From the NCBI GenBank assembly GCA_030583865.1, contig CP129479.1:260744-324743 (forward strand): DNA of 64,000 bases. The letters are read 5' to 3'. How positions within the stretch are numbered: the first letter of the stretch is position 1; each line of letters begins with the position of its first letter. This document shows positions 1 to 64,000 of the stretch, piece after piece. The DNA is from Thermodesulfobacteriota bacterium (lineage in GTDB: Bacteria > Desulfobacterota > GWC2-55-46). The notes below the pieces were generated by a model that saw only the letters and a list, made by a program, of their open reading frames with translations, searched no databases and had not been told where the DNA came from. The position numbers and the translations under genes are program-made.

Positions 1-138
1 CTTTTCACGCTCCTCTCCGTCCCGTGCCTCGGCGCGTGCGACCGCTCGCCCGTCATGATGGTCGGGGAGAAGCTCTATCCGGGCCTTACCCCGGAGCTTG
101 CCGACGAAATACTGAGAGAGCACGGATGGCGGGGGTAG
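1..138 (+). CDS. nuoE: NADH-quinone oxidoreductase subunit E, C-terminal fragment
   Basis: Only the last 45 codons are inside the window; the gene begins upstream and stops at TAG 136-138. The fragment contains CLGACDRSPVMMV followed by LTPE, the conserved end of the NuoE thioredoxin-like domain. The two cysteines of CLGAC are the second pair of ligands of the N1a [2Fe-2S] cluster. NuoE pairs with NuoF in the NADH-oxidising arm of Complex I. Its end overlaps the nuoF start by 13 nt, so the two are probably translationally coupled. Identity is certain from the motif and the neighbour; total length cannot be judged. Confidence 0.93.
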   Translation, partial: LFTLLSVPCLGACDRSPVMMVGEKLYPGLTPELADEILREHGWRG

Positions 139-1421
139 GGGAAAAGCCGCTTACGGGGCGCCTCAAGCCCGGCGGCGAGGCCCTGGATATAAGCGAGTAC
201 GAGGTTTATGGCGGGTATAAAGGGCTCCGTAAGGCCCTCAGGATGGACCCCTCCGAAATACGGAAGGAGGTCAAGGAGGCGAACCTCCGGGGCAGGGGCG
301 GCGCGGGCTTCAATACGGGCCTCAAGTGGAGTTTCGTGCCCACGGGGAAGGACGCGCCGCGCCCCAAATACCTTATAGCCAACGCGGACGAGATGGAGCC
401 CGGCACGTTCAAGGACAGGCTCCTCCTCGAGCGGAACCCGCACCTTGTCATAGAAGGCATGATAATAGCCTCTTTTGCCATCGAGGCGGAAACTGCGTTC
501 GTATTTCTCCGCTGGGAATATACCCTTGCCGCGAAACGGATGAGGAAGGCCATAGCAGAGGCGTACGAAAGGGGTTATCTGGGGCGTAACATACTCGGCT
601 CGGGCTTAAGCATCGATATACGGGTGCACGTGAGCGCCGGACGGTACATCTGCGGCGAGGAGACGGCCCTTTTGAACGCGCTCGAAGGGAGACGCGCCAT
701 CCCGCGCTCAAAGCCTCCCTTCCCGCAGACGAGCGGCCTCTGGGGCAGGCCGACGGTCGTAAATAACGTCGAGACGCTCTCGAACGTGCCGCACATAATC
801 ACCGGAGGCGCCGAGTGGTACAGGAAGCTGAGCCGCTCCGGGGACGGCGGGACCAAGCTCTTCGGCGTAAGCGGAAGGGTAAAAAGGCCGGGGCTTTGGG
901 AGCTACCGATGGGCACGACCGCGCGCGAGATACTGGAAGAGCACGCGGGCGGCATGGCGGACGGGTTCAGCTTCCGCTGCCTCATGCCCGGGGGCGCCTC
1001 GACGGAGTTTATCTGTGAAGATGGCCTGGACGTAAAGATGGACTTCGATTCGGTGCAAAAGGCCGGGAGCAGGCTCGGCACGGGCACCATGATAGTCCTC
1101 GACCATACTGTCTGCCCGGTGGCCGCTCTCCATAACCTTGAAAGGTTTTTTGCAGAGGAGTCCTGCGGCTGGTGCACTCCCTGCCGGGAGGGGCTTCCGT
1201 GGGTTGCGAGGCTCCTCGGCGCGATAGAGGACGGAAAAGGCGAGACCGAGGATATTGAGACGCTCCGAGAGCATACGGGCTCGCTCTGGATGGGGAAGAC
1301 CTACTGCGCGCTGGCCCCGGGCGCGATGGAGCCCTTGAAAAGCGGGCTTGCCGTCTTCCGGGAGGACTTCGAAAGGCACATCAGGGAAAAAGGCTGCCCC
1401 TTGAAAATGGAGCGGAGATGA
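126..1421 (+). CDS. nuoF: NADH-quinone oxidoreductase subunit F (NADH- and FMN-binding)
   Basis: 431 residues. NuoF binds NADH and FMN and passes electrons to its own [4Fe-4S] cluster N3. Visible marks are the glycine-rich GRGGAGFNTGLKW, NADEMEPGTFKDR, GRYICGEETALLNALEG and the cluster motif ESCGWCTPCREG with a later cysteine in KTYCALAPGA. The start is ATG 126, inside the end of nuoE; an in-frame extension back to position 24 is possible but would lie entirely within nuoE and adds no family sequence. The protein resembles the E. coli NuoF more than the longer alphaproteobacterial/mitochondrial form. It is followed after 1 nt by nuoG. Confidence 0.95.
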   Translation: MAGVGEKPLTGRLKPGGEALDISEYEVYGGYKGLRKALRMDPSEIRKEVKEANLRGRGGAGFNTGLKWSFVPTGKDAPRPKYLIANADEMEPGTFKDRLLLERNPHLVIEGMIIASFAIEAETAFVFLRWEYTLAAKRMRKAIAEAYERGYLGRNILGSGLSIDIRVHVSAGRYICGEETALLNALEGRRAIPRSKPPFPQTSGLWGRPTVVNNVETLSNVPHIITGGAEWYRKLSRSGDGGTKLFGVSGRVKRPGLWELPMGTTAREILEEHAGGMADGFSFRCLMPGGASTEFICEDGLDVKMDFDSVQKAGSRLGTGTMIVLDHTVCPVAALHNLERFFAEESCGWCTPCREGLPWVARLLGAIEDGKGETEDIETLREHTGSLWMGKTYCALAPGAMEPLKSGLAVFREDFERHIREKGCPLKMERR

Positions 1422-1422
1422 A

Positions 1423-4146
1423 ATGCCCAGGATATACGTAGACGGGAAAGATTACGAGGCGACAGAGGGGCAGAACCTCCTCGAGGCCTGCCTCGGCCTC
1501 GGCTTCGACCTCCCGTATTTCTGCTGGCACCCGGCAATGCGCTCCGTGGGCGCGTGCAGGCAGTGCGCTGTAAAGGAGTTCAAGGACGAGAGCGACACCA
1601 GGGGCAGGATAGTCATGGCCTGCATGACCCCTGTAACCGACGGCGCTCGCATATCCATAGACGACCCCGAGGCCAGGGCCTTCAGGGCGGGCGTCATCGA
1701 GTGGCTCATGGCCAACCACCCGCACGACTGCCCTGTCTGCGACGAGGGGAGCGAGTGCCACCTCCAGGACATGACCGTAATGACAGGGCACATATACAGG
1801 AGGCACAGGTTCAGCAAAAGGACTTACAGGAACCAGGACCTCGGCCCGTTCGTGAACCACGAGATGAACCGCTGCATACAGTGCTACAGGTGCGTGCGTT
1901 TCTATTGCGATTACGCCGGGGGGCGCGACCTCTCCGTCTTCGCCTCGCGCGACAGCGTCTACTTTGGCCGGAGCGGAAACGGGACCCTCGAAAGCGAGTT
2001 CAGCGGCAACCTCGTCGAGGTCTGCCCCACGGGAGTCTTTACCGACAAGACCTTCAAGAAGCACTATGCGCGGAAATGGGACCTCCAGACCGCGCCTTCG
2101 GTCTGCGTCCACTGCGGCCTGGGCTGCAATACGACTCCGGGCGAGAGATACGGGAAGCTGCGTCGCATAAGGAACAGGTACAACGGCTCGGTGAACGGGC
2201 ACTTCCTCTGCGACCGCGGCCGCTTCGGCTATGAATCCGTAAACGGCGACAAAAGAATACGGCGGCCTGTATTAAGGATAAGACCCGGAGAAGAAAAGCA
2301 CATCGATGCCGGCGAGGCCGTACGGCGCGCGTCCCTGATGGTCGGGAACGGCAAGAAGGTCATGGCCATAGGCTCACCCAGGGCCTCGCTCGAATCAAAC
2401 TTCGCCCTGAGGGAGCTCGCTGGCCCGGAAAACTTCTTTTCAGGGCTGCCGGATGATGAGCATGGGCTTATCGCTCTCGTGCTGGACATCCTGAAAGGCG
2501 GGCCCGCGAGGTCTCCGTCCCTCTCGGAGGTCGAAAGGGCTGACGCGGTGCTTATCCTGGGCGAGGACGTCACTAATGTCGCGCCAATCGAGGCGCTCAT
2601 GCTCAGGCAGGCAGCCCGGAGAGGGCCGGTCGAGAAGGCGATTGGCAGGAAAATACCGGAGTGGGACGCCTCTGCCATAAGGACCGCTATACAGAATGAA
2701 AAGGGGCCATTTCATGTGGCGGCCCCTTTTGCCACGAAGCTCGACGAGGCCGCTAAAACTGCCTATCACGCGCCGCCCGATGATATCGCCAGGCTCGGGA
2801 ACGCCATAGCGCATGAGCTCGACGGGGACGCCCCGTTCCCAGAGGGGCTCGGAGAGGGGGCCGCTCGGCTCGCAAAGGACATAGCCGAAGACCTCAGGGC
2901 CGCAAAAAGGCCGCTTATCGTTTCCGGCGTGAGCCTTTCGGAAGCGGTCATAAAGGCCGCCGCAAACGTCGCCTCGGCGCTTCACGCAGCAGGAAGGAAG
3001 GCCGCGCTCTCGTATATCGTCCCCGAGTGCAACAGCATGGGCCTGGCCCTCATGCGCTGCGGAAGCCTCGACGACGCGCGCAAGGCCGCAGCCGGCGGTG
3101 GGTTTGACACCCTCGTGATACTCGAAAACGACCTTTTCATGCGCGCGGGCAGCGAGGAAGTGGAGGTCTTTTTCGAGTGCTTCGAGGACGCTATCGTTAT
3201 CGACCATACCGCGACCCGGACTTCAATGGCTGCGGGGCTCGCATTGCCTGGCGCGGCCTTTGCCGAAGGCACGGGGACGCTCGTAAATTCAGAGGGGAGG
3301 GCGCAGAGGTTTTTCAAGGTCTTCAACCCTGATGGAGATATTGCCGAGGGTTGGCGCTGGCTCGGCAGTATTATGGAGGTATCGGGCGCGGGCACGGCCT
3401 GGAGCAATATAGACGAGGTCCTCGAATCGATGGCGTCCGAGATGCCGGAGCTGCAGGAGGCAATAGATGCCGCGCCGTCCGCAGGGTTCCGCATGGCGGG
3501 GCAGAAGATCGCGAGAGCGCCGCACCGGGTTAGCGGCCGTACGGCCATCCACGCCGGGAGGAGCGTCATAGAGCCTAGACCTCCCGAAGACCCGGACTCT
3601 CCGCTCTCTTTCTCGATGGAGGGCTTTCAGCCGAAGGGGCATGGTAAGGAACCGCCTTCGGAGCTTATACCGCATTTCTGGTCGCCGGGATGGAACTCCC
3701 AGCAGGCGGTCGTAAAATTCCAGGACGGGGTGAACGGGGGGCTCAGGGGCGGCGATCCTGGCGCAAGGCTCATAAATCCGGCAGAAGCAATGCCCGGGTA
3801 TTTCAGGGGAATACCCGGGCAGTTCAGTCCCCGGAAGGGCGAATGGCTTATCATACCCGTTTATCACATATTCGGGTCCGAGGAGTTGAGCGCGCTTTCG
3901 CCGCCCGTTGCCGGGCTTATGCCGCGCCCCTATCTCGGCCTTAATCCCGGGGACGCGGGGGCGCTCGAGTTCCAACCCGGCGAGGAGGTCGCGCTGAACG
4001 CGGGGGGCCTCCTCTTGAAACTCCCGCTAAGGCATATGCCGTCGCTTCCGAACGGCGTTGCGGCGCTTCCGGTCCTGCCGGGCATGGAGAGGCTGAGGCT
4101 GCCGCAATGGGGCGTTGTCACGAGACCGAAAGAGAGCGCCGGCTGA
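1423..4146 (+). CDS. nuoG: NADH-quinone oxidoreductase subunit G
   Basis: 907 residues, essentially the length of E. coli NuoG (908). From the N-terminus: a [2Fe-2S] ferredoxin domain (CWHPAMRSVGACRQC), the His-Cys cluster motif HDCPVCDEGSEC, the motif CIQCYRCVRFYC, then a molybdopterin-oxidoreductase-like region that begins with an extra cluster site CVHCGLGCN with a later FLCDRGRFG. That extra site corresponds to cluster N7, present in only part of the family. The C-terminal ~600 residues are the degenerate, cofactor-free molybdoenzyme fold. The protein carries electrons from NuoF toward NuoI. It has 1-nt spacing from nuoF and is in the same operon. Confidence 0.95.
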   Translation: MPRIYVDGKDYEATEGQNLLEACLGLGFDLPYFCWHPAMRSVGACRQCAVKEFKDESDTRGRIVMACMTPVTDGARISIDDPEARAFRAGVIEWLMANHPHDCPVCDEGSECHLQDMTVMTGHIYRRHRFSKRTYRNQDLGPFVNHEMNRCIQCYRCVRFYCDYAGGRDLSVFASRDSVYFGRSGNGTLESEFSGNLVEVCPTGVFTDKTFKKHYARKWDLQTAPSVCVHCGLGCNTTPGERYGKLRRIRNRYNGSVNGHFLCDRGRFGYESVNGDKRIRRPVLRIRPGEEKHIDAGEAVRRASLMVGNGKKVMAIGSPRASLESNFALRELAGPENFFSGLPDDEHGLIALVLDILKGGPARSPSLSEVERADAVLILGEDVTNVAPIEALMLRQAARRGPVEKAIGRKIPEWDASAIRTAIQNEKGPFHVAAPFATKLDEAAKTAYHAPPDDIARLGNAIAHELDGDAPFPEGLGEGAARLAKDIAEDLRAAKRPLIVSGVSLSEAVIKAAANVASALHAAGRKAALSYIVPECNSMGLALMRCGSLDDARKAAAGGGFDTLVILENDLFMRAGSEEVEVFFECFEDAIVIDHTATRTSMAAGLALPGAAFAEGTGTLVNSEGRAQRFFKVFNPDGDIAEGWRWLGSIMEVSGAGTAWSNIDEVLESMASEMPELQEAIDAAPSAGFRMAGQKIARAPHRVSGRTAIHAGRSVIEPRPPEDPDSPLSFSMEGFQPKGHGKEPPSELIPHFWSPGWNSQQAVVKFQDGVNGGLRGGDPGARLINPAEAMPGYFRGIPGQFSPRKGEWLIIPVYHIFGSEELSALSPPVAGLMPRPYLGLNPGDAGALEFQPGEEVALNAGGLLLKLPLRHMPSLPNGVAALPVLPGMERLRLPQWGVVTRPKESAG

Positions 4147-4156
4147 GAGGGCCCGT

Positions 4157-5152
4157 ATGCAGGGGATCACAGCGTCCGTCTTGACGATAGCCTTCGTCCT
4201 TATCGCGCTCCTTACGTCGAGCGCAGCGCTCATCTGGGCGGAGCGGAGGCTCCTTGCGCTCTGGCAGGACAGGTACGGGCCGAACCGGGTCGGCCCGCTC
4301 GGGCTATTTCAGCCGGTTGCCGACATGATAAAGATATTCACGAAGGACGACTGGGTGCCGCCGTTCGCTGACAGGGCGGTATTCGTGCTGGCCCCGGCCA
4401 TAATCGTCGTAACGGTTCTGACCGCCTTTGCAGTCATACCCTTTGCGCCGGGCGTTGCCGTCGTGGACCTTGACATAGGGGTCATTTTTTTCCTGGCCAT
4501 GTCGTCCCTCAGCATCTACAGCGTCGTCCTTGCGGGCTGGTCCTCGAACAGCAAGTACGCGCTCCTGGGGGGCCTGCGCGGAGCGGCCCAGATGCTGAGC
4601 TACGAGATATTCATGGGGCTTTCGATAATGGGGGTGGTACTCCTTGCCGGTTCCTTCAACCTCAGTGACATAGTCGAGGCGCAGAGGGGCATGTGGTTTT
4701 TCATCCCGCAGCTCCCGGGCCTTCTCATTTTTTTCCTCGCGGGGCTTGCGGAAACGCACAGGCTCCCGTTCGACCTGCCCGAGGCTGAAAACGAGCTGGT
4801 GGCGGGCTATCACACCGAGTATTCGGGCCTGAAGTTCGGGATGTTCTACATAGGCGAATACCTGGGCATTACGCTCATCGCCTCGATGATAACGGTCCTC
4901 TTCCTCGGGGGCTGGCTCGGCCCGGTGCTCCCGCCCGCCGCATGGTTTGTCCTGAAGACCGGGGCAGTTATCGCCGTCTTCATACTCCTCAGGGCCTCGC
5001 TCCCCAGGCCCAGGTTCGACCAACTCATGGGCTTCGGGTGGAAGGTGATGCTCCCGCTCGCGCTCATAAACCTGCTGGCAACAGGCGGCATCCTCCTCGC
5101 CTTGACGGATGCGACGCCATTACCGGATGGCACCGATGCTGAGCCTCTTTAA
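4157..5152 (+). CDS. nuoH: NADH-quinone oxidoreductase subunit H
   Basis: 331 residues, about eight membrane segments. NuoH forms part of the quinone-binding cavity between the membrane and peripheral arms. Family marks seen are [34 protein letters not shown], the loop [21 protein letters not shown] with its conserved acidic residues, and [13 protein letters not shown] near the end. ATG 4157 is preferred because it places the first membrane helix at the N-terminus; a start at 4115 would overlap nuoG and add 14 charged residues. The sequence is again close to E. coli NuoH. Confidence 0.94.
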
Positions 5153-5651
5153 GACCGCGTGGGAGGTCTTCCTCCGCGCCTTTGAGCCAAGGGTGACGGT
5201 CAGCTACCCCGAAGAGAAGCCGTATCTTGCGCCGAGGTTCAGGGGTCGGATCATACTCTCGCGCGACCCCGATGGCGGGGAGAGGTGCGTTGCCTGCTAT
5301 CTCTGCGCCGTTGCCTGCCCGGTGGACTGCATAGCCCTCGACGCGGCGGAAACGGAGGACGGCAGGCGCTATCCCTCCTTTTTCCGCATAAACTTCTCCC
5401 GCTGCATCTTCTGCGGGTACTGCGAGGAGGCGTGCCCGACGTACGCGATACAGCTTACGCCTGATTTCGAGATGAGCGAGTACGCGAGGCAGTCGCTGGT
5501 GTACGAAAAAGAGGACCTCCTCATAAGCGGGACAGGCAAATACCCGGAGTATAATTTCTACAGGGTCGCGGGGCTCGCGATAAAGGGGAAAGACAAGGGG
5601 GAGGCGGAGAATGAATCGCCCCCCGTGGACGCAAGGGGCCTCACGCCCTGA
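5136..5651 (+). CDS. nuoI: NADH-quinone oxidoreductase subunit I (two [4Fe-4S])
   Basis: 171 residues from ATG 5136. NuoI carries clusters N6a and N6b, which hand electrons to N2 in NuoB. The two motifs are [15 protein letters not shown] and [15 protein letters not shown], and the C-terminal block ([26 protein letters not shown]) is strikingly like E. coli NuoI. A GGATGG sequence 5 nt upstream favours ATG 5136. ATG 5127 and ATG 5109 are alternatives, and 5109 would give exactly the E. coli length of 180 residues. Any of these overlaps the end of nuoH. Confidence 0.94.
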
Positions 5652-5663
5652 TCCGGAGGCGCG

Positions 5664-6149
5664 GTGAACGGACTCTTCTACATAGCGTCGGCCATAGCCG
5701 TGATCGCGACCTTCAGGGCCCTGACCGGCTCTAACGCGGTGCATTCTCTCCTCTATCTCACGGTCTCGCTCCTTGCGAGCGCCGCTATTTTTTATTCGCT
5801 CGGGGCGCATTACATCGCGGCCCTCGAGGCCATCATATACGCCGGCGCGGTAATGGTCCTATTTCTCTTCGTGGTCATGATGCTCAGCTACGGGCCGGGC
5901 CAGGAGACCGAGGAAAAGAGGATAACCAGGCCGGGGACATGGGCCGGGCCTGCCGTGCTGGCGGCAATACTCCTCTTTGAACTCGTTTACGTCCTTATTG
6001 GCACGGACCTTGTCCCCGAGGACGCGGCAGCCCACGGGCCGAAGGCGGTGGGGATAGCGCTCTTCGGCCCGTACCTCATAGGAGTCGAGCTTGCCTCGGT
6101 GCTCCTCCTTGTGGGCCTTCTGGGCGCATACCACATCGGGCGCAAATGA
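5664..6149 (+). CDS. nuoJ: NADH-quinone oxidoreductase subunit J
   Basis: 161 residues with five predicted membrane helices. The family signature LEAIIYAGAVMVLFLFVVMML, which contains the pi-bulge helix of Complex I, is present, and ALFGPYLIGVELASVLLLVGLLGAYHIGR matches the last helix. The start is a GTG at 5664 preceded by GGAGG with 5-nt spacing. It is shorter than E. coli NuoJ (184) because the charged C-terminal tail is missing. A 151-bp gap separates it from nuoK, unusual in this otherwise tightly packed operon. Confidence 0.93.
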   Translation: MNGLFYIASAIAVIATFRALTGSNAVHSLLYLTVSLLASAAIFYSLGAHYIAALEAIIYAGAVMVLFLFVVMMLSYGPGQETEEKRITRPGTWAGPAVLAAILLFELVYVLIGTDLVPEDAAAHGPKAVGIALFGPYLIGVELASVLLLVGLLGAYHIGRK

Positions 6150-6300
6150 CCACGCTGGACTAAGCTCAAGGGTAGCCGAAGAGCTGAGTTGCAAAAGCGA
6201 TATGCCTACGCTCGCCAAAAAGGTTGGTTCGCTCCGGACGGCCTATCATCCCTGGGTTCGAAAACCCAAGGTTTTACACGGCTTGATAAAAGGAGGATGC
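6150..6300 (+). other. Gap between nuoJ and nuoK with a small stem-loop
   Basis: A 151-bp non-coding gap inside the nuo operon. It contains the hairpin TGGGTT-CGAA-AACCCA at 6255-6270 and then the strong nuoK ribosome-binding site AAAGGAGG at 6288-6295. No promoter or terminator is convincing. The hairpin resembles a tRNA T-arm, but no acceptor stem or anticodon arm can be built around it. Confidence 0.4.
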
Positions 6301-6609
6301 ATGGCGACTGTCCCGGCTGAATACGCATTGGCGCTTGCGGCGGTCCTGTTTGCGCTGGGCCTTACGGGAGTGCTCGTAAGGCGGAACATGATATACGTCC
6401 TCATGTCCATCGAGGTCATGCTGAACGCCGCAGGCCTTGCCTTCATAGCCGCCGGGTACAGGTGGGCGGAGCCCGACGGCCAGGTGATGTTCGTCTTCAT
6501 ACTCACGCTCGCGGCTGCGGAGGTCTCGGTGGCACTGGCGGTCATCTTTAGGTTTTTCCACAGGACAGGCACCCTCGACCTGGACAAGGTCGGCAGCCTG
6601 AAAGGATAG
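6301..6609 (+). CDS. nuoK: NADH-quinone oxidoreductase subunit K
   Basis: 102 residues with three membrane helices, the normal length for NuoK. SIEVMLNAAGLAF carries the conserved membrane glutamate of the proton path, and the second conserved glutamate lies in LAAAEVSVALAVIFRFF. ATG 6301 follows AAAGGAGG closely. In E. coli-type operons nuoK lies directly between nuoJ and nuoL, as here, but on both sides this gene is separated from its neighbours by non-coding DNA. Confidence 0.93.
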   Translation: MATVPAEYALALAAVLFALGLTGVLVRRNMIYVLMSIEVMLNAAGLAFIAAGYRWAEPDGQVMFVFILTLAAAEVSVALAVIFRFFHRTGTLDLDKVGSLKG

Positions 6610-6611
6610 AG

Positions 6612-6763
6612 ATGTGGCAACCTCTAAAAATTGATCTTTTCCCCGGACTCTGTGTCAGGCCGGGAATAAAAATGCTCACATATTACTCATATATGCTCCG
6701 CTTCTTATTCCCGGCCTTCCTTGATTGCGGGAAAAATCTCTAATTTTTAGGGGTTGCCACATG
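6612..6763. repeat. Family-1 palindromic element, copy 1 (nuoK-nuoL gap)
   Basis: A ~152-bp nearly perfect palindrome. The outer arms are ATGTGGCAACC at 6612-6622 and GGTTGCCACAT at 6753-6763, continuing inward as TAAAAATT / AATTTTTA. An inner pair, AGGCCGGGAATAA at 6657-6669 and TTATTCCCGGCCT near 6705-6717, surrounds ATGCTCACATAT. The right arm ends on the nuoL ATG and supplies the AGGGG that can act as its ribosome-binding site. A near-identical copy lies at 56197-56339. Confidence 0.9.
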
Positions 6764-8614
6764 AAAGAATTCCTATGGCTCATACCCGCCCTGCCATTTG
6801 CGGGGTTCCTGGCGCTCATCCTGGCTGGCCGCTCGATGCCGGCGAGGCTTTCCGCCCTCGTAGGGACAGGCGCGGTCGGCCTCTCGGCCATTTCCGTTTT
6901 CTTAATCGGAATCGATTTCGTCGGCTCGCCTCCGCCTGAAGGCTTCATGGCCCAAAGCCTGTGGACATGGGTGGAGCTCGGCTGGTTCAGGGCCGACGCC
7001 GCGCTCAGGCTCGACGCGCTCTCCCTTGCGATGGCAGCGGTCATTACGTTCACGGCCTTCCTTATCCTTGTCTATTCCGCCGAGTTCATGGCAGAAGACG
7101 AAGGCTACTCGCGTTTTTTCGCGTACATGGACCTCTTTGTCGCGTTCATGCTCGTCCTCGTACTTGCCGACAACTTTCTCTTTCTCTACCTGGGCTGGGA
7201 GGGCGTGGGACTTTGCAGCTTCCTCCTCATCGGGTTCCGGTACAAGGAGGGCCATACCGGGTACGCGGCGCGGAAGGCCTTCATCATGACCAGGGCAGGA
7301 GACACGGCCTTCCTGGTCGGAATCATACTCCTTGCGGCGAGCTTCGGAACGCTCGATATCCAGACAGTCATGGAAGCGGGGGAGGGTGCCGCCTCCGGGC
7401 AACAGGGTAGCGCCATTGCCGCGCTCGCGGCGCTTTTGATACTCGCCGGAGCGCTGGGAAAATCGGCGCAGGCGCCGCTTCAGACATGGCTTCCGGACGC
7501 GATGGCAGGCCCGACCCCTGTAAGCGCCCTCATCCACGCGGCGACGATGGTCGCCGCCGGGGTGTACCTCATAGCCCGCACCCACGCGATTTTCGATACG
7601 CCCCCAGTAATGTCCCTTATAGCCGCCCTGGGCGCGGCAACGCTCCTCGTCTCAGGCTTAAGCGCGCTCGTCCAGTCGGACATAAAAAGGGCCCTTGCCT
7701 ACTCGACCATGGGGCAGGTGGGGTTCATGTTCCTCGCGCTCGGGGCAGGCTACTGGCAGGCCGCCATATTCCATTTCATGACCCACGCGTTCTTCAAGGC
7801 CCTCCTCTTCCTCTCCGCTGGCGCGGTCATAACCGCGCTTGGAGGCGAGCACGACATGCGGAGGATGGGCGGCTTGAGGAAAAGGCTCCCGCTCGCGTTC
7901 TGGAGCTTTCTGATCGGGGCGGCGTCGCTTTCGGCCCTGCCCCTCGTTACCGCCGGATACTACAGCAAGGACCTCATATTGAAAGGGGCGCTGGCCGGAG
8001 GCGGGGCCCTACTCTGGGGCGCCGGCATAATCGGGGCCTTAGTTACCGCTCTTTATGCGTTCCGCATGGTGTTCCTCGTCTTTTTCGGGGAGGCCGGGGC
8101 AGACGCGGCCAGGCGGACCGGCCTGGGCATTGCGGCCCCGCTCGTCCTCCTTTCGGCCCTGGCACTTTTTTCCGGCTTCATCGGCGTGCCGTCTTTTTTA
8201 GGGGTGGTAACGCCCCTTCCCGATACGGACGCGCTGGCTGGTGCGCCTCTGGCAGGGGCGCTTTCGGCCATCGTCCCGGTGCTGGGGGCAGCCGCGGCGT
8301 ATTTCGTTTTTTTTAAGCGGCGCGGGGCGGTGGAAGGGCTCCCGGAAAAGGGCTTTGCCGCCGGCCTTCATGCCTTCATCCGCTCGGGCTGGGGCTTTGA
8401 CCGGCTCTATGAAAGGCTCTTCGTCCGTCCGTATCTCCTGGCAGCGCGGGCGGGCAGAGAGGATTTCATGGACGCGCCGTATGCAGGCGCGGCAAAGGGG
8501 ACAGAGCTGCTGAGCAGGCTCCTTGCGAAGACCCAGTCCGGGCAGGTGAGGCGCTATGCAGCCGGGATGACGCTCGGGGCTCTTCTGGCGCTCGGGGCGC
8601 TCGCATTCATATGA
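6761..8614 (+). CDS. nuoL: NADH-quinone oxidoreductase subunit L
   Basis: 617 residues, close to E. coli NuoL (613). It is the distal antiporter-like proton-pumping subunit, with 14 core helices plus the long lateral helix at the C-terminus. Conserved stretches include NFLFLYLGWEGVGLCSFLLIGF (glutamate of the pump), GKSAQAPLQTWLPDAMAGPTPVSALIHAATMVAAGVY (lysine of the pump and broken helix) and LLFLSAGAVI. ATG 6761 is chosen because upstream in-frame codons lie wholly inside the palindromic element 6612-6763. The stop overlaps the nuoM start as ATGA. Confidence 0.95.
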   Translation: MKEFLWLIPALPFAGFLALILAGRSMPARLSALVGTGAVGLSAISVFLIGIDFVGSPPPEGFMAQSLWTWVELGWFRADAALRLDALSLAMAAVITFTAFLILVYSAEFMAEDEGYSRFFAYMDLFVAFMLVLVLADNFLFLYLGWEGVGLCSFLLIGFRYKEGHTGYAARKAFIMTRAGDTAFLVGIILLAASFGTLDIQTVMEAGEGAASGQQGSAIAALAALLILAGALGKSAQAPLQTWLPDAMAGPTPVSALIHAATMVAAGVYLIARTHAIFDTPPVMSLIAALGAATLLVSGLSALVQSDIKRALAYSTMGQVGFMFLALGAGYWQAAIFHFMTHAFFKALLFLSAGAVITALGGEHDMRRMGGLRKRLPLAFWSFLIGAASLSALPLVTAGYYSKDLILKGALAGGGALLWGAGIIGALVTALYAFRMVFLVFFGEAGADAARRTGLGIAAPLVLLSALALFSGFIGVPSFLGVVTPLPDTDALAGAPLAGALSAIVPVLGAAAAYFVFFKRRGAVEGLPEKGFAAGLHAFIRSGWGFDRLYERLFVRPYLLAARAGREDFMDAPYAGAAKGTELLSRLLAKTQSGQVRRYAAGMTLGALLALGALAFI

Positions 8615-10185
8615 TACTCGCATGGGCGGTCCTCATACCCTTTTTCGGAGGCGTCGCGGCCTGGGCCTCGACGCGGTTGGGAGGAGCCTTCCCGCGTTGT
8701 ATTGCCCTCCTGGCGCTCGCGCTCGATTTTGCGCTCCTGCTTTCCGTTCTGGGCCGAGGGGATAGCGGCGGCCAATGGCTCGCTGAAACCCGTCTTGAAT
8801 GGATGCCCGGCGTAGGAGCGGGCATCCACCTTGCCGCCGATGGCCTGAGCCTCGCCCTGGCCCTCCTTACGGCCTTCCTGGGCATGGCTGCGATCGCGGC
8901 CTCATGGACAGGCATAAGGGAAAGGACGGGTTTTTTCCACCTCTGCCTCATGTCCGTCATCGCCGGTGTCATGGGCGCCTTTCTCGCCCTCGACCTCCTT
9001 CTCTTCTACGTCTTCTGGGAGCTCATGCTCGTGCCCATGTTCCTGATGATAGCCGTATGGGGGCACGGCGGCCGGTACAGGGCGGCGCTCAAGTTCTTCA
9101 TATTCACTCAGGCAGGAAGCCTCCTGATGCTCGTGTCGATACTGGGGCTCTATTTCGTCCACGGGACGGAGACCGGCAAATACTCATTCGACTACATGGA
9201 GCTCCTCGGGACCCCGATGGGCCGCGCTGCCGAGTTCTGGCTGATGCTCGGCTTTCTGGCCGCGTTCGCGGTAAAGCTCCCGGCAGTTCCTTTCCACACG
9301 TGGCTACCCGAGGCCCATGCAGAGGCGCCTGCCGGCGGAAGCGTACTCCTTGCGGGGCTACTTCTTAAGACCGGCGCATACGGCATGATACGCTTCCTTT
9401 TTCCGCTCTTCCCGAACGCGGCAGAGGCAATTGCGCCGGCCGTATATGTCCTGGCGGTCATCGGGATCATCTACGGCGCGGTCCTTGCGCTCGGCCAGAC
9501 CGATTTGAAGAGGCTCATAGCGTACACGAGCGTAAGCCACATGGGGTTCGTGCTCCTCGGCATTTTCGCGTGGGAGGGGCTTGCCCTGAACGGCGCGCTC
9601 GTCCTCATGGTCTGCCACGGCGCGTCCACGGGCGCGCTCTTCATCATAGCCGGGGCCATAGAGGAAAGGGCGCATACGCGCGAGATGGCGAGGATGGGCG
9701 GTTTCTGGTCGTCCGCCCCGAAGATGGGCGGGGCGGCCCTTTTCTTCGCCCTCGCGTCCATGGGTCTTCCCGGGCTCGGGAACTTCCTTGGCGAGTTCCT
9801 GGTGCTCCTCGGCGTTTTCGGCGTAAACCCGCTGCTTGCCGCATCTGCGGCGCTCGGCCTCGTCGCCTCGGTTATCTATTCGCTCTGGATGGTGCAGAAA
9901 GTCTTTCACGGGCCTGCCTTGCAAGGGCCGGGCATATCCGACATAGGAGTGAGGGAGGCGGCAACGCTCGCCTCAATGGCAGCACTCGTCCTCTGGCTTG
10001 GCCTTTATCCCGCCCATTTTCTCGACAGGATGGGGATAAAAGAAAGCATCGGGGCAACGGCTATAGGGATTGATAGCAAGGCCGCGACGGGGACCGGCGC
10101 GGACGGCCCTGAAGCCGTACGCATTACGGAGCACCGCCCGGATATGGAGGGCGCAGCGGAGCTGGGAGGAATCAAGGGAAAATGA
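8611..10185 (+). CDS. nuoM: NADH-quinone oxidoreductase subunit M
   Basis: 524 residues, antiporter-like proton-pumping subunit. LLLFYVFWELMLVPMFLMI carries the conserved pump glutamate, and KLPAVPFHTWLPEAHAEAPAGGSVLLAG carries the lysine and the broken helix. ISHMGF-type sequence is seen as SVSHMGFVLLG. The gene overlaps nuoL and nuoN by 4 nt each (ATGA), so the three pump subunits are translationally coupled. The C-terminal ~30 residues after the last helix are hydrophilic and less conserved, which explains the slight excess over the E. coli length (509). Confidence 0.95.
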   Translation: MILAWAVLIPFFGGVAAWASTRLGGAFPRCIALLALALDFALLLSVLGRGDSGGQWLAETRLEWMPGVGAGIHLAADGLSLALALLTAFLGMAAIAASWTGIRERTGFFHLCLMSVIAGVMGAFLALDLLLFYVFWELMLVPMFLMIAVWGHGGRYRAALKFFIFTQAGSLLMLVSILGLYFVHGTETGKYSFDYMELLGTPMGRAAEFWLMLGFLAAFAVKLPAVPFHTWLPEAHAEAPAGGSVLLAGLLLKTGAYGMIRFLFPLFPNAAEAIAPAVYVLAVIGIIYGAVLALGQTDLKRLIAYTSVSHMGFVLLGIFAWEGLALNGALVLMVCHGASTGALFIIAGAIEERAHTREMARMGGFWSSAPKMGGAALFFALASMGLPGLGNFLGEFLVLLGVFGVNPLLAASAALGLVASVIYSLWMVQKVFHGPALQGPGISDIGVREAATLASMAALVLWLGLYPAHFLDRMGIKESIGATAIGIDSKAATGTGADGPEAVRITEHRPDMEGAAELGGIKGK

Positions 10186-11612
10186 GCGCAGCGGATTTGA
10201 TAGCGATACTCCCCATGCTGGTATTGACCATAGCCGCGGTCGTGGCAACTGTGCTCGCGGCCTTTCGCACGAGCCACGCCTTCAACGCGGCCCTGGCGGT
10301 CTCGGCCTTCGTGCTTGCGCTATTGTCTTTAGTGCCCGCCTCAAAGGCGGCGCCGAGGGCCGTCACCGCGCTGATTTCAGTGGACGCCCATTCGCTTCTC
10401 TTTACGGGCCTTTTGCTCGGCGCGGCAATCGCCGTAACCCTCCTCTCGCACGGATACAACGAGGGGCGCGAGGGCGGGCTCGCGGAGTTCTATATAGTCC
10501 TCCTCATCGCGACCCTCGGCGCGGTCGTGCTCGCCGCCTCGGCCCACTTCGCGGCCTTTTTTCTCGGCCTCGAAATACTCGGGGTATCCCTTTACGTGCT
10601 CATCGCCTATTTTCTCGGCGAGCGCGCGAACGAGGCGAGCGTCAAATACCTGATACTGGCGGGCATTGCGTCCTCTTTCCTGGTCTTCGGCATGGCGCTC
10701 GTCTATGCAGAGCTCGGCACAATGGAGTTTTCGGAGATGGCAGGGCGCGCCGGCGAATCCGGCGCGGGCCCGCTCCTTTTCGCAGGGCTCGCCATGATAA
10801 CCGTTGCCGCCGGGTTCAAGCTGGCGGCAGCGCCCTTTCACATGTGGGCCCCTGACGTATACGAGGGCGCGCCCGCGCCCGTGGGCGCGTTCCTGGCGGC
10901 GGTCTCGAAGGGCGCGGTGGCGGCGCTCCTTCTCCGCTTCTTTTTCCAGACCGGCTCGCTGGCGCTTGAGCCGCTCTTCATCGTATTTGGCGCTATCGCC
11001 GTGGCATCCATGTTCGCCGGGAACATCCTCGCACTGTTTCAGACGAGCGTAAAACGGACGCTCGCCTATTCGTCCATAGCGCACGTCGGCTATCTCCTGA
11101 TAGCTTTCCTTGCCGGGGGGCGCGCCGGAATGGTAGCGGCAGGCTATTATCTCGCCGCTTACTTCATATCCATCATAGGGGCGTTCGGCGCCGTGACCCT
11201 TCTTTCGGGGAAGGACAGGGAGATTGATTTATTGGACGACTACAGGGGGCTTGCATGGCGGCGCCCCTGGCTTGCCGGGGCCTTTACGGCCATGCTCCTG
11301 TCGCTAGCCGGGATGCCGCTTACTGCAGGCTTTCTCGGGAAGTTCTTTGTCGCGTCCGCCGGGGTGGGAGAGGCCCTGTGGCTGCTCGTAATCGCGCTCG
11401 CGGTAAACAGCGCCATCGCGATCTATTATTACCTGAGGATTATAATCGCGCTTTTCTCGCCGGCTTACGGGGAAGCCCCGGGGCCTCTTCCGCGCCTGCC
11501 GATCGCGGGGACTGTCGCGCTCGGGGCGCTTACGCTGCTTTTGGTCTTTCTCGGGGTCTACCCTGGTCCTTTACTGGCGCTCCTTGAGGAGGCGGCTTCG
11601 GCTTTCCTGTGA
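10182..11612 (+). CDS. nuoN: NADH-quinone oxidoreductase subunit N
   Basis: 476 residues, about 14 helices, the antiporter-like subunit nearest NuoK. FFLGLEILGVSLYVLIAYF has the conserved glutamate, GFKLAAAPFHMWAPDVYEGAPAPVGAFLAAVSKGA is the family's broken-helix and lysine region, and YSSIAHVGYLLI is the second conserved block. It starts inside the nuoM stop (ATGA) and is the last gene of the operon. Its stop lies 8 nt from the end of the convergent antiporter gene, with no clear terminator between them. Confidence 0.95.
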   Translation: MSAADLIAILPMLVLTIAAVVATVLAAFRTSHAFNAALAVSAFVLALLSLVPASKAAPRAVTALISVDAHSLLFTGLLLGAAIAVTLLSHGYNEGREGGLAEFYIVLLIATLGAVVLAASAHFAAFFLGLEILGVSLYVLIAYFLGERANEASVKYLILAGIASSFLVFGMALVYAELGTMEFSEMAGRAGESGAGPLLFAGLAMITVAAGFKLAAAPFHMWAPDVYEGAPAPVGAFLAAVSKGAVAALLLRFFFQTGSLALEPLFIVFGAIAVASMFAGNILALFQTSVKRTLAYSSIAHVGYLLIAFLAGGRAGMVAAGYYLAAYFISIIGAFGAVTLLSGKDREIDLLDDYRGLAWRRPWLAGAFTAMLLSLAGMPLTAGFLGKFFVASAGVGEALWLLVIALAVNSAIAIYYYLRIIIALFSPAYGEAPGPLPRLPIAGTVALGALTLLLVFLGVYPGPLLALLEEAASAFL

Positions 11613-11620
11613 GAGGGTTT

Positions 11621-12724
11621 TCATTCCTCCTGCCGGTTCGTTTTGCTCCGGATAATCAATGCCCTTGCCGTGAGGACCGCGAGCGTTACGACCGTAAGCG
11701 GTATGACGAACGCGCCCATCGCGAACTTGAATGCGGAAAGGGAGGCGTGCCCCGTGGAGTTGAGGAAGATGAAGGATGTGTAGAGGACGTAGTAGGCCAA
11801 AAAGAGGGCGCCCTCCCACCGCGCTATCGTATAGCCGGTAAAGAGTATGGGGAGGCAGGCGGCAGAGACCGCGAGCACCACGGGGATGTCGAAGGAAAGG
11901 GCGCTCCCGGGCACTCCGACCCCGTTTGCGGATACGAGGCTCGTTATGCCCATGACGGAGAGTATGTTGAAGATGTTGCTGCCGATGATGTTGCCGACGG
12001 CTATGTCCCGCTCGCCTTTTATGCTCGCCATAACGGACGTCGCGACCTCGGGAAGCGAAGTGCCTGCCGCTATGATGGTGAGCCCTATTATGAGCTCGCT
12101 TACGCCCAGCCCCCTTGCCATATGGACCGCGCCGTCCACCAGCCACCTCGACCCCAGCACCAGGAGCGCGAGCCCGGCGATTGAGATAAGGACGTTGACG
12201 GCCCAGTCCCTTGCCGCCGACCTGCCCCTTTTATAAGAGAACTCCTCCTTGAACTCGTCCGTCGTCCCGTTTTCCTTTCTGCCAAGATAGACGAGAAACC
12301 CCGTGTACGCGAAGAACCCGGCTGTGAGTACGGCCCCTTCGAGCCGGCTCACGACTCCGTTCAACCCGAAGATGAAGAAAAGTACCGACACACCTATCAT
12401 GACAGGCACGTCGAGCCTTATGAGCTGGCGCGACGCGGCAAGGGGAGTTATGGCGGCCGAGAGGCCGAGTATGAAGAGTATGTTGAAGATGTTGCTCCCG
12501 ACCACGTTCCCGACGGCTATATCGGCCTGACCTGCAAAGGAGGATTTGACGCTCACCGCGAGCTCGGGCGAGCTTGTGCCGAAGGCGACTACCGTCAGGC
12601 CGATTATGAGCGGGGATATGCCGAGAAAAGAGGCGATCCTCGAGGAGCCCCTGACGAGCATCTCGGCCCCGATAATGAGAAGGAGTAGCCCTGCAACGAA
12701 GAATAATAATACCGAAAGACCCAT
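11621..12724 (-). CDS. Calcium/sodium antiporter, CaCA family (YrbG-like)
   Basis: 367 residues, about ten membrane helices in two inverted halves. Each half has an alpha-repeat: PLIIGLTVVAFGTSSPELAVS with GNVVGSNIFNILFILG, and ELIIGLTIIAAGTSLPEVATS with GNIIGSNIFNILSVMG. These contain the ion-coordinating glutamates and asparagines of the Ca2+/cation antiporter family. ATG 12724 is preferred over ATG 12742 because it has GGGGGG a few bases upstream and places the first helix at the N-terminus. It is convergent with nuoN. Substrate (Ca2+, Na+ or K+ exchange) cannot be decided from sequence. Confidence 0.88.
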   Translation of the reverse strand: MGLSVLLFFVAGLLLLIIGAEMLVRGSSRIASFLGISPLIIGLTVVAFGTSSPELAVSVKSSFAGQADIAVGNVVGSNIFNILFILGLSAAITPLAASRQLIRLDVPVMIGVSVLFFIFGLNGVVSRLEGAVLTAGFFAYTGFLVYLGRKENGTTDEFKEEFSYKRGRSAARDWAVNVLISIAGLALLVLGSRWLVDGAVHMARGLGVSELIIGLTIIAAGTSLPEVATSVMASIKGERDIAVGNIIGSNIFNILSVMGITSLVSANGVGVPGSALSFDIPVVLAVSAACLPILFTGYTIARWEGALFLAYYVLYTSFIFLNSTGHASLSAFKFAMGAFVIPLTVVTLAVLTARALIIRSKTNRQEE

Positions 12725-12843
12725 CCAACCCCCCGAAATCATTCAATTTATTAGGATACTATAACCCGCATGCCATATCCAGAGGCAAAAAAAGAAGGCC
12801 GTTGCAGAGTCGAAATTCGGCTCTTCCGAACCTGCTCGCCGGG

Positions 12844-13848
12844 CTAAAAAGTGTACTGGAGGCTCAGTATCCAGTATATATCCGTCTTTTTAATATTAAC
12901 CGGGGGCTTGCTGTCGTATTCGATGATGTTCGTGAGCTTCAAGCCCCAGTAGCTGTTCAGCCGCGAGTTCAGGGAGGCCTCGTTCCTTACCTGGAAGTTC
13001 TCAGGCTCGTCCACCCGGCTGTAGGCCTTGAGGTTGTCGGTAAAAGATGTGTCTTTCGTGAGCCCGAGGCTTAAATTGCTACCAACCCGGGCCGTTACCC
13101 AGGACTCGTCCCTGCCCGACCGGAGGTCCTCCCTTACGAGCGAAAAGCCAAGCTCAAGAAGGAGCGACTTCGAAGGGCCGTCCCAGACCTGATAGCCCGC
13201 GCCCGGGCCTGCTACGGCCCTGAGGTCGATGTCCCTGAACCTGTCGTTAAGCAGCTCGGCGCTCAGGTACCCGTAATAGGGGCTGGTGAAGAAGTAGTCG
13301 TATTTAAGGGCGGCATAGGTGTTCCTGGCGGTAGTTTTGCCGCTCTCCTCGGAGTAATTGAAGCGGACGCTTGCGCCAGAGCGGTCTTGCAGGGTCCTCT
13401 TCTCCGCGTCAAAGCCTATGTTTGCGCTGGCCCTCCTTGTATTCCCGGAGCGCATGCTCGCTCCAGCGCTTATTTTTCCGCCGAGCCTGGGGGGAGCGGG
13501 GTCTATCGCGCCGATATCGGCCCACGCCAGCTCCTCCCAGGGCCTTTCCACGGGCTTAAAGACTATCATTCCTGCTTCGTTTACGTGGAAGCTTCCGCTC
13601 AATACTTCCCCCGAAACCGTCCGCACCGTAACTGGCCCGTCGGTCCTCAAGGCGACCACAGACGATTTCCGTATCCTGACCGGCTCCGAATACGGCGTGC
13701 CCACGGTCAGAACGCCCTTTTCCATGCCCTGCACCCTGCCGGTTATGGTGTCCCCGTTCGAAAGGACCAGCTCGTCCGCCGAGGAGACGGTTGCTACGCC
13801 GGCAACGAGGGCTGAAGCCACCAAAATAATTTTCTTTACACCAGGCAC
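12844..13848 (-). CDS. DUF481-family outer-membrane protein
   Basis: 334 residues. A signal peptide (about residues 1-24, ending near VSSA) is followed by a small beta-rich segment, LSNGDTITGRVQGMEKGVLTVGT, of the kind that precedes DUF481 domains. Residues ~125-334 alternate in the way of beta-barrel strands and end in phenylalanine, as outer-membrane barrels usually do. The family (YdiY-like) has no firmly assigned function; a salt- or acid-induced outer-membrane role is reported for some members. The gene stands alone, divergent from the exported orphan at 14164. Confidence 0.75.
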   Translation of the reverse strand: MPGVKKIILVASALVAGVATVSSADELVLSNGDTITGRVQGMEKGVLTVGTPYSEPVRIRKSSVVALRTDGPVTVRTVSGEVLSGSFHVNEAGMIVFKPVERPWEELAWADIGAIDPAPPRLGGKISAGASMRSGNTRRASANIGFDAEKRTLQDRSGASVRFNYSEESGKTTARNTYAALKYDYFFTSPYYGYLSAELLNDRFRDIDLRAVAGPGAGYQVWDGPSKSLLLELGFSLVREDLRSGRDESWVTARVGSNLSLGLTKDTSFTDNLKAYSRVDEPENFQVRNEASLNSRLNSYWGLKLTNIIEYDSKPPVNIKKTDIYWILSLQYTF

Positions 13849-13855
13849 TTTATGA

Positions 13856-14163
13856 CCTTCCTCGGCTGAGGGGAAACAAAATACACGAAGCGGCTGGCAC
13901 TGTCAAAGGGAATGGGATGACGCGCAAGGTCTTTTGCAAGCGCTGTAAAAGAGGGCTGTAAAAAAGTCTTTCCGGGTGTAAACCGGTTTTACTCCAGCGG
14001 GGATCGTGTAAACCGCCGAAAAACAGGTTCAAAATATTTTCCGCCCGGAGCGGCCCCGTAAATCCCCTTTACACCGGCATCTCGGCGACCTAAGAAATGC
14101 AGGGGAAAGCCTCTGGCCCGCGGCTTGCAATTCATTCCGTACATCAACAAAAAGGAGAAGCGC
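13856..14163. other. Divergent intergenic region with repeated TGTAAA
   Basis: About 300 bp between the divergent DUF481 gene and the exported orphan. TGTAAA occurs at 13944, 13957, 13977 and 14007, with spacings of 13, 20 and 30 bp; TTTACACC occurs in the opposite sense near 14068. The irregular spacing does not fit a Pho box. Regulatory meaning is unproven. The AAAAGGAG at 14151-14158 serves the orphan. Confidence 0.3.
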
Positions 14164-14556
14164 ATGGAAAGGTTCATTGCCGGAATACCCGGGCAGATTC
14201 CCTTCTTATCAGGCAGGCTTGCCAGGAAGTTCGCCCCGCTTTGCGCTGGATTTTTTGCCCTGCTGCTTTTTGCCGTTCCCGCTGAGGCCATCACTACCGC
14301 CCCGAAGCAGTTCTGGTTCGGAGAGGAGCACGGCTCATGGACCTTTGCCGACGTATTTCACAATAAGGCCCAGGACAGGACCACGGCGCCCGCGAATTCA
14401 AGGCTGGCCGGGCAGGACCCGTCCGGTTTTGTGATAGACATTGAGATGCCGGGCACGAGGGAGGGCGCGCTTTTGCGGGGGACCGGGACGCGGGCCGATT
14501 GCCCCTGGTCTCCTGTGAAGAGGAAGTCCACCGCCTCGGCATGCGAGGGGATATAG
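14164..14556 (+). CDS. Exported protein of unknown function, possibly truncated
   Basis: 130 residues from ATG 14164, which has AAAAGGAG just upstream. Residues ~21-42 (PLCAGFFALLLFAVPAEA) form a good signal peptide with an AEA cleavage site. The mature part begins ITTAPKQFWFGEEHGSW and shows no motif I recognise; its last ~25 residues are low-complexity and run toward a palindromic repeat at 14586. The gene may therefore be cut short or decaying. It has no operon partner. The signal peptide and ribosome-binding site are the only support for coding. Confidence 0.42.
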   Translation: MERFIAGIPGQIPFLSGRLARKFAPLCAGFFALLLFAVPAEAITTAPKQFWFGEEHGSWTFADVFHNKAQDRTTAPANSRLAGQDPSGFVIDIEMPGTREGALLRGTGTRADCPWSPVKRKSTASACEGI

Positions 14557-14585
14557 CCTGCCGGGTCGCCTCCGGCGGTTCTTTT

Positions 14586-14723
14586 AAGGAAAATCTGAAT
14601 TGGTGTATTCGTCATGCGAGCGGAGCGCGGCAATCTCATTTTTGGGATATCGGGTATTTTGAGTCGCTTCGTCGCTTCATTCCTCGCAATGACGCACAGA
14701 TGGGAATCGATAGACCTTCCTAA
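14586..14723. repeat. Family-5 composite palindrome (TCATGCGAG type), copy 1
   Basis: Outer arms AAGGAAAATCTGAATT (14587-14602) and TAGACCTTCCT (14710-14720) enclose a core that starts CGTCATGCGAGCGGAGCG (14610) and ends TCCTCGCAATGACG (14681-14694). The core is the widespread palindrome in which GTCATTGCGAG pairs with CTCGCAATGAC. The outer arms match those of the copies at 22304-22458 and 57437-57575. Confidence 0.72.
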
Positions 14724-14838
14724 AGCATACAGCAAAGCGGAAGAGCAAGCTTCAGTACCCGAGCCCGGCTGCCAGGCCCCCCCGCCATTGCCGCGGCCCT
14801 CGGCTGATGTCAGAAAGAGGATAGCCTTGCCCCGCCTC

Positions 14839-14865
14839 GGCGGATGCCCGGAAAGGGCATCCGCC
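14839..14865 (+). terminator. Strong hairpin, possible terminator or leader structure
   Basis: A perfect 11-bp stem, GGCGGATGCCC / GGGCATCCGCC, with a GGAAA loop. It is followed by GGCCTCTTTCTCCC, so the T-run is weak. It could end transcription from 14164 or be an element in the leader of the glycosyltransferase gene. Confidence 0.45.
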
Positions 14866-14907
14866 GGCCTCTTTCTCCCGGAAACCGTAGCTTTCCCCCG
14901 CCCATTA

Positions 14908-14935
14908 TTGACAAACCGCTCTTTTGGGACAGAAT
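14908..14935 (+). promoter_or_regulatory. Putative sigma-70 promoter for the GT4/glucosidase pair
   Basis: TTGACA at 14908-14913 is followed after 16 bp by CAGAAT (4 of 6 matches to TATAAT). It lies about 200 bp upstream of the glycosyltransferase start. The -35 box is perfect; the -10 box is weak. Confidence 0.35.
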
Positions 14936-15139
14936 CTTAAGAGAGCGTCAAAAGCTCAATCCAGAATGCGCATGTGCCGCCCCAGACTCGTCTCCGGCGC
15001 GCGCGGAAGCCGAGCCGCGCCTCCACACGATCCCCGGCCCCATTCCCCCGGCTACCAAGGACGCTCTCGCAGGAACGATTTCAGTGCCGCATTGCCCAAG
15101 ATAATCCCTTCGGAAAGGAAGAGAGGAGAACCTTCATTT

Positions 15140-16198
15140 ATGCGAATAGCGCAGGTTTCGCCGCTTTTCGAGAGCGTCCCGCCCGCCATGTACGGCGGTA
15201 CCGAAAGGGTGGTCTCGTACCTCACCGAGGAGCTCGTAAGCCTCGGGCACGAGGTCACGCTCTTCGCGTCCGCCGATTCGAAGACCCGGGCGGAGCTCGT
15301 GCCATGCTCCGAGCGCGCCCTGAGGCTGGACGAGAACACCCTGGACCCGGTATCCCTGCACCTCATCATGATGGAGGAGGCGCTCCGCAGGGCCGGAGAG
15401 TTCGATATCATCCATTCGCACGTGGACTGCATAGGGTTCATACTGGGGAGGAGAACCGGCGTGCCCGTCATCAACACCCTCCACGGGAGGCTCGACAACC
15501 CCGAGCACGAGTTCATATTCAGGGAGTACGGCAGAAGCCCCCTCGTATCCATATCGGACGCGCAGAGGGCCCCGAAGCCCTTCGCGAACTGGGTCGCCAC
15601 CGTCCATCACGGCATCCCGGCGGACCTGTATGATTTCAGCGCCAGGGCGGGCGATTACCTCCTCTACATAGGCAGGGTATCGCCGGAGAAGAAGGTCGAG
15701 TCTTCGGTAGATATCGCCATGAAGGCCGGCATACGCCTGAAGATAGCGGCCAAGGTTGACAGGGTGGATAGGGATTATTTCGAAGCATGCCTCAGGCCGC
15801 ACCTCAAAAGCCGATATGTGGAGTTCCTGGGCGAGGTGAACGACAGGGAGAAGAACGAGCTCCTTGGGGGTGCGCTCGCATTCCTGCACCCGGTGGACTG
15901 GCCCGAGCCTTTCGGCCTTTCCATGCTAGAGGCAATGGCCTGCGGCACCCCGGTCATCGCCCGGAGGAGGGGCTCAATTCCGGAAGTGGTGGACCACGGA
16001 GTTACGGGTTTCGTCTTCGAAAGGGACGAGGAGGCCGTGAGGATCGTAGAGGGCATAAGGGGCGGATTTTCAAGGGAGGGCTGCAGGAGGAGGTTCGAGG
16101 AAAGGTTCCTCCAGGGCCGGATGGCCGCGGATTACCTCATGGCCTACGAGCTCGTGATGGGGAGGTGCGGGAGCGGATGGCTCAAGTCAGCAGAATAA
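15140..16198 (+). CDS. Family-4 glycosyltransferase
   Basis: 352 residues, GT-B fold. The N-terminal half begins MRIAQVSPLFESVPPAMYGGTERVV, with the glycine-rich acceptor loop. The C-terminal half has YIGRVSPEKKV and the donor-binding EPFGLSMLEAMACGTPVIARRRGSIPEVV, in which E-x7-E is the GT4 catalytic and nucleotide-sugar signature. Such proteins use NDP-glucose or similar retaining donors. It overlaps by 22 nt the downstream glucosidase gene, implying a linked role in glucan or storage-sugar metabolism, though the exact sugar is unknown. The start is supported by GAGGAGAA upstream. Confidence 0.85.
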   Translation: MRIAQVSPLFESVPPAMYGGTERVVSYLTEELVSLGHEVTLFASADSKTRAELVPCSERALRLDENTLDPVSLHLIMMEEALRRAGEFDIIHSHVDCIGFILGRRTGVPVINTLHGRLDNPEHEFIFREYGRSPLVSISDAQRAPKPFANWVATVHHGIPADLYDFSARAGDYLLYIGRVSPEKKVESSVDIAMKAGIRLKIAAKVDRVDRDYFEACLRPHLKSRYVEFLGEVNDREKNELLGGALAFLHPVDWPEPFGLSMLEAMACGTPVIARRRGSIPEVVDHGVTGFVFERDEEAVRIVEGIRGGFSREGCRRRFEERFLQGRMAADYLMAYELVMGRCGSGWLKSAE

Positions 16199-18342
16199 AG
16201 GACTCGTTCTTCATAGTCGCTACCTCGACCATAATAGACCCCTTCCGGCTCATCCAGAAGGACGGGGAGATATTCGGCATCTATGACAGGTTCGGGGACA
16301 TACTGCCTCTCGGGAAGGGGGAGCAGGGCGTGTACTACAAGGGGACGCGGTACCTTTCCCATTACGAGCTGAGGATAAACGGCATGAGGCCCCTTTTCCT
16401 GAGCTCCAACATGGACGAGGACAACTTCCTCATGACCGTCGACCTCACGAACCCGGACATATATTCCGGCGGGGAGCTCCTCCTGAGAAGGGATTCGGTC
16501 CACATCCTCCGCGCGAGGGTCCTCTCCGGGACCAGGGTGTTCGAGCATATAAGGGTCAGGAACTTCGCCGAGGAGGACGCAGCCTTTGTCATTGAGCTCG
16601 GGGCAGATTCCGATTTCGAGGACATCTTCGAGGTGAGGGGGATCAAAAGGGCGGGGAGAGGCGCCCTCCACGAGCCCGAGTACGGGAAAAAGGAGTTCAG
16701 GCTCGCCTATGACGGCCTCGACAGCGTAAGGAGGACCATCGCCTTTACCTTCAGCAGGGGCCCTGACAGGATGAGCGGGAATACCTTCATGTTCTCGCTC
16801 AGGCTTAAGCCCAACCAGATCGAGGAAGTTTACGTCACCGCCGAGTGCGTCGAGGGACATTCAAAAAACGACGGCAGGGGCTATGTCGAGGTATTGAGGG
16901 ACGCGAGGAAGCGCCTCAGGTCCAGACGGAAGTCGGGTGTTGAGATATTCACCTCGAACGAGCACTTCAATATCTCGATAAGGCGCTCGCTCGCGGACAT
17001 AGAGATGATGCTTACAGAGACGCCGAAGGGGCTTTTCCCGTACGGCGGCATACCCTGGTACTGCACCCCGTTCGGCAGGGACGGCATCATAACGGCCCTG
17101 GAGTGCGCGTGGATAAAGCCGGACGTCGCTGCGGGCGCTCTCAAGTACCTTTCCCACATGCAGGCGACCGAGCGTGACGAGCGGAAGGCCGCGGAGCCAG
17201 GGAAGATAATGCACGAGACGAGGCACGGAGAGATGGCGGCGCTCGGCGAGATACCCTTCGGCCTCTATTACGGGAGCGTTGACGCGACCCCGCTCTATAT
17301 AATACTCGCCGGGGTTTACTGGAGGAGGACCGGTGACACAGCCCTCATAAGAAAGCTATGGAAGAGCATAAGCGCGGCCCTTTCCTGGCTTGACGAGTAC
17401 GGAGACGCGGACGGGGACGGGTTCCTCGAATACTCGCCTCACGCCGGCGGCCTCCGGAACCAGGGCTGGAAAGACTCCCAGGACTCGGTCTTCCACAGGG
17501 ACGGAAGGCTCGCCGAGGGGCCCATAGCGCTCTGCGAGGTGCAGGCATATCTCTACGCCGCAAAGAAGGAGGCGGCGGCGCTCTCAAGGCTCATGGGCGA
17601 CGACGACCAGGCCGACAGGCTCCGCCTGGAGGCCGAGGAGCTTAAAAAGAGGTTCAACGAGGCGTTCTGGGACGAGGAGATGGGCACCTACGTGCTTGCC
17701 CTCGACGGAAGGAAAAAGCCCTGCAGGGTGGTCTCGTCCAATGCGGGGCACGCGCTCTTCGCCGGGATTGCCGACCCGCAGAAGGCGCGGAGGGTCGCCG
17801 ACATGCTCCTTTCAGAGAGCGTTTTTTCAGGCTGGGGCATAAGGACCATAGGCGACGGGGAGAAGCGCTATAACCCCATGTCCTACCATAACGGCTCGGT
17901 ATGGCCGCACGACAACGCGCTTACGGCCTATGGGCTCGCGGCCTACGGATTTACCGAGCACTTCAACAAGGTCTTCATGGGCATATTCGACGCGGCCCTC
18001 ATGTCAGACCTCCAGAGGCTCCCGGAGCTCTTCTGCGGGTTCCGGCGGCGTAACGGCATGGCCCCCACGCAGTACCCCGTGGCCTGCGCGCCCCAGACCT
18101 GGGCCTCGGGCGCGCTCCTCCTCATGCTCCACGCCTCGCTCGGCATCTACTTCGAGGCCGACAAGAGCATGATAATCTTCAAGGAGCCGGAGCTCCCGGC
18201 CTTCCTCACCTCCGTTTATCTCAAGAGCCTGCCCGTAGCCCCCAGAAAGACGGTCGACATACTTATATCGAGGTACGGCGAGGACGTGACCATAGAGGCC
18301 TTGAAAAAGCCCGACGACGTCCATATATTGATTATCAAATAA
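16177..18342 (+). CDS. Amylo-alpha-1,6-glucosidase / glycogen-debranching-type glycosidase
   Basis: 721 residues. Residues ~1-230 match the N-terminal beta domain of bacterial glycogen-debranching glucosidases (YYKGTRYLSHYELRINGMRPL). Residues ~270-690 form an (alpha/alpha)6 barrel with IPWYCTPFGRDGIITAL, LEYSPHAGGLRNQGWKDSQDS and YNPMSYHNGSVWPHDNAL, the catalytic-core motifs of the family. The expected activity is hydrolysis of alpha-1,6 branch glucose or related alpha-glucosides in the cytoplasm; no signal peptide is present. ATG 16177 has GGGGAGG upstream and overlaps the glycosyltransferase, so the two are coupled. Confidence 0.86.
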   Translation: MAQVSRIKDSFFIVATSTIIDPFRLIQKDGEIFGIYDRFGDILPLGKGEQGVYYKGTRYLSHYELRINGMRPLFLSSNMDEDNFLMTVDLTNPDIYSGGELLLRRDSVHILRARVLSGTRVFEHIRVRNFAEEDAAFVIELGADSDFEDIFEVRGIKRAGRGALHEPEYGKKEFRLAYDGLDSVRRTIAFTFSRGPDRMSGNTFMFSLRLKPNQIEEVYVTAECVEGHSKNDGRGYVEVLRDARKRLRSRRKSGVEIFTSNEHFNISIRRSLADIEMMLTETPKGLFPYGGIPWYCTPFGRDGIITALECAWIKPDVAAGALKYLSHMQATERDERKAAEPGKIMHETRHGEMAALGEIPFGLYYGSVDATPLYIILAGVYWRRTGDTALIRKLWKSISAALSWLDEYGDADGDGFLEYSPHAGGLRNQGWKDSQDSVFHRDGRLAEGPIALCEVQAYLYAAKKEAAALSRLMGDDDQADRLRLEAEELKKRFNEAFWDEEMGTYVLALDGRKKPCRVVSSNAGHALFAGIADPQKARRVADMLLSESVFSGWGIRTIGDGEKRYNPMSYHNGSVWPHDNALTAYGLAAYGFTEHFNKVFMGIFDAALMSDLQRLPELFCGFRRRNGMAPTQYPVACAPQTWASGALLLMLHASLGIYFEADKSMIIFKEPELPAFLTSVYLKSLPVAPRKTVDILISRYGEDVTIEALKKPDDVHILIIK

Positions 18343-18358
18343 GGCCTGGCCGGTACGG

Positions 18359-20101
18359 CTAAGAGGTAAGCGGCGGGGCGGCCTCCCCGGGCGCATCCGT
18401 CTCTTCCCTCATCCTGAGGGCGATGTCGATGGCAGCGTCCATGTTCCTCGAGTACTCGAAGACGCCTTTTTTCGCCCTGAGCCCTATCCTCCGGAGCCTC
18501 AGTATGAGCCTCGGGTCGAGCTTGTTTATTACGAGCTTCAGGCCCCGCTTCTTGCAGCTTTCTACAATGGACTCCATGGCGACCATCGCGCTCATGTCGA
18601 GCATGGTGACGTCCGACATGTCCAGGACGACTATCCGTATCTCCTTCCTGATGCCGGTAAGGACGCTCAGGGCCTTCTGGGCCGAGCCGAAGAAGAGCGC
18701 TCCGTTGATGTCGTAGATGAGTATGCTCTCGGGCAGGGCCCTGTGCTCGTGCTGCCCGCTGCCCTTGTCGAGGAGCTTCGCGCCGCTCTGCTCGATGCTC
18801 CTGTGGATGAACAGCATGGCGGCGAGGAGCATGCCTACCGCGACCGCGACCTCCATGTCGAAGAGCACCGTGAGGGCGAAGCACGTGAGGAGCACCAGGA
18901 TGTCGTCCCTGGGGGCGAACCTGACTATGCGGGCGAAGTGCTTCGTCTCGCTCATGTTCCAGGCGACCATGAGGAGCAGGGCCGCCATCGAGGCCATGGG
19001 TATGTAGGCGAGGAGGGGCGCAAGGACGAGTATCGACGCCAGGATGAAAAGCGCGTGCACGACCGAGGCGAGGGGCATGGTGCCTCCGGCGCGGACGTTC
19101 GCGGCAGTCCTTGCGAGGGCCGCGGTGGCCGGGATGCCGCCGAAGAGCGGGGCCACGATATTGCCGATGCCCTGGCCTATGAGCTCGTCGTTGGGGTTGT
19201 GCTTCTTGCCCGTTACACCGTCGGCCACGACCGCGCATAGGAGCGATTCCAGCGCGCCGAGCATGGCTATGGCGAAGGCCGGCGGAAGGAGGTTGCGTAT
19301 AAGCTCAAAGGAGATGCCTATCGGGGTCCCGTCCCTGCCGGGGAGCTCCCAGGGCCAGGCAAAGCCCGGAAGGAAAGGGGGTATCCCGCTTCCGGTTATC
19401 CCGTTAATCTCGTACTCGAATCGCGAGCCGACGGTCGCTACCTGGAACTCGGGCATGAGCGCGCCGGCTGCAAAGGCCGCTGCCGAGCCTGCAAGGAGGG
19501 CCACGAGGTGCGAAGGGACCCGCGACCGCGTCTTCTTCCAGAGGAGCAGTACCGCGAAGGTCAGTATGCCTATCGCAGCCTCGGCCCACGAGATGGTGGG
19601 GAGCGAGAGGATGATGGTCGCGACATTCTCGGGGAAATGCCCGTCCAGCTCGGCTATGCTGAGCCCGAAAAGGTCCTTTATCTGGAGCACGGCTATGACC
19701 ACGGCTATGCCTGCCGTAAAGCCGACCGTTACCGGATAGGGCACTATCTGTATGAAGTTCCCGAGCCTGGCAACGCCCATGAGCACAAGTATGACGCCTG
19801 CCATGAAGCCGCTTATGAGGAGGCCGCCGATGCCGTATTTCTGGACGATGGGGAGGAGTATGACGACGAAAGCGGCAGTCGGCCCGGATATGTTGACCTT
19901 GGAGCCGCCCGTAAGGGCGATGACTATTCCGGCTATTATCGCGGTATACAGGCCGGTTTGGGGGGGCGCGCCGACCGCGATTGCCAGCGCCATCGAGAGG
20001 GGGAGCGCTATTACTCCGACCGTGAGCCCGGCAAGGACGTTCGACTGCAGTTCAGAGAGCGAGGGCCTGGACGCGATGGACCTTCTTAGAGCAGAGAACA
20101 T
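18359..20101 (-). CDS. SulP-family anion transporter with STAS domain
   Basis: 580 residues. Residues ~15-430 give 12-14 membrane segments with the family blocks GVIALPLSMALAIAVGAPPQTGLYTAIIAG, SGPTAAFVVILLP and GIGNIVAPLFGGIPATAALARTAANVRAGG. Residues ~460-560 form a STAS domain (SILIYDINGALFFGSAQ, VVLDMSDVTMLDMSAMVAMESIV). SulP carriers move sulfate, bicarbonate or dicarboxylates; the substrate is not readable here. It is convergent with the glucosidase gene, only 16 nt away. No carbonic anhydrase gene adjoins it, so a bicarbonate role gets no help from context. Confidence 0.88.
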   Translation of the reverse strand: MFSALRRSIASRPSLSELQSNVLAGLTVGVIALPLSMALAIAVGAPPQTGLYTAIIAGIVIALTGGSKVNISGPTAAFVVILLPIVQKYGIGGLLISGFMAGVILVLMGVARLGNFIQIVPYPVTVGFTAGIAVVIAVLQIKDLFGLSIAELDGHFPENVATIILSLPTISWAEAAIGILTFAVLLLWKKTRSRVPSHLVALLAGSAAAFAAGALMPEFQVATVGSRFEYEINGITGSGIPPFLPGFAWPWELPGRDGTPIGISFELIRNLLPPAFAIAMLGALESLLCAVVADGVTGKKHNPNDELIGQGIGNIVAPLFGGIPATAALARTAANVRAGGTMPLASVVHALFILASILVLAPLLAYIPMASMAALLLMVAWNMSETKHFARIVRFAPRDDILVLLTCFALTVLFDMEVAVAVGMLLAAMLFIHRSIEQSGAKLLDKGSGQHEHRALPESILIYDINGALFFGSAQKALSVLTGIRKEIRIVVLDMSDVTMLDMSAMVAMESIVESCKKRGLKLVINKLDPRLILRLRRIGLRAKKGVFEYSRNMDAAIDIALRMREETDAPGEAAPPLTS

Positions 20102-20478
20102 GTTGTTCTTCTAATAAAATAGCTCCCCTTTGAAAAGGGGAGCTGCAAGGGGAGACACGTCTTAACAAAGAGCGCGTCAGGTTTAATTTTCCGGTAGTAT
20201 TTTACCCTTTGTAGAATGCCGTATTTAAAAAAAGGGAGCTGGCCTATTATACTCCCCGGCTTGTTCACCAGTCAAGGCCCTATATGGGGCTTGTAAGATT
20301 TTTCTTCATGGGACGGTTTGCTCCCTTCATTATTGAAGGGGAAGGGGAGTTTATATTGCAGGTGCGCTATGCGCCATTACAAATCCCACCTTTGCCCCCC
20401 GTTGAAGGGGGAACTTGATTCCGCCATCCTGAATTCTTCCCAGGACACCTGCCGGACAGAATGGATTTTCGGAGGCTG
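20102..20478. other. Intergenic region with CCCCTTT-type repeats
   Basis: It holds the hairpin AGCTCCCCTT-TGAA-AAGGGGAGCT at 20121-20144, just upstream of the SulP gene, and a second partial copy of the CCCCTTT/AAGGGG repeat near 20328-20415. No coding potential is convincing between them. Confidence 0.5.
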
Positions 20479-22281
20479 TCATTCCAGGTAGACGACCCTG
20501 TTCCGGCCCGAGGATTTCGCCTGGTAAAGGGCCTTGTCAGCCCTGCCCAGGAATTCGGCAACCGGCTCTTTTTGGCTTCGCACGGCCACCCCGGCGCTCG
20601 CCGTGATCTTCAAGCCCGCAAGCCCCCCGTCAAAGGCGAGCCCGGCAAGTTTTCTCCGTATCTTCTCGGCCACGATGACGCACTCGGCTGGCGTGCTGCC
20701 CATGAGGAAGACGGCAAACTCCTCGCCGCCGTAGCGGACGGCTATGTCGCTTCCCCTTATGGAGCCGAGCATGGCCGAGGCCGCCTGCCTTATGGCCTCG
20801 TCTCCGGCCGCATGGCCGTGCTCTTCATTAATGCCCTTGAAATGATCGAGGTCGAACAGTACGACCGATATGGCGTATTGAGCGTTCCGGTCGTGGGCGT
20901 GCGCGAGCCTCCTGAGGGTCTCGTCCATGTAGAAGCGCGTGTAGAGCCCGGTAAGCGGGTCTTTTATCGACTGCTCGTAGAATTTGCACCTCTCGGCTTC
21001 GAGCATGCGGTAGAAGGCCTCCCGCTCGACCGCTATGGCGAAGGAGCCGCTCATCTCGCCGAGCATCCGGTCCAGGTCCCGGTCCTCCCTCACGTCATGG
21101 GCAAGGCGTATGACGGCCATTGCCCCGGCCCTGCCGCCCTCGCGCGGGAATAGAGGTATGGCGAGGGCCCATTCCCTGACCCCTGCCTTGAGCTCGGGTA
21201 GCGCCGCCGGAACGAGCATCTTCCTGAAACTGCCGCCGTTTTCTACGGCCCACGCGCTCCTTTCAACGCCCAGGACGCCCTTGAGCACGGCCGGGGGCTC
21301 CTCAAGGGCCCCCCTGTAGCGCGTCCCGGGCGAGAGGCAAAGGGGCTCTCCCGCGCCGGTTTTCGCATAAAACTCTATCGAGACCGCCGGCAGCGTCCTC
21401 TTGAGTATGTCAAGGAGGGCGTTTGCGATGTCGCGGAAGTCGCGGTAGACGATGACGGTATTGGTGATGTCCTTTAGTGTCTTATTGAGGAACGAGAGGC
21501 GGCGTATGTCGGTTGAGTCGCCCGCAAGGGCGAAGATGCCGCATTCGAGCTGCTTGAGCCTGCCGATGACGAAGCTTATGAGCCCGCCGTATAAAAGGGA
21601 GCCGTGCTGCGGCGCTATCATCCTTACCGGAAGCTCTTCGAGCTTCAAGAGGCCGTGAAGCAGTATCTCTCGGCTCGGCATGTAGTGCTCGTGGAAGGGG
21701 CGTATGTCCTCGAAGTATGATTCGTCCCTCGCGACGAGGCTCCACTCGCGCGTCATGCCGCCGAATATGTCGCTTGAGAAGAGTATGCCGCTCTCCACGT
21801 CAAAGGTGCAGAAGGCCCCCGGGAAATGGAGGTAGGGCGTGAAGACGAAAAGGAGCAGCCTGCCGCCGAGGTCGAGCTGCCAGCCGCTCTCCTCGATGTC
21901 GATTATGGGCAGCCTTAGCGCGTAGTGCTTGAGGAGCGCCCGCGCCCGCCAGTGCGTTATGATCGCCGCCTCCGGGTGCAGGCCCGGAATGCCCTCGATG
22001 AGCTTAAGGGAAGCCGTTATGTCCGGGTCCTGGTGGTGGCATATGAAATAACGGATGCTGGAGAAGGGGACTACCTCCTCTACCTTGCTCCGCACTTTGT
22101 CGAAGGTAAGGTGGCCGCCGGGGTCTATGAGGACGGAGTTATTCCCGCGCTCTATGAGGTAGGCGTTGCACTGGAAGATGTCGTCAGGCAGATATTGCCC
22201 GACCCACCATACGCGCTCGCCTATTTCGACGGCGCGGCTTGTGTCAGCGGAGATTATCTTCCGTATGTCGATATCGGCCAT
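20479..22281 (-). CDS. Diiron oxygen-sensor-like (ODP) diguanylate cyclase
   Basis: 600 residues. Residues ~1-250 are a metallo-beta-lactamase fold of the flavodiiron/ODP type. Candidate diiron ligands are H83, D85 and D87 in HHQDPD, H152 in LHFPG, D171 in LFSSDIFGG and H226 in APQHG. A middle part (~260-420) looks like a GAF-type sensor, and residues ~430-600 are a GGDEF domain (DPLTGLYTRFYMDE, RYGGEEFAVF, ADKALYQAKSSGRN). The active-site GGEEF is intact, so c-di-GMP synthesis from GTP is expected. ODP domains bind O2 at the diiron centre in characterised homologues, so oxygen or redox control is a fair inference. No flavodoxin domain is present. Confidence 0.85.
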   Translation of the reverse strand: MADIDIRKIISADTSRAVEIGERVWWVGQYLPDDIFQCNAYLIERGNNSVLIDPGGHLTFDKVRSKVEEVVPFSSIRYFICHHQDPDITASLKLIEGIPGLHPEAAIITHWRARALLKHYALRLPIIDIEESGWQLDLGGRLLLFVFTPYLHFPGAFCTFDVESGILFSSDIFGGMTREWSLVARDESYFEDIRPFHEHYMPSREILLHGLLKLEELPVRMIAPQHGSLLYGGLISFVIGRLKQLECGIFALAGDSTDIRRLSFLNKTLKDITNTVIVYRDFRDIANALLDILKRTLPAVSIEFYAKTGAGEPLCLSPGTRYRGALEEPPAVLKGVLGVERSAWAVENGGSFRKMLVPAALPELKAGVREWALAIPLFPREGGRAGAMAVIRLAHDVREDRDLDRMLGEMSGSFAIAVEREAFYRMLEAERCKFYEQSIKDPLTGLYTRFYMDETLRRLAHAHDRNAQYAISVVLFDLDHFKGINEEHGHAAGDEAIRQAASAMLGSIRGSDIAVRYGGEEFAVFLMGSTPAECVIVAEKIRRKLAGLAFDGGLAGLKITASAGVAVRSQKEPVAEFLGRADKALYQAKSSGRNRVVYLE

Positions 22282-22303
22282 AAGGGGCTGTTAGAGAATC
22301 GAA

Positions 22304-22458
22304 AAAGAGTAAAGGAACCTCTGATTGTTTCACGTGTTCGTCATTGCGAGCGAAGCGAAGCAATCTCATCTTCCGGAAAATGAAGCGCCTTGAGATTGCT
22401 TCGGAGCCAAGGCTCCTAAGCAATGACGACCGAAAACATAATGAATCAGGCCTTCCTT
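22304..22458. repeat. Family-5 composite palindrome (TCATTGCGAG type), copy 2
   Basis: The core begins CGTCATTGCGAGCGAAGCG at 22339 and ends CTAAGCAATGACG at 22428, with GCAATCTCA / TGAGATTGC inside it. Around it are outer arms AAGGAACCTCTGATT (22313-22327) and AATCAGGCCTTCCTT (22443-22457). The same outer arms flank a different core at 57437-57575. Confidence 0.75.
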
Positions 22459-22507
22459 AAGGTTTTTCGGGGATGAGTCTCGAAGATGGGTTTACAGGCC
22501 GGGCCGT

Positions 22508-22585
22508 CCAAAGGACTCCCCCTTTTCCAAAGGGGGCAGGGGGGACTATCAGGATGCGATGACTTTCTCCCTTTCATAGGGAGAC
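22508..22585. repeat. CCCCCTTT/AAAGGGGG interspersed repeat
   Basis: CTCCCCCTTTTCCAAAGGGGGCAGGGGGGA is followed by TCTCCCTTTCATAGGGAGA. It belongs to the same simple palindromic class as sequences at 20121, 29500, 29550 and 36785, all intergenic. Confidence 0.6.
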
Positions 22586-22693
22586 GGCCGGAGTCGATTG
22601 CCGGAATTGCCTGGATTAGTCGCGCCGGTTTCAGGTAGATTCTTGCACAAGAGGGAAAATCTGTCAAACGGACGTTAATTCAAAAAGGCGCCC

Positions 22694-22722
22694 TTGACAC
22701 CCGGCCTCAAAAGGAAAAGAAT
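22694..22722 (+). promoter_or_regulatory. Putative promoter of msrB
   Basis: TTGACA at 22694-22699, a 17-bp spacer and AAGAAT at 22717-22722. The -10 box ends only 6 nt before the msrB ATG, so a transcript from it would have almost no leader. The -10 match is only 4 of 6. Confidence 0.3.
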
Positions 22723-22728
22723 AGTAGC

Positions 22729-23124
22729 ATGGAGAAGATAAAGAAGAGCGACGAGGAATGGAAAGAGGAGCTTACGCCCGAGGAGTACAGGATAGCCCGC
22801 AAGAAGGGCACTGAAAAGCCCTTTACGGGGGAGTACCTGAATAAGAAAGACAAGGGGACCTATACTTGCGTCTGCTGCGGGCTTGAGCTCTTCAGCTCCG
22901 ATACAAAGTACGATTCCGGCTCGGGGTGGCCGAGCTTCACAAAGCCGGTCGCGCCGGATGCGGTCGAGACCAAAGAGGACAGGAGCTTTTTCATGGAGAG
23001 GACCGAGGCGGTCTGCCCGAGGTGCGGCGCGCATCTGGGTCATGTCTTCGACGACGGCCCGCAGCCGACCGGGAAAAGGTACTGCGTAAACTCCGCGTCT
23101 CTCAAGTTCGTCCCAAAGGAGTGA
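22729..23124 (+). CDS. msrB: Peptide-methionine (R)-S-oxide reductase
   Basis: 131 residues, a full-length MsrB. It reduces methionine-R-sulfoxide in proteins. Two CxxC pairs, CVCC (with GLELF) and CPRC (with GAHLGHVF), bind the structural zinc; GSGWPSF is the substrate pocket, and the catalytic cysteine lies in [11 protein letters not shown]. It uses cysteine, not selenocysteine. It stands alone; no msrA adjoins it. There is no signal peptide, so it is cytoplasmic. Confidence 0.95.
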
Positions 23125-23206
23125 GTCAGCGCCCCTGCCGCCTCCCACAGCCGGGCTCGCCCGCCGTTTCGAAAGCCACTCGCAACCGAGCCAAGACGAG
23201 GAAATC

Positions 23207-25309
23207 CTACCTGCCCTCTTGTATATAGGGGAGCGCCTCTGAAAGGCCGAGACCCGCGGCGGCCCTGAAGTGTCCTGAGGCTTCGGCGGGATCCCCCGTC
23301 TTCATGTACGCGAGCCCCAGGTTCATGTGCGTGCGCGCGTTGTCGGGCTTAAGGAGAAGAGCCTTTTTGAAGTCGGCTATGGCGCGGCCGTATTCGCCAG
23401 CGGCCGCGTATGTTTCCCCGCGGAGCGCGTACGCGCTCTCGTTTTCAGGGGCGAGCTCTATCAGGGCTGTGAGGGTGCTTGCGGCCTCCTTCTGCCTGCC
23501 CATGAGCGCGAGCGCGCGCGCCTTGTTCGAATACCCCTTGGGCTCCTTCGGGTTTATCCTTATAGCAGCGGTGAAGTCGGCGATGGCGGCGTCCATGAGG
23601 CCGAGCTCCGCCTGCGCTATCCCCCGCATGATATAGGCATCAGTATAGAGCCTGTCCAGGTTGATCGCGGCTGAAAAGTCCTCGACCGCCCCGCGGAGGT
23701 CCCTTGCGCGGCTCTTTACGCGCGCCCTGCCGAAATAGGCCGGCGCGGCCTCCGGATTAAGCCTGAGCGCCTCGTTAAAGTCGGAGAGCGCGGGGCCTGC
23801 CATGCCGATTTCCGAGTAGGCGGCCCCCCTCGCGGTATACGCATCCGAATACGACGGGTTTATTTCGATCGCTATCGAGAGGTCGTCGATGGCGCCGAAG
23901 TAGTCATTAACGGAAATTTTCGCATAAGCCCTGTTGCTGTAGACGAAAGTAACCCCCGGGGCGAGCCTCACGGCCTCGTCCAGGTCTGCAAGCGATTCCT
24001 TGTTCATGCCGAGGTCCTTGTAAGTTACCCCCCTCTTGTTGTACCCGAAGAAGTGGTCCGGATACAGCTCGACCTGGCGCGACCAGAGGGCGAGCGAGTC
24101 CTTCCATATCGCCGCCTGGCTCATGGTCCCGTACCCGAGGAGCGCAAGCAGGGCCAATGCCCCGGCCATGAACGGGGCCTCAAGCCTTTTGCCTTCCCTC
24201 CCGGCCAAAAGCGCCAGGACGCCGCCGAAAAGAAGAAAGAGCCCCAGAGTCGGGAGATACGTGTACCTGTCCGCCGCGGCCTGCTCGCCGGCCTTTATGA
24301 TGCCGGAGACCGGGGCCAGCGTTACGAGATAAAAGAGCCAGGCCGCGAGCGGGGCCCTGCTGAACCTGAGGAGCCAGACGCAGGCGGCGGTGATAAGGGC
24401 GGCTACCGCGCCGTATACGATTATGGTAAGGGGCCCGGTGCTGAAGTCCACCGGATATATCGGGGCGAGCCCGACCGGCAGGATGAGCTTGTGGAGATAG
24501 AAGACAACCGCCTTCAGGGCTATGGCGAGCTTCGCGGCGAAGCCCATCGAGACTACCGCGCCGGCAGTCTTCTGGGTCAGCATGGTAATGACGCCGAGCA
24601 ATATGCTGAGGGCCAGGAAAGGTGCTTTCTCGATAAGGGCCCGCCTTAGCCCCGGGCCGGCAAGACGCCTCAAAGGATAATAGTCGATTATAAGGAGCGC
24701 TAAAGGCACCGTCACCGCCATCGGCTTACTGAGGAGCGCCAGGATGAAAAACACTATGCTCAGGGCGTAATGGCGCTTAAGACGGCTTTCCGAATACGTG
24801 AAATACAATAGGAACGTGAGGAGGATGAAAAAGACCGAGAGGACGTCCTTTCTCTCCGAGACCCATGCGACGGACTCGACGTGCATGGGATGAAGCCCGA
24901 ACAGGAGGGCCGGTATCCCGACAAGTAGAAAGAGGGGCTTTTGGCCGTATTTCCTGTTAGCTGCGAAGGCCGCCTTGAACGAGAGCACGCCGGCAAGAAA
25001 GGTGTTCATGGCATGGAGCATCGAGTTGGTCAGGTGGAAGCCGAAGGGGTTTTTCCCCCAGAAAAGGTAATCGACTGCGAGCGAGACCATTGTAAGGGGG
25101 TGCCAGTTGCCGCCGGTCGTGCTCATGAGGAGGTCGAGCCACGCTGAAGCGCCGTCCGGCAATCCTGCCTGTATCGCGACTATATATTGGTTTTTGAAGA
25201 CGTAGTAAGGGTCGTCCCAGTTTACGAACCCGTTCCAGAGAGAAGGGATATACGCGGCGAAGGTCAATGCCGCGACGACCGCGGCTGTGAGGAAAGGGCT
25301 TTTTTTCAT
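23207..25309 (-). CDS. Multi-pass membrane protein with C-terminal TPR repeats (TMTC-like)
   Basis: 700 residues. Residues ~1-410 contain about ten membrane helices with a first periplasmic loop FVNWDDPYYVFKN and the conserved GLHPMHVESVAWVSERKDVLS, which match the GT-C membrane-glycosyltransferase-like half of TMTC-type proteins. Residues ~425-690 form about eight tetratricopeptide repeats (for example AYTARGAAYSEIGMAGPALSDFNEALRLNPEA). The N-terminal aspartate pair in WDD fits a GT-C active site. Bacterial members are common but have no settled function; protein O-glycosylation is a reasonable guess. A separate GT2 gene is divergent from it. Confidence 0.8.
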   Translation of the reverse strand: MKKSPFLTAAVVAALTFAAYIPSLWNGFVNWDDPYYVFKNQYIVAIQAGLPDGASAWLDLLMSTTGGNWHPLTMVSLAVDYLFWGKNPFGFHLTNSMLHAMNTFLAGVLSFKAAFAANRKYGQKPLFLLVGIPALLFGLHPMHVESVAWVSERKDVLSVFFILLTFLLYFTYSESRLKRHYALSIVFFILALLSKPMAVTVPLALLIIDYYPLRRLAGPGLRRALIEKAPFLALSILLGVITMLTQKTAGAVVSMGFAAKLAIALKAVVFYLHKLILPVGLAPIYPVDFSTGPLTIIVYGAVAALITAACVWLLRFSRAPLAAWLFYLVTLAPVSGIIKAGEQAAADRYTYLPTLGLFLLFGGVLALLAGREGKRLEAPFMAGALALLALLGYGTMSQAAIWKDSLALWSRQVELYPDHFFGYNKRGVTYKDLGMNKESLADLDEAVRLAPGVTFVYSNRAYAKISVNDYFGAIDDLSIAIEINPSYSDAYTARGAAYSEIGMAGPALSDFNEALRLNPEAAPAYFGRARVKSRARDLRGAVEDFSAAINLDRLYTDAYIMRGIAQAELGLMDAAIADFTAAIRINPKEPKGYSNKARALALMGRQKEAASTLTALIELAPENESAYALRGETYAAAGEYGRAIADFKKALLLKPDNARTHMNLGLAYMKTGDPAEASGHFRAAAGLGLSEALPYIQEGR

Positions 25310-25440
25310 GAGGGACGGGACCGGGCCTTACATAAATTAAAAGAACGAAGATGAGCGGCTTTCAAACCTAACGCCGGGATATTATCCATGAAAAAACAAG
25401 CAAAGTCAAAATGTTTGAGGGTCTTGCGCCTCCTTTCCGG

Positions 25441-25470
25441 TTGACACTTCGCGGTCCTTTTTGAGATAAT
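25441..25470 (+). promoter_or_regulatory. Promoter of the GT2 gene
   Basis: TTGACA at 25441-25446, an 18-bp spacer, then GATAAT at 25465-25470 (5 of 6). Predicted transcription starts about 30 nt upstream of the GT2 start codon. Confidence 0.55.
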
Positions 25471-25508
25471 CCCCGTGCACCTATTCCGTTAAACGGACCC
25501 TTTTCACT

Positions 25509-26297
25509 ATGCTGCATGGAAAAAAGATAGCCGTAGTCCTTCCGGCCTACCACGCGGGAAAGACCCTCGAAAAGACCTACAGAGACATCCCCCTGGACAT
25601 CGTGGACGAGGTCGTGCTCGTGGACGACTGCTCCGGCGACAATACGGTCGAGGTGGCGCGGAAACTCGGCATAAGGAACATATTCGTTCACGACAAGAAC
25701 AAGGGCTACGGCGGAAACCAGAAGACCTGCTATTCGCAGGCGCTGGCGCTCAGGGCCGACATAGTTGTAATGGTGCACCCGGATTACCAGTACACCCCGA
25801 AGCTAATAACGGCAATGGCCTCGATGATAGCCTCTGGCGAGTACGACCTTGTGCTCGCTTCCCGCATACTCGGCACCGGGGCCTTGAAGGGCGGGATGCC
25901 CGTCTACAAATACATCGCGAACAGGTTCCTTACCCTTGTCGAGAACCTGCTCCTCGGCGAAAAGCTCTCCGAGTACCATACGGGCTACAGGGCCTTCTCA
26001 AGGGAGGTGCTGGAGACGCTCCCCCTTGAGGAGAACTCCGACGATTTCGTCTTCGACAACCAGATGCTCGCGCAGTCGGCCTGGTTCGGCTTCCGTATAG
26101 GCGAGATAAGCTGCCCTACCAAGTATTTCAAGGAAGCCTCCTCCATTAATTTCAGGAGGAGCGTTATTTACGGCTTCGGCGTCCTCGGCACGGCTTTGAA
26201 ATTCAAGCTCCAGAAGCTCGGGCTTAAGAGCTATGGGATATTCGACAACAAAGGCAGGAAGCTCGCCTCGCAAAAGGTACAGCCCCGGTACCGGTAA
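25509..26297 (+). CDS. Family-2 glycosyltransferase (DPM1-like)
   Basis: 262 residues, GT-A fold. [30 protein letters not shown] and [11 protein letters not shown] are the nucleotide-binding blocks; MVHPDYQY takes the place of the DxD metal site, and [19 protein letters not shown] is the conserved acceptor region. Related enzymes pass sugars to polyprenyl phosphate or to surface glycans. The C-terminus lacks the membrane helices present in some relatives. It is a single gene, followed by a strong terminator. Confidence 0.83.
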
Positions 26298-26338
26298 ACC
26301 TGAATTTCTCCATCGGACATTCTTGAGGCTTAAAACCG

Positions 26339-26376
26339 AAGAGCCCCGCCGGAAACGGCGGGGCTCTTCTTTTCCC
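26339..26376 (+). terminator. Rho-independent terminator after the GT2 gene
   Basis: A 13-bp perfect stem AAGAGCCCCGCCG / CGGCGGGGCTCTT with a GAAA loop, followed by CTTTTCCCCTTTT. The reverse strand has a shorter T-run, so it may also end hemL transcription, which converges here. Confidence 0.88.
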
Positions 26377-26390
26377 CTTTTGATTGCTGA

Positions 26391-27674
26391 TTACAGTCCC
26401 TTGAAGGCCCTTTCAGCGGCCTCCAGGGTCTTTTCAAGGTCTGCCCTGGTATGGGAGAGGCCGACGAAGACGGCCTCGAACTGCGAGGGGGGTAGGTATA
26501 TTCCGCTTTTGAGCATACGCGTGAAATACTTCCCGAACCTTGCGGTGTCCGAGCCTTTGGCGTCCGGCCAGTTCGTGACGGGCTTTTCAGAGAAAAAGAG
26601 CGTGAACATCGACCCTGCTACCGCCGTATGCACCGGCACCCCGCGCCTCTTCGCTATCTCAGCGAGCCCCTCGGCGAGGTAGCTGGTGGATTTGTAGAGC
26701 TTGTCGTATACGCCCCTGCCCTGCAGGAGCTTAAGGGTCTCTATCCCGGCGGTCATGGCCAGCGGATTGCCCGAGAGGGTCCCCGCCTGGTAGACCGGGC
26801 CTGAAGGCGAAAGCTTCTCCATTATGCCCCTCTTGCCTCCGAAAGCGCCGACAGGGAGCCCCCCGCCTATGACCTTGCCAAGGCAGGTAAGGTCAGGGTC
26901 GATTGAGTATATTCTCTGCGCACCGCCGTAGCAGAGCCTGAAGCCGCTCATGACTTCGTCCATTATAAGGAGGGCGCCGTTTTTTTTGCAGAGCGCCTTA
27001 AGGCCCGACAGGAAGCCTTCCTTGGGGAGCACGACTCCCATGTTGCCGGGAACGCCCTCTACTATGACGCAGGCTATGCCCTTGGGGACCTTGTCGAAGA
27101 CGGCTTTCACCGAGCCGAGGTCGTTGTAGGTGGCGTTATAGGTGTGCCTGGCGAGGTCGGCTACGACACCGGGGCTGTCCGGCACGCCAAGGGTCGCGGC
27201 GCCCGAGCCCGCCTTTACGAGTAGGCTGTCGGCGTGGCCGTGATAGCAGCCCTCGAATTTTATTATCCCGTCCCGTCCCGTATGGGCCCTGGCAAGGCGG
27301 ATGGCGCTCATGGTGGCCTCTGTGCCGGAGCTTACGAACCTTACCATCTCCATCGAGGGGAAGGCCTTCCGGGTCATCTCTGCTAGGGTGACCTCAAGCG
27401 GGGTCGGCGCGCCGTAGCTCGTGCCCCTGTCCACCGCCTTCTTTATGGCCTTCGATACCTTGGGGTGGGCGTGCCCGAGTATCATGGGCCCCCACGAGCC
27501 GATGTAATCGATGTACGCGTTCCCGTCTATGTCATATATCTTAGAGCCGCCGGCCCTGGAGATGAAGACGGGCCCCCCGCCCACGGCCTTGAACGCCCTT
27601 ACGGGGCTGTTTACCCCGCCGGGGATGAGCTTCACTGCTTTCCTTAAGACCTGAGCGGATTTTTTCGTGCCCAT
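26391..27674 (-). CDS. hemL: Glutamate-1-semialdehyde 2,1-aminomutase
   Basis: 427 residues, usual length. The PLP enzyme turns glutamate-1-semialdehyde into 5-aminolevulinate in the C5 haem pathway. Motifs seen are [11 protein letters not shown] at the N-terminus, [26 protein letters not shown] and [17 protein letters not shown], in which K267 is the PLP lysine. AAAGGAGAG lies upstream of the ATG. It is a lone gene, convergent with the GT2 gene. Aminolevulinate supply fits the several cytochromes encoded in this window. Confidence 0.95.
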
Positions 27675-27802
27675 CGCTCTCTCCTTTTATCCTGATTTTT
27701 CAAGGTTCTTCGGCCCTATATCCTACCCGAAGGGTTGAACGCGTGTCAACGCCAATTTAGTCCTTTTCCAAAGCAGGATGGCATAAGGCTACCTCGACCT
27801 CA

Positions 27803-27830
27803 GAAAAAATTCTTAATTTTTAGAGGCACC
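27803..27830. repeat. Possible relic of family-1 element
   Basis: GAAAAAATTCTTAATTTTTAGAGG resembles the right arm of the family-1 palindrome (compare 56310-56336). The left arm and centre are missing. It lies about 100 bp before the porin gene. Confidence 0.4.
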
Positions 27831-27927
27831 CATAATATAATGCGGAACGCTTAACCGCCGGCTATAATAGCAGCGACCGCGCGCCAGCATGGGCTTAAAA
27901 AGCATCCGGAAGAAGGAGGTTTGTGGA

Positions 27928-29094
27928 ATGAAGAGAAAAGCCTTGATCGTCCTTACCGCTATGGCCGGGCTGTTTGGGGCCGCGCCCCCGTCTGCCGCCG
28001 AGTTCGCCTTCGGCGAGGAGACGAAAGGGGTCACATTGGCCCAGGGCGAGAGCGACCTCACGATACGGGTGAGGCTCCAGCCGAGGTTCGATTTCGGGGA
28101 TATAATCACGAGCACCGGCGGAGACTCGTACGCGACAGAGAGCGACATGTATTTCAGGAGGGCGCGCCTTGAGATGGGCGGCAACCTCGTATCGAAGAAG
28201 ATAAAATACAACGTGACCTTTGACGCAGACAAATGGGACAAGGCCGGGAACAACAATAAGATATCTCTCAAGTACGCGTATGTCGCCCTCACCCCGGACG
28301 AGGCCTATTCGTTCATGTTCGGAAAGGAGAAGCTGCCGTACTCGAGGGAAGAGCTCATATCAAGCTCGACCCTCCTTTTCATAGAGCGGCCCGCTTCTGT
28401 CGATGCGTCAAGGGACGTCTTCGGCGCGAGCAACGCCTATTACCAGCCAAAGGCGGCTGTATTCGGGAAGCTATTTGAAGGGGCCATCGGCTATGAGGTC
28501 GCCGTGGCAGACGGCTGGCAGAACGGGGAGGCGATACAAACTGGCCCGACCACGGTCTACAAGGCCGCGCCCCTTCTTGCGACAAGGGTCGAGATATCGC
28601 CGACCGGTTGGGTGGAGACGAAGAAACAAGGCTCATATCTCGGCAAGGGGCAGCACATAACGGCCGGGGTGAGCCTTGCCGTGCAGAAGGACATTGATTA
28701 CGCGAGCGGCGGCGGTGAGGACAGGACCCTCTGGGGAGTGGACGTATCGACGCACCTCCAGGGCCTTACCGCGAGCGCGGAGTATATCTCCTGGGAGGTG
28801 GACTCAACCCTCGGCAAGACCAGGCCCGAAGGCTGGTTCCTGCAGGCCGGGTATTTCATGGAGGAGCTTAACATCGAGCCCGCGGCCAGGTACGAGGTCT
28901 TTGACGAGAACGCGAAGGCCGCTGACATGAAAGAACGTACCATGACCCTCGGCGTCAACTGGTATGGCAAGGGACACGGCTTGAAGGTGCAGGCCAACTG
29001 GGCGCATACCCGGTTCGAGTCCAATGCGAGCGGCGGGCTTTCGAACGACAAATCCAGGGACATACTGCAGATTCAAGGGCAGCTGTATTTCTAG
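27928..29094 (+). CDS. Phosphate-selective porin (OprP/OprO family)
   Basis: 388 residues from ATG 27928, which has AAGGAGG 8 nt upstream; the longer in-frame start at 27889 is unlikely. A signal peptide (residues 1-22, ending SAA) precedes a barrel that opens LTIRVRLQPRFDFGD and continues YFRRARLEMGGNLVSKKIKYNVTFDAD, the phosphate-selective porin O/P pattern. It ends in aromatic phenylalanine (GQLYF), as outer-membrane barrels do. It lies 1.1 kb upstream of pstSCAB, so a role in phosphate entry fits. Substrate selectivity cannot be confirmed from sequence, and no Pho box was found before it. Confidence 0.82.
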   Translation: MKRKALIVLTAMAGLFGAAPPSAAEFAFGEETKGVTLAQGESDLTIRVRLQPRFDFGDIITSTGGDSYATESDMYFRRARLEMGGNLVSKKIKYNVTFDADKWDKAGNNNKISLKYAYVALTPDEAYSFMFGKEKLPYSREELISSSTLLFIERPASVDASRDVFGASNAYYQPKAAVFGKLFEGAIGYEVAVADGWQNGEAIQTGPTTVYKAAPLLATRVEISPTGWVETKKQGSYLGKGQHITAGVSLAVQKDIDYASGGGEDRTLWGVDVSTHLQGLTASAEYISWEVDSTLGKTRPEGWFLQAGYFMEELNIEPAARYEVFDENAKAADMKERTMTLGVNWYGKGHGLKVQANWAHTRFESNASGGLSNDKSRDILQIQGQLYF

Positions 29095-29144
29095 ATAGTA
29101 AGGCTGGGTGCGCGTTCTGCGCACCCAGCCTTACTATCTTTTAC
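29093..29144 (+). terminator. Rho-independent terminator after the porin gene
   Basis: A perfect 21-bp stem: 29093-29113 pairs with 29119-29139, loop GTTCT, then TTTTAC. The stem starts inside the stop codon TAG 29092-29094. The core is AAGGCTGGGTGCGC and its complement. Confidence 0.92.
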
Positions 29145-29215
29145 ATGGCATAGGCAGAAGACCTTTTTCGTGCTTCCTCTATCCCGCGATTTATTAGGCG
29201 CCGTTCATCTCATTT

Positions 29216-29265
29216 TTCGTCATTCTGAGGGTGCCGTGAGTGACCAGGGAATCTCATATTCAACT
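29216..29265. repeat. Partial family-5 repeat (TCATTCTGAG type)
   Basis: TCGTCATTCTGAGGGTGCCGTGAGTGACCAGGGAATCTCATA matches the left core of the palindrome at 57460-57500, without its right half. Confidence 0.6.
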
Positions 29266-29479
29266 ATTGCAAGAAGGCCTTTTCCGCGCTTCCGCGCGGT
29301 TTTTGAGGGTAAGGCTCGCTTGCTAACCCCCTCCCCCATCCCGTGAACGGGCCCCTGAAGTCGCTTTGCTCCTGACTTCCCCGGCCCGTTCACGCTCTTC
29401 CTCCCTAAGGCTACGCTCGCCTTACCCTCCGGGGTTTGTTAAAGACAAAAAAAATCTCACAGCACTTTTGTTTTTGCAT

Positions 29480-29768
29480 CATTGCTGTCCCGTTAACTTC
29501 CCCCCTTTTCTAAAAGGGGGGCGAGGGGGGATTAAAACATTCGAAAAATCCCCCTCTTATCCCCCTTTTTCAAAGGGGGATGATTCCGTATCTTATCTTC
29601 AGGTCGGAATTCATGTCATGAAAGCATAGCGCCGCAGGTCATAGGCAATAAAACACCTTCTTTTTGCTACGACCCCGTTACCTTATTGAATACCTTTAGA
29701 GAAACGGTCAGAAACCCCCGGCCTTCAGGCCGGGGAGCGGTTCATTAAAGATTAATGGGACAGCAGTG
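29480..29768. mobile_element. 289-bp MITE-like element with terminal inverted repeats and target duplication
   Basis: The ends are CATTGCTGTCCCGTTAA (29480-29496) and, inverted, CACTGCTGTCCCATTAA (29752-29768), which agree at 15 of 17 positions. TTTTTGCAT flanks it directly on both sides (29471-29479 and 29769-29777), while the uninterrupted target exists once at 52901-52909. It carries no transposase gene. Inside are CCCCCTTTT-type palindromes and the hairpin CCCCGGCCTTCAGGCCGGGG at 29716-29735. Confidence 0.8.
29716..29743 (+). other. Hairpin resembling an IS200/IS605 right end
   Basis: CCCCGGCC-TTCA-GGCCGGGG followed by AGCGGTTCA resembles the subterminal hairpin and end of IS200/IS605-group elements, which in intact elements also forms part of the guide-like RNA of TnpB. 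No tnpA or tnpB is present. It lies inside the 289-bp element. Confidence 0.35.
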
Positions 29769-30163
29769 TTTTTGCATTTAAAACAACCCAGGGCATAAGG
29801 CGGAGCGAACATGGGGATGGGGGAGGGGCGGGCGAGGCGGGGCAGCAGGAGCGAGGCCGAAGGCCGAGCGACATAAGGGCCTAGCCCGGAGGAGGGAGGC
29901 GGAAAGAGAGCGGAGCCTTATGCCCAAAAAGAGCGCGGCAGCGCGATAAAGGGCCTTTTGGCAATAAGGCAAAGCAGGTGATGCCGCTCCTAAGGATGAC
30001 AAAGGAGAGAGGCGAGACCCTCGAACCGCACGGAGGCGCGGAAAGGGTCTTTTCCGTATACTAAGAAAGCGCGGAGCCCTTATGCCCAAAAAGAGCGCGG
30101 CAGCGCGCAAAAAGGCCTTTTGCACCAGCCCTGGGTACCGGAGCGGTGCCCCCTTTTTCCATA

Positions 30164-30206
30164 GCGTAACCCGCCTGTAACACGGCTGTAACAATTCTCC
30201 TGTAAA
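30164..30206 (+). promoter_or_regulatory. Pho box upstream of pstS
   Basis: GCGTAAC (30164), CTGTAAC (30175) and CTGTAAC (30186) repeat exactly every 11 bp, and CTGTAAA follows at 30200. This is the direct-repeat pattern bound by PhoB-type regulators and predicts induction of pstS by phosphate limitation. No phoB/phoR gene lies in the window. Confidence 0.75.
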
Positions 30207-30242
30207 GTCAGCTCAAAAAGCGGAATAAAAAGGAAACCGGAT

Positions 30243-31277
30243 ATGAAAAAGATACTACTTTTAGCGCTGATATTCCTGGGTTTGTCGGTCGGCACTGCCT
30301 CGGCCCAGCTCATAAACGGCGCTGGCGCGACATTCCCGTACCCGCTCTACTCCAAGTGGGCGTATGAATACAACAGGGCTACAGGGGTGAGGCTCAACTA
30401 CCAGTCCATCGGGAGCGGCGGCGGCATAAGGCAGGTCACGGCAGGCACAGTGGACTTCGGCGCGTCGGACGCGCCCCTCGGGGCAAAGGAGCTCGGGGAC
30501 GCGGGCCTCGTACAGTTCCCGATGGCGGTCGGCGGGGTCGTGCCGGTCGTGAACCTCGAAGGGGTGAGCCCCGGAAGCCTCCAGCTCACCGGAGAGGTCC
30601 TTGCCGACATCTTCCTCGGGAAGATAACCAAATGGAACGACCAGCGGATAGCCGCGCTCAACCCCGGGGTGAAGCTCCCTGACACTAAGATAACTGTCGT
30701 ACACCGCTCTGACGGAAGCGGCACGACATGGATATTCGCGAACTACCTGTCAAAGGTGAGCCCCGAATGGAAGGGCAAGGTGGGCTTCGGCACGGCGGTC
30801 AATTGGCCCGCGGGCGTCGGCGGCAAGGGTAACGAGGGTGTGGCCATGTACGTAAAGAGGATGAAGAACTCCATCGGATACGTCGAGTACGCGTACGCCA
30901 TCCAGAACAAGCTCACCCACGCAAAGCTCAGCAACAAGGCGGGGAGCTTTGTAGAGCCCTCCATGGAGACTTTCCAGTCAGCCGCGGCCAACGCCGACTG
31001 GAAGGGCACGCCAGGTTTCGGGGTAGTCCTAACGGACCAGTCCGGAAAAGACTCGTGGCCCATTGCAGGCGCGACCTTCATACTCGTAAAGAAAAACCAG
31101 TCGGACTGCAAAAAGGCTACAGAGGTCTTGAAGTTCTTTGGTTGGGCCTACAGGAACGGGGCGGAAATGGCGAAGTCGCTCGATTACGTTCCCATCCCGC
31201 CCGCAGTGTACGGCCTCATGGAGGCAGCGTGGGCGCGGGATATAAAATGCAATTCGCAGCCGGTCTGGGGCAAATAG
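30243..31277 (+). CDS. pstS: Phosphate ABC transporter, periplasmic binding protein
   Basis: 344 residues with a signal peptide (1-21, cut near ASA). The phosphate pocket motifs are INGAGATFPYPLYSKW, QSIGSGGGIRQ, DFGASDAPL and HRSDGSGTTWIF, all close to E. coli PstS. It captures phosphate in the periplasm and delivers it to PstCA. The Pho box 40-80 bp upstream and the pstC, pstA and pstB genes downstream fix its identity. A terminator-like hairpin follows it. Confidence 0.96.
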   Translation: MKKILLLALIFLGLSVGTASAQLINGAGATFPYPLYSKWAYEYNRATGVRLNYQSIGSGGGIRQVTAGTVDFGASDAPLGAKELGDAGLVQFPMAVGGVVPVVNLEGVSPGSLQLTGEVLADIFLGKITKWNDQRIAALNPGVKLPDTKITVVHRSDGSGTTWIFANYLSKVSPEWKGKVGFGTAVNWPAGVGGKGNEGVAMYVKRMKNSIGYVEYAYAIQNKLTHAKLSNKAGSFVEPSMETFQSAAANADWKGTPGFGVVLTDQSGKDSWPIAGATFILVKKNQSDCKKATEVLKFFGWAYRNGAEMAKSLDYVPIPPAVYGLMEAAWARDIKCNSQPVWGK

Positions 31278-31283
31278 GATTTC

Positions 31284-31312
31284 AAGCCGCGCCTGCAAGG
31301 GGCGGCTTTTTT
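31284..31312 (+). terminator. Partial terminator/attenuator between pstS and pstC
   Basis: The stem AAGCCGC / GCGGCTT, extended past one mismatch by CC/GG, is followed by a run of six T. Leaky termination here would leave more pstS than pstCAB message, in line with the need for excess binding protein. Confidence 0.65.
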
Positions 31313-31379
31313 GTGGAAACCGCGAACCTTTTGGAATAATATCAAGCCGATGCCGGAAAAAGCAGACGAGAAGGTACGG

Positions 31380-32366
31380 ATGCCGTCAAGAGATATCCCC
31401 GAGAAAGGGGCTTCGGACAGGGGCCCGGCAGCCGCGGCGCGGAGATACGCCGCGGCCAGGGCAGGGGACGCGGTATTCAAGGGCGCGGCCTGGTTCTTCG
31501 CCGCATCTGTTATCGCCCTGATGCTCCTCATATTCGTCATCCTCCTAAAGGAGTCCTGGCTTTCCATCAAGACCTTCGGCCTCGGTTTCCTTGTAAGCTC
31601 CACCTGGGACCCGGTCGCCCTCCAATTCGGCGCGCTCCCGTCCGTTTACGGCACACTGGTCTCCTCCGCTATAGCGATAATAATTGCGCTCCCCATAAGC
31701 ATAGGCATAGCGATATTCCTTACGGAGATGGCCCCCAAGCGCGTAAGCGGGCCGGTTGGGTCGGCAATCGAGCTCCTGGCCTCGATACCGAGCATCATCT
31801 ACGGCATGTGGGGGCTATTCGTATTCGCGCCGGTGCTTTCCGAGCACGTCGAGCCGTTCCTTATCGACCGGCTGGGCTTCATCCCGCTATTTTCAGGCGC
31901 GCCGCTCGGCATAGGCATGCTCCCGGCGGGCTTCATCCTCGCCATAATGATAATCCCGTTCATATCATCCGTCACAAGGGACATCTTCCGCATGGTCCCT
32001 CCCATGCTCAAGGAATCGGGCTATGGGGTGGGGGCCACCAAGTGGGAGGTGATATGGAAGATAGTGATACCGTACACGAGGTCCGGGATAATAGGGGCCG
32101 TGATACTCGGCCTCGGCAGGGCGCTCGGAGAGACGATGGCGGTAACCTTCCTTATAGGGAACGCCCAGAACATAAGCATCTCGCTCCTCGACCCGGCAAC
32201 TTCCATCTCGGCAACTCTCGCGAACGAGTTCACCGAGGCCTTCGAGGACCTCTATCTTTCAAGCCTCGTCGAGCTCGGGCTCATCCTTTTCCTCATAACA
32301 TTCGTGGTGCTCGCGATAGCGAAGCTCCTGATCGCAAGGTTTTCGTACCAGGGCGGTAAATTCTAG
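31380..32366 (+). CDS. pstC: Phosphate ABC transporter, permease PstC
   Basis: 328 residues from ATG 31380, preceded by GAGAAGG; ATG 31350 is an alternative, both giving a hydrophilic N-terminal extension before six membrane helices. The helix-2/3 region GTLVSSAIAIIIALPISIGIAIFLTEM and the cytoplasmic loop KESGYGVGATKWEVIWKIVIP (ABC-permease EAA-like loop) identify it. It forms the channel with PstA. It is followed immediately by pstA. Confidence 0.93.
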   Translation: MPSRDIPEKGASDRGPAAAARRYAAARAGDAVFKGAAWFFAASVIALMLLIFVILLKESWLSIKTFGLGFLVSSTWDPVALQFGALPSVYGTLVSSAIAIIIALPISIGIAIFLTEMAPKRVSGPVGSAIELLASIPSIIYGMWGLFVFAPVLSEHVEPFLIDRLGFIPLFSGAPLGIGMLPAGFILAIMIIPFISSVTRDIFRMVPPMLKESGYGVGATKWEVIWKIVIPYTRSGIIGAVILGLGRALGETMAVTFLIGNAQNISISLLDPATSISATLANEFTEAFEDLYLSSLVELGLILFLITFVVLAIAKLLIARFSYQGGKF

Positions 32367-33209
32367 ATGAACGCGCATTATATAAAAAGGACGCTGGCCA
32401 ATTACGGGGCGCTTACGGTCTCGGCCCTCTCGGCCGTTTTCGGCATATTCTTCCTTTTCTGGATATTGAAGGACGTGCTCGTCCTGGGCTTCAGCGCCAT
32501 AAACCTTGATTTCTTCACCCAGCTCCCTGCCCCCGCGGGCATGGAAGGGGGCGGGCTCGCGAACGCCATTGCCGGGACCTTCCTCATAACCGCGCTCGCG
32601 ACCGTCATCGGCGTTCCCGCGGGCATAATGGCAGGCACGTACCTTTCGGAATACGGACGGAAGAGCAGGATGGCATCGGTCGTGAGGTTCATATCCGACA
32701 TCCTCGTAAGCGCGCCGTCCATAGTAATAGGCGTCTTCGTCTATGCGCTCCTCGTCAAGCCTTTCGGGGGGTTTTCCGCCATCGCGGGCGCGGTGGCCCT
32801 GGCCATAATAATGCTCCCGGTGGTCATTCGGACGGCCGAGGAGATGCTGAAGCTCGTGCCTGACGCGACCAGGGAAGCGGCCCTGGCCCTCGGAGCGCCG
32901 CACTGGAAGGTAACTGTCCAGGTCGTCTACAGGGGGGCTGCCCGCGGCATAGTCACGGGCGTAATGCTCGCGGTCGCAAGGGTCTCTGGCGAGACCGCGC
33001 CGCTACTATTTACCTCGTTCAATAACTCCTTCTGGAACTTCAGCCTCACCGAGCCCACGGCCACGCTCACGGTAACGATATTCAACTACGCTATGGGCCC
33101 CTACGAGGACTGGCACCAGAAGGCGTGGGCCGCGGCCCTCCTTATAACGGCTATTGTGTTGCTTGTGAACATCATTTCAAGGATAATAGTGAGAGGCAAG
33201 GCTGGATAG
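32367..33209 (+). CDS. pstA: Phosphate ABC transporter, permease PstA
   Basis: 280 residues, six membrane helices. GVPAGIMAGTYLSEYGR, SDILVSAPSIVIGVFVY and the EAA-like loop REAALALGAPHWKVTVQVVYRGAARGI match PstA. The start codon directly abuts the pstC stop and the stop abuts the pstB start, so the three genes form one tightly packed unit. Confidence 0.94.
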   Translation: MNAHYIKRTLANYGALTVSALSAVFGIFFLFWILKDVLVLGFSAINLDFFTQLPAPAGMEGGGLANAIAGTFLITALATVIGVPAGIMAGTYLSEYGRKSRMASVVRFISDILVSAPSIVIGVFVYALLVKPFGGFSAIAGAVALAIIMLPVVIRTAEEMLKLVPDATREAALALGAPHWKVTVQVVYRGAARGIVTGVMLAVARVSGETAPLLFTSFNNSFWNFSLTEPTATLTVTIFNYAMGPYEDWHQKAWAAALLITAIVLLVNIISRIIVRGKAG

Positions 33210-33965
33210 ATGAAAGACAAGCTGACGATAAAGGACCTCAATTTCTGGTACGGCGACAAGCAGGCCCTGAAGGACATAAACCTCCACATCAGGGAAAAGC
33301 AGATAACCGCCCTCATCGGGCCGTCCGGGTGCGGGAAGACGACCTTTTTGAGGTGCCTCAACAGGATGCACGACCTCTACCCCGGGAACAGATACGAGGG
33401 CGAGATACTGCTTGAAGGCAGAAACATACTGGAAAAGGGCCTCGACCTCATAAAGCTACGGGGTAAGATCGGCATGGTCTTCCAGAAGCCCACGCCTTTC
33501 CCAATGTCCATTTACGAGAACATCGCATTCGGGCTTAAGCTCATGGGCATAAAGAGCAAGGGAGAGGTGTCCGGCAGGGTCGAGAAGGCCCTGAAGGACT
33601 CCGCCCTGTGGGACGAGATACGCGACAGGCTCCACGGGCCTGCCCTATCGCTCTCCGGCGGGCAGCAGCAGAGGCTCTGCATCGCCCGGGCCATCGCGGT
33701 CGAGCCCGAGGTCATCTTGATGGACGAGCCCTGCTCGGCACTCGACCCCGTTGCCACGGCCAAGATAGAGGACCTCATGACCGGCATAAAGGAGAACTAC
33801 ACGGTCGTGATAGTCACGCACAACATGCAGCAGGCCGCAAGGGTTTCGGAGTATACCGGGTTTTTCATGCTCGGCGAGGTCGTGGAGTTCGACACCACAG
33901 AGAAGATATTCACGGCCCCTTCTAATAAGCTCACGGAAGACTATATAACAGGGCGTTTCGGCTAG
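33210..33965 (+). CDS. pstB: Phosphate ABC transporter, ATP-binding protein
   Basis: 251 residues, the usual PstB length. Walker [11 protein letters not shown]-loop [19 protein letters not shown] signature [16 protein letters not shown], Walker [14 protein letters not shown] and the H-loop VTHNMQQA are intact. It powers phosphate import and, with PhoU, takes part in signalling. The stop codon touches a palindromic repeat (33965-34118) that separates it from phoU. Confidence 0.97.
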
Positions 33966-34118
33966 CAGGTTGCTGAAAAACTCATAGCACGTTCAGGCTG
34001 CTCAAAAAGTCCAAGATGCAAGGAGTCGAAAAATGAGGAATGAGGCGTACTCTCCTTGTACGCCGGAGTGTCCAATTTTGAAGACGACGCCGCAGATTGG
34101 GCTTTTTCAGCAGCCTGC
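33965..34118. repeat. Family-2 repeat, copy A (pstB-phoU gap)
   Basis: The ends GCAGGTTGCTGAAAAA (33965-33980) and TTTTTCAGCAGCCTGC (34103-34118) are inverted. Internal TCCAAGATGCAAGGAGTCG, TGTACGCCGGAGTGTCCAA and GACGACGCCGC are shared, in inverted orientation, with 59597-59750. It begins at the pstB stop codon. Confidence 0.88.
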
Positions 34119-34147
34119 CAGGCGGAAGCCTGCCTTAAGGAGGAAGA

Positions 34148-34813
34148 ATGACCCGCGAAGCATACCACAAGTCGATGAAGGGCCTCGAGGCCGACCTTCA
34201 GCAGATGGCCGGTCTGGTCGTAGACGCGATAAAGGGCTCTATCGAGGCATTGAAGACGAGGGACATTGAGAAGTCCCGCCATATAGTGCGGAACGACATG
34301 GAGATAAACAGGAAGCGCTTCCAGATAGAGGAGAAGTGCATTAGCCTCATAGCGACCCAGCAGCCCATGGCCGTCGACCTACGCATACTCGCTGCCATAA
34401 TAAACATCATAACCGACCTCGAGCGCATCGGCGACCACGCCGAGGGCATCGCCAAGATAAGCGTCTCGATTGGCGAGGAGCCGTTGGTCAAGCCCCTTGT
34501 GGACATGCCCCTTATGGCGGAGAAGGCCGTATCCATGCTTGAGAGGTGTATGAAATCGTTTATCGAAAGGGACGTAAAGGCCGCCAGGGAGATATGCAAT
34601 GAGGACGACGAGGTCGATGCCTATTACGACAAGATATACAACGACCTTGTGCTGCTAATGATAGACAACCCGAAGCTCATAAAGGATGCGACATATCTCA
34701 TCTGGGCCGCGCACAATATCGAGAGGATGGCCGACAGGGTGACGAATATAGCGGAGAGGGTGGTTTATATGGTCACGGGCAAGATGGAGGAGATGAACGT
34801 CTCGAAGTACTGA
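34148..34813 (+). CDS. phoU: Phosphate-specific transport regulator PhoU
   Basis: 221 residues, a two-repeat, all-helical protein. EKCISLIATQQPMAVDLRILAAIINIITDLERIGDHAEGIAKI and, in the second repeat, DATYLIWAAHNIERMADRVTNIAERVVYMV carry the metal-binding motifs of PhoU. It dampens Pho signalling and PstSCAB activity when phosphate is plentiful. AAGGAGG precedes ATG 34148. The repeat upstream does not remove it from the pst group; it is in the same direction. Confidence 0.95.
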   Translation: MTREAYHKSMKGLEADLQQMAGLVVDAIKGSIEALKTRDIEKSRHIVRNDMEINRKRFQIEEKCISLIATQQPMAVDLRILAAIINIITDLERIGDHAEGIAKISVSIGEEPLVKPLVDMPLMAEKAVSMLERCMKSFIERDVKAAREICNEDDEVDAYYDKIYNDLVLLMIDNPKLIKDATYLIWAAHNIERMADRVTNIAERVVYMVTGKMEEMNVSKY

Positions 34814-34823
34814 GTGAAAACAG

Positions 34824-34847
34824 TTGATTAAGTCTGGCCTTAATCAA
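34824..34847. terminator. Short hairpin between convergent phoU and the AT-rich cassette
   Basis: A perfect 9-bp stem TTGATTAAG / CTTAATCAA with loop TCTGGC. T-runs are weak on both sides, though the reverse strand continues CTGTTTTC. It could end transcription from either gene set. Confidence 0.45.
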
Positions 34848-34858
34848 AAAGTATAAGA

Positions 34859-35266
34859 TTATCTTGCTAATCCACTTGGAAGACTTGCGGCGGTTTCGAG
34901 CACCTGTACGACATCAGTCCTAAAAATAATTGGAACAATTTCGCGATTATTCAAAATAGTTTCTTTTCGCCCCCAATGAACTGAATACAATTTTTCATTT
35001 GTATTTGGTAACGGCGTCACCGTTGGCTGGCCTGGACCAGTATAAATATATATCCAATCACCTTTATTAACTATTCCATCTCCAAACCAAAAAAGATTAT
35101 CTCGAATAGGGAAGGCCGAACCGTTTCCTGCCCGTATCCCAAGCATGATTCCATACTGACCCAGGTTTAAATTTTCATTGATATAGAGTACAATTCTCTC
35201 TTGATTGGCTATTCCTCTATCATAAACATCAACTGTTTTGATTTCGGTTAAGAGATTTACAAACAT
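34859..35266 (-). CDS. Unknown soluble protein of the AT-rich cassette
   Basis: 135 residues, beginning MFVNLLTEIKTVDVYDRG. It is rich in beta-forming and aromatic residues (NLFWFGDGIVNKGDWIYIYTGPG), with no signal peptide or membrane helix. I recognise no named domain. Its ATG directly abuts the stop of the preceding gene at 35267, so it is certainly co-expressed with it. Base composition is visibly richer in A and T than the neighbours, and codons such as AAT and ATT are used where neighbours use AAC and ATA/ATC; transfer from elsewhere is likely. Confidence 0.6.
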   Translation of the reverse strand: MFVNLLTEIKTVDVYDRGIANQERIVLYINENLNLGQYGIMLGIRAGNGSAFPIRDNLFWFGDGIVNKGDWIYIYTGPGQPTVTPLPNTNEKLYSVHWGRKETILNNREIVPIIFRTDVVQVLETAASLPSGLAR

Positions 35267-35779
35267 TTAAGCGCCCTCGCCTTTGAAAAAACGATTAGAG
35301 AACCAGCCTAAAGTTGCAAGAAGTAAACCTATAAAAATTAGACCATAACCATACCAAATACCATCTATAGACATGTCGATTCCAAAACTAATAAGACCTG
35401 TTCCTACGACAATAATTAGATTGCCAAGATGTTTCTCTTTTAGAAAGGAATTTATGCGTTCTTGAAGAACAGCGGCTTTTATTCTGCTTGCGGAAAGATC
35501 CGCATGGGTTTGCTTCAATTCATTCCGGGCCTCTTTAAGCTCCGCATCCTTTGATTGGAGCTCAAACTGGAGTTGGTTGACTACACCCGCCACTAAGGTT
35601 GCGGTAACTTCTCCTCCCATATTTTTCGATTTCGTTGCCGCTAACCCTTCAATAGTTTGAGCGATTGGGAGGCCTTTTAATGGGCTTTCTTCTAAAGCTT
35701 GAACAATCTCGGGCTTCACAACCTGAGTGCCTGTCGAGCCAGTATTTGCTGGCTTAGGAATTTCAATCTCACCAACCAT
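35267..35779 (-). CDS. Unknown membrane protein with coiled coil, AT-rich cassette
   Basis: 170 residues. Residues ~70-115 are a heptad-rich coiled coil (LQSKDAELKEARNELKQTHA), and residues ~120-165 contain two membrane helices (NLIIVVGTGLISFGIDM and YGLIFIGLLLATLGWF) ending in a short basic tail. No catalytic motif is seen. GAGGAG lies 6 nt before the ATG. It starts 22 nt downstream of glyQ, where glyS would be expected, so it may also be read from the glyQ transcript. A soluble partner plus a coiled-coil two-helix membrane protein recalls sensor-effector pairs, but nothing proves that. Confidence 0.6.
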   Translation of the reverse strand: MVGEIEIPKPANTGSTGTQVVKPEIVQALEESPLKGLPIAQTIEGLAATKSKNMGGEVTATLVAGVVNQLQFELQSKDAELKEARNELKQTHADLSASRIKAAVLQERINSFLKEKHLGNLIIVVGTGLISFGIDMSIDGIWYGYGLIFIGLLLATLGWFSNRFFKGEGA

Positions 35780-35801
35780 TTAGCTCCTCATCTCAAAAAA
35801 A

Positions 35802-36707
35802 TCAAGCCCCCGCCTTTACGGCCTCTCCCCTCAATAGCGGAAACCCCAATTCCTCCCTGGTCTTCAGATACCCTTCGGCGGAGCCTCTTGCAAGGGCCCT
35901 TACGCGGCCTATGAACCGGGTCCTTTCGGCAACGCTTATCGCGCCGCGCGCGTCCAGGAGGTTGAATGAGTGGGAGCACTTGAGGCAATAATCATACGCC
36001 GGGAGGTAGAGCCCCTTTTCCATTAACTTCCCGCACTCCTTTTCGTACATGTCGAAAAGGGTGAATAGCATCTGGGTGTCGGCCTCCTCGAAGTTGTGCT
36101 TCGAGTACTCTATCTCGGTCTGCTTGTGGACGTCACCGTAGTTTACGTCCTTCGACCATTTGAGGTCGTAGACGTTGTCCACGCCCTGGAGGTACATGGT
36201 TATCCTCTCAAGGCCGTAGGTTATCTCGCCGGAAACGGGTTTTAAATCAATGCCGCCAGCCTGCTGGAAATAGGTGAACTGGGTTATCTCCATGCCGTCG
36301 AGCCAGACCTCCCAGCCGAGGCCCCACGCGCCGAGCGTCGGGGACTCCCAATCGTCCTCGACGAATCGAATGTCATGGGCGAGCGGGTCGATCCCCAGTG
36401 CCTTGAGGCTCTCCAGGTAAATCTCCTGTATCTCGTCGGGCGAGGGCTTCAATATAACCTGGAACTGGTAATAATGCTGGAGCCTGTTCGGGTTCTCGCC
36501 GTACCTGCCGTCGGTCGGGCGTCTCGACGGCTCGACATACGCCGCCTTCCACGGCTCCGGCCCGAGCACCTTAAGGAAGGTTGCAGGGTGGAAGGTGCCC
36601 GCTCCCTTTTCAACGTCATAGGGCTGCATTATTACGCAGCCCCTCTCGGCCCAGAACCTCTGAAGGGTAAGTATCACATCCTGGAAATACACTGTAAGTT
36701 CCTCCAA
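35802..36707 (-). CDS. glyQ: Glycyl-tRNA synthetase alpha subunit
   Basis: 301 residues, full length. [84 protein letters not shown] and [12 protein letters not shown] are the class-II catalytic-core motifs. It makes the aminoacylation core of the alpha2beta2 enzyme and needs GlyS. No glyS is adjacent, although the two are normally neighbours; the AT-rich pair follows instead. A TTGACT / TAGAAT promoter lies upstream. Confidence 0.97.
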
Positions 36708-36740
36708 TCAGGGCCTGATAAAAGACCTTGGCCCTGTGCC

Positions 36741-36770
36741 ATTCTACAAAAAATAGAGCCTTTAAGTCAA
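36741..36770 (-). promoter_or_regulatory. Promoter of glyQ
   Basis: Read on the reverse strand: TTGACT (36770-36765), 18-bp spacer, TAGAAT (36746-36741); each box matches 5 of 6 consensus bases. The glyQ start is about 26 nt beyond the expected start point. Confidence 0.6.
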
Positions 36771-36781
36771 AAGTGAATTCC

Positions 36782-36867
36782 TCGATTCCCCTCTTTGCTA
36801 AAAGAGGGGTGAGGGGAGATTATAACTCGGTTTTTTATGCCCCTTGCTCCCACTTGGAAAAAGGGGT
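36782..36867. repeat. CCCCTCTTT-type repeat between recO and glyQ
   Basis: TTCCCCTCTTTGCTAAAAGAGGGGTGAGGGG, then a looser CCCCTTGCTCCCACTTGGAAAAAGGGG. It is of the same class as 22508, 29500 and 20121. Confidence 0.55.
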
Positions 36868-37638
36868 TCATGCCGGGCACCCTGCTATGCGGAGCTTGGC
36901 CATGAAGCGGCGGGTCTTGAGCTCTTTTCCGAGCTGAAATTTTATGAAATCAGAGAGAAGGCGCTCGCTCTCGTCGAGGAAGGCCTGGTCAGGCCTAAGG
37001 CGTGTGAGCTTTCCTTCCTCAAGGCGCGCGGCCATCGAGAGTAGGCCCGCTGTCCCCGGGGAGACCGGCACGAGGCCGCTGATCCCTGTTGAGCAGCCCC
37101 TGCATACGGTGCCGCCCCTATCAGAGCTGAAAAAGAGCCTTCCGCCCTCGTGCGCCTTCCTGCATGCCACGCACCCGTTGAGGTGCGGCAGATACCCCGT
37201 ATTGGAAAGGAGCCGTATCTCGAAAAACCTCAAGCACTCCGGGCCGGGGCCGCCTTCGAGCATCTTAAGGAACGCCGCAAGCTCGCGGTATACAGCCGGG
37301 AGCGCCTGCCCCTCGCGTGTCATCTCGGATGCGAGCTCAAGCATGTAGCAGGCTTCCGAATACCTTTCAATATCGCCCCTCAGCCCGGAGAATGCGTCTA
37401 TGAGGGACGCGTCCTCTACCCGGGCGAGGTCGCTCGTCCCGTTATGGAAAAAGAGGATATCGATATGGGAGGCGGGGTCGAGGTTGCCGACGAAGCGTTT
37501 CCGGGACCTCCGCGCGCCCTTGGCGATGCCGCTCATCTTGCCGCGCCCCAGGGTGTAGAAGGTGAGTATGCGGTCTGACTCGCCGTAGTCCACGGAATTC
37601 AGGACTATGGCCCTGTCCTTGTAGGTGCCGCGCTTCAT
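36868..37638 (-). CDS. recO: DNA repair protein RecO
   Basis: 256 residues. An N-terminal OB fold (KDRAIVLNSVDYGESDRILTFYT, then MSGIAKGARRSRKRFVGNLDP) is followed by a helical domain with a zinc site, CVACRKAHEG... CRGCSTG. RecO helps RecA load onto single-stranded DNA during gap repair. It starts 1 nt after the mgtE stop and so is translated with it. Length and motifs are normal. Confidence 0.92.
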   Translation of the reverse strand: MKRGTYKDRAIVLNSVDYGESDRILTFYTLGRGKMSGIAKGARRSRKRFVGNLDPASHIDILFFHNGTSDLARVEDASLIDAFSGLRGDIERYSEACYMLELASEMTREGQALPAVYRELAAFLKMLEGGPGPECLRFFEIRLLSNTGYLPHLNGCVACRKAHEGGRLFFSSDRGGTVCRGCSTGISGLVPVSPGTAGLLSMAARLEEGKLTRLRPDQAFLDESERLLSDFIKFQLGKELKTRRFMAKLRIAGCPA

Positions 37639-37639
37639 G

Positions 37640-38998
37640 CTAAAGTAGCCCCGTTTTCATGAATATTGTCGCAAGGCCGAGGAACGTGAAGAACCCGCCC
37701 ACGTCGGTCGAGGCCGTTACGAATATGCTCGAAGATATGGCCGGGTCGAAGTTGTATCTCTTTAGTATCAGCGGCATTATCGAGCCTATGAGCCCGGCCA
37801 CCATCATGTTCGCTATCATCGCGAGGAATAGGAGGAGGCCCACATAGACGCTCGCGCCGAGAAGGAAGGCTATGAAGCCCGCGACCGCGCCTGTAAGGAA
37901 GCCGTTCGAGAAGCCGACGACGACCTCCTTCATGAGCAACCATTTTGCGTTTTTGAAGGTTATCTCGCCGAGGGCCAGCGCCCTCACGACGACCGTTATG
38001 GTCTGGGTGGCCGCGTTCCCGCCCATGCCGGCGACTATGGGCATGAGGACGGCGAGTATTACGAGCTGCTCGATGGTGCCCTCGAATATCTTCACTATCC
38101 CGGCGGCTGCCGAGGCTGTTACGAGGTTAAGAAAGAGCCACGGCACCCGCATGCGTATGGCCCTTGCAGGCGGATCGAGCGCCCGGGCGCCTATGTTGAG
38201 GCCCGCCATTTTATAAAAGTCCTCGAATATTTCCTCCTCGAGGACGTCCACTATGTCGTCTATGGTTATCCGTCCCACTAGCCTGCCGTCGTTATCGACG
38301 ACCGGGACGGATATGAGGTCGTATTTCTGGAAGAGCTTCGCGGCCTCCTCCTGGTCCATGTCGGTCCGGACGCGTATGGCGTCCCTGTTCGTTATCTCGA
38401 TTATCCGGGCCCTGGGCCCGGCCAGTATGAGCCTGTCGAGAGGGACCGCGCCGATGAGCCTGCCGTTGCCGTCCACCACGAAGACGCTCGATATGTTCTC
38501 TATGACGGCGGCCTTTCTCCTGACTTCCTCTATCGTCTCCTCGACCGTGGCTGTCTCGGGCACCGAGGCGAGCTCGGCCTGCATCTTCCCGCCCGCCGTG
38601 TCCTCGGGGTAGACCAGGAGCTTCTGTACGGCCAGGGACTCCTGCCGGTCGATGCCTTCGAGCACCTGCCGCGCGTCCTCGACCGGTAGCTCGGAGATGA
38701 CGTCAGCCGCGTCGTCGGTCTCCATCTCGTGGACGACCTCTATGAGCTCCTCGGATGAAATGGAGGAGATGAGGACCTTCCTCAGGCGCTCGTCGACCTC
38801 GAGGATGACGGCAGAGGCCTGCTCAGGCGGGAGCAGCCTGAAGACCCGCATGGCCTGCTCTTCATCGAGAGAGCCCAGGATCCTCCCGATATCCGATGAA
38901 TGCAGGCTTTCGAGAAGGCGGCTGATTTCGGAATCGCGCCCCTCGTCGAGATGGCCCCTGATTTCGTCAGTATGGTCGTTTTTGGCTTCGATGCTCAT
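37640..38998 (-). CDS. mgtE: Magnesium transporter MgtE
   Basis: 452 residues. The N-terminal MgtE superhelical domain (residues ~20-130, HSSDIGRILGSLDEEQAMRVFRLLP) is followed by two CBS domains (~135-255) and a five-helix membrane domain (~280-450) with MPIVAGMGGNAATQTITVVVRALALGEI, the pore-forming signature. It imports Mg2+ with closure at high internal Mg2+ through the N and CBS domains. recO follows immediately. No Mg2+-sensing leader is recognised upstream. Confidence 0.95.
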   Translation of the reverse strand: MSIEAKNDHTDEIRGHLDEGRDSEISRLLESLHSSDIGRILGSLDEEQAMRVFRLLPPEQASAVILEVDERLRKVLISSISSEELIEVVHEMETDDAADVISELPVEDARQVLEGIDRQESLAVQKLLVYPEDTAGGKMQAELASVPETATVEETIEEVRRKAAVIENISSVFVVDGNGRLIGAVPLDRLILAGPRARIIEITNRDAIRVRTDMDQEEAAKLFQKYDLISVPVVDNDGRLVGRITIDDIVDVLEEEIFEDFYKMAGLNIGARALDPPARAIRMRVPWLFLNLVTASAAAGIVKIFEGTIEQLVILAVLMPIVAGMGGNAATQTITVVVRALALGEITFKNAKWLLMKEVVVGFSNGFLTGAVAGFIAFLLGASVYVGLLLFLAMIANMMVAGLIGSIMPLILKRYNFDPAISSSIFVTASTDVGGFFTFLGLATIFMKTGLL

Positions 38999-39238
38999 GC
39001 CATAGGCTCTTTAAGAACGGATTCTGGTCCCGAACCGGGCATTCCAAGCGGGAAAATCCGGTAACAAGTCGGCAGGCTGTTGCGAAAAAAGTATATCCTT
39101 GAAAAATTAGCACCGGTGCAGATATAAGTCAATAGGGAATAAGGAGATTTTGAGGGCAGAAAATCGATTTGGTATCTGCGGATAACCGAGGAGGGGTAAT
39201 TTAAAAAAAATGGGGAAGCTGGTCTTTTTTCTACTTTG
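38999..39238. other. AT-rich intergenic stretch upstream of mgtE
   Basis: It lies between the mgtE start and the end of the small membrane gene. I see a short inverted pair CCCGAACCGGG near 39031 and nothing else that is convincing. Confidence 0.3.
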
Positions 39239-39391
39239 TTACCAAGGTGGGATTAAATGAAAAATAATATCGTCAGCTAATTTATACAATGAAGATTTCC
39301 ATGTCAGTTTTTTCTTGCGCTTGTAGTACATAAGGAGAGTAAAAAAAACCAGGAATAAAGCAAGGCTTGTGATAAGGAAGATTTCAAGCAC
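39239..39391 (-). CDS. Small single-helix membrane protein (50 residues)
   Basis: Starts at GTG 39391-39389, only 6 nt after the stop codon of the universal-stress-protein gene, and ends at TAA. The protein has one strong membrane helix (about residues 2-22, LEIFLITSLALFLVFFTLLMYY) immediately followed by KRKKK, giving a clear N-out/C-in topology, then a ~23-residue tail ending FHLIPPW. No standard ribosome-binding site is seen, so translation would depend on coupling to the upstream gene. The helix and basic anchor are the evidence for coding; no homologue is known to me. Confidence 0.45.
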   Translation of the reverse strand: MLEIFLITSLALFLVFFTLLMYYKRKKKLTWKSSLYKLADDIIFHLIPPW

Positions 39392-39397
39392 AGAGTT

Positions 39398-40231
39398 TTA
39401 TCGCTCTAAAAAGAAAGGCCCCATGACGGTCCGCATGACGTGCTCGGTCGTGGAGCCGAGGACCATCTCAACGAGCCTTGAATGGTGGGAGGTGCCCATG
39501 AAAAGGAGGTCGTGCCCGTTGTCCTTGTAGTAGTTCTCAATGATGATGGGGGCGTCGCCCTTCCTGTGGATGAAGCTCGCCTCTATGCCGTAGGGCTTAA
39601 GGTATGTGCGGGCGTCGTTCAGGAGGGGGTCTTCTTCCTCGCTGGACGATACGGTGAGGACCGTAAGCGAGAGGTCCAGGGTCTTGGCCCATTCCGCGGC
39701 GGAGTGCATTGCCCTGCTCGCGTTGGGGCTGCCGTCATATGCGAGAAGCGGCTTTTTAGGCTCCGAGAAGCGCTCGGGCACTATGAGGACCGGCTTGGGC
39801 GACCTCCTCAAGACGCTCTCGGTCGTCGAGCCCAGGAGGCCGTACTCGAACCGGGCGTTGACGCCCCGCCTTCCGATTACGACCAGGTCCGCGACCTTGG
39901 CCTTGTCCACTATTTCATTTGCGACGACGCCGAAGGATATCTGCGTTTCGCATTGCGTCCCGTTCTCCTTGCAGGTGTCCTCGAAGGCGGAAAGTATGGT
40001 CTTTCCCCTGGCCTCAAGGGCCTCGCGCATACGGGTCGAGAAGTTCATGAACGGCTCGAAGCCGAGGGAGCCCGATATGTCGTGGAGGAACGGCCCTTCG
40101 AGGGAGACGACGTCGACCACGTTCATGCCGACAAGCCCGGCGCCGAACTTCGACGAAAGCCACATCGAGTAGTCCAGCGCCGACTTGCCGTATACTGATC
40201 CGTCCTGCGGGACGAGTATCGTCTTTATCAT
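39398..40231 (-). CDS. Tandem universal stress protein
   Basis: 277 residues from ATG 40231, which overlaps the stop of the Clp gene as ATGA; a longer reading frame exists but would lie inside that gene. Two USP domains are seen: residues ~1-150, with MIKTILVPQDGSVYG and VVIGRRGVNARFEYGLLGSTTESVLRRSPKPVLIVP, and ~155-277, with LLAYDGSPNASRAMHSAAEW and LLFMGTSHHSRLVEMVLGSTTEHVMRTVMGP. Both keep the G-x2-G-x9-G(S/T) ATP-binding loop. It is probably a cytoplasmic stress regulator, co-translated with the Clp ATPase. Confidence 0.9.
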   Translation of the reverse strand: MIKTILVPQDGSVYGKSALDYSMWLSSKFGAGLVGMNVVDVVSLEGPFLHDISGSLGFEPFMNFSTRMREALEARGKTILSAFEDTCKENGTQCETQISFGVVANEIVDKAKVADLVVIGRRGVNARFEYGLLGSTTESVLRRSPKPVLIVPERFSEPKKPLLAYDGSPNASRAMHSAAEWAKTLDLSLTVLTVSSSEEEDPLLNDARTYLKPYGIEASFIHRKGDAPIIIENYYKDNGHDLLFMGTSHHSRLVEMVLGSTTEHVMRTVMGPFFLER

Positions 40232-42510
40232 GCCAGCGCCGGCTCGCCCATGTTCGATGCTTCCACAGTCACCTCGTCCCTCTCCGCGTCCACCTTGAAG
40301 AAGTCCCCCTCTTTCCATTTGAGGGTTATGGGGACCTTCACCTTCTCGTCCACGTGCCTCTTAAGGAACCTTGCACCGTACCGCTGGTTATAACCCTTCT
40401 CGACCAGAACGTCAACCGCTTTTTCGGTGACCGAGAGGTGCTTGCCGTAGCCTTCCATGTGCTCGCGTATCTTCTCGAGGTACATATGCGTAAGCTGCCT
40501 GACTTCGTTCCTCGTAAGGGGCGTAAAGACGATCACGTCGTCGATGCGGTTGAGGAACTCGGGGCTTAAGGTGTTCTCCACCTCTTTTATGATGTCTTTC
40601 TTGTAGGACCGGGCGTCCACATCGTTCTCGGTCATGAAGCCCAGCGGTTTCACGTACTTCCTGAAGACGTCCGCGCCGAGGTTGCTGGTCATGATAATGA
40701 CGGTGTCGCTGAAGTAAACCCTTTTCCCCCTGCCGTCCGTGAGCCACCCCTCGTCAAAGACCTGGAGGAAGAGGTTAAGGACGAACGGGTGCGCCTTCTC
40801 CACCTCGTCAAGGAGCACTACCGAATAAGGGTTTTCGCGGACCGGGTTGGTGAGGAGGCCCCCCCGCTCCGAGCCCACTATGCCCCTCGGCATGCCGATT
40901 AGCTTATCTACCGCAACGCCCGAGTCCTTGTACTCGCTCATGTCCAGGCGTATCATCTTCTTTTCGTCGCCGAAGAGAAAGTCCGCGAGCGACTTCGCAA
41001 GCTCGGTTTTCCCCACGCCAGTGGGGCCCAGGAAAAGGAGCACGCCGTCGGGCCTTGCGAAGTTCTCCTTCAAGGGGCCCTTGTTGAGCCGGAGCCTCTT
41101 CGAGAGGGCGTTGATAGCCTCCTTCTGGCCCACGACCCTCCTTGCGAGGGTCTTTTCCATGTCCTTGAACCTGCCGACCGTGTCCCTGAAGATCATGTCC
41201 CTGGGTATTCGCGTCTCCTGGGAGATGACCTCTATTATGTCGTCCGGGCCCACGGGCTCGGACGGCCTGTTTATCTCGACCTTCACGCAGGAGGTGTCGA
41301 GCCAGCCGATGACCTTGTCCGGCATCTTGAGGCTGCGCATGTACCTCTGGCTCATGTCGAGGCCGGTCTCTACGGCCTCGTCCGTCACCTTGACCGAGTA
41401 GCTCTTCTCAAGCCTCGGCCTTATGCCGTAGAGTATCTTCCTCGTCTCATCGACGGACGGCTCCTGTATGTGGACGAGCCTGAACCTCCTGGCCAGCGCC
41501 TCGTCCTCGGCTATGAACTCCTTGTACTCGGAGAGCGTGGTCGCGCCTATTATCTGGACCTCGCCCCTCGACAGGGTCGACTTGAAGATATTGGCCGCGT
41601 CCGAAGGCACTCCCATTGCCGAGCCCGCGCCGATGAGCGTATGGGCCTCGTCGATAAAGAAGATTATGTTCTTCCTCTCCTTTATTTCCTTTATTATCTT
41701 CTCAATCCTGTCCTCGAACATGCCCCTGAAGATGGTCCCGGCCACGACCGAGTTCATCTGCAGGTTCACTATCTGCTTGTCGCGGAGGCGCTTCGGCACC
41801 CTCTTGGGCTCTAGCTCTATCCTCCTCGCGAGCCCCTCGACGACCGCGGTCTTGCCCACGCCCGGCTCGCCGATTATCATGACCGAGTTCGAGCGTTCCA
41901 TGTGGCAGAGTATCTCCATCACCTGGTCTATCTCCGCGTCCCTGCCGATTATGACGGGGAGCTTGTCGAATCTCGCGAGCTTATTGAGGTTCACGGCGAA
42001 GTGCTTGAGGTTCGGCGGGAGCTCGTATTTCTTCTTGAGCTCCTCCTCCATCTCTTCCTTGCTCCTGACCTTCACGGTGATCCTCCGCATGACGTAGTCG
42101 GGGTCAAGGCCGAAGCTGCGGAAGACCTTCGCAGGGAGGCTGTGGTTTTCCTGGAATATGGCAATGAAGAGGTCGGTAGAGTCGAGTTCGTCGCGGCCCC
42201 ACCTCTGGGCCTCCTCGCGGGCGAGCCTGAAGACGTTCCTTGTGGCGGGCGGTATCTTCAGGCCCAGGCCGATGTACTGGCGGGAGACGTTCAGGTGCTC
42301 GTTAAGGAAGTTTATTACATGGAAGATGTCGAGGTTCAGGTCCTCCATCACCTCGCGGAAGAAGTTCTCCTCCACCTTGGCAAAGGCAAGGAAAAGGTGC
42401 TCTACGCCGAGATAATAATGCTGGCGGTTCTTGCTCTCCTCTATGGCGGCGTCCAGAACCCGTCGAGCAGCCGGCGTAAGCTTCTCTTTTATCTCTTCAA
42501 GTTCGGTCAT
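40228..42510 (-). CDS. ClpA/ClpC-like AAA+ unfoldase
   Basis: 760 residues. Residues ~1-150 are the double Clp-N domain; D1 has Walker A GEPGVGKT and Walker B IIFFIDEAH with an arginine-finger region; D2 has Walker A GPTGVGKT and Walker B VVLLDEVEKAH, with a C-terminal D2-small domain. There is no M domain of the ClpB/ClpC size, so it is ClpA-like in layout. A PLGF sequence in D2 (KYVKPLGFMTEND) sits where the ClpP-docking IGL/IGF loop lies, suggesting it works with ClpP. No clpP or clpS is adjacent. The downstream universal stress protein gene overlaps it. Confidence 0.88.
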   Translation of the reverse strand: MTELEEIKEKLTPAARRVLDAAIEESKNRQHYYLGVEHLFLAFAKVEENFFREVMEDLNLDIFHVINFLNEHLNVSRQYIGLGLKIPPATRNVFRLAREEAQRWGRDELDSTDLFIAIFQENHSLPAKVFRSFGLDPDYVMRRITVKVRSKEEMEEELKKKYELPPNLKHFAVNLNKLARFDKLPVIIGRDAEIDQVMEILCHMERSNSVMIIGEPGVGKTAVVEGLARRIELEPKRVPKRLRDKQIVNLQMNSVVAGTIFRGMFEDRIEKIIKEIKERKNIIFFIDEAHTLIGAGSAMGVPSDAANIFKSTLSRGEVQIIGATTLSEYKEFIAEDEALARRFRLVHIQEPSVDETRKILYGIRPRLEKSYSVKVTDEAVETGLDMSQRYMRSLKMPDKVIGWLDTSCVKVEINRPSEPVGPDDIIEVISQETRIPRDMIFRDTVGRFKDMEKTLARRVVGQKEAINALSKRLRLNKGPLKENFARPDGVLLFLGPTGVGKTELAKSLADFLFGDEKKMIRLDMSEYKDSGVAVDKLIGMPRGIVGSERGGLLTNPVRENPYSVVLLDEVEKAHPFVLNLFLQVFDEGWLTDGRGKRVYFSDTVIIMTSNLGADVFRKYVKPLGFMTENDVDARSYKKDIIKEVENTLSPEFLNRIDDVIVFTPLTRNEVRQLTHMYLEKIREHMEGYGKHLSVTEKAVDVLVEKGYNQRYGARFLKRHVDEKVKVPITLKWKEGDFFKVDAERDEVTVEASNMGEPALA

Positions 42511-42727
42511 GATTAGCCTCTTTTGGCCCGCCGGGGGGGGTACCCGGGCGGACGGTTGGGGCCTGACAAGCCGTTCGGCTCATTAGGTTCAGGTTTTCAA
42601 GCTTTCCCTAATCGCCTTTTACGCTGCCGCTTTATGGGTTATGGGGCGGCTGTTTGCGCCCGCTTATGTTCTCGTCTCCAAGCGGCAGAGCCTTTTTTGC
42701 CCGAATGGGCAACGCCATTACTTAATT

Positions 42728-43609
42728 CTACCACAGTCCTTTTCGGGGTTCGTAGGGATTTCGGCTCTCGAATTCCTCCATTAGTTCCCTGGACCTGTCG
42801 TCTATCTTCCCGGGGACCATGATTTTAACGACCGCGTATTCGTTTCCGCGTGTGAGGCCGTACACTCCCTTGCCCGTGATCCTGAGCATCTGCCCGGACT
42901 GGGTCCCGGGCGGCACCTTTATCCTGACGCTGCCGTCTATGGTGGGCACTTCTATTTCGGCGCCTATGAGGGCCTCCTTTAAGGTTATCGGCACGTCCAC
43001 GTATATGTCCCTGTTTTCCCTCCTGAAATAAGGATGCGGCCTTACTGCCAGGAGTATATAGAGGTCTCCGGGCGGCCCTCCTGCAAGGCCTTCGCCGCCT
43101 TTTCCCGCAACCCTTACCCTCGAGCCGGTCACGACTCCAGGAGGTATCCTGACCTTTAGCGTCTCGGCCCCGGTCGGCCTGGGTATCGTTATTTCTGTCT
43201 CAGCCCCCTTTGCGGCCTGGAGGAAATCCAGGGTCAGCCTGTACTCGAGGTCCTCACCCCTTTGCGCCACCCTCCTTCCGGGCCTGCCCCTTCCGAAGAG
43301 CTCGCCGAAAATGTCCTCGAAACCGAAGCCGAAATCCTCGAAATTGACCCCGCCGGGCGCGTAGCCCGGGGCGCCTGTGCCCGTCTCGAACCCGACGTGG
43401 CCGGTAAGGTCGTAGTCGGCGCGCTTTTTTGGGTCGTTAAGTACCTGATATGCCTCGTTTATATCCTTGAACTTCGCCTCCATCTCGGCCCTCTTGTCCG
43501 GATGGAGGTCGGGATGGAATTCCCGGGCGAGCCTTCTGTAAGCCTTTTTTATCTCTTCTTCCGAAGCGTTCCTCGGGACCCCGAGCGTTGCGTAATAGTC
43601 TTTGGCCAT
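42728..43609 (-). CDS. DnaJ-family co-chaperone without zinc finger (CbpA-like)
   Basis: 293 residues. The J domain (1-65) has YYATLGVPRNASEEEIKKAYRRLAREFHPDLHPDK with the HPD triad. A glycine/phenylalanine-rich linker (NFEDFGFGFEDIFGELFGRG) leads to two C-terminal substrate-binding domains (RIPPGVVTGSRVRVAGKGGEG, DLYILLAVRPHPYFRRENRD). The CxxCxGxG zinc repeats of class-A DnaJ are absent, so it is a class-B/CbpA type. It stimulates DnaK ATPase and is encoded 355 nt downstream of dnaK, but separated from it by a terminator. Confidence 0.92.
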   Translation of the reverse strand: MAKDYYATLGVPRNASEEEIKKAYRRLAREFHPDLHPDKRAEMEAKFKDINEAYQVLNDPKKRADYDLTGHVGFETGTGAPGYAPGGVNFEDFGFGFEDIFGELFGRGRPGRRVAQRGEDLEYRLTLDFLQAAKGAETEITIPRPTGAETLKVRIPPGVVTGSRVRVAGKGGEGLAGGPPGDLYILLAVRPHPYFRRENRDIYVDVPITLKEALIGAEIEVPTIDGSVRIKVPPGTQSGQMLRITGKGVYGLTRGNEYAVVKIMVPGKIDDRSRELMEEFESRNPYEPRKGLW

Positions 43610-43739
43610 ATCGGTCCTTCGATCCAGGCGGCGTCGGCTTCGAGATAAGGCATATAAGAACGGACGCCCGGCCTGGCGCGCCCCTTTTGATTTTACAAGC
43701 AGGGCGGGATTAGGGCAAGTCTCTCAGGCAAGCTCTATG

Positions 43740-43833
43740 TTAGATCTTTTCCCCGGAATCTAAGTAGTACAGGAATAAAAATGCTCACATATCGCCATGT
43801 TGCAGCATTTTTTAACCCGGCCATTCTTTAATA
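43740..43833. repeat. Family-1 palindromic element, degenerate copy 3
   Basis: TTAGATCTTTTCCCCGGAATCT and AGGAATAAAAATGCTCACATAT are the same as the left half of the copies at 6612 and 56197, then the sequence departs (TTTTTTAACCCGGCC). The outer GGCAACC arm is lost on the left. It sits before dnaJ. Confidence 0.7.
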
Positions 43834-43873
43834 AATGAAATAAAATTCCAGGTCTCTGGAATTTTATTTCATT
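43834..43873. repeat. Perfect 18-bp stem hairpin before dnaJ
   Basis: AATGAAATAAAATTCCAG (43834-43851) pairs exactly with CTGGAATTTTATTTCATT (43856-43873), loop GTCT. Very AT-rich, no T-run after it. It adjoins a family-1 relic and may be the end of it or an independent element. Confidence 0.65.
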
Positions 43874-43892
43874 ATCCACTTGCAGGCGGCCA

Positions 43893-43924
43893 GAAAAAAA
43901 CCGGGGGCGGCTCGCCGCCCCCGG
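43893..43924 (-). terminator. Rho-independent terminator after dnaK
   Basis: On the reverse strand the stem CCGGGGGCGG / CCGCCCCCGG with a GCGA-type centre is followed by a run of seven T. It separates dnaK from dnaJ, so the two are not simply one transcript. Confidence 0.92.
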
Positions 43925-43964
43925 TCTCGTTCACGCCAAGGCAGATGAGGGTCGGTCCGTGGTT

Positions 43965-45851
43965 TTACTTCTGCTGGTCGTCCACCACCTCGGCCTCGAC
44001 CACATCGCCCTCCTTCTTCTTCTCGCCTTCTTCGCCGGGCTGTTGTGCCGCGGTCTTGTAAAGGACCTCGGCTATCTTGTGCGAGGCTGCCGTGACCTTT
44101 CCTACGGCGTCCTTGAGGGTATCGGGCTCGTTTGACTCGAGCGCCTTCTTGCCTTCTGCAAGGGCCTCCTCCGCGGCCTTCACATCCTCTTCCGGGAGCT
44201 TTGCGCGGTTCTCGTTTATTATCTTCTCCGTCGAGTAGATGAGGGAGTCGAGCTGGTTTCTGGTCTCTATGGCTTCCTTACGCTTTTTGTCCTCATCCGC
44301 GTGCGACTCGGCTTCCTTGACCATCTTCTCGACCTCGTCTTTCGCAAGGCCGCTCGACGCCGTTATGGTTATCTTCTGCTCCTTGCCGCTGGCCATGTCC
44401 TTTGCCGAGACGTGCAGTATGCCGTTCGCGTCAATGTCAAAGGCCACCTCCACCTGCGGCACTCCCCTCGGCGCCGGAGGTATGCCCAAGAGGTTGAACC
44501 TCCCGAGCGTCCTGTTGTCGCGCGCCATCGGCCTTTCGCCCTGAAGGACGTGTATCTCGACCTGCGTCTGGTTGTCGGTCGCCGTAGTGAAGGTCTCCTT
44601 CTTCCTCGCCGGAATGGTCGTGTTCCTGGTTATGAGGGTCGTCATGACGCCGCCGAGGGTCTCTACGCCCAGCGAAAGCGGCGTAACGTCGAGGAGCACC
44701 ACGTCCTTCACCTCTCCGGCGAGGACCGCTCCCTGTATGGCGGCGCCTATGGCCACGACCTCGTCCGGGTTCACGCCCTTGTGCGGCTCCTTGCCGAAGA
44801 ACTCCTTTACGAGCTTCGTTATCGCGGGCATCCTGGTCATGCCGCCCACGAGCACGACCTCGTCAATGTCAGAGGGGCTAAGGCCCGCGTCGCGGAGCGC
44901 CTGCTCGCAGGGCCTCTTGCTCCTCTGCACCAGGTCGTCGCAGAGCTGATCGAGCTTGGCCCTAGAAAGCCTCATTACGAGGTGCTTGGGGCCGGTCGCG
45001 TCCGCGGTTATGAAGGGCAGGTTTATCTCGGTCTCCATTGTCGAGGAGAGCTCGATCTTTGCCTTCTCGGCCGCTTCCTTAAGCCTCTGCAGGGCCATCC
45101 TGTCCTTCGAGAGGTCTATGCCCTGGTCCTTCTTGAATTCGGATATGAGCCAGTCGATTATCTTCTGGTCGAAGTTGTCGCCTCCGAGGTGGGTGTCGCC
45201 GTTCGTGGATTTGACCTCGAAGACCCCTTCGCCGACTTCCAGTATGGATATGTCGAAGGTGCCGCCGCCGAAGTCGTAGACGGCTATCTTCTCTTCCTTT
45301 TTCTTGTCGAGGCCGTAGGCCAGGGAAGAGGCCGTGGGCTCGTTTATTATCCTCTTTACGTCGAGGCCGGCGATCTTGCCTGCGTCTTTCGTGGCCTGCC
45401 TCTGAGCGTCGTTAAAATAGGCGGGCACGGTTATGACGGCCTCGGTCACGGGCTCGCCCAGGTAGGCCTCGGCAGACCTCTTGAGCTTCTGGAGTATCAT
45501 GGCCGATATCTCAGGCGGGGTGAATGTCTTTCCCATGTTGCCGGAAACGACGACGGCCCTGCCCTGGTCGTCCTTCTCGGTCTTGTAGGGCACCATCGTC
45601 ATCTCCTCGGTGACCTCTTCGGATTTGCGGCCCATGAACCTTTTTATCGAGAAGATGGTGTTTTCGGGGTTAGTCACGGCCTGCCTCTTGGCGACCTGCC
45701 CCACGAGTATCTCCTTGTCCTTTGTAAAGGCGACCACCGAGGGGGTTATGCGGCTCCCCTCCTCGTTCACTATGACTTTCGGCTCCCCGGCCTCCATGAC
45801 CGCAACGACCGAGTTGGTGGTGCCGAGGTCTATGCCGATGATCTTTCCCAT
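43965..45851 (-). CDS. dnaK: Molecular chaperone DnaK (Hsp70)
   Basis: 628 residues. The ATPase domain opens [23 protein letters not shown], with [15 protein letters not shown] and [16 protein letters not shown]; the substrate domain contains [16 protein letters not shown] and the C-terminal acidic tail ends [11 protein letters not shown]. The frame on the opposite strand is long but is a shadow. A strong sigma-70 promoter lies ~200 bp upstream. Neither grpE nor hrcA is adjacent, and no CIRCE element was found in the leader. Confidence 0.97.
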
Positions 45852-45878
45852 CTTTTACGTTCCTCCTGGCTTTTTGAA

Positions 45879-45913
45879 GGCAAGCTCTAAATCTCCATTT
45901 TCTAAAGCTTGCC
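45879..45913 (-). promoter_or_regulatory. Inverted repeat in the dnaK leader
   Basis: GGCAAGCT (45879-45886) and AGCTTGCC (45906-45913) are separated by 19 bp, within the transcribed leader and before the ribosome-binding region. It differs from CIRCE (TTAGCACTC-N9-GAGTGCTAA). An operator or leader structure is possible. Confidence 0.35.
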
Positions 45914-46050
45914 TGGATTCTTATATCGCCTTGGAGTCCACAGGCGCCCTTGGATAAATACGGCGTCAATGCCCCAGACATTTTTATTATTCTCTCTGAA
46001 AACAGGCTGTTCAGAGGCCAGGCACGCGGGCCCGGCCACGCTTATGGGTA

Positions 46051-46079
46051 AATATAGGTACGCGGGGCGCTTTTGTCAA
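46051..46079 (-). promoter_or_regulatory. Promoter of dnaK
   Basis: Read on the reverse strand: TTGACA (46079-46074), exactly 17 bp, TATATT (46056-46051). It is an almost perfect housekeeping promoter; CCCTTGAC at the -35 is also partly like a heat-shock -35. The leader to dnaK would be about 190 nt. Confidence 0.72.
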
Positions 46080-46133
46080 GGGAAGTGCTCGAAATACGGA
46101 AATTTTTTTAGAACGAAGAGACAGGGGTATTCT

Positions 46134-46751
46134 TCAGACCTTGAGCTTCCTCTTCTCTTCTTTCCAGGTATAGCGGTTAAGGACGTAGAGGACCGCCGTA
46201 AGGAGGGCCATGTACCCTAAAACCCAGGGGCCCAGGCTTTTCCTGTCTGCAAGGGAGGGCTCAGAGACGAGATAGAGGAACGCGGCGATATCCCTCGACT
46301 TTTCCGAAAGCTCCGGGTCGTCCATCGGGATGGGGGGCGGCATTGCTATGGCGCCTTCGGTGTGGGTCTCCTCGGCAAAGGCGCGGTTCCGTATCTCACC
46401 GTCCGCTATATAGTAGGTGGTAAGAAGGTCGTATAAATACTCCGCGCCTTCAAGCCCCTTTCCCCTGGCAGAGGCCATGAGGGTCAGGTCAGGCGGCACT
46501 ACACCGAATGCCGCCTGGGCGGACTCGGGGTCCAGTGCCGGTGGTATGCCGTCAGGCGCGTCCGGGCCCCTGAAGTACTTAAGCCCGTGGCAGGCAACGC
46601 AGTGCTGCATGTAAAGCCCCATGCCCCTTGAATAAGCCTCGGGGCCCAGGTCGAATTCCACCCGTTCCCTTTGCAGCTGGGCAAATGCCGGAGAGCTCAA
46701 GGCCGCAAAAAAGGCGATTACAATGAGAAAGGCCCTAGCCACGCCGCCCAT
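46134..46751 (-). CDS. petC: Cytochrome c1 subunit of the quinol-cytochrome c oxidoreductase
   Basis: 205 residues. A signal peptide (residues 1-25, SSPAFA) precedes the haem motif CVACHGLKYF; MPPPIPMDD or a nearby methionine may supply the sixth ligand, and a C-terminal membrane helix (about 172-193) with WKEEKRK anchors it on the outer face of the membrane. It accepts electrons from the Rieske protein. Its start overlaps the cytochrome b stop by 17 nt, which fixes it as the third subunit of the complex. Confidence 0.87.
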   Translation of the reverse strand: MGGVARAFLIVIAFFAALSSPAFAQLQRERVEFDLGPEAYSRGMGLYMQHCVACHGLKYFRGPDAPDGIPPALDPESAQAAFGVVPPDLTLMASARGKGLEGAEYLYDLLTTYYIADGEIRNRAFAEETHTEGAIAMPPPIPMDDPELSEKSRDIAAFLYLVSEPSLADRKSLGPWVLGYMALLTAVLYVLNRYTWKEEKRKLKV

Positions 46752-47940
46752 CCTTTCCGGGCTCCGTTGTCCTTTCGAAATACGGCAGGACCGGGAGGAG
46801 CGCGAAATAGAGGAAGTAGATGATTGTCGCTACCATGCCGAGGACATACATCCTCACGCCGACAGGGGATATGAAGTCCGGCGGATAGAGGCCTATGTAG
46901 CCGAGGAGGATGAAATTCAGGAAAAACACCCAGGTGAGGACTTTCTTGATCGGCCTGTGTCTTCCGCTACGCACCTTCGAGCGGTCGATGAAGGGGAGGA
47001 GCGCCAGGATGAATATGGACGCGCCCATCGCAATGGCGCCGCCGAGCTTGTCCGGAATGGACCTCAGGATCGCATAGAAGGGGAGGAAGTACCACTCGGG
47101 CACGATGTGGAGCGGGGTCTTAAGAGGGTTTGCCGGCTCGTTATTTACGGGCTCCATGAATGCGTCCGGCCGGAAGAAGACGAAATAAAGGAATACTGTA
47201 AGGACAAGGCTCAAAAACCATGCGTCTTTGGTTATGAAATACGGTGAAAAGGGCACCATCTCAGGCCCCTTTTTATCGTACTCTATCCCTTCGGGGTTGC
47301 CGGAGCCGACCCTGTGGAGGGCGGAGAGGTGGAGGACTATAAGCCCCCCGAGTATGGCGAAAGGGAAAAGCGTCGTGTGGAGCGAGTAGAAACGTGTAAG
47401 CGTCGCGTCCCCGACGGCAAAGTCGCCCCGGAGCCAGACCGTAAGCCCTTGCCCCACGAACGGGATGGCCGTAAAGAGGTTGGTTATGACGGTAGCGCCC
47501 CAAAAGGACATCTGCCCCCAGGGGAGGAGATAGCCCATGAAGGCCTCTGCCATGAAGCCCAGGAAAATGAGGAGGCCTATCCACCATAGTAGCTCTCTTG
47601 GGCCTTTATAGGAGCCGTAGTAGAGCCCCCTTCCCATGTGCACATAAAGGGCGAAGAAGATGCCCGTTGCGCCGACTGCGTGGAGATAGCGTATAAGCCA
47701 CCCGTAATGCACATCCCGCATTATGTGCTGGACGCTGTCGAAGGCGAGGGCCTCGTCAGGCTTATAGTACATGGCGAGCCAGACCCCGGTTACGACCTGT
47801 ATCACGAAAAATACGCCGAGGACCGAGCCGAAGTTCCAGAAGTAATTGATGTTTTTCGGGGTGGGATAGCCCGTTATGTGCTTCTCGATGAACTCGGAGA
47901 GGGGAAGGCGCTTATCTATCCAATCGAGGTACCGGGCCAT
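46735..47940 (-). CDS. petB: Cytochrome b, bc1-type complex
   Basis: 401 residues from ATG 47940, which follows AGGAGCC; a longer in-frame start at 48018 lies inside a repeat. Eight membrane helices. Helix B has HAVGATGIFFALYVH (13 residues between haem-ligand histidines), helix D has HTTLFPFAILGGLIVLH, in which 15 residues lie between them. The quinol-site motif PEWY is seen in VPEWYFLPFYAILRSIPDK. It is a full-length, unsplit cytochrome b. The Rieske gene is upstream but separated by the 47958-48139 repeat. Confidence 0.92.
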   Translation of the reverse strand: MARYLDWIDKRLPLSEFIEKHITGYPTPKNINYFWNFGSVLGVFFVIQVVTGVWLAMYYKPDEALAFDSVQHIMRDVHYGWLIRYLHAVGATGIFFALYVHMGRGLYYGSYKGPRELLWWIGLLIFLGFMAEAFMGYLLPWGQMSFWGATVITNLFTAIPFVGQGLTVWLRGDFAVGDATLTRFYSLHTTLFPFAILGGLIVLHLSALHRVGSGNPEGIEYDKKGPEMVPFSPYFITKDAWFLSLVLTVFLYFVFFRPDAFMEPVNNEPANPLKTPLHIVPEWYFLPFYAILRSIPDKLGGAIAMGASIFILALLPFIDRSKVRSGRHRPIKKVLTWVFFLNFILLGYIGLYPPDFISPVGVRMYVLGMVATIIYFLYFALLPVLPYFERTTEPGKDGRRG

Positions 47941-47957
47941 TTGGCTCCTATCAAGAT

Positions 47958-48139
47958 GCTGAAAAAGACTGTTTGGGGGAAACTTTCTGTAGAAAGGTTT
48001 CCCCCAGACCCCCTTCAAAGACTTTTAGTTCCTGAGAAAACCCCCAGCTTCCGGGGGTTTTCTCAGGAAGAACTGAAAGTTTTTGGAGAGAGTTTGAGAG
48101 AAACTTTTTATAAAAAGGTTCTCTCAACAGTTTTTCAGC
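47958..48139. repeat. Family-3 composite repeat, copy C (petA-petB gap)
   Basis: GCTGAAAAAGACTGTT at 47958 and AACAGTTTTTCAGC at 48126-48139 close the element. Inside are GGGGGAAACTTTCTGTAGAAAGGTTTCCCCC, TTAGTTCCTGAGAAAACCCCC with its complement, and GAGAGAAACTTTTTATAAAAAGGTTCTCTC. The same order occurs, inverted, at 62209-62435. It lies between the Rieske stop and the cytochrome b ribosome-binding site. Confidence 0.85.
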
Positions 48140-48145
48140 GCCTTG

Positions 48146-48736
48146 CTAAATTGCGGGCAGGTCCTGTATCTTCCTTACGTTCTCGCCGTAGCCGCCGAAA
48201 CGCTCGGTGCCTAGTATGAGAGTCTGGCCCTCGACCCGGTAAGGGAGGAGCCTAAGGTTTTCCGGTGGCGGGCCGCCGAGCCTCCTCCCGATGCTGTCGT
48301 ATTTCCCGCCGTGGCAGGGGCAGTAGAAGCCCGCGACCCCTGTCTCAGGCACAGCTTTCCTGAACTGCGGTATGCAGCCCAGGTGCGTGCATATGCCTAT
48401 CGAGACAAAGAGGCCCGGGTCCACGGCCCGCTCGTCCGGCGCTGCCGGGTCTGCGAGGGTTGCCGGGCTTATGAGGGAAGCCTCTTCTATCATGGCCGGG
48501 GTGCGCCGGAGTATGAATACGGGCTGCTTTCTCCAGATTATGGTCCGGAGCTCCCCTTCGCGGAGGGTGGAGATGTCAACCTCCTGGACCCCTGCCGCGA
48601 GGATGTCCTTTGTAGGGCTCATGGCCTTTATGAAAGGGACCGCGGCAAAAGCCGCGCCAAGCGCTCCGAGGAACGCGGCAGCTCCGGTCATGAACTTTCG
48701 CCGGCTTACGATGCCCTTCAGGTCTATTGCCATCAT
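48146..48736 (-). CDS. petA: Rieske iron-sulfur subunit of the bc1-type complex
   Basis: 196 residues. N-terminal SRRKFMTGAAAFLGALGAAFAAVPF is a Tat-type signal anchor. The [2Fe-2S] motifs are CTHLGC and CPCHGGKYDSIGR, as in bc1/b6f Rieske proteins. It moves electrons from quinol at cytochrome b to cytochrome c1. It begins the petABC unit. A terminator of the upstream tetrahaem-cytochrome gene at 48829-48858 suggests the unit has its own promoter (TATACT at 48767-48762). Confidence 0.93.
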   Translation of the reverse strand: MMAIDLKGIVSRRKFMTGAAAFLGALGAAFAAVPFIKAMSPTKDILAAGVQEVDISTLREGELRTIIWRKQPVFILRRTPAMIEEASLISPATLADPAAPDERAVDPGLFVSIGICTHLGCIPQFRKAVPETGVAGFYCPCHGGKYDSIGRRLGGPPPENLRLLPYRVEGQTLILGTERFGGYGENVRKIQDLPAI

Positions 48737-48761
48737 TCCAGCTCCGGGGTAACTACCTTGA

Positions 48762-48791
48762 AGTATAGCAGAAAAAAAGGAGCTGAAAGCG
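48762..48791 (-). promoter_or_regulatory. Possible promoter of petABC
   Basis: On the reverse strand a good -10 box TATACT (48767-48762) lies ~25 nt before the Rieske start; the -35 at 16 bp, CTTTCA, is poor (3 of 6). It would restart transcription after the 48829 terminator. Confidence 0.35.
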
Positions 48792-48828
48792 GAGGGTGGC
48801 GGGTAAAGCCGGATGCGCGTGGCGCGAA

Positions 48829-48858
48829 CGAAAAAAGCCGGGCAGAACGCCCGGCTTT
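48829..48858 (-). terminator. Terminator after the tetrahaem cytochrome gene
   Basis: AAAGCCGGGC / GCCCGGCTTT, loop GTTCT, followed on the reverse strand by a six-T run. It lies between the NrfD-cytochrome unit and petABC. Confidence 0.88.
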
Positions 48859-48879
48859 GAATTGGTTATAATCTGAAAA

Positions 48880-49665
48880 TCAGTGGCCCGCGCCGTGGCC
48901 TCTTTCGTGGTCAGCGTTGGCGCGTGTCCTCGGGTACTGGGGCCTGGGCTCCGGCGCTATGGGGTCGTACCTTTTTTCCTGGACCGTATGGGGGTTATGG
49001 CATTCGGTGCAGACCCACCACCTTTTCTTGCCGCCTTTGTCCCAGCCGCCGATCCTTTTCCCGTGGATGCCGTCCCGCCAGTCGGAGTATACCTCTCCGT
49101 GGCACTTGCCGCAGAGCCTCTGGGGCTGGTTGAGGCTGATCTCCCCGCCCCTGTGGTCGATTAGGGTGTCCCTGTTCCTCGCGTTGTGGCAGTCGAGGCA
49201 CCATATCGCGCCCTGCCCGTGCTGGAGATTCATAGAGTCAGGCACGATGTCCTGGTGCATGGCAAGGGGCCTCGGGTTCTTGTCCTTGGGGTAGGGCACC
49301 ATGCTTCCGTTGTGGCAGGCGGTGCAGGGCATATAATATTTGAGCTGCCCGGTCCTCGGCTTTACGACCGCCTCCTCATGGGTGTAATCCGCCTCGACGG
49401 GCATCTCGCCCATGGGCTCTGTGCCGTCGAATGGGTCTCCCCACCAGAGCACGCCGCCGGTCTTGTTCGAGCACTTTACGTTCGGAAGCCCGGGCTCGGC
49501 TTCGGTCCGGGTCACGTTCGAGTACCCGTCCCTGCTCTCGAAGCAGTCTGCTGGTTCCTGCTTGTTCTTGAGGTAATGTATGTACGTGTCCTCCGCATGG
49601 AGCGCGGGGGCCAGCAAAAGGACGGCCGTAAAGGAGGCCAGCATGGCGAGCGCGGTCTTCCTCAT
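48880..49665 (-). CDS. Exported tetrahaem c-type cytochrome
   Basis: 261 residues from ATG 49665, preceded by AGGAGAT; a longer reading frame exists but overlaps nrfD wholly. A signal peptide (1-24, ALHA) is followed by four CxxCH motifs: CTACH, CLDCH, CGKCH and CTECH. No further haem motif is present. As the third gene with a ferredoxin-like subunit and a NrfD protein, it probably accepts or supplies electrons at the periplasmic side. Similar trios are seen in CbcSTU-type and other quinone-linked modules. Confidence 0.88.
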   Translation of the reverse strand: MRKTALAMLASFTAVLLLAPALHAEDTYIHYLKNKQEPADCFESRDGYSNVTRTEAEPGLPNVKCSNKTGGVLWWGDPFDGTEPMGEMPVEADYTHEEAVVKPRTGQLKYYMPCTACHNGSMVPYPKDKNPRPLAMHQDIVPDSMNLQHGQGAIWCLDCHNARNRDTLIDHRGGEISLNQPQRLCGKCHGEVYSDWRDGIHGKRIGGWDKGGKKRWWVCTECHNPHTVQEKRYDPIAPEPRPQYPRTRANADHERGHGAGH

Positions 49666-50945
49666 TTGCGTATCTCCTCGCTCGAATGGACGACGGGCTG
49701 CCACTCGCTTGAAAACTCGCTCGCAAGGTCCGTCGCCGCCCTGTACTTTACCTCTCCCAGGAGCACGCCTATCGCGCCTTTTGCGAGGACCGTGAATATG
49801 AGAAGGCCAGTCGCCCAGCCGCCGAGCGTATTTACTATCTCTATCGCCGAGGGCGTGTACTCCGATAGCTCGCCTATGGGCGAGGGGATGAACGCCGGGA
49901 CAACGAGGCCCATGCCCTTGTCTATCCATACGCCAGCGAAGGTGAAAACGCAGGCGAGCGGGAGCCATAGCTTGTGGTTTTTCCTGAGGGACGGCGTAAG
50001 GAGCATGAAGAACGCCGCCAGGAGAAGTACGACCGCGCTCCAGTACCAGACGACCAGGCCCGTGAGCCCGTGCTTGCCGAATATGAGGTACTGGAGCGAG
50101 AACGAGTGCTCGGTCGAGGGATAGAGCTCGGTAACGACCTCGGACAAGCCGAGGAATATCGTTATTCCCAGGCACCAAGTGACTATCTGGGCGAGGGTCT
50201 CGATGGCCTCGTCGGCTATCTTGAGCTTCGTGAACTTGTTGATCACCAGAAAGGATAATATTATCATCGACGGTCCGGCTGCAAAGGCCGTGGCTATGAA
50301 CTTTATGGGCAACGAGGAATGGAACCACATGGGCCTCGCTGGCATTGTGTTAAGGAGAAACGCCGTCACAGTGTGTATGGAGAGCGCCCAGACTATGGAG
50401 ATGTAGACGAGCGGCATGTAGAAGAGCTTGTTGACCTCCCGGCCCGTGTACTTCATGTAGAGGTAATAGAAGGCGCATACCGCGTTCAGGCCGAGATAGC
50501 CGTTAAGGACGACGACGTCCCAGGTGAGCATGGAGTGCGGCCAGTTGAATATGCCTATCACGGGGATGAGGTGCCAGAGCCTGTCGGGCCGCCCCATGTG
50601 GAACATTATGAATATCATGACCATGCAGACCGCGGAAACGGCCAGGAGCTCGCCGAGGACCACGATCTCCTTCATCTTCTTGTGGTGGTAGACGTAGGAG
50701 GGGAATACGACCGTCACGGCCGCGGCTGCGACGCCGACAAGGAAGACGAACTGGGCCTCGTAGAGCCCCCAGCTCACCTGGTCGTTGTAGTTCGTGACGA
50801 TCATGCCCTTTGTGAACTGCTCGTACGCGCCAAGGAGCATGAGGAACGAGAGAAAGCCCAGGAAAATTATCCAGCCGTAGAAGATTGCGCTTCCCCTGGC
50901 CACGTACATGGACGAGTCCAGGGCAAAACGGATAAGAGGCTTCAT
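49662..50945 (-). CDS. NrfD/PsrC-family integral membrane subunit
   Basis: 427 residues with about ten membrane helices, the usual NrfD/PsrC layout. MFHMGRPDRLWHLIPVIGIFNWPHSMLTWDVVVLNGYL is the conserved central region; SPIGELSEYTPS lies in the outer loop near the quinone site. It is a haem-free quinol/quinone-reacting subunit. Its stop overlaps the cytochrome gene, and 68 nt separate it from the ferredoxin gene upstream. The direction of electron flow is not readable from sequence. Confidence 0.87.
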   Translation of the reverse strand: MKPLIRFALDSSMYVARGSAIFYGWIIFLGFLSFLMLLGAYEQFTKGMIVTNYNDQVSWGLYEAQFVFLVGVAAAAVTVVFPSYVYHHKKMKEIVVLGELLAVSAVCMVMIFIMFHMGRPDRLWHLIPVIGIFNWPHSMLTWDVVVLNGYLGLNAVCAFYYLYMKYTGREVNKLFYMPLVYISIVWALSIHTVTAFLLNTMPARPMWFHSSLPIKFIATAFAAGPSMIILSFLVINKFTKLKIADEAIETLAQIVTWCLGITIFLGLSEVVTELYPSTEHSFSLQYLIFGKHGLTGLVVWYWSAVVLLLAAFFMLLTPSLRKNHKLWLPLACVFTFAGVWIDKGMGLVVPAFIPSPIGELSEYTPSAIEIVNTLGGWATGLLIFTVLAKGAIGVLLGEVKYRAATDLASEFSSEWQPVVHSSEEIRK

Positions 50946-51013
50946 GCTATTCCCCTTCGTATTATGGAAAGACAGGGCCGCCCGGAAAAGGGCGCAGCCG
51001 TCTTTACGGGCGG

Positions 51014-52057
51014 TTAATCCATGAAATAGAAGAACTTCGGGTAGGTGTTGAGCTCGGCCTTGAGCCTGAACACCTTCTTCTTGTCGAGGATTTTTCTTAC
51101 CTCGCTATTCGGGTCGAGGAGGTTCCCGAACTTCCTCGCGCCTACAGGGCAGACCTCGACGCAGGCCGTGTAGCGCCCCTGCCTGGTCCTCTGGAGGCAG
51201 AAGGTGCACTTCTCGGCTACGCCCTTCATCCTCGGGCGGTTCCCGAGGTAATGCGTCACCGGGTTCATCTCCTCGGCAGGGAGGTTGGGCTCGCCCCAGT
51301 TGAACCTCCGGGCCCAGTAGGGGCAGGCGGCAATGCACATCCTGCAGCCGATGCACCAGTTGTAGTCTATTACCACTATGCCGTCAGGGTCCCTGTAGGT
51401 GGTGCGGACCGGGCAGACCTTGACGCAGGGCGGCTTTTCGCACTGCATGCACTGCATCGGGAAATAGAAGTGCCCCTTTTCCGGCACCTCGGCGGGCTCG
51501 TAGTAGTGCTCGCCTTCGAGCACCACGCCCGAGTTCTGGTAGGCGTTCCCGCCGACCTGTATGCCGGCGGGGTCGGGGTAGCCCTTGTCCATGTTCTCGG
51601 CGAGGAAGTTCCCCTTTTCCATCTTCAGGACGCGTATCCACTGTATCTCGGGGTTGTCGCGGGACTGGTTATTTTCCTTCACGCAGGCGTAAACGCACCG
51701 CCTGCACCCGATGCACTTCTGGATGTTCAATGCGTAGCCGAAGAGGACCCCTTCCTGTGCAGGCGCGCTGTCGACGGTGGTCTTTTTCCCGAACTCCTCG
51801 GTATATCTCTTTTCGAGCCGGAGGACGGCCTCCCTCTTTTCGTCTTCGGTCATCAGGCGGTAGTTCTTCTGGAACCACTCGCCCCAGGTGGCCTTGGCCT
51901 CGGCCTCGTCCGAACCGGAAAGGAGCGCCCCCGCGCCAGAGAGGGCCGCGGCCGTGACGGAGAGCCCCGCGCCGCCCAGAAATTCACGGCGTGACGTTTC
52001 GTCCGGTTTAAGCGGCGCGTCCTTTTTCTTTTCGTCCTTGTCCCTGGGTTCAGACAC
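51014..52057 (-). CDS. Tat-exported multi-cluster ferredoxin subunit (DsrO/PsrB-like)
   Basis: 347 residues if GTG 52057 is the start: GGAGG sits 8 nt upstream, whereas ATG 52111 would add 18 residues with a poor site. SRREFLGGAGLSVTAAALSGAGA is a Tat signal. Four [4Fe-4S] motifs follow: CIGCRRCVYAC, CMQCEKPPCVKVCP, CIGCRMCIAACP and CTFCLQRTRQGRYTACVEVCP. It wires the NrfD subunit to the cytochrome. It precedes nrfD directly. Confidence 0.9.
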   Translation of the reverse strand: MSEPRDKDEKKKDAPLKPDETSRREFLGGAGLSVTAAALSGAGALLSGSDEAEAKATWGEWFQKNYRLMTEDEKREAVLRLEKRYTEEFGKKTTVDSAPAQEGVLFGYALNIQKCIGCRRCVYACVKENNQSRDNPEIQWIRVLKMEKGNFLAENMDKGYPDPAGIQVGGNAYQNSGVVLEGEHYYEPAEVPEKGHFYFPMQCMQCEKPPCVKVCPVRTTYRDPDGIVVIDYNWCIGCRMCIAACPYWARRFNWGEPNLPAEEMNPVTHYLGNRPRMKGVAEKCTFCLQRTRQGRYTACVEVCPVGARKFGNLLDPNSEVRKILDKKKVFRLKAELNTYPKFFYFMD

Positions 52058-52128
52058 TTTAAGTCCTCCGTCCGGTTCGAAGCAGCCGGCAATGACGCCG
52101 GAAAAAATCATTTCCTTAACGGTCCGCC

Positions 52129-52431
52129 TCAGGCGACCGGGTTCTTATGGAACTCGAAAAGACGCTTGAGGAAGTCCTTCTTTTCCTCTTTGGTCATTAC
52201 GACGTATTGCCTTGAGGCGAGCACGCTGTCGCCCTGGGACAGATCGTCGAGATATGCCTTCTGGTGGTCTTCCTTGAAGATAAGGTCCCCGGTCTTCTTG
52301 GCAATTCCGGCTGTGGCCGCGACCGCCACGCCGGCGACAACGGCCTTTGAAAGGAAGCCGCGCCTGGACGTCCTGGCCATTGCCAGGGTGTCCGGGCCGG
52401 AGAGCGCCTTTTTGCCGTTATTATCGTTCAT
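52129..52431 (-). CDS. Small Tat-signal protein, first gene of the NrfD operon
   Basis: 100 residues. TSRRGFLSKAVVAGVAVAATAGIA is a clear Tat signal (residues ~21-45), leaving about 50 charged residues (KEDHQKAYLDDLSQGDSVLASRQYVVMTKEEKKDFLKRL). No cofactor motif is seen. Its mature part resembles the stretch after the Tat signal in the downstream ferredoxin subunit (MTEDEKREAVLRL against MTKEEKKDFLKRL), so it may be a small paralogous segment or accessory. A promoter lies just upstream. Confidence 0.68.
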   Translation of the reverse strand: MNDNNGKKALSGPDTLAMARTSRRGFLSKAVVAGVAVAATAGIAKKTGDLIFKEDHQKAYLDDLSQGDSVLASRQYVVMTKEEKKDFLKRLFEFHKNPVA

Positions 52432-52554
52432 TGCGATTACCTCCGGTCCCGGTTCTCTAAATTATTTGAAGAGTTGAGGGGCGGTGGGAAGAGGGCCTTG
52501 CCCGGTCTCCGGGGACTCGACGGGCCTGCCACGCCATTGTGATTTGTTTTCGAT

Positions 52555-52582
52555 AATATAATAACCGGAACTCGGTTGTCAA
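52555..52582 (-). promoter_or_regulatory. Promoter of the NrfD-cytochrome operon
   Basis: On the reverse strand: TTGACA (52582-52577), 16 bp, TATATT (52560-52555); TATTAT two bases further on is a possible alternative -10. The expected leader is about 115 nt. Confidence 0.6.
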
Positions 52583-52699
52583 GCTGGTTTTTGTATACAG
52601 TATCCAGTGTTGAATCGGCGGCGAAATGTGCCTTATTCAGTATGAGATTTGGATATAGGGCCGCTTTTTTGATTTACCGAAAAGACCTTTTGCGCGTTG

Positions 52700-53118
52700 C
52701 CGTTATTTTTGCATGAGCAAAACACCATTAATCGCGCTGCCGCGCTCTTTTTGGGCATAAGGCTCCGCTCTCTTTCCGCCCCCATCCTCCGGGCTCGGCC
52801 TTATGTCGCTCGGCCTTGGGGCCTCGCTCCTGCTGCCCCGCCTCGCCCGCCCCTCCTCCAACCCTATGTTCGCTCCGCCTTATGCCCTGGGTTGTTTTAA
52901 ATGCAAAAACAAAAGTGCTGTAAAAGTCCTTTTTTGTCTTGAAACAAACCCCGGAGGGTAAGGCGAGCGTAGCATAAGGGAGGAAGAGCGTGAACGGGCC
53001 GGGGAAGCCAGGAGCGAAGCGACTTCAGGGGTCCGTTCACGGGGTGGGGGAGGGGGTTAGCAAGCGAGCCTTACCCTCGAAAACCGCGCGGCAGCGCGGA
53101 AAAAGGGCTTTTTGCACT
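52700..53118. repeat. Large (~420 bp) repeat, copy F, uninterrupted
   Basis: Inverted copy of 29266-29965 without the 289-bp insertion. It shows GCGCTGCCGCGCTCTTTTTG, GGCATAAGGCTCCGCTCTC, then CCCTGGGTTGTTTTAAATGC, AAAACAAAAGTGCTGTAAAA and GGGTAAGGCGAGCGTAGCAT, ending GCGGAAAAAGGGCTTTTTGC. The empty target ATGCAAAAA is at 52901-52909. It appears to be non-coding. Confidence 0.83.
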
Positions 53119-53251
53119 GAGGCTTGAATGCGAGATTTTGATGCTCCGCTCCATGTGGCCGTTGGGAGCGCAAATCACCGCTAAGGCGTATCTCCGTGAG
53201 GGAAGGGGCGCGAAGGGAATCAATCCCTTCCGGTCAGCGCGAATAAGATGA

Positions 53252-53257
53252 TATAAT
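53252..53257 (+). promoter_or_regulatory. Possible -10 box of the NFACT gene
   Basis: A perfect TATAAT ends 9 nt before ATG 53267, with no ribosome-binding site between. The -35 region is poor (TTCCGG). If used, the message would be leaderless or nearly so. Confidence 0.3.
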
Positions 53258-53266
53258 CTCAAACTT

Positions 53267-54748
53267 ATGGGGCCGCTCCTCTTGAAAAATGTCGTTTCCG
53301 AGCTGAATGAACGGCTTAAGGGCGGGGTGGTTTCCAAGGTCCATCAGCCGGATGACCGGAACATCCTTCTAAGGGTATTCGCAAGGGGGAGGGAGGAGAG
53401 GCTAATCATATCCGCCCACCACAGGCTCGGAAGGATGCACATTACGGGGCTGGAATTCAGGAACCCTCCGTCGCCGCTCCGTTTCTGCGCCTTCCTCCGT
53501 AGCAGGATAACTAACGCCCGCATAGAGGGAATTTCCCAGTCGGACCTCGAAAGGATAGCCCATATAGACTTAAGCGCCAGAAAAGGCGATGGTGAAAGGG
53601 AGGCGTTCAGGCTCGTCTGCGAGCTTACGGGCAAGTCCGCCAATATCATCCTCGTTGACGGTGAGGGGGTCGTGCTCGACGCATTGAGGTATTTCGAGCC
53701 CGAGACATCGGCCAGGGCCGTTATGCCGGGCCTACGGCTTTCACCCCTGCCGCCGCCGGAAAAGGCGTTTACGGAAGAGGCGATCCCGAAAGGGGAGGGG
53801 GAGGGCTGGAACGAGGCGGCGGACAGGTTCTACTCCGCTCTCCTCAGGGAAGAGGAATTCTCGTCCCGGAAGGGGACGCTCAAGAGGGTTATCAACGAGG
53901 CCGAGAAAAAGCTAAGGAGGAAGCTAAGGAACCTCGAAGGAGATAGAATAAGGGCCCTCTCTGAAGTCGAAAACTACAAGACGGGCGAGCTCCTTACAAC
54001 GAGCTTCCACCTCCTTAAAAGGGGAATGAAGGAGGCCGAGGTCCTGGATTATGCGAAAGACCCGCCCGAGCCGGTGCTCGTAAGGCTCGATGAAAGGCTC
54101 GGCCCTGCCGAGAACGTTGAGAGGTATTTCAAGCGGGCAAGGAAGGCGAAGAAGGCGCTTAAGCTGCTTGAGGAGCGGGTCCCTGCCATCGAGGAGGAGC
54201 TTCTCTACGCGGGCTCCCTCCTCTATCAATTGGAGGAGGCGGCTGATATCGGGGAGCTATCGTTCCTTGAGGACGAGCTTCGAAAAGGGGGGTATCTCAA
54301 GAGAATGGAAAAGGAGAAGTTGAAAGAGGCGGCCAGGGCCGAGCCCATAAGGAGGTTCAAATCCTCGGACGGCTTCGAGATACTCTGCGGAAAAAGCGGG
54401 CCCGGAAACGACCTCCTTGTATCAGAATACGCCTCGAACGAAGATATCTGGTTCCATGCCAAAAACATGCCCGGCTCTCACGCGCTCATAAAGGCGGCGG
54501 GCAGGGCCGGGGAGATAACGAAGAAAACCGTCGAGGAGGCTGCCTCGATAGCGGCATTCTACAGCAAGGGGAAGAACGCGTCCAAGGTGGATGTAATCTA
54601 CACCGAGGCCCGGAACGTCAAAAAGCCCAGGGGAGCCAAGCCAGGCATGGTCATGGTAAGGGAGTTTAAAAGCGTTGTCGTGAGGCCCGGCCTCCCAAAA
54701 GGCGCCCTTGAAGGAGAGGACAAGGCCGGAGGCGGAGGGGCGTCTTGA
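53267..54748 (+). CDS. NFACT-family protein (RqcH/Rqc2-like)
   Basis: 493 residues. The NFACT-N domain (1-200, LLLKNVVSELNERLKGGVVSKVHQPD, NPPSPLRFCAFLR) is followed by helices (~205-360, coiled-coil) and the NFACT-R domain (~375-480, LLVSEYASNEDIWFHAKNMPGSHALI, KKPRGAKPGMV). RqcH homologues bind stalled 50S subunits and add alanine tails to nascent chains. At the position of the DR pair needed for tRNA binding it has E95-R96, in SDLERIAHI. It is shorter than B. subtilis RqcH (570). The following small gene overlaps its stop. Confidence 0.86.
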   Translation: MGPLLLKNVVSELNERLKGGVVSKVHQPDDRNILLRVFARGREERLIISAHHRLGRMHITGLEFRNPPSPLRFCAFLRSRITNARIEGISQSDLERIAHIDLSARKGDGEREAFRLVCELTGKSANIILVDGEGVVLDALRYFEPETSARAVMPGLRLSPLPPPEKAFTEEAIPKGEGEGWNEAADRFYSALLREEEFSSRKGTLKRVINEAEKKLRRKLRNLEGDRIRALSEVENYKTGELLTTSFHLLKRGMKEAEVLDYAKDPPEPVLVRLDERLGPAENVERYFKRARKAKKALKLLEERVPAIEEELLYAGSLLYQLEEAADIGELSFLEDELRKGGYLKRMEKEKLKEAARAEPIRRFKSSDGFEILCGKSGPGNDLLVSEYASNEDIWFHAKNMPGSHALIKAAGRAGEITKKTVEEAASIAAFYSKGKNASKVDVIYTEARNVKKPRGAKPGMVMVREFKSVVVRPGLPKGALEGEDKAGGGGAS

Positions 54749-55203
54749 AGATAAAGCACACCTTCCTCCTTGAGGAGGGCTTCTGGATGGCCACAGGCGA
54801 GTATTTCGGCATGCACGGCGAGCCGGTCGCAATGGAAGGCACGGCCCGGATAACCCACGGGGAGGGGCTGTGGAGGAGCAGGGGCGTCATGAGGCTAAAG
54901 GAGCCGGGCAAGGACGGGATGGAGATAGAGAATAACTTCGAGATACGGCCATTCGAGGACAGGGACCACACTGGCTGGACATCCATGAACCCGGCGCTCG
55001 GGCGGCTTACGGGCCTTTTCGTCATCGTGGACGACACCATAGTCTCTACCATATCATCCGAGGACGGCCAGTTCTCGGGCATAGAGTGCCTTCAGAAGGT
55101 GACGGACTACCATTACCGGACAAGGGGCTTTATCTTCAAGGGCGATGAAAAGGTCTCATCCTGGGCGGCGGATTTTGTCAGGAAGACGGAGGGGATGCAC
55201 TGA
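54745..55203 (+). CDS. Conserved-looking protein of unknown function
   Basis: 152 residues, starting at TTG 54745 within the NFACT stop (TTGA), with GGAGGGG 5 nt upstream, so it is coupled to that gene. Sequence begins MKIKHTFLLEEGFWMATGEYFGMHGEPVAMEGT and alternates like a beta-sheet or small barrel (lipocalin/calycin-like), without signal peptide or membrane helix. I recognise no named family. A role linked to the NFACT or the next radical-SAM gene (10 nt downstream) is possible. Confidence 0.68.
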   Translation: MKIKHTFLLEEGFWMATGEYFGMHGEPVAMEGTARITHGEGLWRSRGVMRLKEPGKDGMEIENNFEIRPFEDRDHTGWTSMNPALGRLTGLFVIVDDTIVSTISSEDGQFSGIECLQKVTDYHYRTRGFIFKGDEKVSSWAADFVRKTEGMH

Positions 55204-55214
55204 ACCGGAGCGCC

Positions 55215-56129
55215 ATGCCTGAACCCTACAATAATCTTTCATCCCATCTTAAATCCGTCTTCGGCTGCAGGGTCTTCAAGGTGAGTATCGATACGGGCCT
55301 TCCATGCCCGAACCGGCGCGGAGGGGCGCGGGGCGGCTGCACCTTCTGCGTCGAGTCCACGCTCGTCACAAAGACATTTAAAGCGGGCATGGGCGTAAGG
55401 GAGCAGCTTATCGCGGGGATGGAGTATGTCGGCAAGCGGTACAGGGCTGAGAAGTTCATCGCATACTTCCAGCAGGGCACGAACACGAACGCGCCTGCTG
55501 ATGCATTGCGCGGGTATTTCAGGGAAGCCCTTGTCCCGGAGGTTGCGGCCATAGCAGTCGGCACAAGGCCGGATTGCCTCGGCGACGCCGCACTCGGGCT
55601 CCTTTCGGAGCTGGGCAAAGAGAGGCCGCTTTGGGTGGAGCTGGGCCTTCAATCGGCGAATGACGAAACGCTTTCAAGGATAAACCGGGGGCACACTGCG
55701 GCCCAATTCAAGGACGCCGTCCTCCGGGCGGCAGGTCAGGGCATAAAGGTATGCGCCCATGTGATAATCGGCCTGCCGGGAGAAGGTGAAGCCGACTACC
55801 TCAAGACAATGGACTTCCTTGCCGGCCTCCCGGTCTGGGGTGTGAAATTCCACCAGCTCCAGGTCGTAAAGGGCTCTCAGATGGAAGGAGAGTGGAGGAG
55901 GGGGGAGATACGGACCCTGTCACTTCCTGAGTACGCGGACGCGGTTGTAAAGTGCCTTGAGCGGCTTCCGGAAGAGGTCGTCATTCATCGGCTTTCCGGA
56001 GACGTCCCGGGGGAACTCCTCGTCTCCCCGGTCTGGGGCGTAAACAAGTTCATGGTAATGGAAAAGATACCCGGGCTTCTAATGGAACGTAATACCAGGC
56101 AGGGGGCAAAAATCCCCGGACGCCTTTAA
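55215..56129 (+). CDS. Radical SAM protein, YhcC/TIGR01212 type
   Basis: 304 residues. CPNRRGGARGGCTFC provides the three cysteines (spaced C-x10-C-x2-C) that bind the [4Fe-4S] cluster; GLQSANDETLSRINRGHT and HVIIGLPGEGEADY are the SAM-binding/TIM-barrel blocks; the C-terminal GVNKFMVMEKI fits the family. The family's substrate is unknown. It lies 11 nt after the previous gene. Confidence 0.9.
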   Translation: MPEPYNNLSSHLKSVFGCRVFKVSIDTGLPCPNRRGGARGGCTFCVESTLVTKTFKAGMGVREQLIAGMEYVGKRYRAEKFIAYFQQGTNTNAPADALRGYFREALVPEVAAIAVGTRPDCLGDAALGLLSELGKERPLWVELGLQSANDETLSRINRGHTAAQFKDAVLRAAGQGIKVCAHVIIGLPGEGEADYLKTMDFLAGLPVWGVKFHQLQVVKGSQMEGEWRRGEIRTLSLPEYADAVVKCLERLPEEVVIHRLSGDVPGELLVSPVWGVNKFMVMEKIPGLLMERNTRQGAKIPGRL

Positions 56130-56196
56130 AATCCGGAACGGCAGCCCGTTTTTTTGGTATACTGGCCAGAGCGTCTCGAAATCCATGATAGCTTAA

Positions 56197-56339
56197 TGGC
56201 AACCTCTAAAAATTGATCTTTTCCCCGGATTCTGTGTCAGGCCGGGAATAAAAATGCTCACATATTATCATATATGCTCCGCTTTTTATTCCCGGCCTTT
56301 CTTGACTGCGGGAAAAATCTCGAATTTTTAGAGGTTGCC
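56197..56339. repeat. Family-1 palindromic element, copy 2
   Basis: TGGCAACCTCTAAAAATT (56197-56214) and AATTTTTAGAGGTTGCC (56323-56339) are outer arms, CAGGCCGGGAATAA and TTATTCCCGGCCT inner arms, ATGCTCACATAT the centre. Nearly identical to 6612-6763. It lies between the radical SAM gene and the aminopeptidase gene. Confidence 0.9.
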
Positions 56340-56364
56340 TAATATAAATCCCGGAGGTTACTGA

Positions 56365-57435
56365 ATGGCAGACCCGCGCGTCAAAAAACTTGCGTCGATA
56401 CTCGTCAACCACTCTCTGGGGGTCAAGAAGAACGATACCGTCCTCATAAGCTCCTCGACAGAGCTTGCCAAGCCCCTGGTGCTCGAGGTCTTCAGGGAGG
56501 TATTGAAGGCCGGAGGCCACCCCACGACGAGCATAGGTTTTGAGGAGACCTCCAACATATTCTTCGACACGGCCACAAAAGAGCAGGTCGCCTTCTTCCC
56601 CAAGACAAAGCTCTTCGAGGCGAAGAACATCGACTGCTTCGTCAATATCAGGGCCTCGGCCAACAAAAAGGCGCTCTCGAACGTGGACCCAAGGGTCGTG
56701 GGCGAGAGGAGCAAGGTATTACGGCCCATAAGCGAGGAGATCGTGAACCGCAAGAGGTGGATCCTCTGCAACTTCCCCACCAACGGGCTCGCGCAGGAGG
56801 CGGACATGAGCCTCGAGGAGTACGAGGACTTCGTCTATAGCGCCACTAATATCGACTGGAACAAGGTAAGGCAGAAGGAGATGAAGCTCAAGGCCGCGCT
56901 CGACAGGGCCAAAGAGGTGAGGATAGTCGGCAAGGACACGGACCTGAAAATGGGGATTAGGGGCAGGAAGGCCATCCCCTGCTACGGCGAGAGGAATATG
57001 CCAGACGGAGAGGTCTTCCTGTCGCCCGAGGAGGACTCTGCCGAGGGTTACATCTACTACGAGATGCCCGCCATATACCAGGGGCGCGAGGTCACTGGCA
57101 TACGGCTCAGGTTCAAGGGCGGGAAGGTCGTTGAGGCGAGCGCGGACAAGAACGAGGACTTCCTCATAGCCATGCTCGACACGGACAAGGGCGCGCGCTT
57201 CCTCGGCGAGCTTGGGGTGGGCGTCAACTACGGCATCCAGAAGTTCACGAAGGACATCCTCTTTGATGAGAAGATAGGCGGCACCGTGCACCTGGCCGTA
57301 GGCAGGTCCTACGAGGAGGCCGGGGGCAAGAACATATCCGCCATACACTGGGACATGATAAAGGATTTGAGAAAGGGCGGGGCCATATATCTCGACGGTA
57401 AGGCGATACAGAAGAGCGGGAGATTTTTGATTTAG
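56365..57435 (+). CDS. M29-family metallo-aminopeptidase
   Basis: 356 residues, starting at ATG 56365 after GGAGG. N-terminal Rossmann-like domain (LASILVNHSLGVKKNDTVLISSSTELAKPLVLEVFREVLKAGGHP); the metal-binding residues are in AIPCYGERNMPDGEVFLSPEEDSAEG (glutamates) and ELGVGVNYGIQKFTKDILFDEKIGGTVHLAVGRSYEEAGGKNISAIHWDMI (E, H, D). It releases N-terminal amino acids in the cytoplasm. It is a single gene, preceded by a family-1 palindrome. Confidence 0.87.
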   Translation: MADPRVKKLASILVNHSLGVKKNDTVLISSSTELAKPLVLEVFREVLKAGGHPTTSIGFEETSNIFFDTATKEQVAFFPKTKLFEAKNIDCFVNIRASANKKALSNVDPRVVGERSKVLRPISEEIVNRKRWILCNFPTNGLAQEADMSLEEYEDFVYSATNIDWNKVRQKEMKLKAALDRAKEVRIVGKDTDLKMGIRGRKAIPCYGERNMPDGEVFLSPEEDSAEGYIYYEMPAIYQGREVTGIRLRFKGGKVVEASADKNEDFLIAMLDTDKGARFLGELGVGVNYGIQKFTKDILFDEKIGGTVHLAVGRSYEEAGGKNISAIHWDMIKDLRKGGAIYLDGKAIQKSGRFLI

Positions 57436-57436
57436 A

Positions 57437-57575
57437 GAAGGTCTGATTTATTCCGCTTTCAGTCATTCTGAGGGAGCGTAAGCGACCGAAGAATCTCGTA
57501 CTTGCTGATTTTCTAAATACGAGATTCTTCGCTGCGCTCAGAATGACGACATTTGAGAATTAATCAGACCTTCCT
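57437..57575. repeat. Family-5 composite palindrome (TCATTCTGAG type), copy 3
   Basis: The core TCATTCTGAGGGAGCG (57463) pairs with CGCTGCGCTCAGAATGACG (57531-57548), and CGAAGAATCTCGTA with TACGAGATTCTTCG. Outer arms are AAGGTCTGATTTA (57439-57451) and TAATCAGACCTTCCTT (57561-57576). Confidence 0.82.
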
Positions 57576-57581
57576 TGGAAC

Positions 57582-58820
57582 TTAAAGATCGCTCTTTTTT
57601 ATCACCTCTATATGCCTGTCCGGGTTGATGGGTATCTGAACGCGGGGCTCCTCCCCTATGAGGCGGCTCCAGCCTGCCCAGTAGTGGTCTTCGAACGGCT
57701 CGGAACGGAAGCCCGAGACGAGCGACGATGCAAGGCCTGCCACCAGCAGCGCCTTTATGATATATCCCTTCCATGCCTCTTTCCGGCCCATGAGGGCTAT
57801 GAGAGACCACGCCATCATTACATAAACGAGATAGGAATACCTTACCCCGTTTTCCGGCGGCACGAGCGTCAGCGGGTTTGATCTGAATTTAACAAGGGTT
57901 GCGAGAAGGACGGCTGACATGAGGCCCAGGAAAACCGCAATATGGAACCGCCTCGTCTTTTCGGACCAAAAGGCGAGATATGCGATAAAGAAGAGGATGA
58001 GCGCGAACGCCGCCGAGAGCATGAAGGGGTTCAGGTCGTAAGGTAGCGAGTTCCCCAGGAAGAGGTTCCCGAAGAACTTGCGCCCGATGACCGAGGCGAA
58101 AACAAAGAGGTTGTCGGGGGTCCGCTCTGCTTCCGGCGCATAGCTTGTGGCCATGAAAAAAACCTGCACGGACGCTGCCGCAAGGGCCGCAAGCGTTATC
58201 CCAGCGTTATATGGCGTCCTCTTTTTGTAGAACCTCACGATGAAAAAAGGCAGCAGAAATACTATGAACGGCCCGGTGAGGCCGCAGAATATGATCGCCG
58301 AGAAATCGAGGGCGGACTGCGCTTTCACATTGCCGTATTGAGGGCTGGGCTCGTCTTTGAGGAGCGTTATTACGAGTAGCAATGCAAGCACCCATTGGAC
58401 ATTGGTGATATTAAGGAAGACCTCGCCGCTAAAATGCGGCACGAGCACGACCGAGAGCGCGAGGAGGGGCTTGTTCCCCGCATCGAACCTTTCCGAGAAG
58501 ACGCTCAGGACCACAAGGAGCGTTATAGCGAGGCTCAGGTAGTTATACGCGAATGGCGCGGCATGGTAGGGGAAGAAGGCATCCGTTAAGAGGGCCGCAA
58601 GCCTCGGGACGAGGTGAAGGTAGCCCGCGTAGGGGTTAAAGAGCGCGGAAGGGCCCTGGTTGTACTGCTCGATAAAGAATACGGTCGCGTCCTCGGCCCA
58701 GAACTGCGGGTACGTGAGCGCGCCGGTCTTCCTTGTGAACAGTATCAGGGCGGCTGCCGCAAGGACCAATAAGGGTGTGGCCCTTGAAAAGTATTCTCTT
58801 TTTTGCGAGGGATTCGACAC
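57582..58820 (-). CDS. Multi-pass membrane protein, possible GT-C glycosyltransferase
   Basis: 412 residues, about ten membrane helices. LTYPQFWAEDATVFFIEQY in the first outer loop has the acidic pair common in GT-C proteins, and PYAGYLHLVPRLAALL follows. The remainder is hydrophobic without a sharp motif, ending in a soluble tail with INPDRHIEVIKK. A surface polysaccharide or lipid glycosylation role is possible. It is divergent from gmhA. Confidence 0.7.
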   Translation of the reverse strand: MSNPSQKREYFSRATPLLVLAAAALILFTRKTGALTYPQFWAEDATVFFIEQYNQGPSALFNPYAGYLHLVPRLAALLTDAFFPYHAAPFAYNYLSLAITLLVVLSVFSERFDAGNKPLLALSVVLVPHFSGEVFLNITNVQWVLALLLVITLLKDEPSPQYGNVKAQSALDFSAIIFCGLTGPFIVFLLPFFIVRFYKKRTPYNAGITLAALAAASVQVFFMATSYAPEAERTPDNLFVFASVIGRKFFGNLFLGNSLPYDLNPFMLSAAFALILFFIAYLAFWSEKTRRFHIAVFLGLMSAVLLATLVKFRSNPLTLVPPENGVRYSYLVYVMMAWSLIALMGRKEAWKGYIIKALLVAGLASSLVSGFRSEPFEDHYWAGWSRLIGEEPRVQIPINPDRHIEVIKKSDL

Positions 58821-58944
58821 GCGTGCTCTTGTCCCGGACAGGGGTCTGCAGGGTGGCGCGAAGGCCGGTTTTTCAGGTAGCTTTTCTCAAACATTATATT
58901 ACCCGGATGTCTTGAAATCAAATATTAATTCGCCTGGAATTCTC

Positions 58945-58974
58945 TTGACTCCAAAATGCCTAAGAAGATATTAT
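58945..58974 (+). promoter_or_regulatory. Promoter of gmhA
   Basis: TTGACT (58945-58950), 18-bp spacer, TATTAT (58969-58974); each box matches 5 of 6. The leader to ATG 59014 is ~33 nt. Confidence 0.6.
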
Positions 58975-59013
58975 CTGAGTACTTGTCTTCGGCCATAAAG
59001 CCCGGAAATAAAG

Positions 59014-59598
59014 ATGAAAAATGACGACATAGCCGCGAGATCATTTAAGGAGAGCATCAGGGCCAAGGAGAAGTTCCTGACCCCTGAAAACGTCTCGGCA
59101 GTCGTGCGCTCGGCCGAGATGATTTCCGAGGCGTTCAAGAAGGGCGGGAAGCTCTTGATCGCCGGGAACGGCGGCTCTGCCGCGGACGCCCAGCACCTGG
59201 CAGCCGAGTTCGTGAACAGGTTCGAGGTCGAGAGGCCGCCGCTCCCCGCCATAGCGCTTACGACCGATTCGTCAGCGCTTACGAGCATAGGGAACGACTA
59301 CTCCTTCGACCAGGTCTTCTCAAAGCAGGTAACAGCGCTCGGCAGGCCCGAGGACGTATTGATAGCCATAACCACGAGCGGGAACTCCCGGAATATCCTC
59401 AAGGCAATCGAGGCCGCCGGGGCCGTTGGGATGAAGGTAATAATACTCACCGGAAAGGGCGGAGGGCTCCTTGCCGGAAAAGGCGACGTATTCATAAGCG
59501 TGGACGCCCAGAGGACCGCCCGCATACAGGAGGTGCACATCACCTTCTGCCACGCGGTATGCGAGCTGGTGGACCATATGCTATTCCAGAAGGTTTAG
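59014..59598 (+). CDS. gmhA: Phosphoheptose isomerase
   Basis: 194 residues, the length of GmhA. It converts sedoheptulose 7-phosphate to D-glycero-D-manno-heptose 7-phosphate for the LPS core. The SIS-fold motifs are LLIAGNGGSAADAQHLAAEFVNRF, ALTTDSSALTSIGNDYSFDQVFSKQV, ITTSGNSRNILKAIEAA and VHITFCHAVCELVDHMLF with the zinc-linked H/E residues. A family-2 repeat begins at its stop codon. Confidence 0.94.
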   Translation: MKNDDIAARSFKESIRAKEKFLTPENVSAVVRSAEMISEAFKKGGKLLIAGNGGSAADAQHLAAEFVNRFEVERPPLPAIALTTDSSALTSIGNDYSFDQVFSKQVTALGRPEDVLIAITTSGNSRNILKAIEAAGAVGMKVIILTGKGGGLLAGKGDVFISVDAQRTARIQEVHITFCHAVCELVDHMLFQKV

Positions 59599-59750
59599 GC
59601 TGCTGAAAAAACTCGCTTCAAGGCGTCGTCTTCAAGACAGGACACTCCGGCGTACAAGGCAAGTACGTTTCGTTCCTCATTTTCGACTCCTTGCATCTTT
59701 AGCTTTTGGGCAGCCTGAATTTGATTTTGGCTTTTCAGCAAACTGTTAGG
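59597..59750. repeat. Family-2 repeat, copy B
   Basis: AGGCTGCTGAAAAAACTC at the left and TTTTCAGCAAACTG near the right end; GGCGTCGTCTTCAAGACAGG, ACACTCCGGCGTACAAGG and CGACTCCTTGCATCTT match the reverse complement of 33965-34118. The left end touches the gmhA stop codon TAG. Confidence 0.86.
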
Positions 59751-59761
59751 AAGCGTACTGA

Positions 59762-60700
59762 ATGAAGTTCAAGCCTATCTCCTCCAAAGGCCTCAAGACC
59801 TACTCGATAAAAGACAGGAAAAGCAAGGTGAGCGTTGGGGACTTCGCCGTCCCCTCGACCAGAGGCTCTTCTTTTGCCGGTTTTCTCGAAAGCCTCCCCA
59901 ACATACTCGCGGCCAGGGACTTAAAGGATATCGCGTCCGCGGTCGTCCATGCGAACAGGAACGGCAGGACGGTCGCCGTGGGCATGGGCGCGCATGTGAT
60001 CAAGGTGGGGCTTGGCCCGCTTATAATAGACCTCATGGAGCGGGGCGTTATCTCGGCAATTGCCATGAACGGCGCGTGCGTGGTGCACGATTTCGAGACC
60101 GCTTTTGCCGGATGCACCTCGGAGGACGTCGACGCGGAGCTCGGGAGCGGCTCGTTCGGCATGGCCGAGGAGACCGGCAGGTTCCTTAACCAGGCCATAA
60201 GGAAGGGCGCTAAAAAAGGGCTCGGACGCGCGGTCGGCGAGATGATTTGGAAGTCCCGCTTCCCGCACAGGGACAAGAGCATACTCGCCGCAGGGGCGAG
60301 GCTCGGCATACCCGTAACCGTGCACGTGGCCCTCGGGACCGACATCCTCCACATACATCCTCAAATGGACGGCGCTGCAACGGGCACGGCCTCGACGATC
60401 GACTTCAAAATCTTCTCGTCGGTAGTCGCCTCGCTCGAGGGCGGCATATATGTAAACATCGGCTCTGCCGTGATACTGCCCGAGGTATTCCTCAAGGCGA
60501 TTACTCTCGTCCGGAACCTGGGGCACGATATAAAGGGCTTCTCGACGGTCAACATGGACTTCATCCAGCACTACAGGCCCCTTACGAACGTCGTCCGGAG
60601 GCCCACGATGGGCGGGGGAAAGGGATACAGGCTCACCGGCCACCACGAGATAATGGTGCCGCTACTCTACGGGGCCATAATGGAAGGGCTTGGGGACTGA
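59762..60700 (+). CDS. Deoxyhypusine-synthase-like protein of unknown role
   Basis: 312 residues. [97 protein letters not shown] and [28 protein letters not shown] are conserved blocks of a bacterial branch of the deoxyhypusine-synthase fold (NAD-binding). True deoxyhypusine modification of elongation factor is not expected in bacteria, so the substrate is unknown. The gene lies between gmhA and argH and ends 1 nt before the argH start. Confidence 0.72.
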
Positions 60701-60701
60701 G

Positions 60702-62090
60702 ATGAAAAAGAAGGCGTGGTCAGGCAGGTTCACCGAATCCACGGACAGGCTCGTGGAGGAGTTTAACGCCTCAATCGGGTTCGACTGCCGCCTCTTCAGG
60801 CACGATATAAGGGGCTCAATCGCTCACGCGAAGGTCCTTGTAAAGGCAGGCATCCTCAAGGAATCCGAGGCAAGGCGGATAATAAGCGGGCTTAAGGAAG
60901 TGGAAAAGGAGATAGCCTCGGGAAAGGCAAGGCTTGCGCCCGAGCTTGAGGACATCCATATGGCTGTCGAGGCGCTCCTTACAGGGAAGATAGGCCCTCT
61001 AGGCGGCAAGCTCCACACCGGAAGGAGCAGGAACGACCAGGTTGCCCTTGACGTAAGGCTCTATCTAAAGGACGAGATATTCGAGATCTTGGGTCTCGCG
61101 CACGGGCTTAAGGCCGCGCTCGTCGAGACCGCAGAGGCGAACCTGGATGCGGTCATGCCGGGCTACACGCACCTCCAGAGGGCGCAGCCCGTGCTCCTTG
61201 CGCACCATCTCCTCGCGTATTACGAGATGCTCAAGCGCGATACCGGAAGGCTCATGGACTGCCTTGAGAGGATGGACGAGATGCCGCTCGGCGCGGGCGC
61301 GCTCGCCGGAAGCCCCTATGCCCTCGACAGGCAGTACGCCGCAAGGCTTTTGGGGTTTTCCAGGGTTACCGGCAACAGCCTCGATTCAGTAAGCGACAGG
61401 GACTTCGCAATAGAGTTCCTCTCGGCGGCTTCAATTTTGATGATGCATCTGTCGCGCCTCTCGGAGGAGATGATACTATGGTCGTCGCAGGAGTTCGGCT
61501 TCATCGAGCTCTCCGACGCCTTCTCGACCGGCTCCTCCATAATGCCGCAGAAGAAGAACCCTGACGTGGCCGAGCTTGCGAGAGGGAAGACAGGCAGGGT
61601 CTACGGCCATCTCGTCTCTCTCCTCACCACCATGAAGTCGCTCCCGCTCGCCTATAACAAGGACATGCAGGAGGACAAGGAGCCGCTCTTCGATACAATC
61701 GACACCGTGAAGACCGTGCTGAAGGTATACGCGCCCATGCTCAGGACCATGAAGGTGAACCGGGAAAGGATGCTCAGGGCGACAGGCGCGGGCTTCCTTA
61801 ACGCGACCGACGCAGCCGACTACCTCGTCCGCAAGGGCCTGCCCTTCAGGGAGGCGCACGAGGCCGCAGGCAGGGCCGTAGCCTACTGCATAAAGAACGA
61901 CAAGACCCTTGAAGAGCTTGACATCAATGAATGGAAGGCGCTTTCGCCGCTCTTCAGGGAAGATATAAAAGATGCGGTCTCCATAAAGAGATCGCTCAAC
62001 GCAAGGAAGGTCTACGGCGGCACGGCGCCGGAAAACGTCAAAAAGATGCTCCGGCTAGCTAAAAAGGAAATAGAAAAGGGGGCATGCTGA
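60702..62090 (+). CDS. argH: Argininosuccinate lyase
   Basis: 462 residues, starting at ATG 60702 (an in-frame TTG at 60690 is less likely). It cleaves argininosuccinate to arginine and fumarate. [34 protein letters not shown] and the superfamily signature [22 protein letters not shown] with the catalytic serine are intact. The lipoprotein gene starts on its last base (TGATG). Confidence 0.97.
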
Positions 62091-62206
62091 TGAGGTATCT
62101 CATTATCCTCACGGCCCTTCTTTTACTCGCGACAGGGATTTCCGCCTGCGGCAAAAAGGGCCCGCCCTTGCCGCCGCTGGAGGAGGCAGCTTCAATAGGC
62201 CGGTGA
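62090..62206 (+). CDS. Small lipoprotein, LptM (YifL)-like
   Basis: 38 residues, starting at ATG 62090 (ATG 62084 is in frame too). It is a short lipoprotein: [16 protein letters not shown] is the signal and ISAC the lipobox, and the mature part begins CGKKGPPLPP. LptM/YifL proteins have the same C-G-x-K-G-P start, and genes for them sit beside lysA/dapF or argH, as here. LptM helps mature the LptD translocon that exports LPS. It overlaps the argH stop by 1 nt. Confidence 0.82.
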   Translation: MRYLIILTALLLLATGISACGKKGPPLPPLEEAASIGR

Positions 62207-62208
62207 GA

Positions 62209-62435
62209 ACTTGAGAGAACCTTTTTATAAAAAGGTTTTAGAGCCGGTGGATGCAATAAGGGCTCAGGTGGCTTTTTGCCTCAAGCACTACAGTTGCATC
62301 CAGCGGACCTAACACCCTTTCCAAAAATTTTTATTTCTTCCTGAAAGGGGCCCCAAAACGGGGGCCCTTTCAGGAACTAAAAGTCTTTGAAGGGGGTCTG
62401 GGGGAAACTTTCTATAGAAAGTTTCCCCCAAGATT
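62209..62435. repeat. Family-3 composite repeat, copy D with an extra hairpin module
   Basis: Inverted relative to 47958-48139: AACTTGAGAGAACCTTTTTATAAAAAGGTT (62209) ... TTTCAGGAACTAAAAGTCTTTGAAGGGGGTCTGGGGGAAACTTTCTATAGAAAGTTTCCCCC (to 62430). A ~70-bp module bounded by GGATGCAA (62259-62266) and TTGCATCC (62294-62301) is inserted, absent from copy C. Confidence 0.85.
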
Positions 62436-62530
62436 CTCGCCTGCCTATCCGAGCAGCCGTCCCGCGTTCGGTTTATATCCTATGAGCCGGGGAAGTTTTT
62501 TTGATAGAATAAATCTTTTGGAGGGCATTG

Positions 62531-63814
62531 ATGCATTTTTTCGAGTACAAGGGCAAGGACTTCTACGCCGAGGGAGTACCTGTCGGGCGGATAATAAAGG
62601 AGATAGGCACGCCGGTATACATCTACAGCCAGAAGACCTTGAAGCGCCACTACAAAGCCTATGACGAGGCCTTCGGGAGTGTGGCGCACCTCATCTGCTA
62701 CTCCATAAAGGCGAACTCCAATATTTCGGTCCTCCGGGCCTTTGCCGAGGAGGGTAGCGGCTTCGACATAGTCTCCGGCGGGGAGCTCTTCAGGGCCCTT
62801 AAGGCCGGGGCAGACCCGCGTAAGATAGTCTTTTCCGGCGTGGGCAAGAGGGAAGATGAGATAGAGTACGCGCTTAAAAGCAACATACTAATGTTCAATG
62901 TGGAGTCGGCCCAGGAGCTACGCGCCATAGACGCGATAGCCGGGCGCTTGAGGAAAAAAGCGGGGATAGCCATAAGGGTAAACCCGGACGTGGACCCCAA
63001 GACCCACCCGTACATATCCACCGGGCTCAAGAAGAACAAGTTCGGAATCGAGACGGGCGAGGCGTATAAGGAATACCTGAACGCCAAAAGGCGCCTTAAG
63101 AACGTGGACCCCATCGGCATAGACTGCCACATAGGCTCGCAGATAACGAAGATCGGCCCGTTCGTGGACGCGCTCCGCAAGACGACCGATCTCCTTAAGA
63201 AGCTCAGGGCCGAAGGCGTCGAGATAAAGTACCTGGACATGGGCGGCGGTCTCGGCATCACCTATGACAGGGAAGAGCCGCCGCACCCGAGCAGATACGG
63301 CGAGGCGGTCATGAAGGGCACGAAGGGCCTCGGCGTGACATTGATATTCGAGCCCGGAAGGTCTATGGTCGGGAACGCGGGCATACTCGCAACGACCGTC
63401 GTCTACACCAAGAAGAATGCCAGGAAGAACTTCGTGATAGTGGACGCGGCCATGAACGACCTCGCGAGGCCCAGCCTCTACGGCTCGTACCACGCGATAA
63501 AGGCTGTCAAAAAGAACGGCAAGAGGGAGATGGTCGCCGACGTGGTCGGCCCGATCTGCGAATCCGGCGATTTCCTCGCCAAGGACAGGGAGATGCCGCA
63601 GGTGTCGCCCGGCGACGCGATAGCCCTCATGAGCGCGGGCGCATACGGTTTTTCAATGTCGAGCAACTACAACACCAGGCCCCGGGCCGCCGAGGTGATG
63701 GTAAGGGGCAGGGAGTTCTCGGTAATAAGGAAGAGGGAGAGCCTCGAAGACCTCGTCAGGGGAGAGGAAGCGCGTCCCGCGATGAAAAGGAAAAAGGCAG
63801 CCCGGAGAAAGTAA
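62531..63814 (+). CDS. lysA: Diaminopimelate decarboxylase
   Basis: 427 residues from ATG 62531, which has GGAGG 7 nt upstream. PLP fold-III enzyme that makes lysine from meso-diaminopimelate. YSIKANSNISVL contains the PLP lysine, GGELFRALKAGADPRKIVFSGVGK and IDCHIGSQI follow, FEPGRSMVGNAG binds the phosphate, and GPICESGDFLAKDRE supplies the catalytic cysteine. dapF follows 2 nt later. Confidence 0.96.
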   Translation: MHFFEYKGKDFYAEGVPVGRIIKEIGTPVYIYSQKTLKRHYKAYDEAFGSVAHLICYSIKANSNISVLRAFAEEGSGFDIVSGGELFRALKAGADPRKIVFSGVGKREDEIEYALKSNILMFNVESAQELRAIDAIAGRLRKKAGIAIRVNPDVDPKTHPYISTGLKKNKFGIETGEAYKEYLNAKRRLKNVDPIGIDCHIGSQITKIGPFVDALRKTTDLLKKLRAEGVEIKYLDMGGGLGITYDREEPPHPSRYGEAVMKGTKGLGVTLIFEPGRSMVGNAGILATTVVYTKKNARKNFVIVDAAMNDLARPSLYGSYHAIKAVKKNGKREMVADVVGPICESGDFLAKDREMPQVSPGDAIALMSAGAYGFSMSSNYNTRPRAAEVMVRGREFSVIRKRESLEDLVRGEEARPAMKRKKAARRK

Positions 63815-63816
63815 GG

Positions 63817-64000
63817 ATGAAGATAAAATTTTCCAAGATGCACGGCCTCGGGAACGACTTCATCGTCATAGACGCGAGGTCGAAGGAGATCCCGAGTATA
63901 GCCGGGAAGCTCAAGAAGCTATCTGACCGGCGGTTCGGGGTCGGCTTCGACCAGGCGCTCATACTGAAGGCCTCGAAAAAGGCGGACTTCAGGATGGACA
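63817..64000 (+). CDS. dapF: Diaminopimelate epimerase, N-terminal fragment
   Basis: Begins at ATG 63817, right after lysA, and runs off the window after 61 codons. MKIKFSKMHGLGNDFIVIDAR and SDRRFGVGFDQALIL match the start of DapF, which interconverts LL- and meso-diaminopimelate. The catalytic cysteines lie beyond the edge. Confidence 0.93.
   Translation, partial: MKIKFSKMHGLGNDFIVIDARSKEIPSIAGKLKKLSDRRFGVGFDQALILKASKKADFRMD

What the first reader, a model, noticed from the sequence alone, without database searches (positions are those of the whole stretch)
29471..29777. A 289-bp non-autonomous element with terminal inverted repeats, 9-bp target duplication and its empty site in the same window
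CATTGCTGTCCCGTTAA and CACTGCTGTCCCATTAA bound 29480-29768; TTTTTGCAT is duplicated at both edges. In the matching large repeat at 52.7-53.1 kb the target occurs once (52901-52909) with no insertion. That is direct evidence of transposition into a repeat. The element has no transposase and seems to contain other repeats, including an IS200/IS605-like end hairpin.
Basis: partly seen in the sequence, partly recalled or inferred. Interest (0 to 1): 0.7.

Follow-up and report, generated by a model that had tools for sequence, protein, structure and literature searches.

The report
IS4-type MITE inserted in a repeat

Summary
The 52.9-kb site is a true pre-insertion state. About 18 other genomic copies of the host repeat cross this point without the element, and several carry a single exact TTTTTGCAT. 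The orthologous locus of a sister species has the host repeat but not the element. The parent type is identified: complete 1273-1274-bp IS4-family insertion sequences in other bacteria have the same 17-bp ends, 9-bp duplications and a DUF4372+DDE_Tnp_1 transposase. In named genomes, 35 of 53 TIR pairs have a 9-bp duplication with at most one mismatch; the null rate is 0.04%. So this is a MITE of an IS4 element (IS4Sa-like by ends, size, duplication length). No such transposase was found in this genome, so the copy is probably an immobile relic. Its interior is a mosaic: a C/G-rich triple-hairpin module shared with one-ended copies in the genus, plus a 51-bp IS200/IS605-like hairpin unit. Preferential insertion into palindromes was tested and not supported. 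New member of a known kind; modest interest.

The parts
29471..29479 (+). target-site duplication, left copy (TTTTTGCAT)
   Evidence: identical to 29769-29777; single copy in empty host repeats
29480..29768 (+). 289-bp non-autonomous IS4-type element (MITE)
   Evidence: no ORF with transposase similarity; same ends as complete IS4-family elements
29480..29496 (+). left terminal inverted repeat CATTGCTGTCCCGTTAA
   Evidence: 16/17 identical to the ends of full-length IS in L252/L253
29498..29583 (+). C/G-rich triple-hairpin module, shared with TIR-bearing copies in own genome and genus
   Evidence: DNA folding z = -4.15
29584..29691 (+). interior shared (92% over element positions 1-212) with the truncated copy at G000:C1:2383544-2383748
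29695..29746 (+). single-hairpin unit related to a 150-bp repeat present at about ten other loci; IS200/IS605-like by form
   Evidence: DNA folding z = -4.28
29752..29768 (-). right terminal inverted repeat CACTGCTGTCCCATTAA
   Evidence: identical to the G039 IS4 end
29769..29777 (+). target-site duplication, right copy (TTTTTGCAT)
29268..29479 (+). left part of the interrupted host repeat (up to the insertion point)
   Evidence: 92% identical to the reverse strand of 52901-53115
29769..29962 (+). right part of the interrupted host repeat
   Evidence: 93% identical to the reverse strand of 52718-52911
52690..53115 (-). uninterrupted copy of the host repeat; empty target TTTTTGCAT at 52901-52909

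Best explanation
[quoted passage not shown] It carries the two ends that a DUF4372/DDE_Tnp_1 transposase is expected to recognise, and no gene. A transposase supplied in trans would have bound the CAYTGCTGTCCCRTTAA ends and joined the element to a 9-bp staggered cut in the AT-rich linker of one copy of a ~400-bp multicopy repeat; gap repair then duplicated TTTTTGCAT. Shown here: the ends, the 9-bp duplication, the empty site in many paralogous copies, the same ends and duplication length on complete IS4-family elements, and no detectable IS4 transposase in this genome. Inferred: cut-and-paste by a trans-acting IS4 transposase that has since been lost or was only transiently present, and present immobility. 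The interior grew as a mosaic, including a separate hairpin unit found elsewhere in the genome; the order of those events is inferred.
For: Ends and duplication. Empty site: about 20 host-repeat copies aligned through the site, of which L135, L136, L138, L143 and L144 plus the 52.9-kb copy carry exactly one TTTTTGCAT. Orthologous G005 locus between the same two genes has the host repeat without the element. Full-length parents: L252 (Zhongshania antarctica, 1273 bp, duplication ACCAATCAG) and L253 (gammaproteobacterial MAG, 1274 bp, ATACTGTCC) with CACTGCTGTCCCGTTAA at both ends and an IS4 transposase (NF033592, 260-269 bits against cut-off 115; PF14294 + PF01609); G055, same class as the window genome, 1274 bp, duplication ATACGATAA, variant ends CASTASTGTCCG. 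Family statistics: 35 of 53 TIR pairs have a 9-bp duplication with at most 1 mismatch, against 1 at 8 bp and 1 at 10 bp; null rate 0.036% from mismatched flank pairs. MITEs with such ends and 9-bp duplications in relatives: G021 x3, G020, G013. No IS4 transposase in own genome.
Against: Outside about 17-20 bp of each end the element shares nothing significant with the full-length elements, so it is not a simple internal-deletion derivative of any element seen. No intact second copy exists in this genome: the copies at C1:2383544-2383748 and C1:474272-474381 have one TIR only. Mobilisation by an IS4 transposase was not observed, only inferred.
Confidence: 0.93

Rival explanations
1. The element belongs to an IS1595-family insertion sequence, because a 1060-bp segment with the same TIRs in relative G049 encodes an IS1595 transposase.
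For: G049:C356:994-2053 has both TIRs and an IS1595 ORF between them.
Against: The IS1595 gene lies between its own ends (GGTAATTRTAAAAG...) nested in a remnant whose left end matches the G039 IS4 element, including its transposase start; that locus has no duplication; the window genome has no IS1595 candidate; complete IS4 elements carry the ends with 9-bp duplications.
Confidence: 0.02
2. The 52.9-kb copy lost the element by precise excision, so the empty site is derived and the element is ancestral in the repeat.
For: Both copies are in one genome, and deletion between 9-bp repeats can be precise.
Against: About 18 further copies of the host repeat across the genome, down to 74% identity, all lack the insertion; the sister-species orthologue lacks it too.
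Confidence: 0.01
3. The 289 bp is a chance assembly of repeats (CCCCCTTT hairpins and a REP-like hairpin) with coincidental ends.
For: The interior consists mostly of repeats found elsewhere.
Against: Exact 9-bp duplication, end identity with complete insertion sequences, and the same pairing in tens of other genomes.
Confidence: 0.01
4. A refinement of the best explanation: the 289-bp form is an internal deletion of a larger, gene-carrying IS4-ended transposon, because the copy at C1:2383544-2383748 abuts a 230-aa orphan gene.
For: 92% identity over positions 1-212, then divergence into that gene in the other copy.
Against: No right TIR was found downstream of that gene, the 230-aa protein matches no family, and the junction could equally be a rearrangement.
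Confidence: 0.12

Closest known systems
IS4 family, IS4Sa subgroup (De Palmenaer et al. 2008, PMC2266710)
   Same: Ends begin CA with T at position 9; 9-bp duplication within the 8-10 bp range; the complete elements with these ends are 1273-1274 bp (range 1150-1750) and have the YREK motif (Y-2-R-3-E-6-K) in the transposase.
   Different: The 289-bp element itself has no transposase gene and shares only the terminal 17-20 bp.
MIC231 / IS231 mobile insertion cassettes (cited in PMC2266710)
   Same: Non-autonomous cassettes with the ends of an IS4-family element, moved in trans (from established knowledge).
   Different: Different IS4 subgroup, ends and host; no passenger gene here.
Chunjie MITE of Geobacter uraniireducens (described in the review PMC10969869)
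   Same: Small (178-235 bp), TIRs and direct repeats, many partial copies, one in a phosphate-uptake operon; ours lies upstream of a PstS-like gene.
   Different: Its TIR sequence could not be compared (paper not held); the similarity is a lead only.
IS200/IS605-type palindromic units (REP/PATE-like)
   Same: The embedded 51-bp unit has a GC-rich hairpin and follows TTTAG; the related 150-bp repeats sit after TTTTTAG within another repeat without a duplication.
   Different: No TnpB was found and the only Y1-type transposase in the genome is a weak match at a locus not among those carrying the unit.

Membership tests
IS4 family (IS4Sa-like), as a non-autonomous derivative | ends beginning CA, T at position 9 (PMC2266710 Table 1) | tested here: met
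   CATTGCTGT / CACTGCTGT
IS4 family (IS4Sa-like), as a non-autonomous derivative | direct repeat of 8-10 bp | tested here: met
   9 bp, exact
IS4 family (IS4Sa-like), as a non-autonomous derivative | same ends on a complete element encoding an IS4 transposase | tested here: met
   L252, L253; G039 partial, with the identical right TIR
IS4 family (IS4Sa-like), as a non-autonomous derivative | YREK motif in the transposase of the complete relatives | tested here: met
   IYKSRWQ(I/V)ELFFKWIK in L086 and L253; IYKARWQVELFFKWIK in L252
IS4 family (IS4Sa-like), as a non-autonomous derivative | placement of the transposase within the IS4Sa subgroup by tree | not tested
   no reference set of subgroup transposases was at hand; subgroup assigned from ends, size and duplication length only
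MITE | short, non-coding, TIRs plus target duplication, no transposase | tested here: met
MITE | multiple copies with both ends in the same genome | tested here: not met
   one two-ended copy; two one-ended relatives. Multi-copy two-ended sets exist in other genomes. Usual for MITEs rather than strictly required
MITE | transposition in trans by the parent transposase | not testable with these tools
   needs an experiment
IS1595 family | ends belong to an IS1595 element | tested here: not met
   IS1595 in G049 has its own ends and is nested in an IS4 remnant
IS200/IS605 (embedded hairpin unit only) | associated TnpA (Y1) or TnpB with matching ends | tested here: not met
   no TnpB; one weak Y1 hit elsewhere

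The most novel reading that the evidence does not exclude
IS4-type MITEs act as vehicles that spread the abundant CCCCCTTT-N-AAAGGGGG hairpin repeats: in this genus several copies consist of one TIR plus the same ~104-bp triple-hairpin module with a near-constant inner boundary and no second TIR, as if the module itself were the retained (perhaps terminator-like) unit.
Probability: 0.12. Interest if true: 0.45.

Novelty: new member of a known kind. Interest (0 to 1): 0.25.

Why it matters
It gives a clean, base-resolved example of an IS4-type MITE with its empty site, and ties a TIR (CAYTGCTGTCCCRTTAA) that recurs as 130-350-bp elements with 9-bp duplications in many proteobacterial genomes to a specific transposase type. 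No paper in the held library prints these end sequences in this context, so the family seems unnamed there. The mechanism itself is textbook.

Tried and rejected
(1) IS1595 as parent: first suggested by G049, rejected as a nested insertion. (2) Preferential insertion into palindrome centres, suggested by this site and by two insertions in a 130-bp palindrome (L038, L080): dyad symmetry at 41 empty sites was no better than at control positions (mean rank 0.58, 3 of 41 at or below 0.05). (3) Rfam: no match in the window. (4) A right-hand TIR for the partial copies at C1:2383544 and C1:474272, or a 9-bp duplication around the one-ended copies: none convincing. (5) The CCCCCTTT hairpins as always MITE-derived: short or diverged copies mostly have no adjacent TIR, only the long (about 80 bp or more) high-identity ones do. 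(6) Chunjie paper not held, so its TIR was not compared.

Full report
Observation. The 289-bp segment 29480-29768 begins CATTGCTGTCCCGTTAA and ends TTAATGGGACAGCAGTG (15 of 17 complementary), and TTTTTGCAT stands directly on both sides at 29471-29479 and 29769-29777. Nothing else in the window resembles these ends within three mismatches. The element lies between a Porin_O_P gene (27889-29094) and a PstS-like phosphate-binding protein gene (30243-31277).

Empty site. The reverse strand of 52690-53115 is an uninterrupted copy of the sequence on both sides of the element, with a single TTTTTGCAT at 52901-52909. A search of the complete 2.75-Mb genome with this copy gave 66 matches. About twenty alignments run through the target point with no insertion; the 52.9-kb copy and L135, L136, L138, L143 and L144 have exactly one TTTTTGCAT there. 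The idea that 52.9 kb is a deletion derivative is therefore not tenable. In sister species G005 the same intergenic region carries the host repeat, with a shorter linker, and no element.

Parent. The TIR motif was searched in 59 related genomes. In G022, G039 and others it lies near contig ends, as insertion sequences do in short-read assemblies. In G039 the sequence inside the end reads into the start of a DUF4372-type IS4 transposase. In G055 a complete 1274-bp element with variant ends has a 400-aa DUF4372 + DDE_Tnp_1 transposase and an exact 9-bp duplication, ATACGATAA. Two of these, L252 (Zhongshania antarctica) and L253, are complete 1273/1274-bp elements with CACTGCTGTCCCGTTAA at both ends, exact 9-bp duplications and IS4 transposases. 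G049, which at first suggested IS1595, is an IS1595 element with its own ends inside a remnant of the IS4 element.

Family statistics. Of 53 inward-facing TIR pairs in the named genomes, 35 are flanked by a 9-bp duplication with at most one mismatch; one pair passes at 8 bp and one at 10 bp. Mismatched left and right flanks give 0.036% at 9 bp. Most of these elements are 141-345 bp, that is MITEs. Targets are 74% A+T, with a weak preference for A at the first and T at the last position. Five more MITEs of this type with 9-bp duplications occur in G021, G020 and G013.

Anatomy. Positions 1-104 of the element (TIR plus three C/G-rich hairpins; DNA folding z -4.15) recur with a single TIR at several places in the genus. 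Positions 1-212 recur at 92% at C1:2383544-2383748, which then runs into a 230-aa orphan gene. Positions 216-267 are a single-hairpin unit (z -4.28) related to a 150-bp double-hairpin repeat at about ten loci; those repeats follow TTTAG, commonly inside another palindromic repeat, with no duplication, as IS200/IS605-type elements do, but no TnpB and only a weakly matching Y1 protein elsewhere were found. Only the last 17-20 bp at each end match the complete IS4 elements.

Mechanism. Shown: end identity with IS4-family elements, 9-bp duplication, ancestral empty site, no detectable IS4 transposase of the DUF4372, DDE_Tnp_1 or NF033592 kind in the genome. Inferred: trans-mobilisation by an IS4 transposase that is no longer present, integration with a 9-bp stagger, and present immobility.

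Comparison and verdict. By published criteria (PMC2266710, Table 1: ends CA......T, 8-10 bp repeats, 1150-1750 bp) the parent type fits the IS4Sa subgroup; the transposase tree was not made. It works like, and is best filed as, an IS4-derived MITE, with the caveat that in this genome it has only one two-ended copy. This is a new member of a known kind.

Noticed in passing
window 29268-29962 (interrupted) and 52690-53115; 66 blast matches genome-wide, e.g. G000:C1:62053-62452, 230002-230396, 2328844-2329239: The host repeat is a ~400-bp GC-rich, imperfectly palindromic, two-armed intergenic repeat family with an AT-rich central linker, present in about 30 or more copies and also in sister species; its origin is unknown.
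   Followed up: partly
L040-L049 (e.g. G000:C1:2571937-2572086): A nearly identical 150-bp double-hairpin repeat is inserted repeatedly at TTTTTAG^AGGTTGCC within a ~130-bp palindromic repeat, without a target duplication; it resembles site-specific IS200/IS605-type non-autonomous elements.
   Followed up: partly
L053, L054, L055, L164, L165, L010: One-ended copies: a single IS4-type TIR plus a ~104-bp triple-hairpin module with a near-constant inner boundary and no second TIR or duplication.
   Followed up: partly
L084 458-1517 (G049:C356:994-2053): An IS1595 element nested in a decayed IS4-family element; a trap for automatic assignment of these TIRs.
   Followed up: yes
L075, L089, L098 (G021): Three related MITEs (130, 217, 163 bp) with CACTACTGTCCGGTTAA ends, all inserted in the same GGTTCAGGTTRCAAAC repeat with 9-bp duplications.
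   Followed up: no
L038 16880-17572 (-): A 230-aa orphan protein with no Pfam or NCBIfam match directly follows the truncated copy of the element.
   Followed up: no
window 29093-29139: A perfect 21-bp inverted repeat with a T-rich tail after the porin gene, terminator-like.
   Followed up: no
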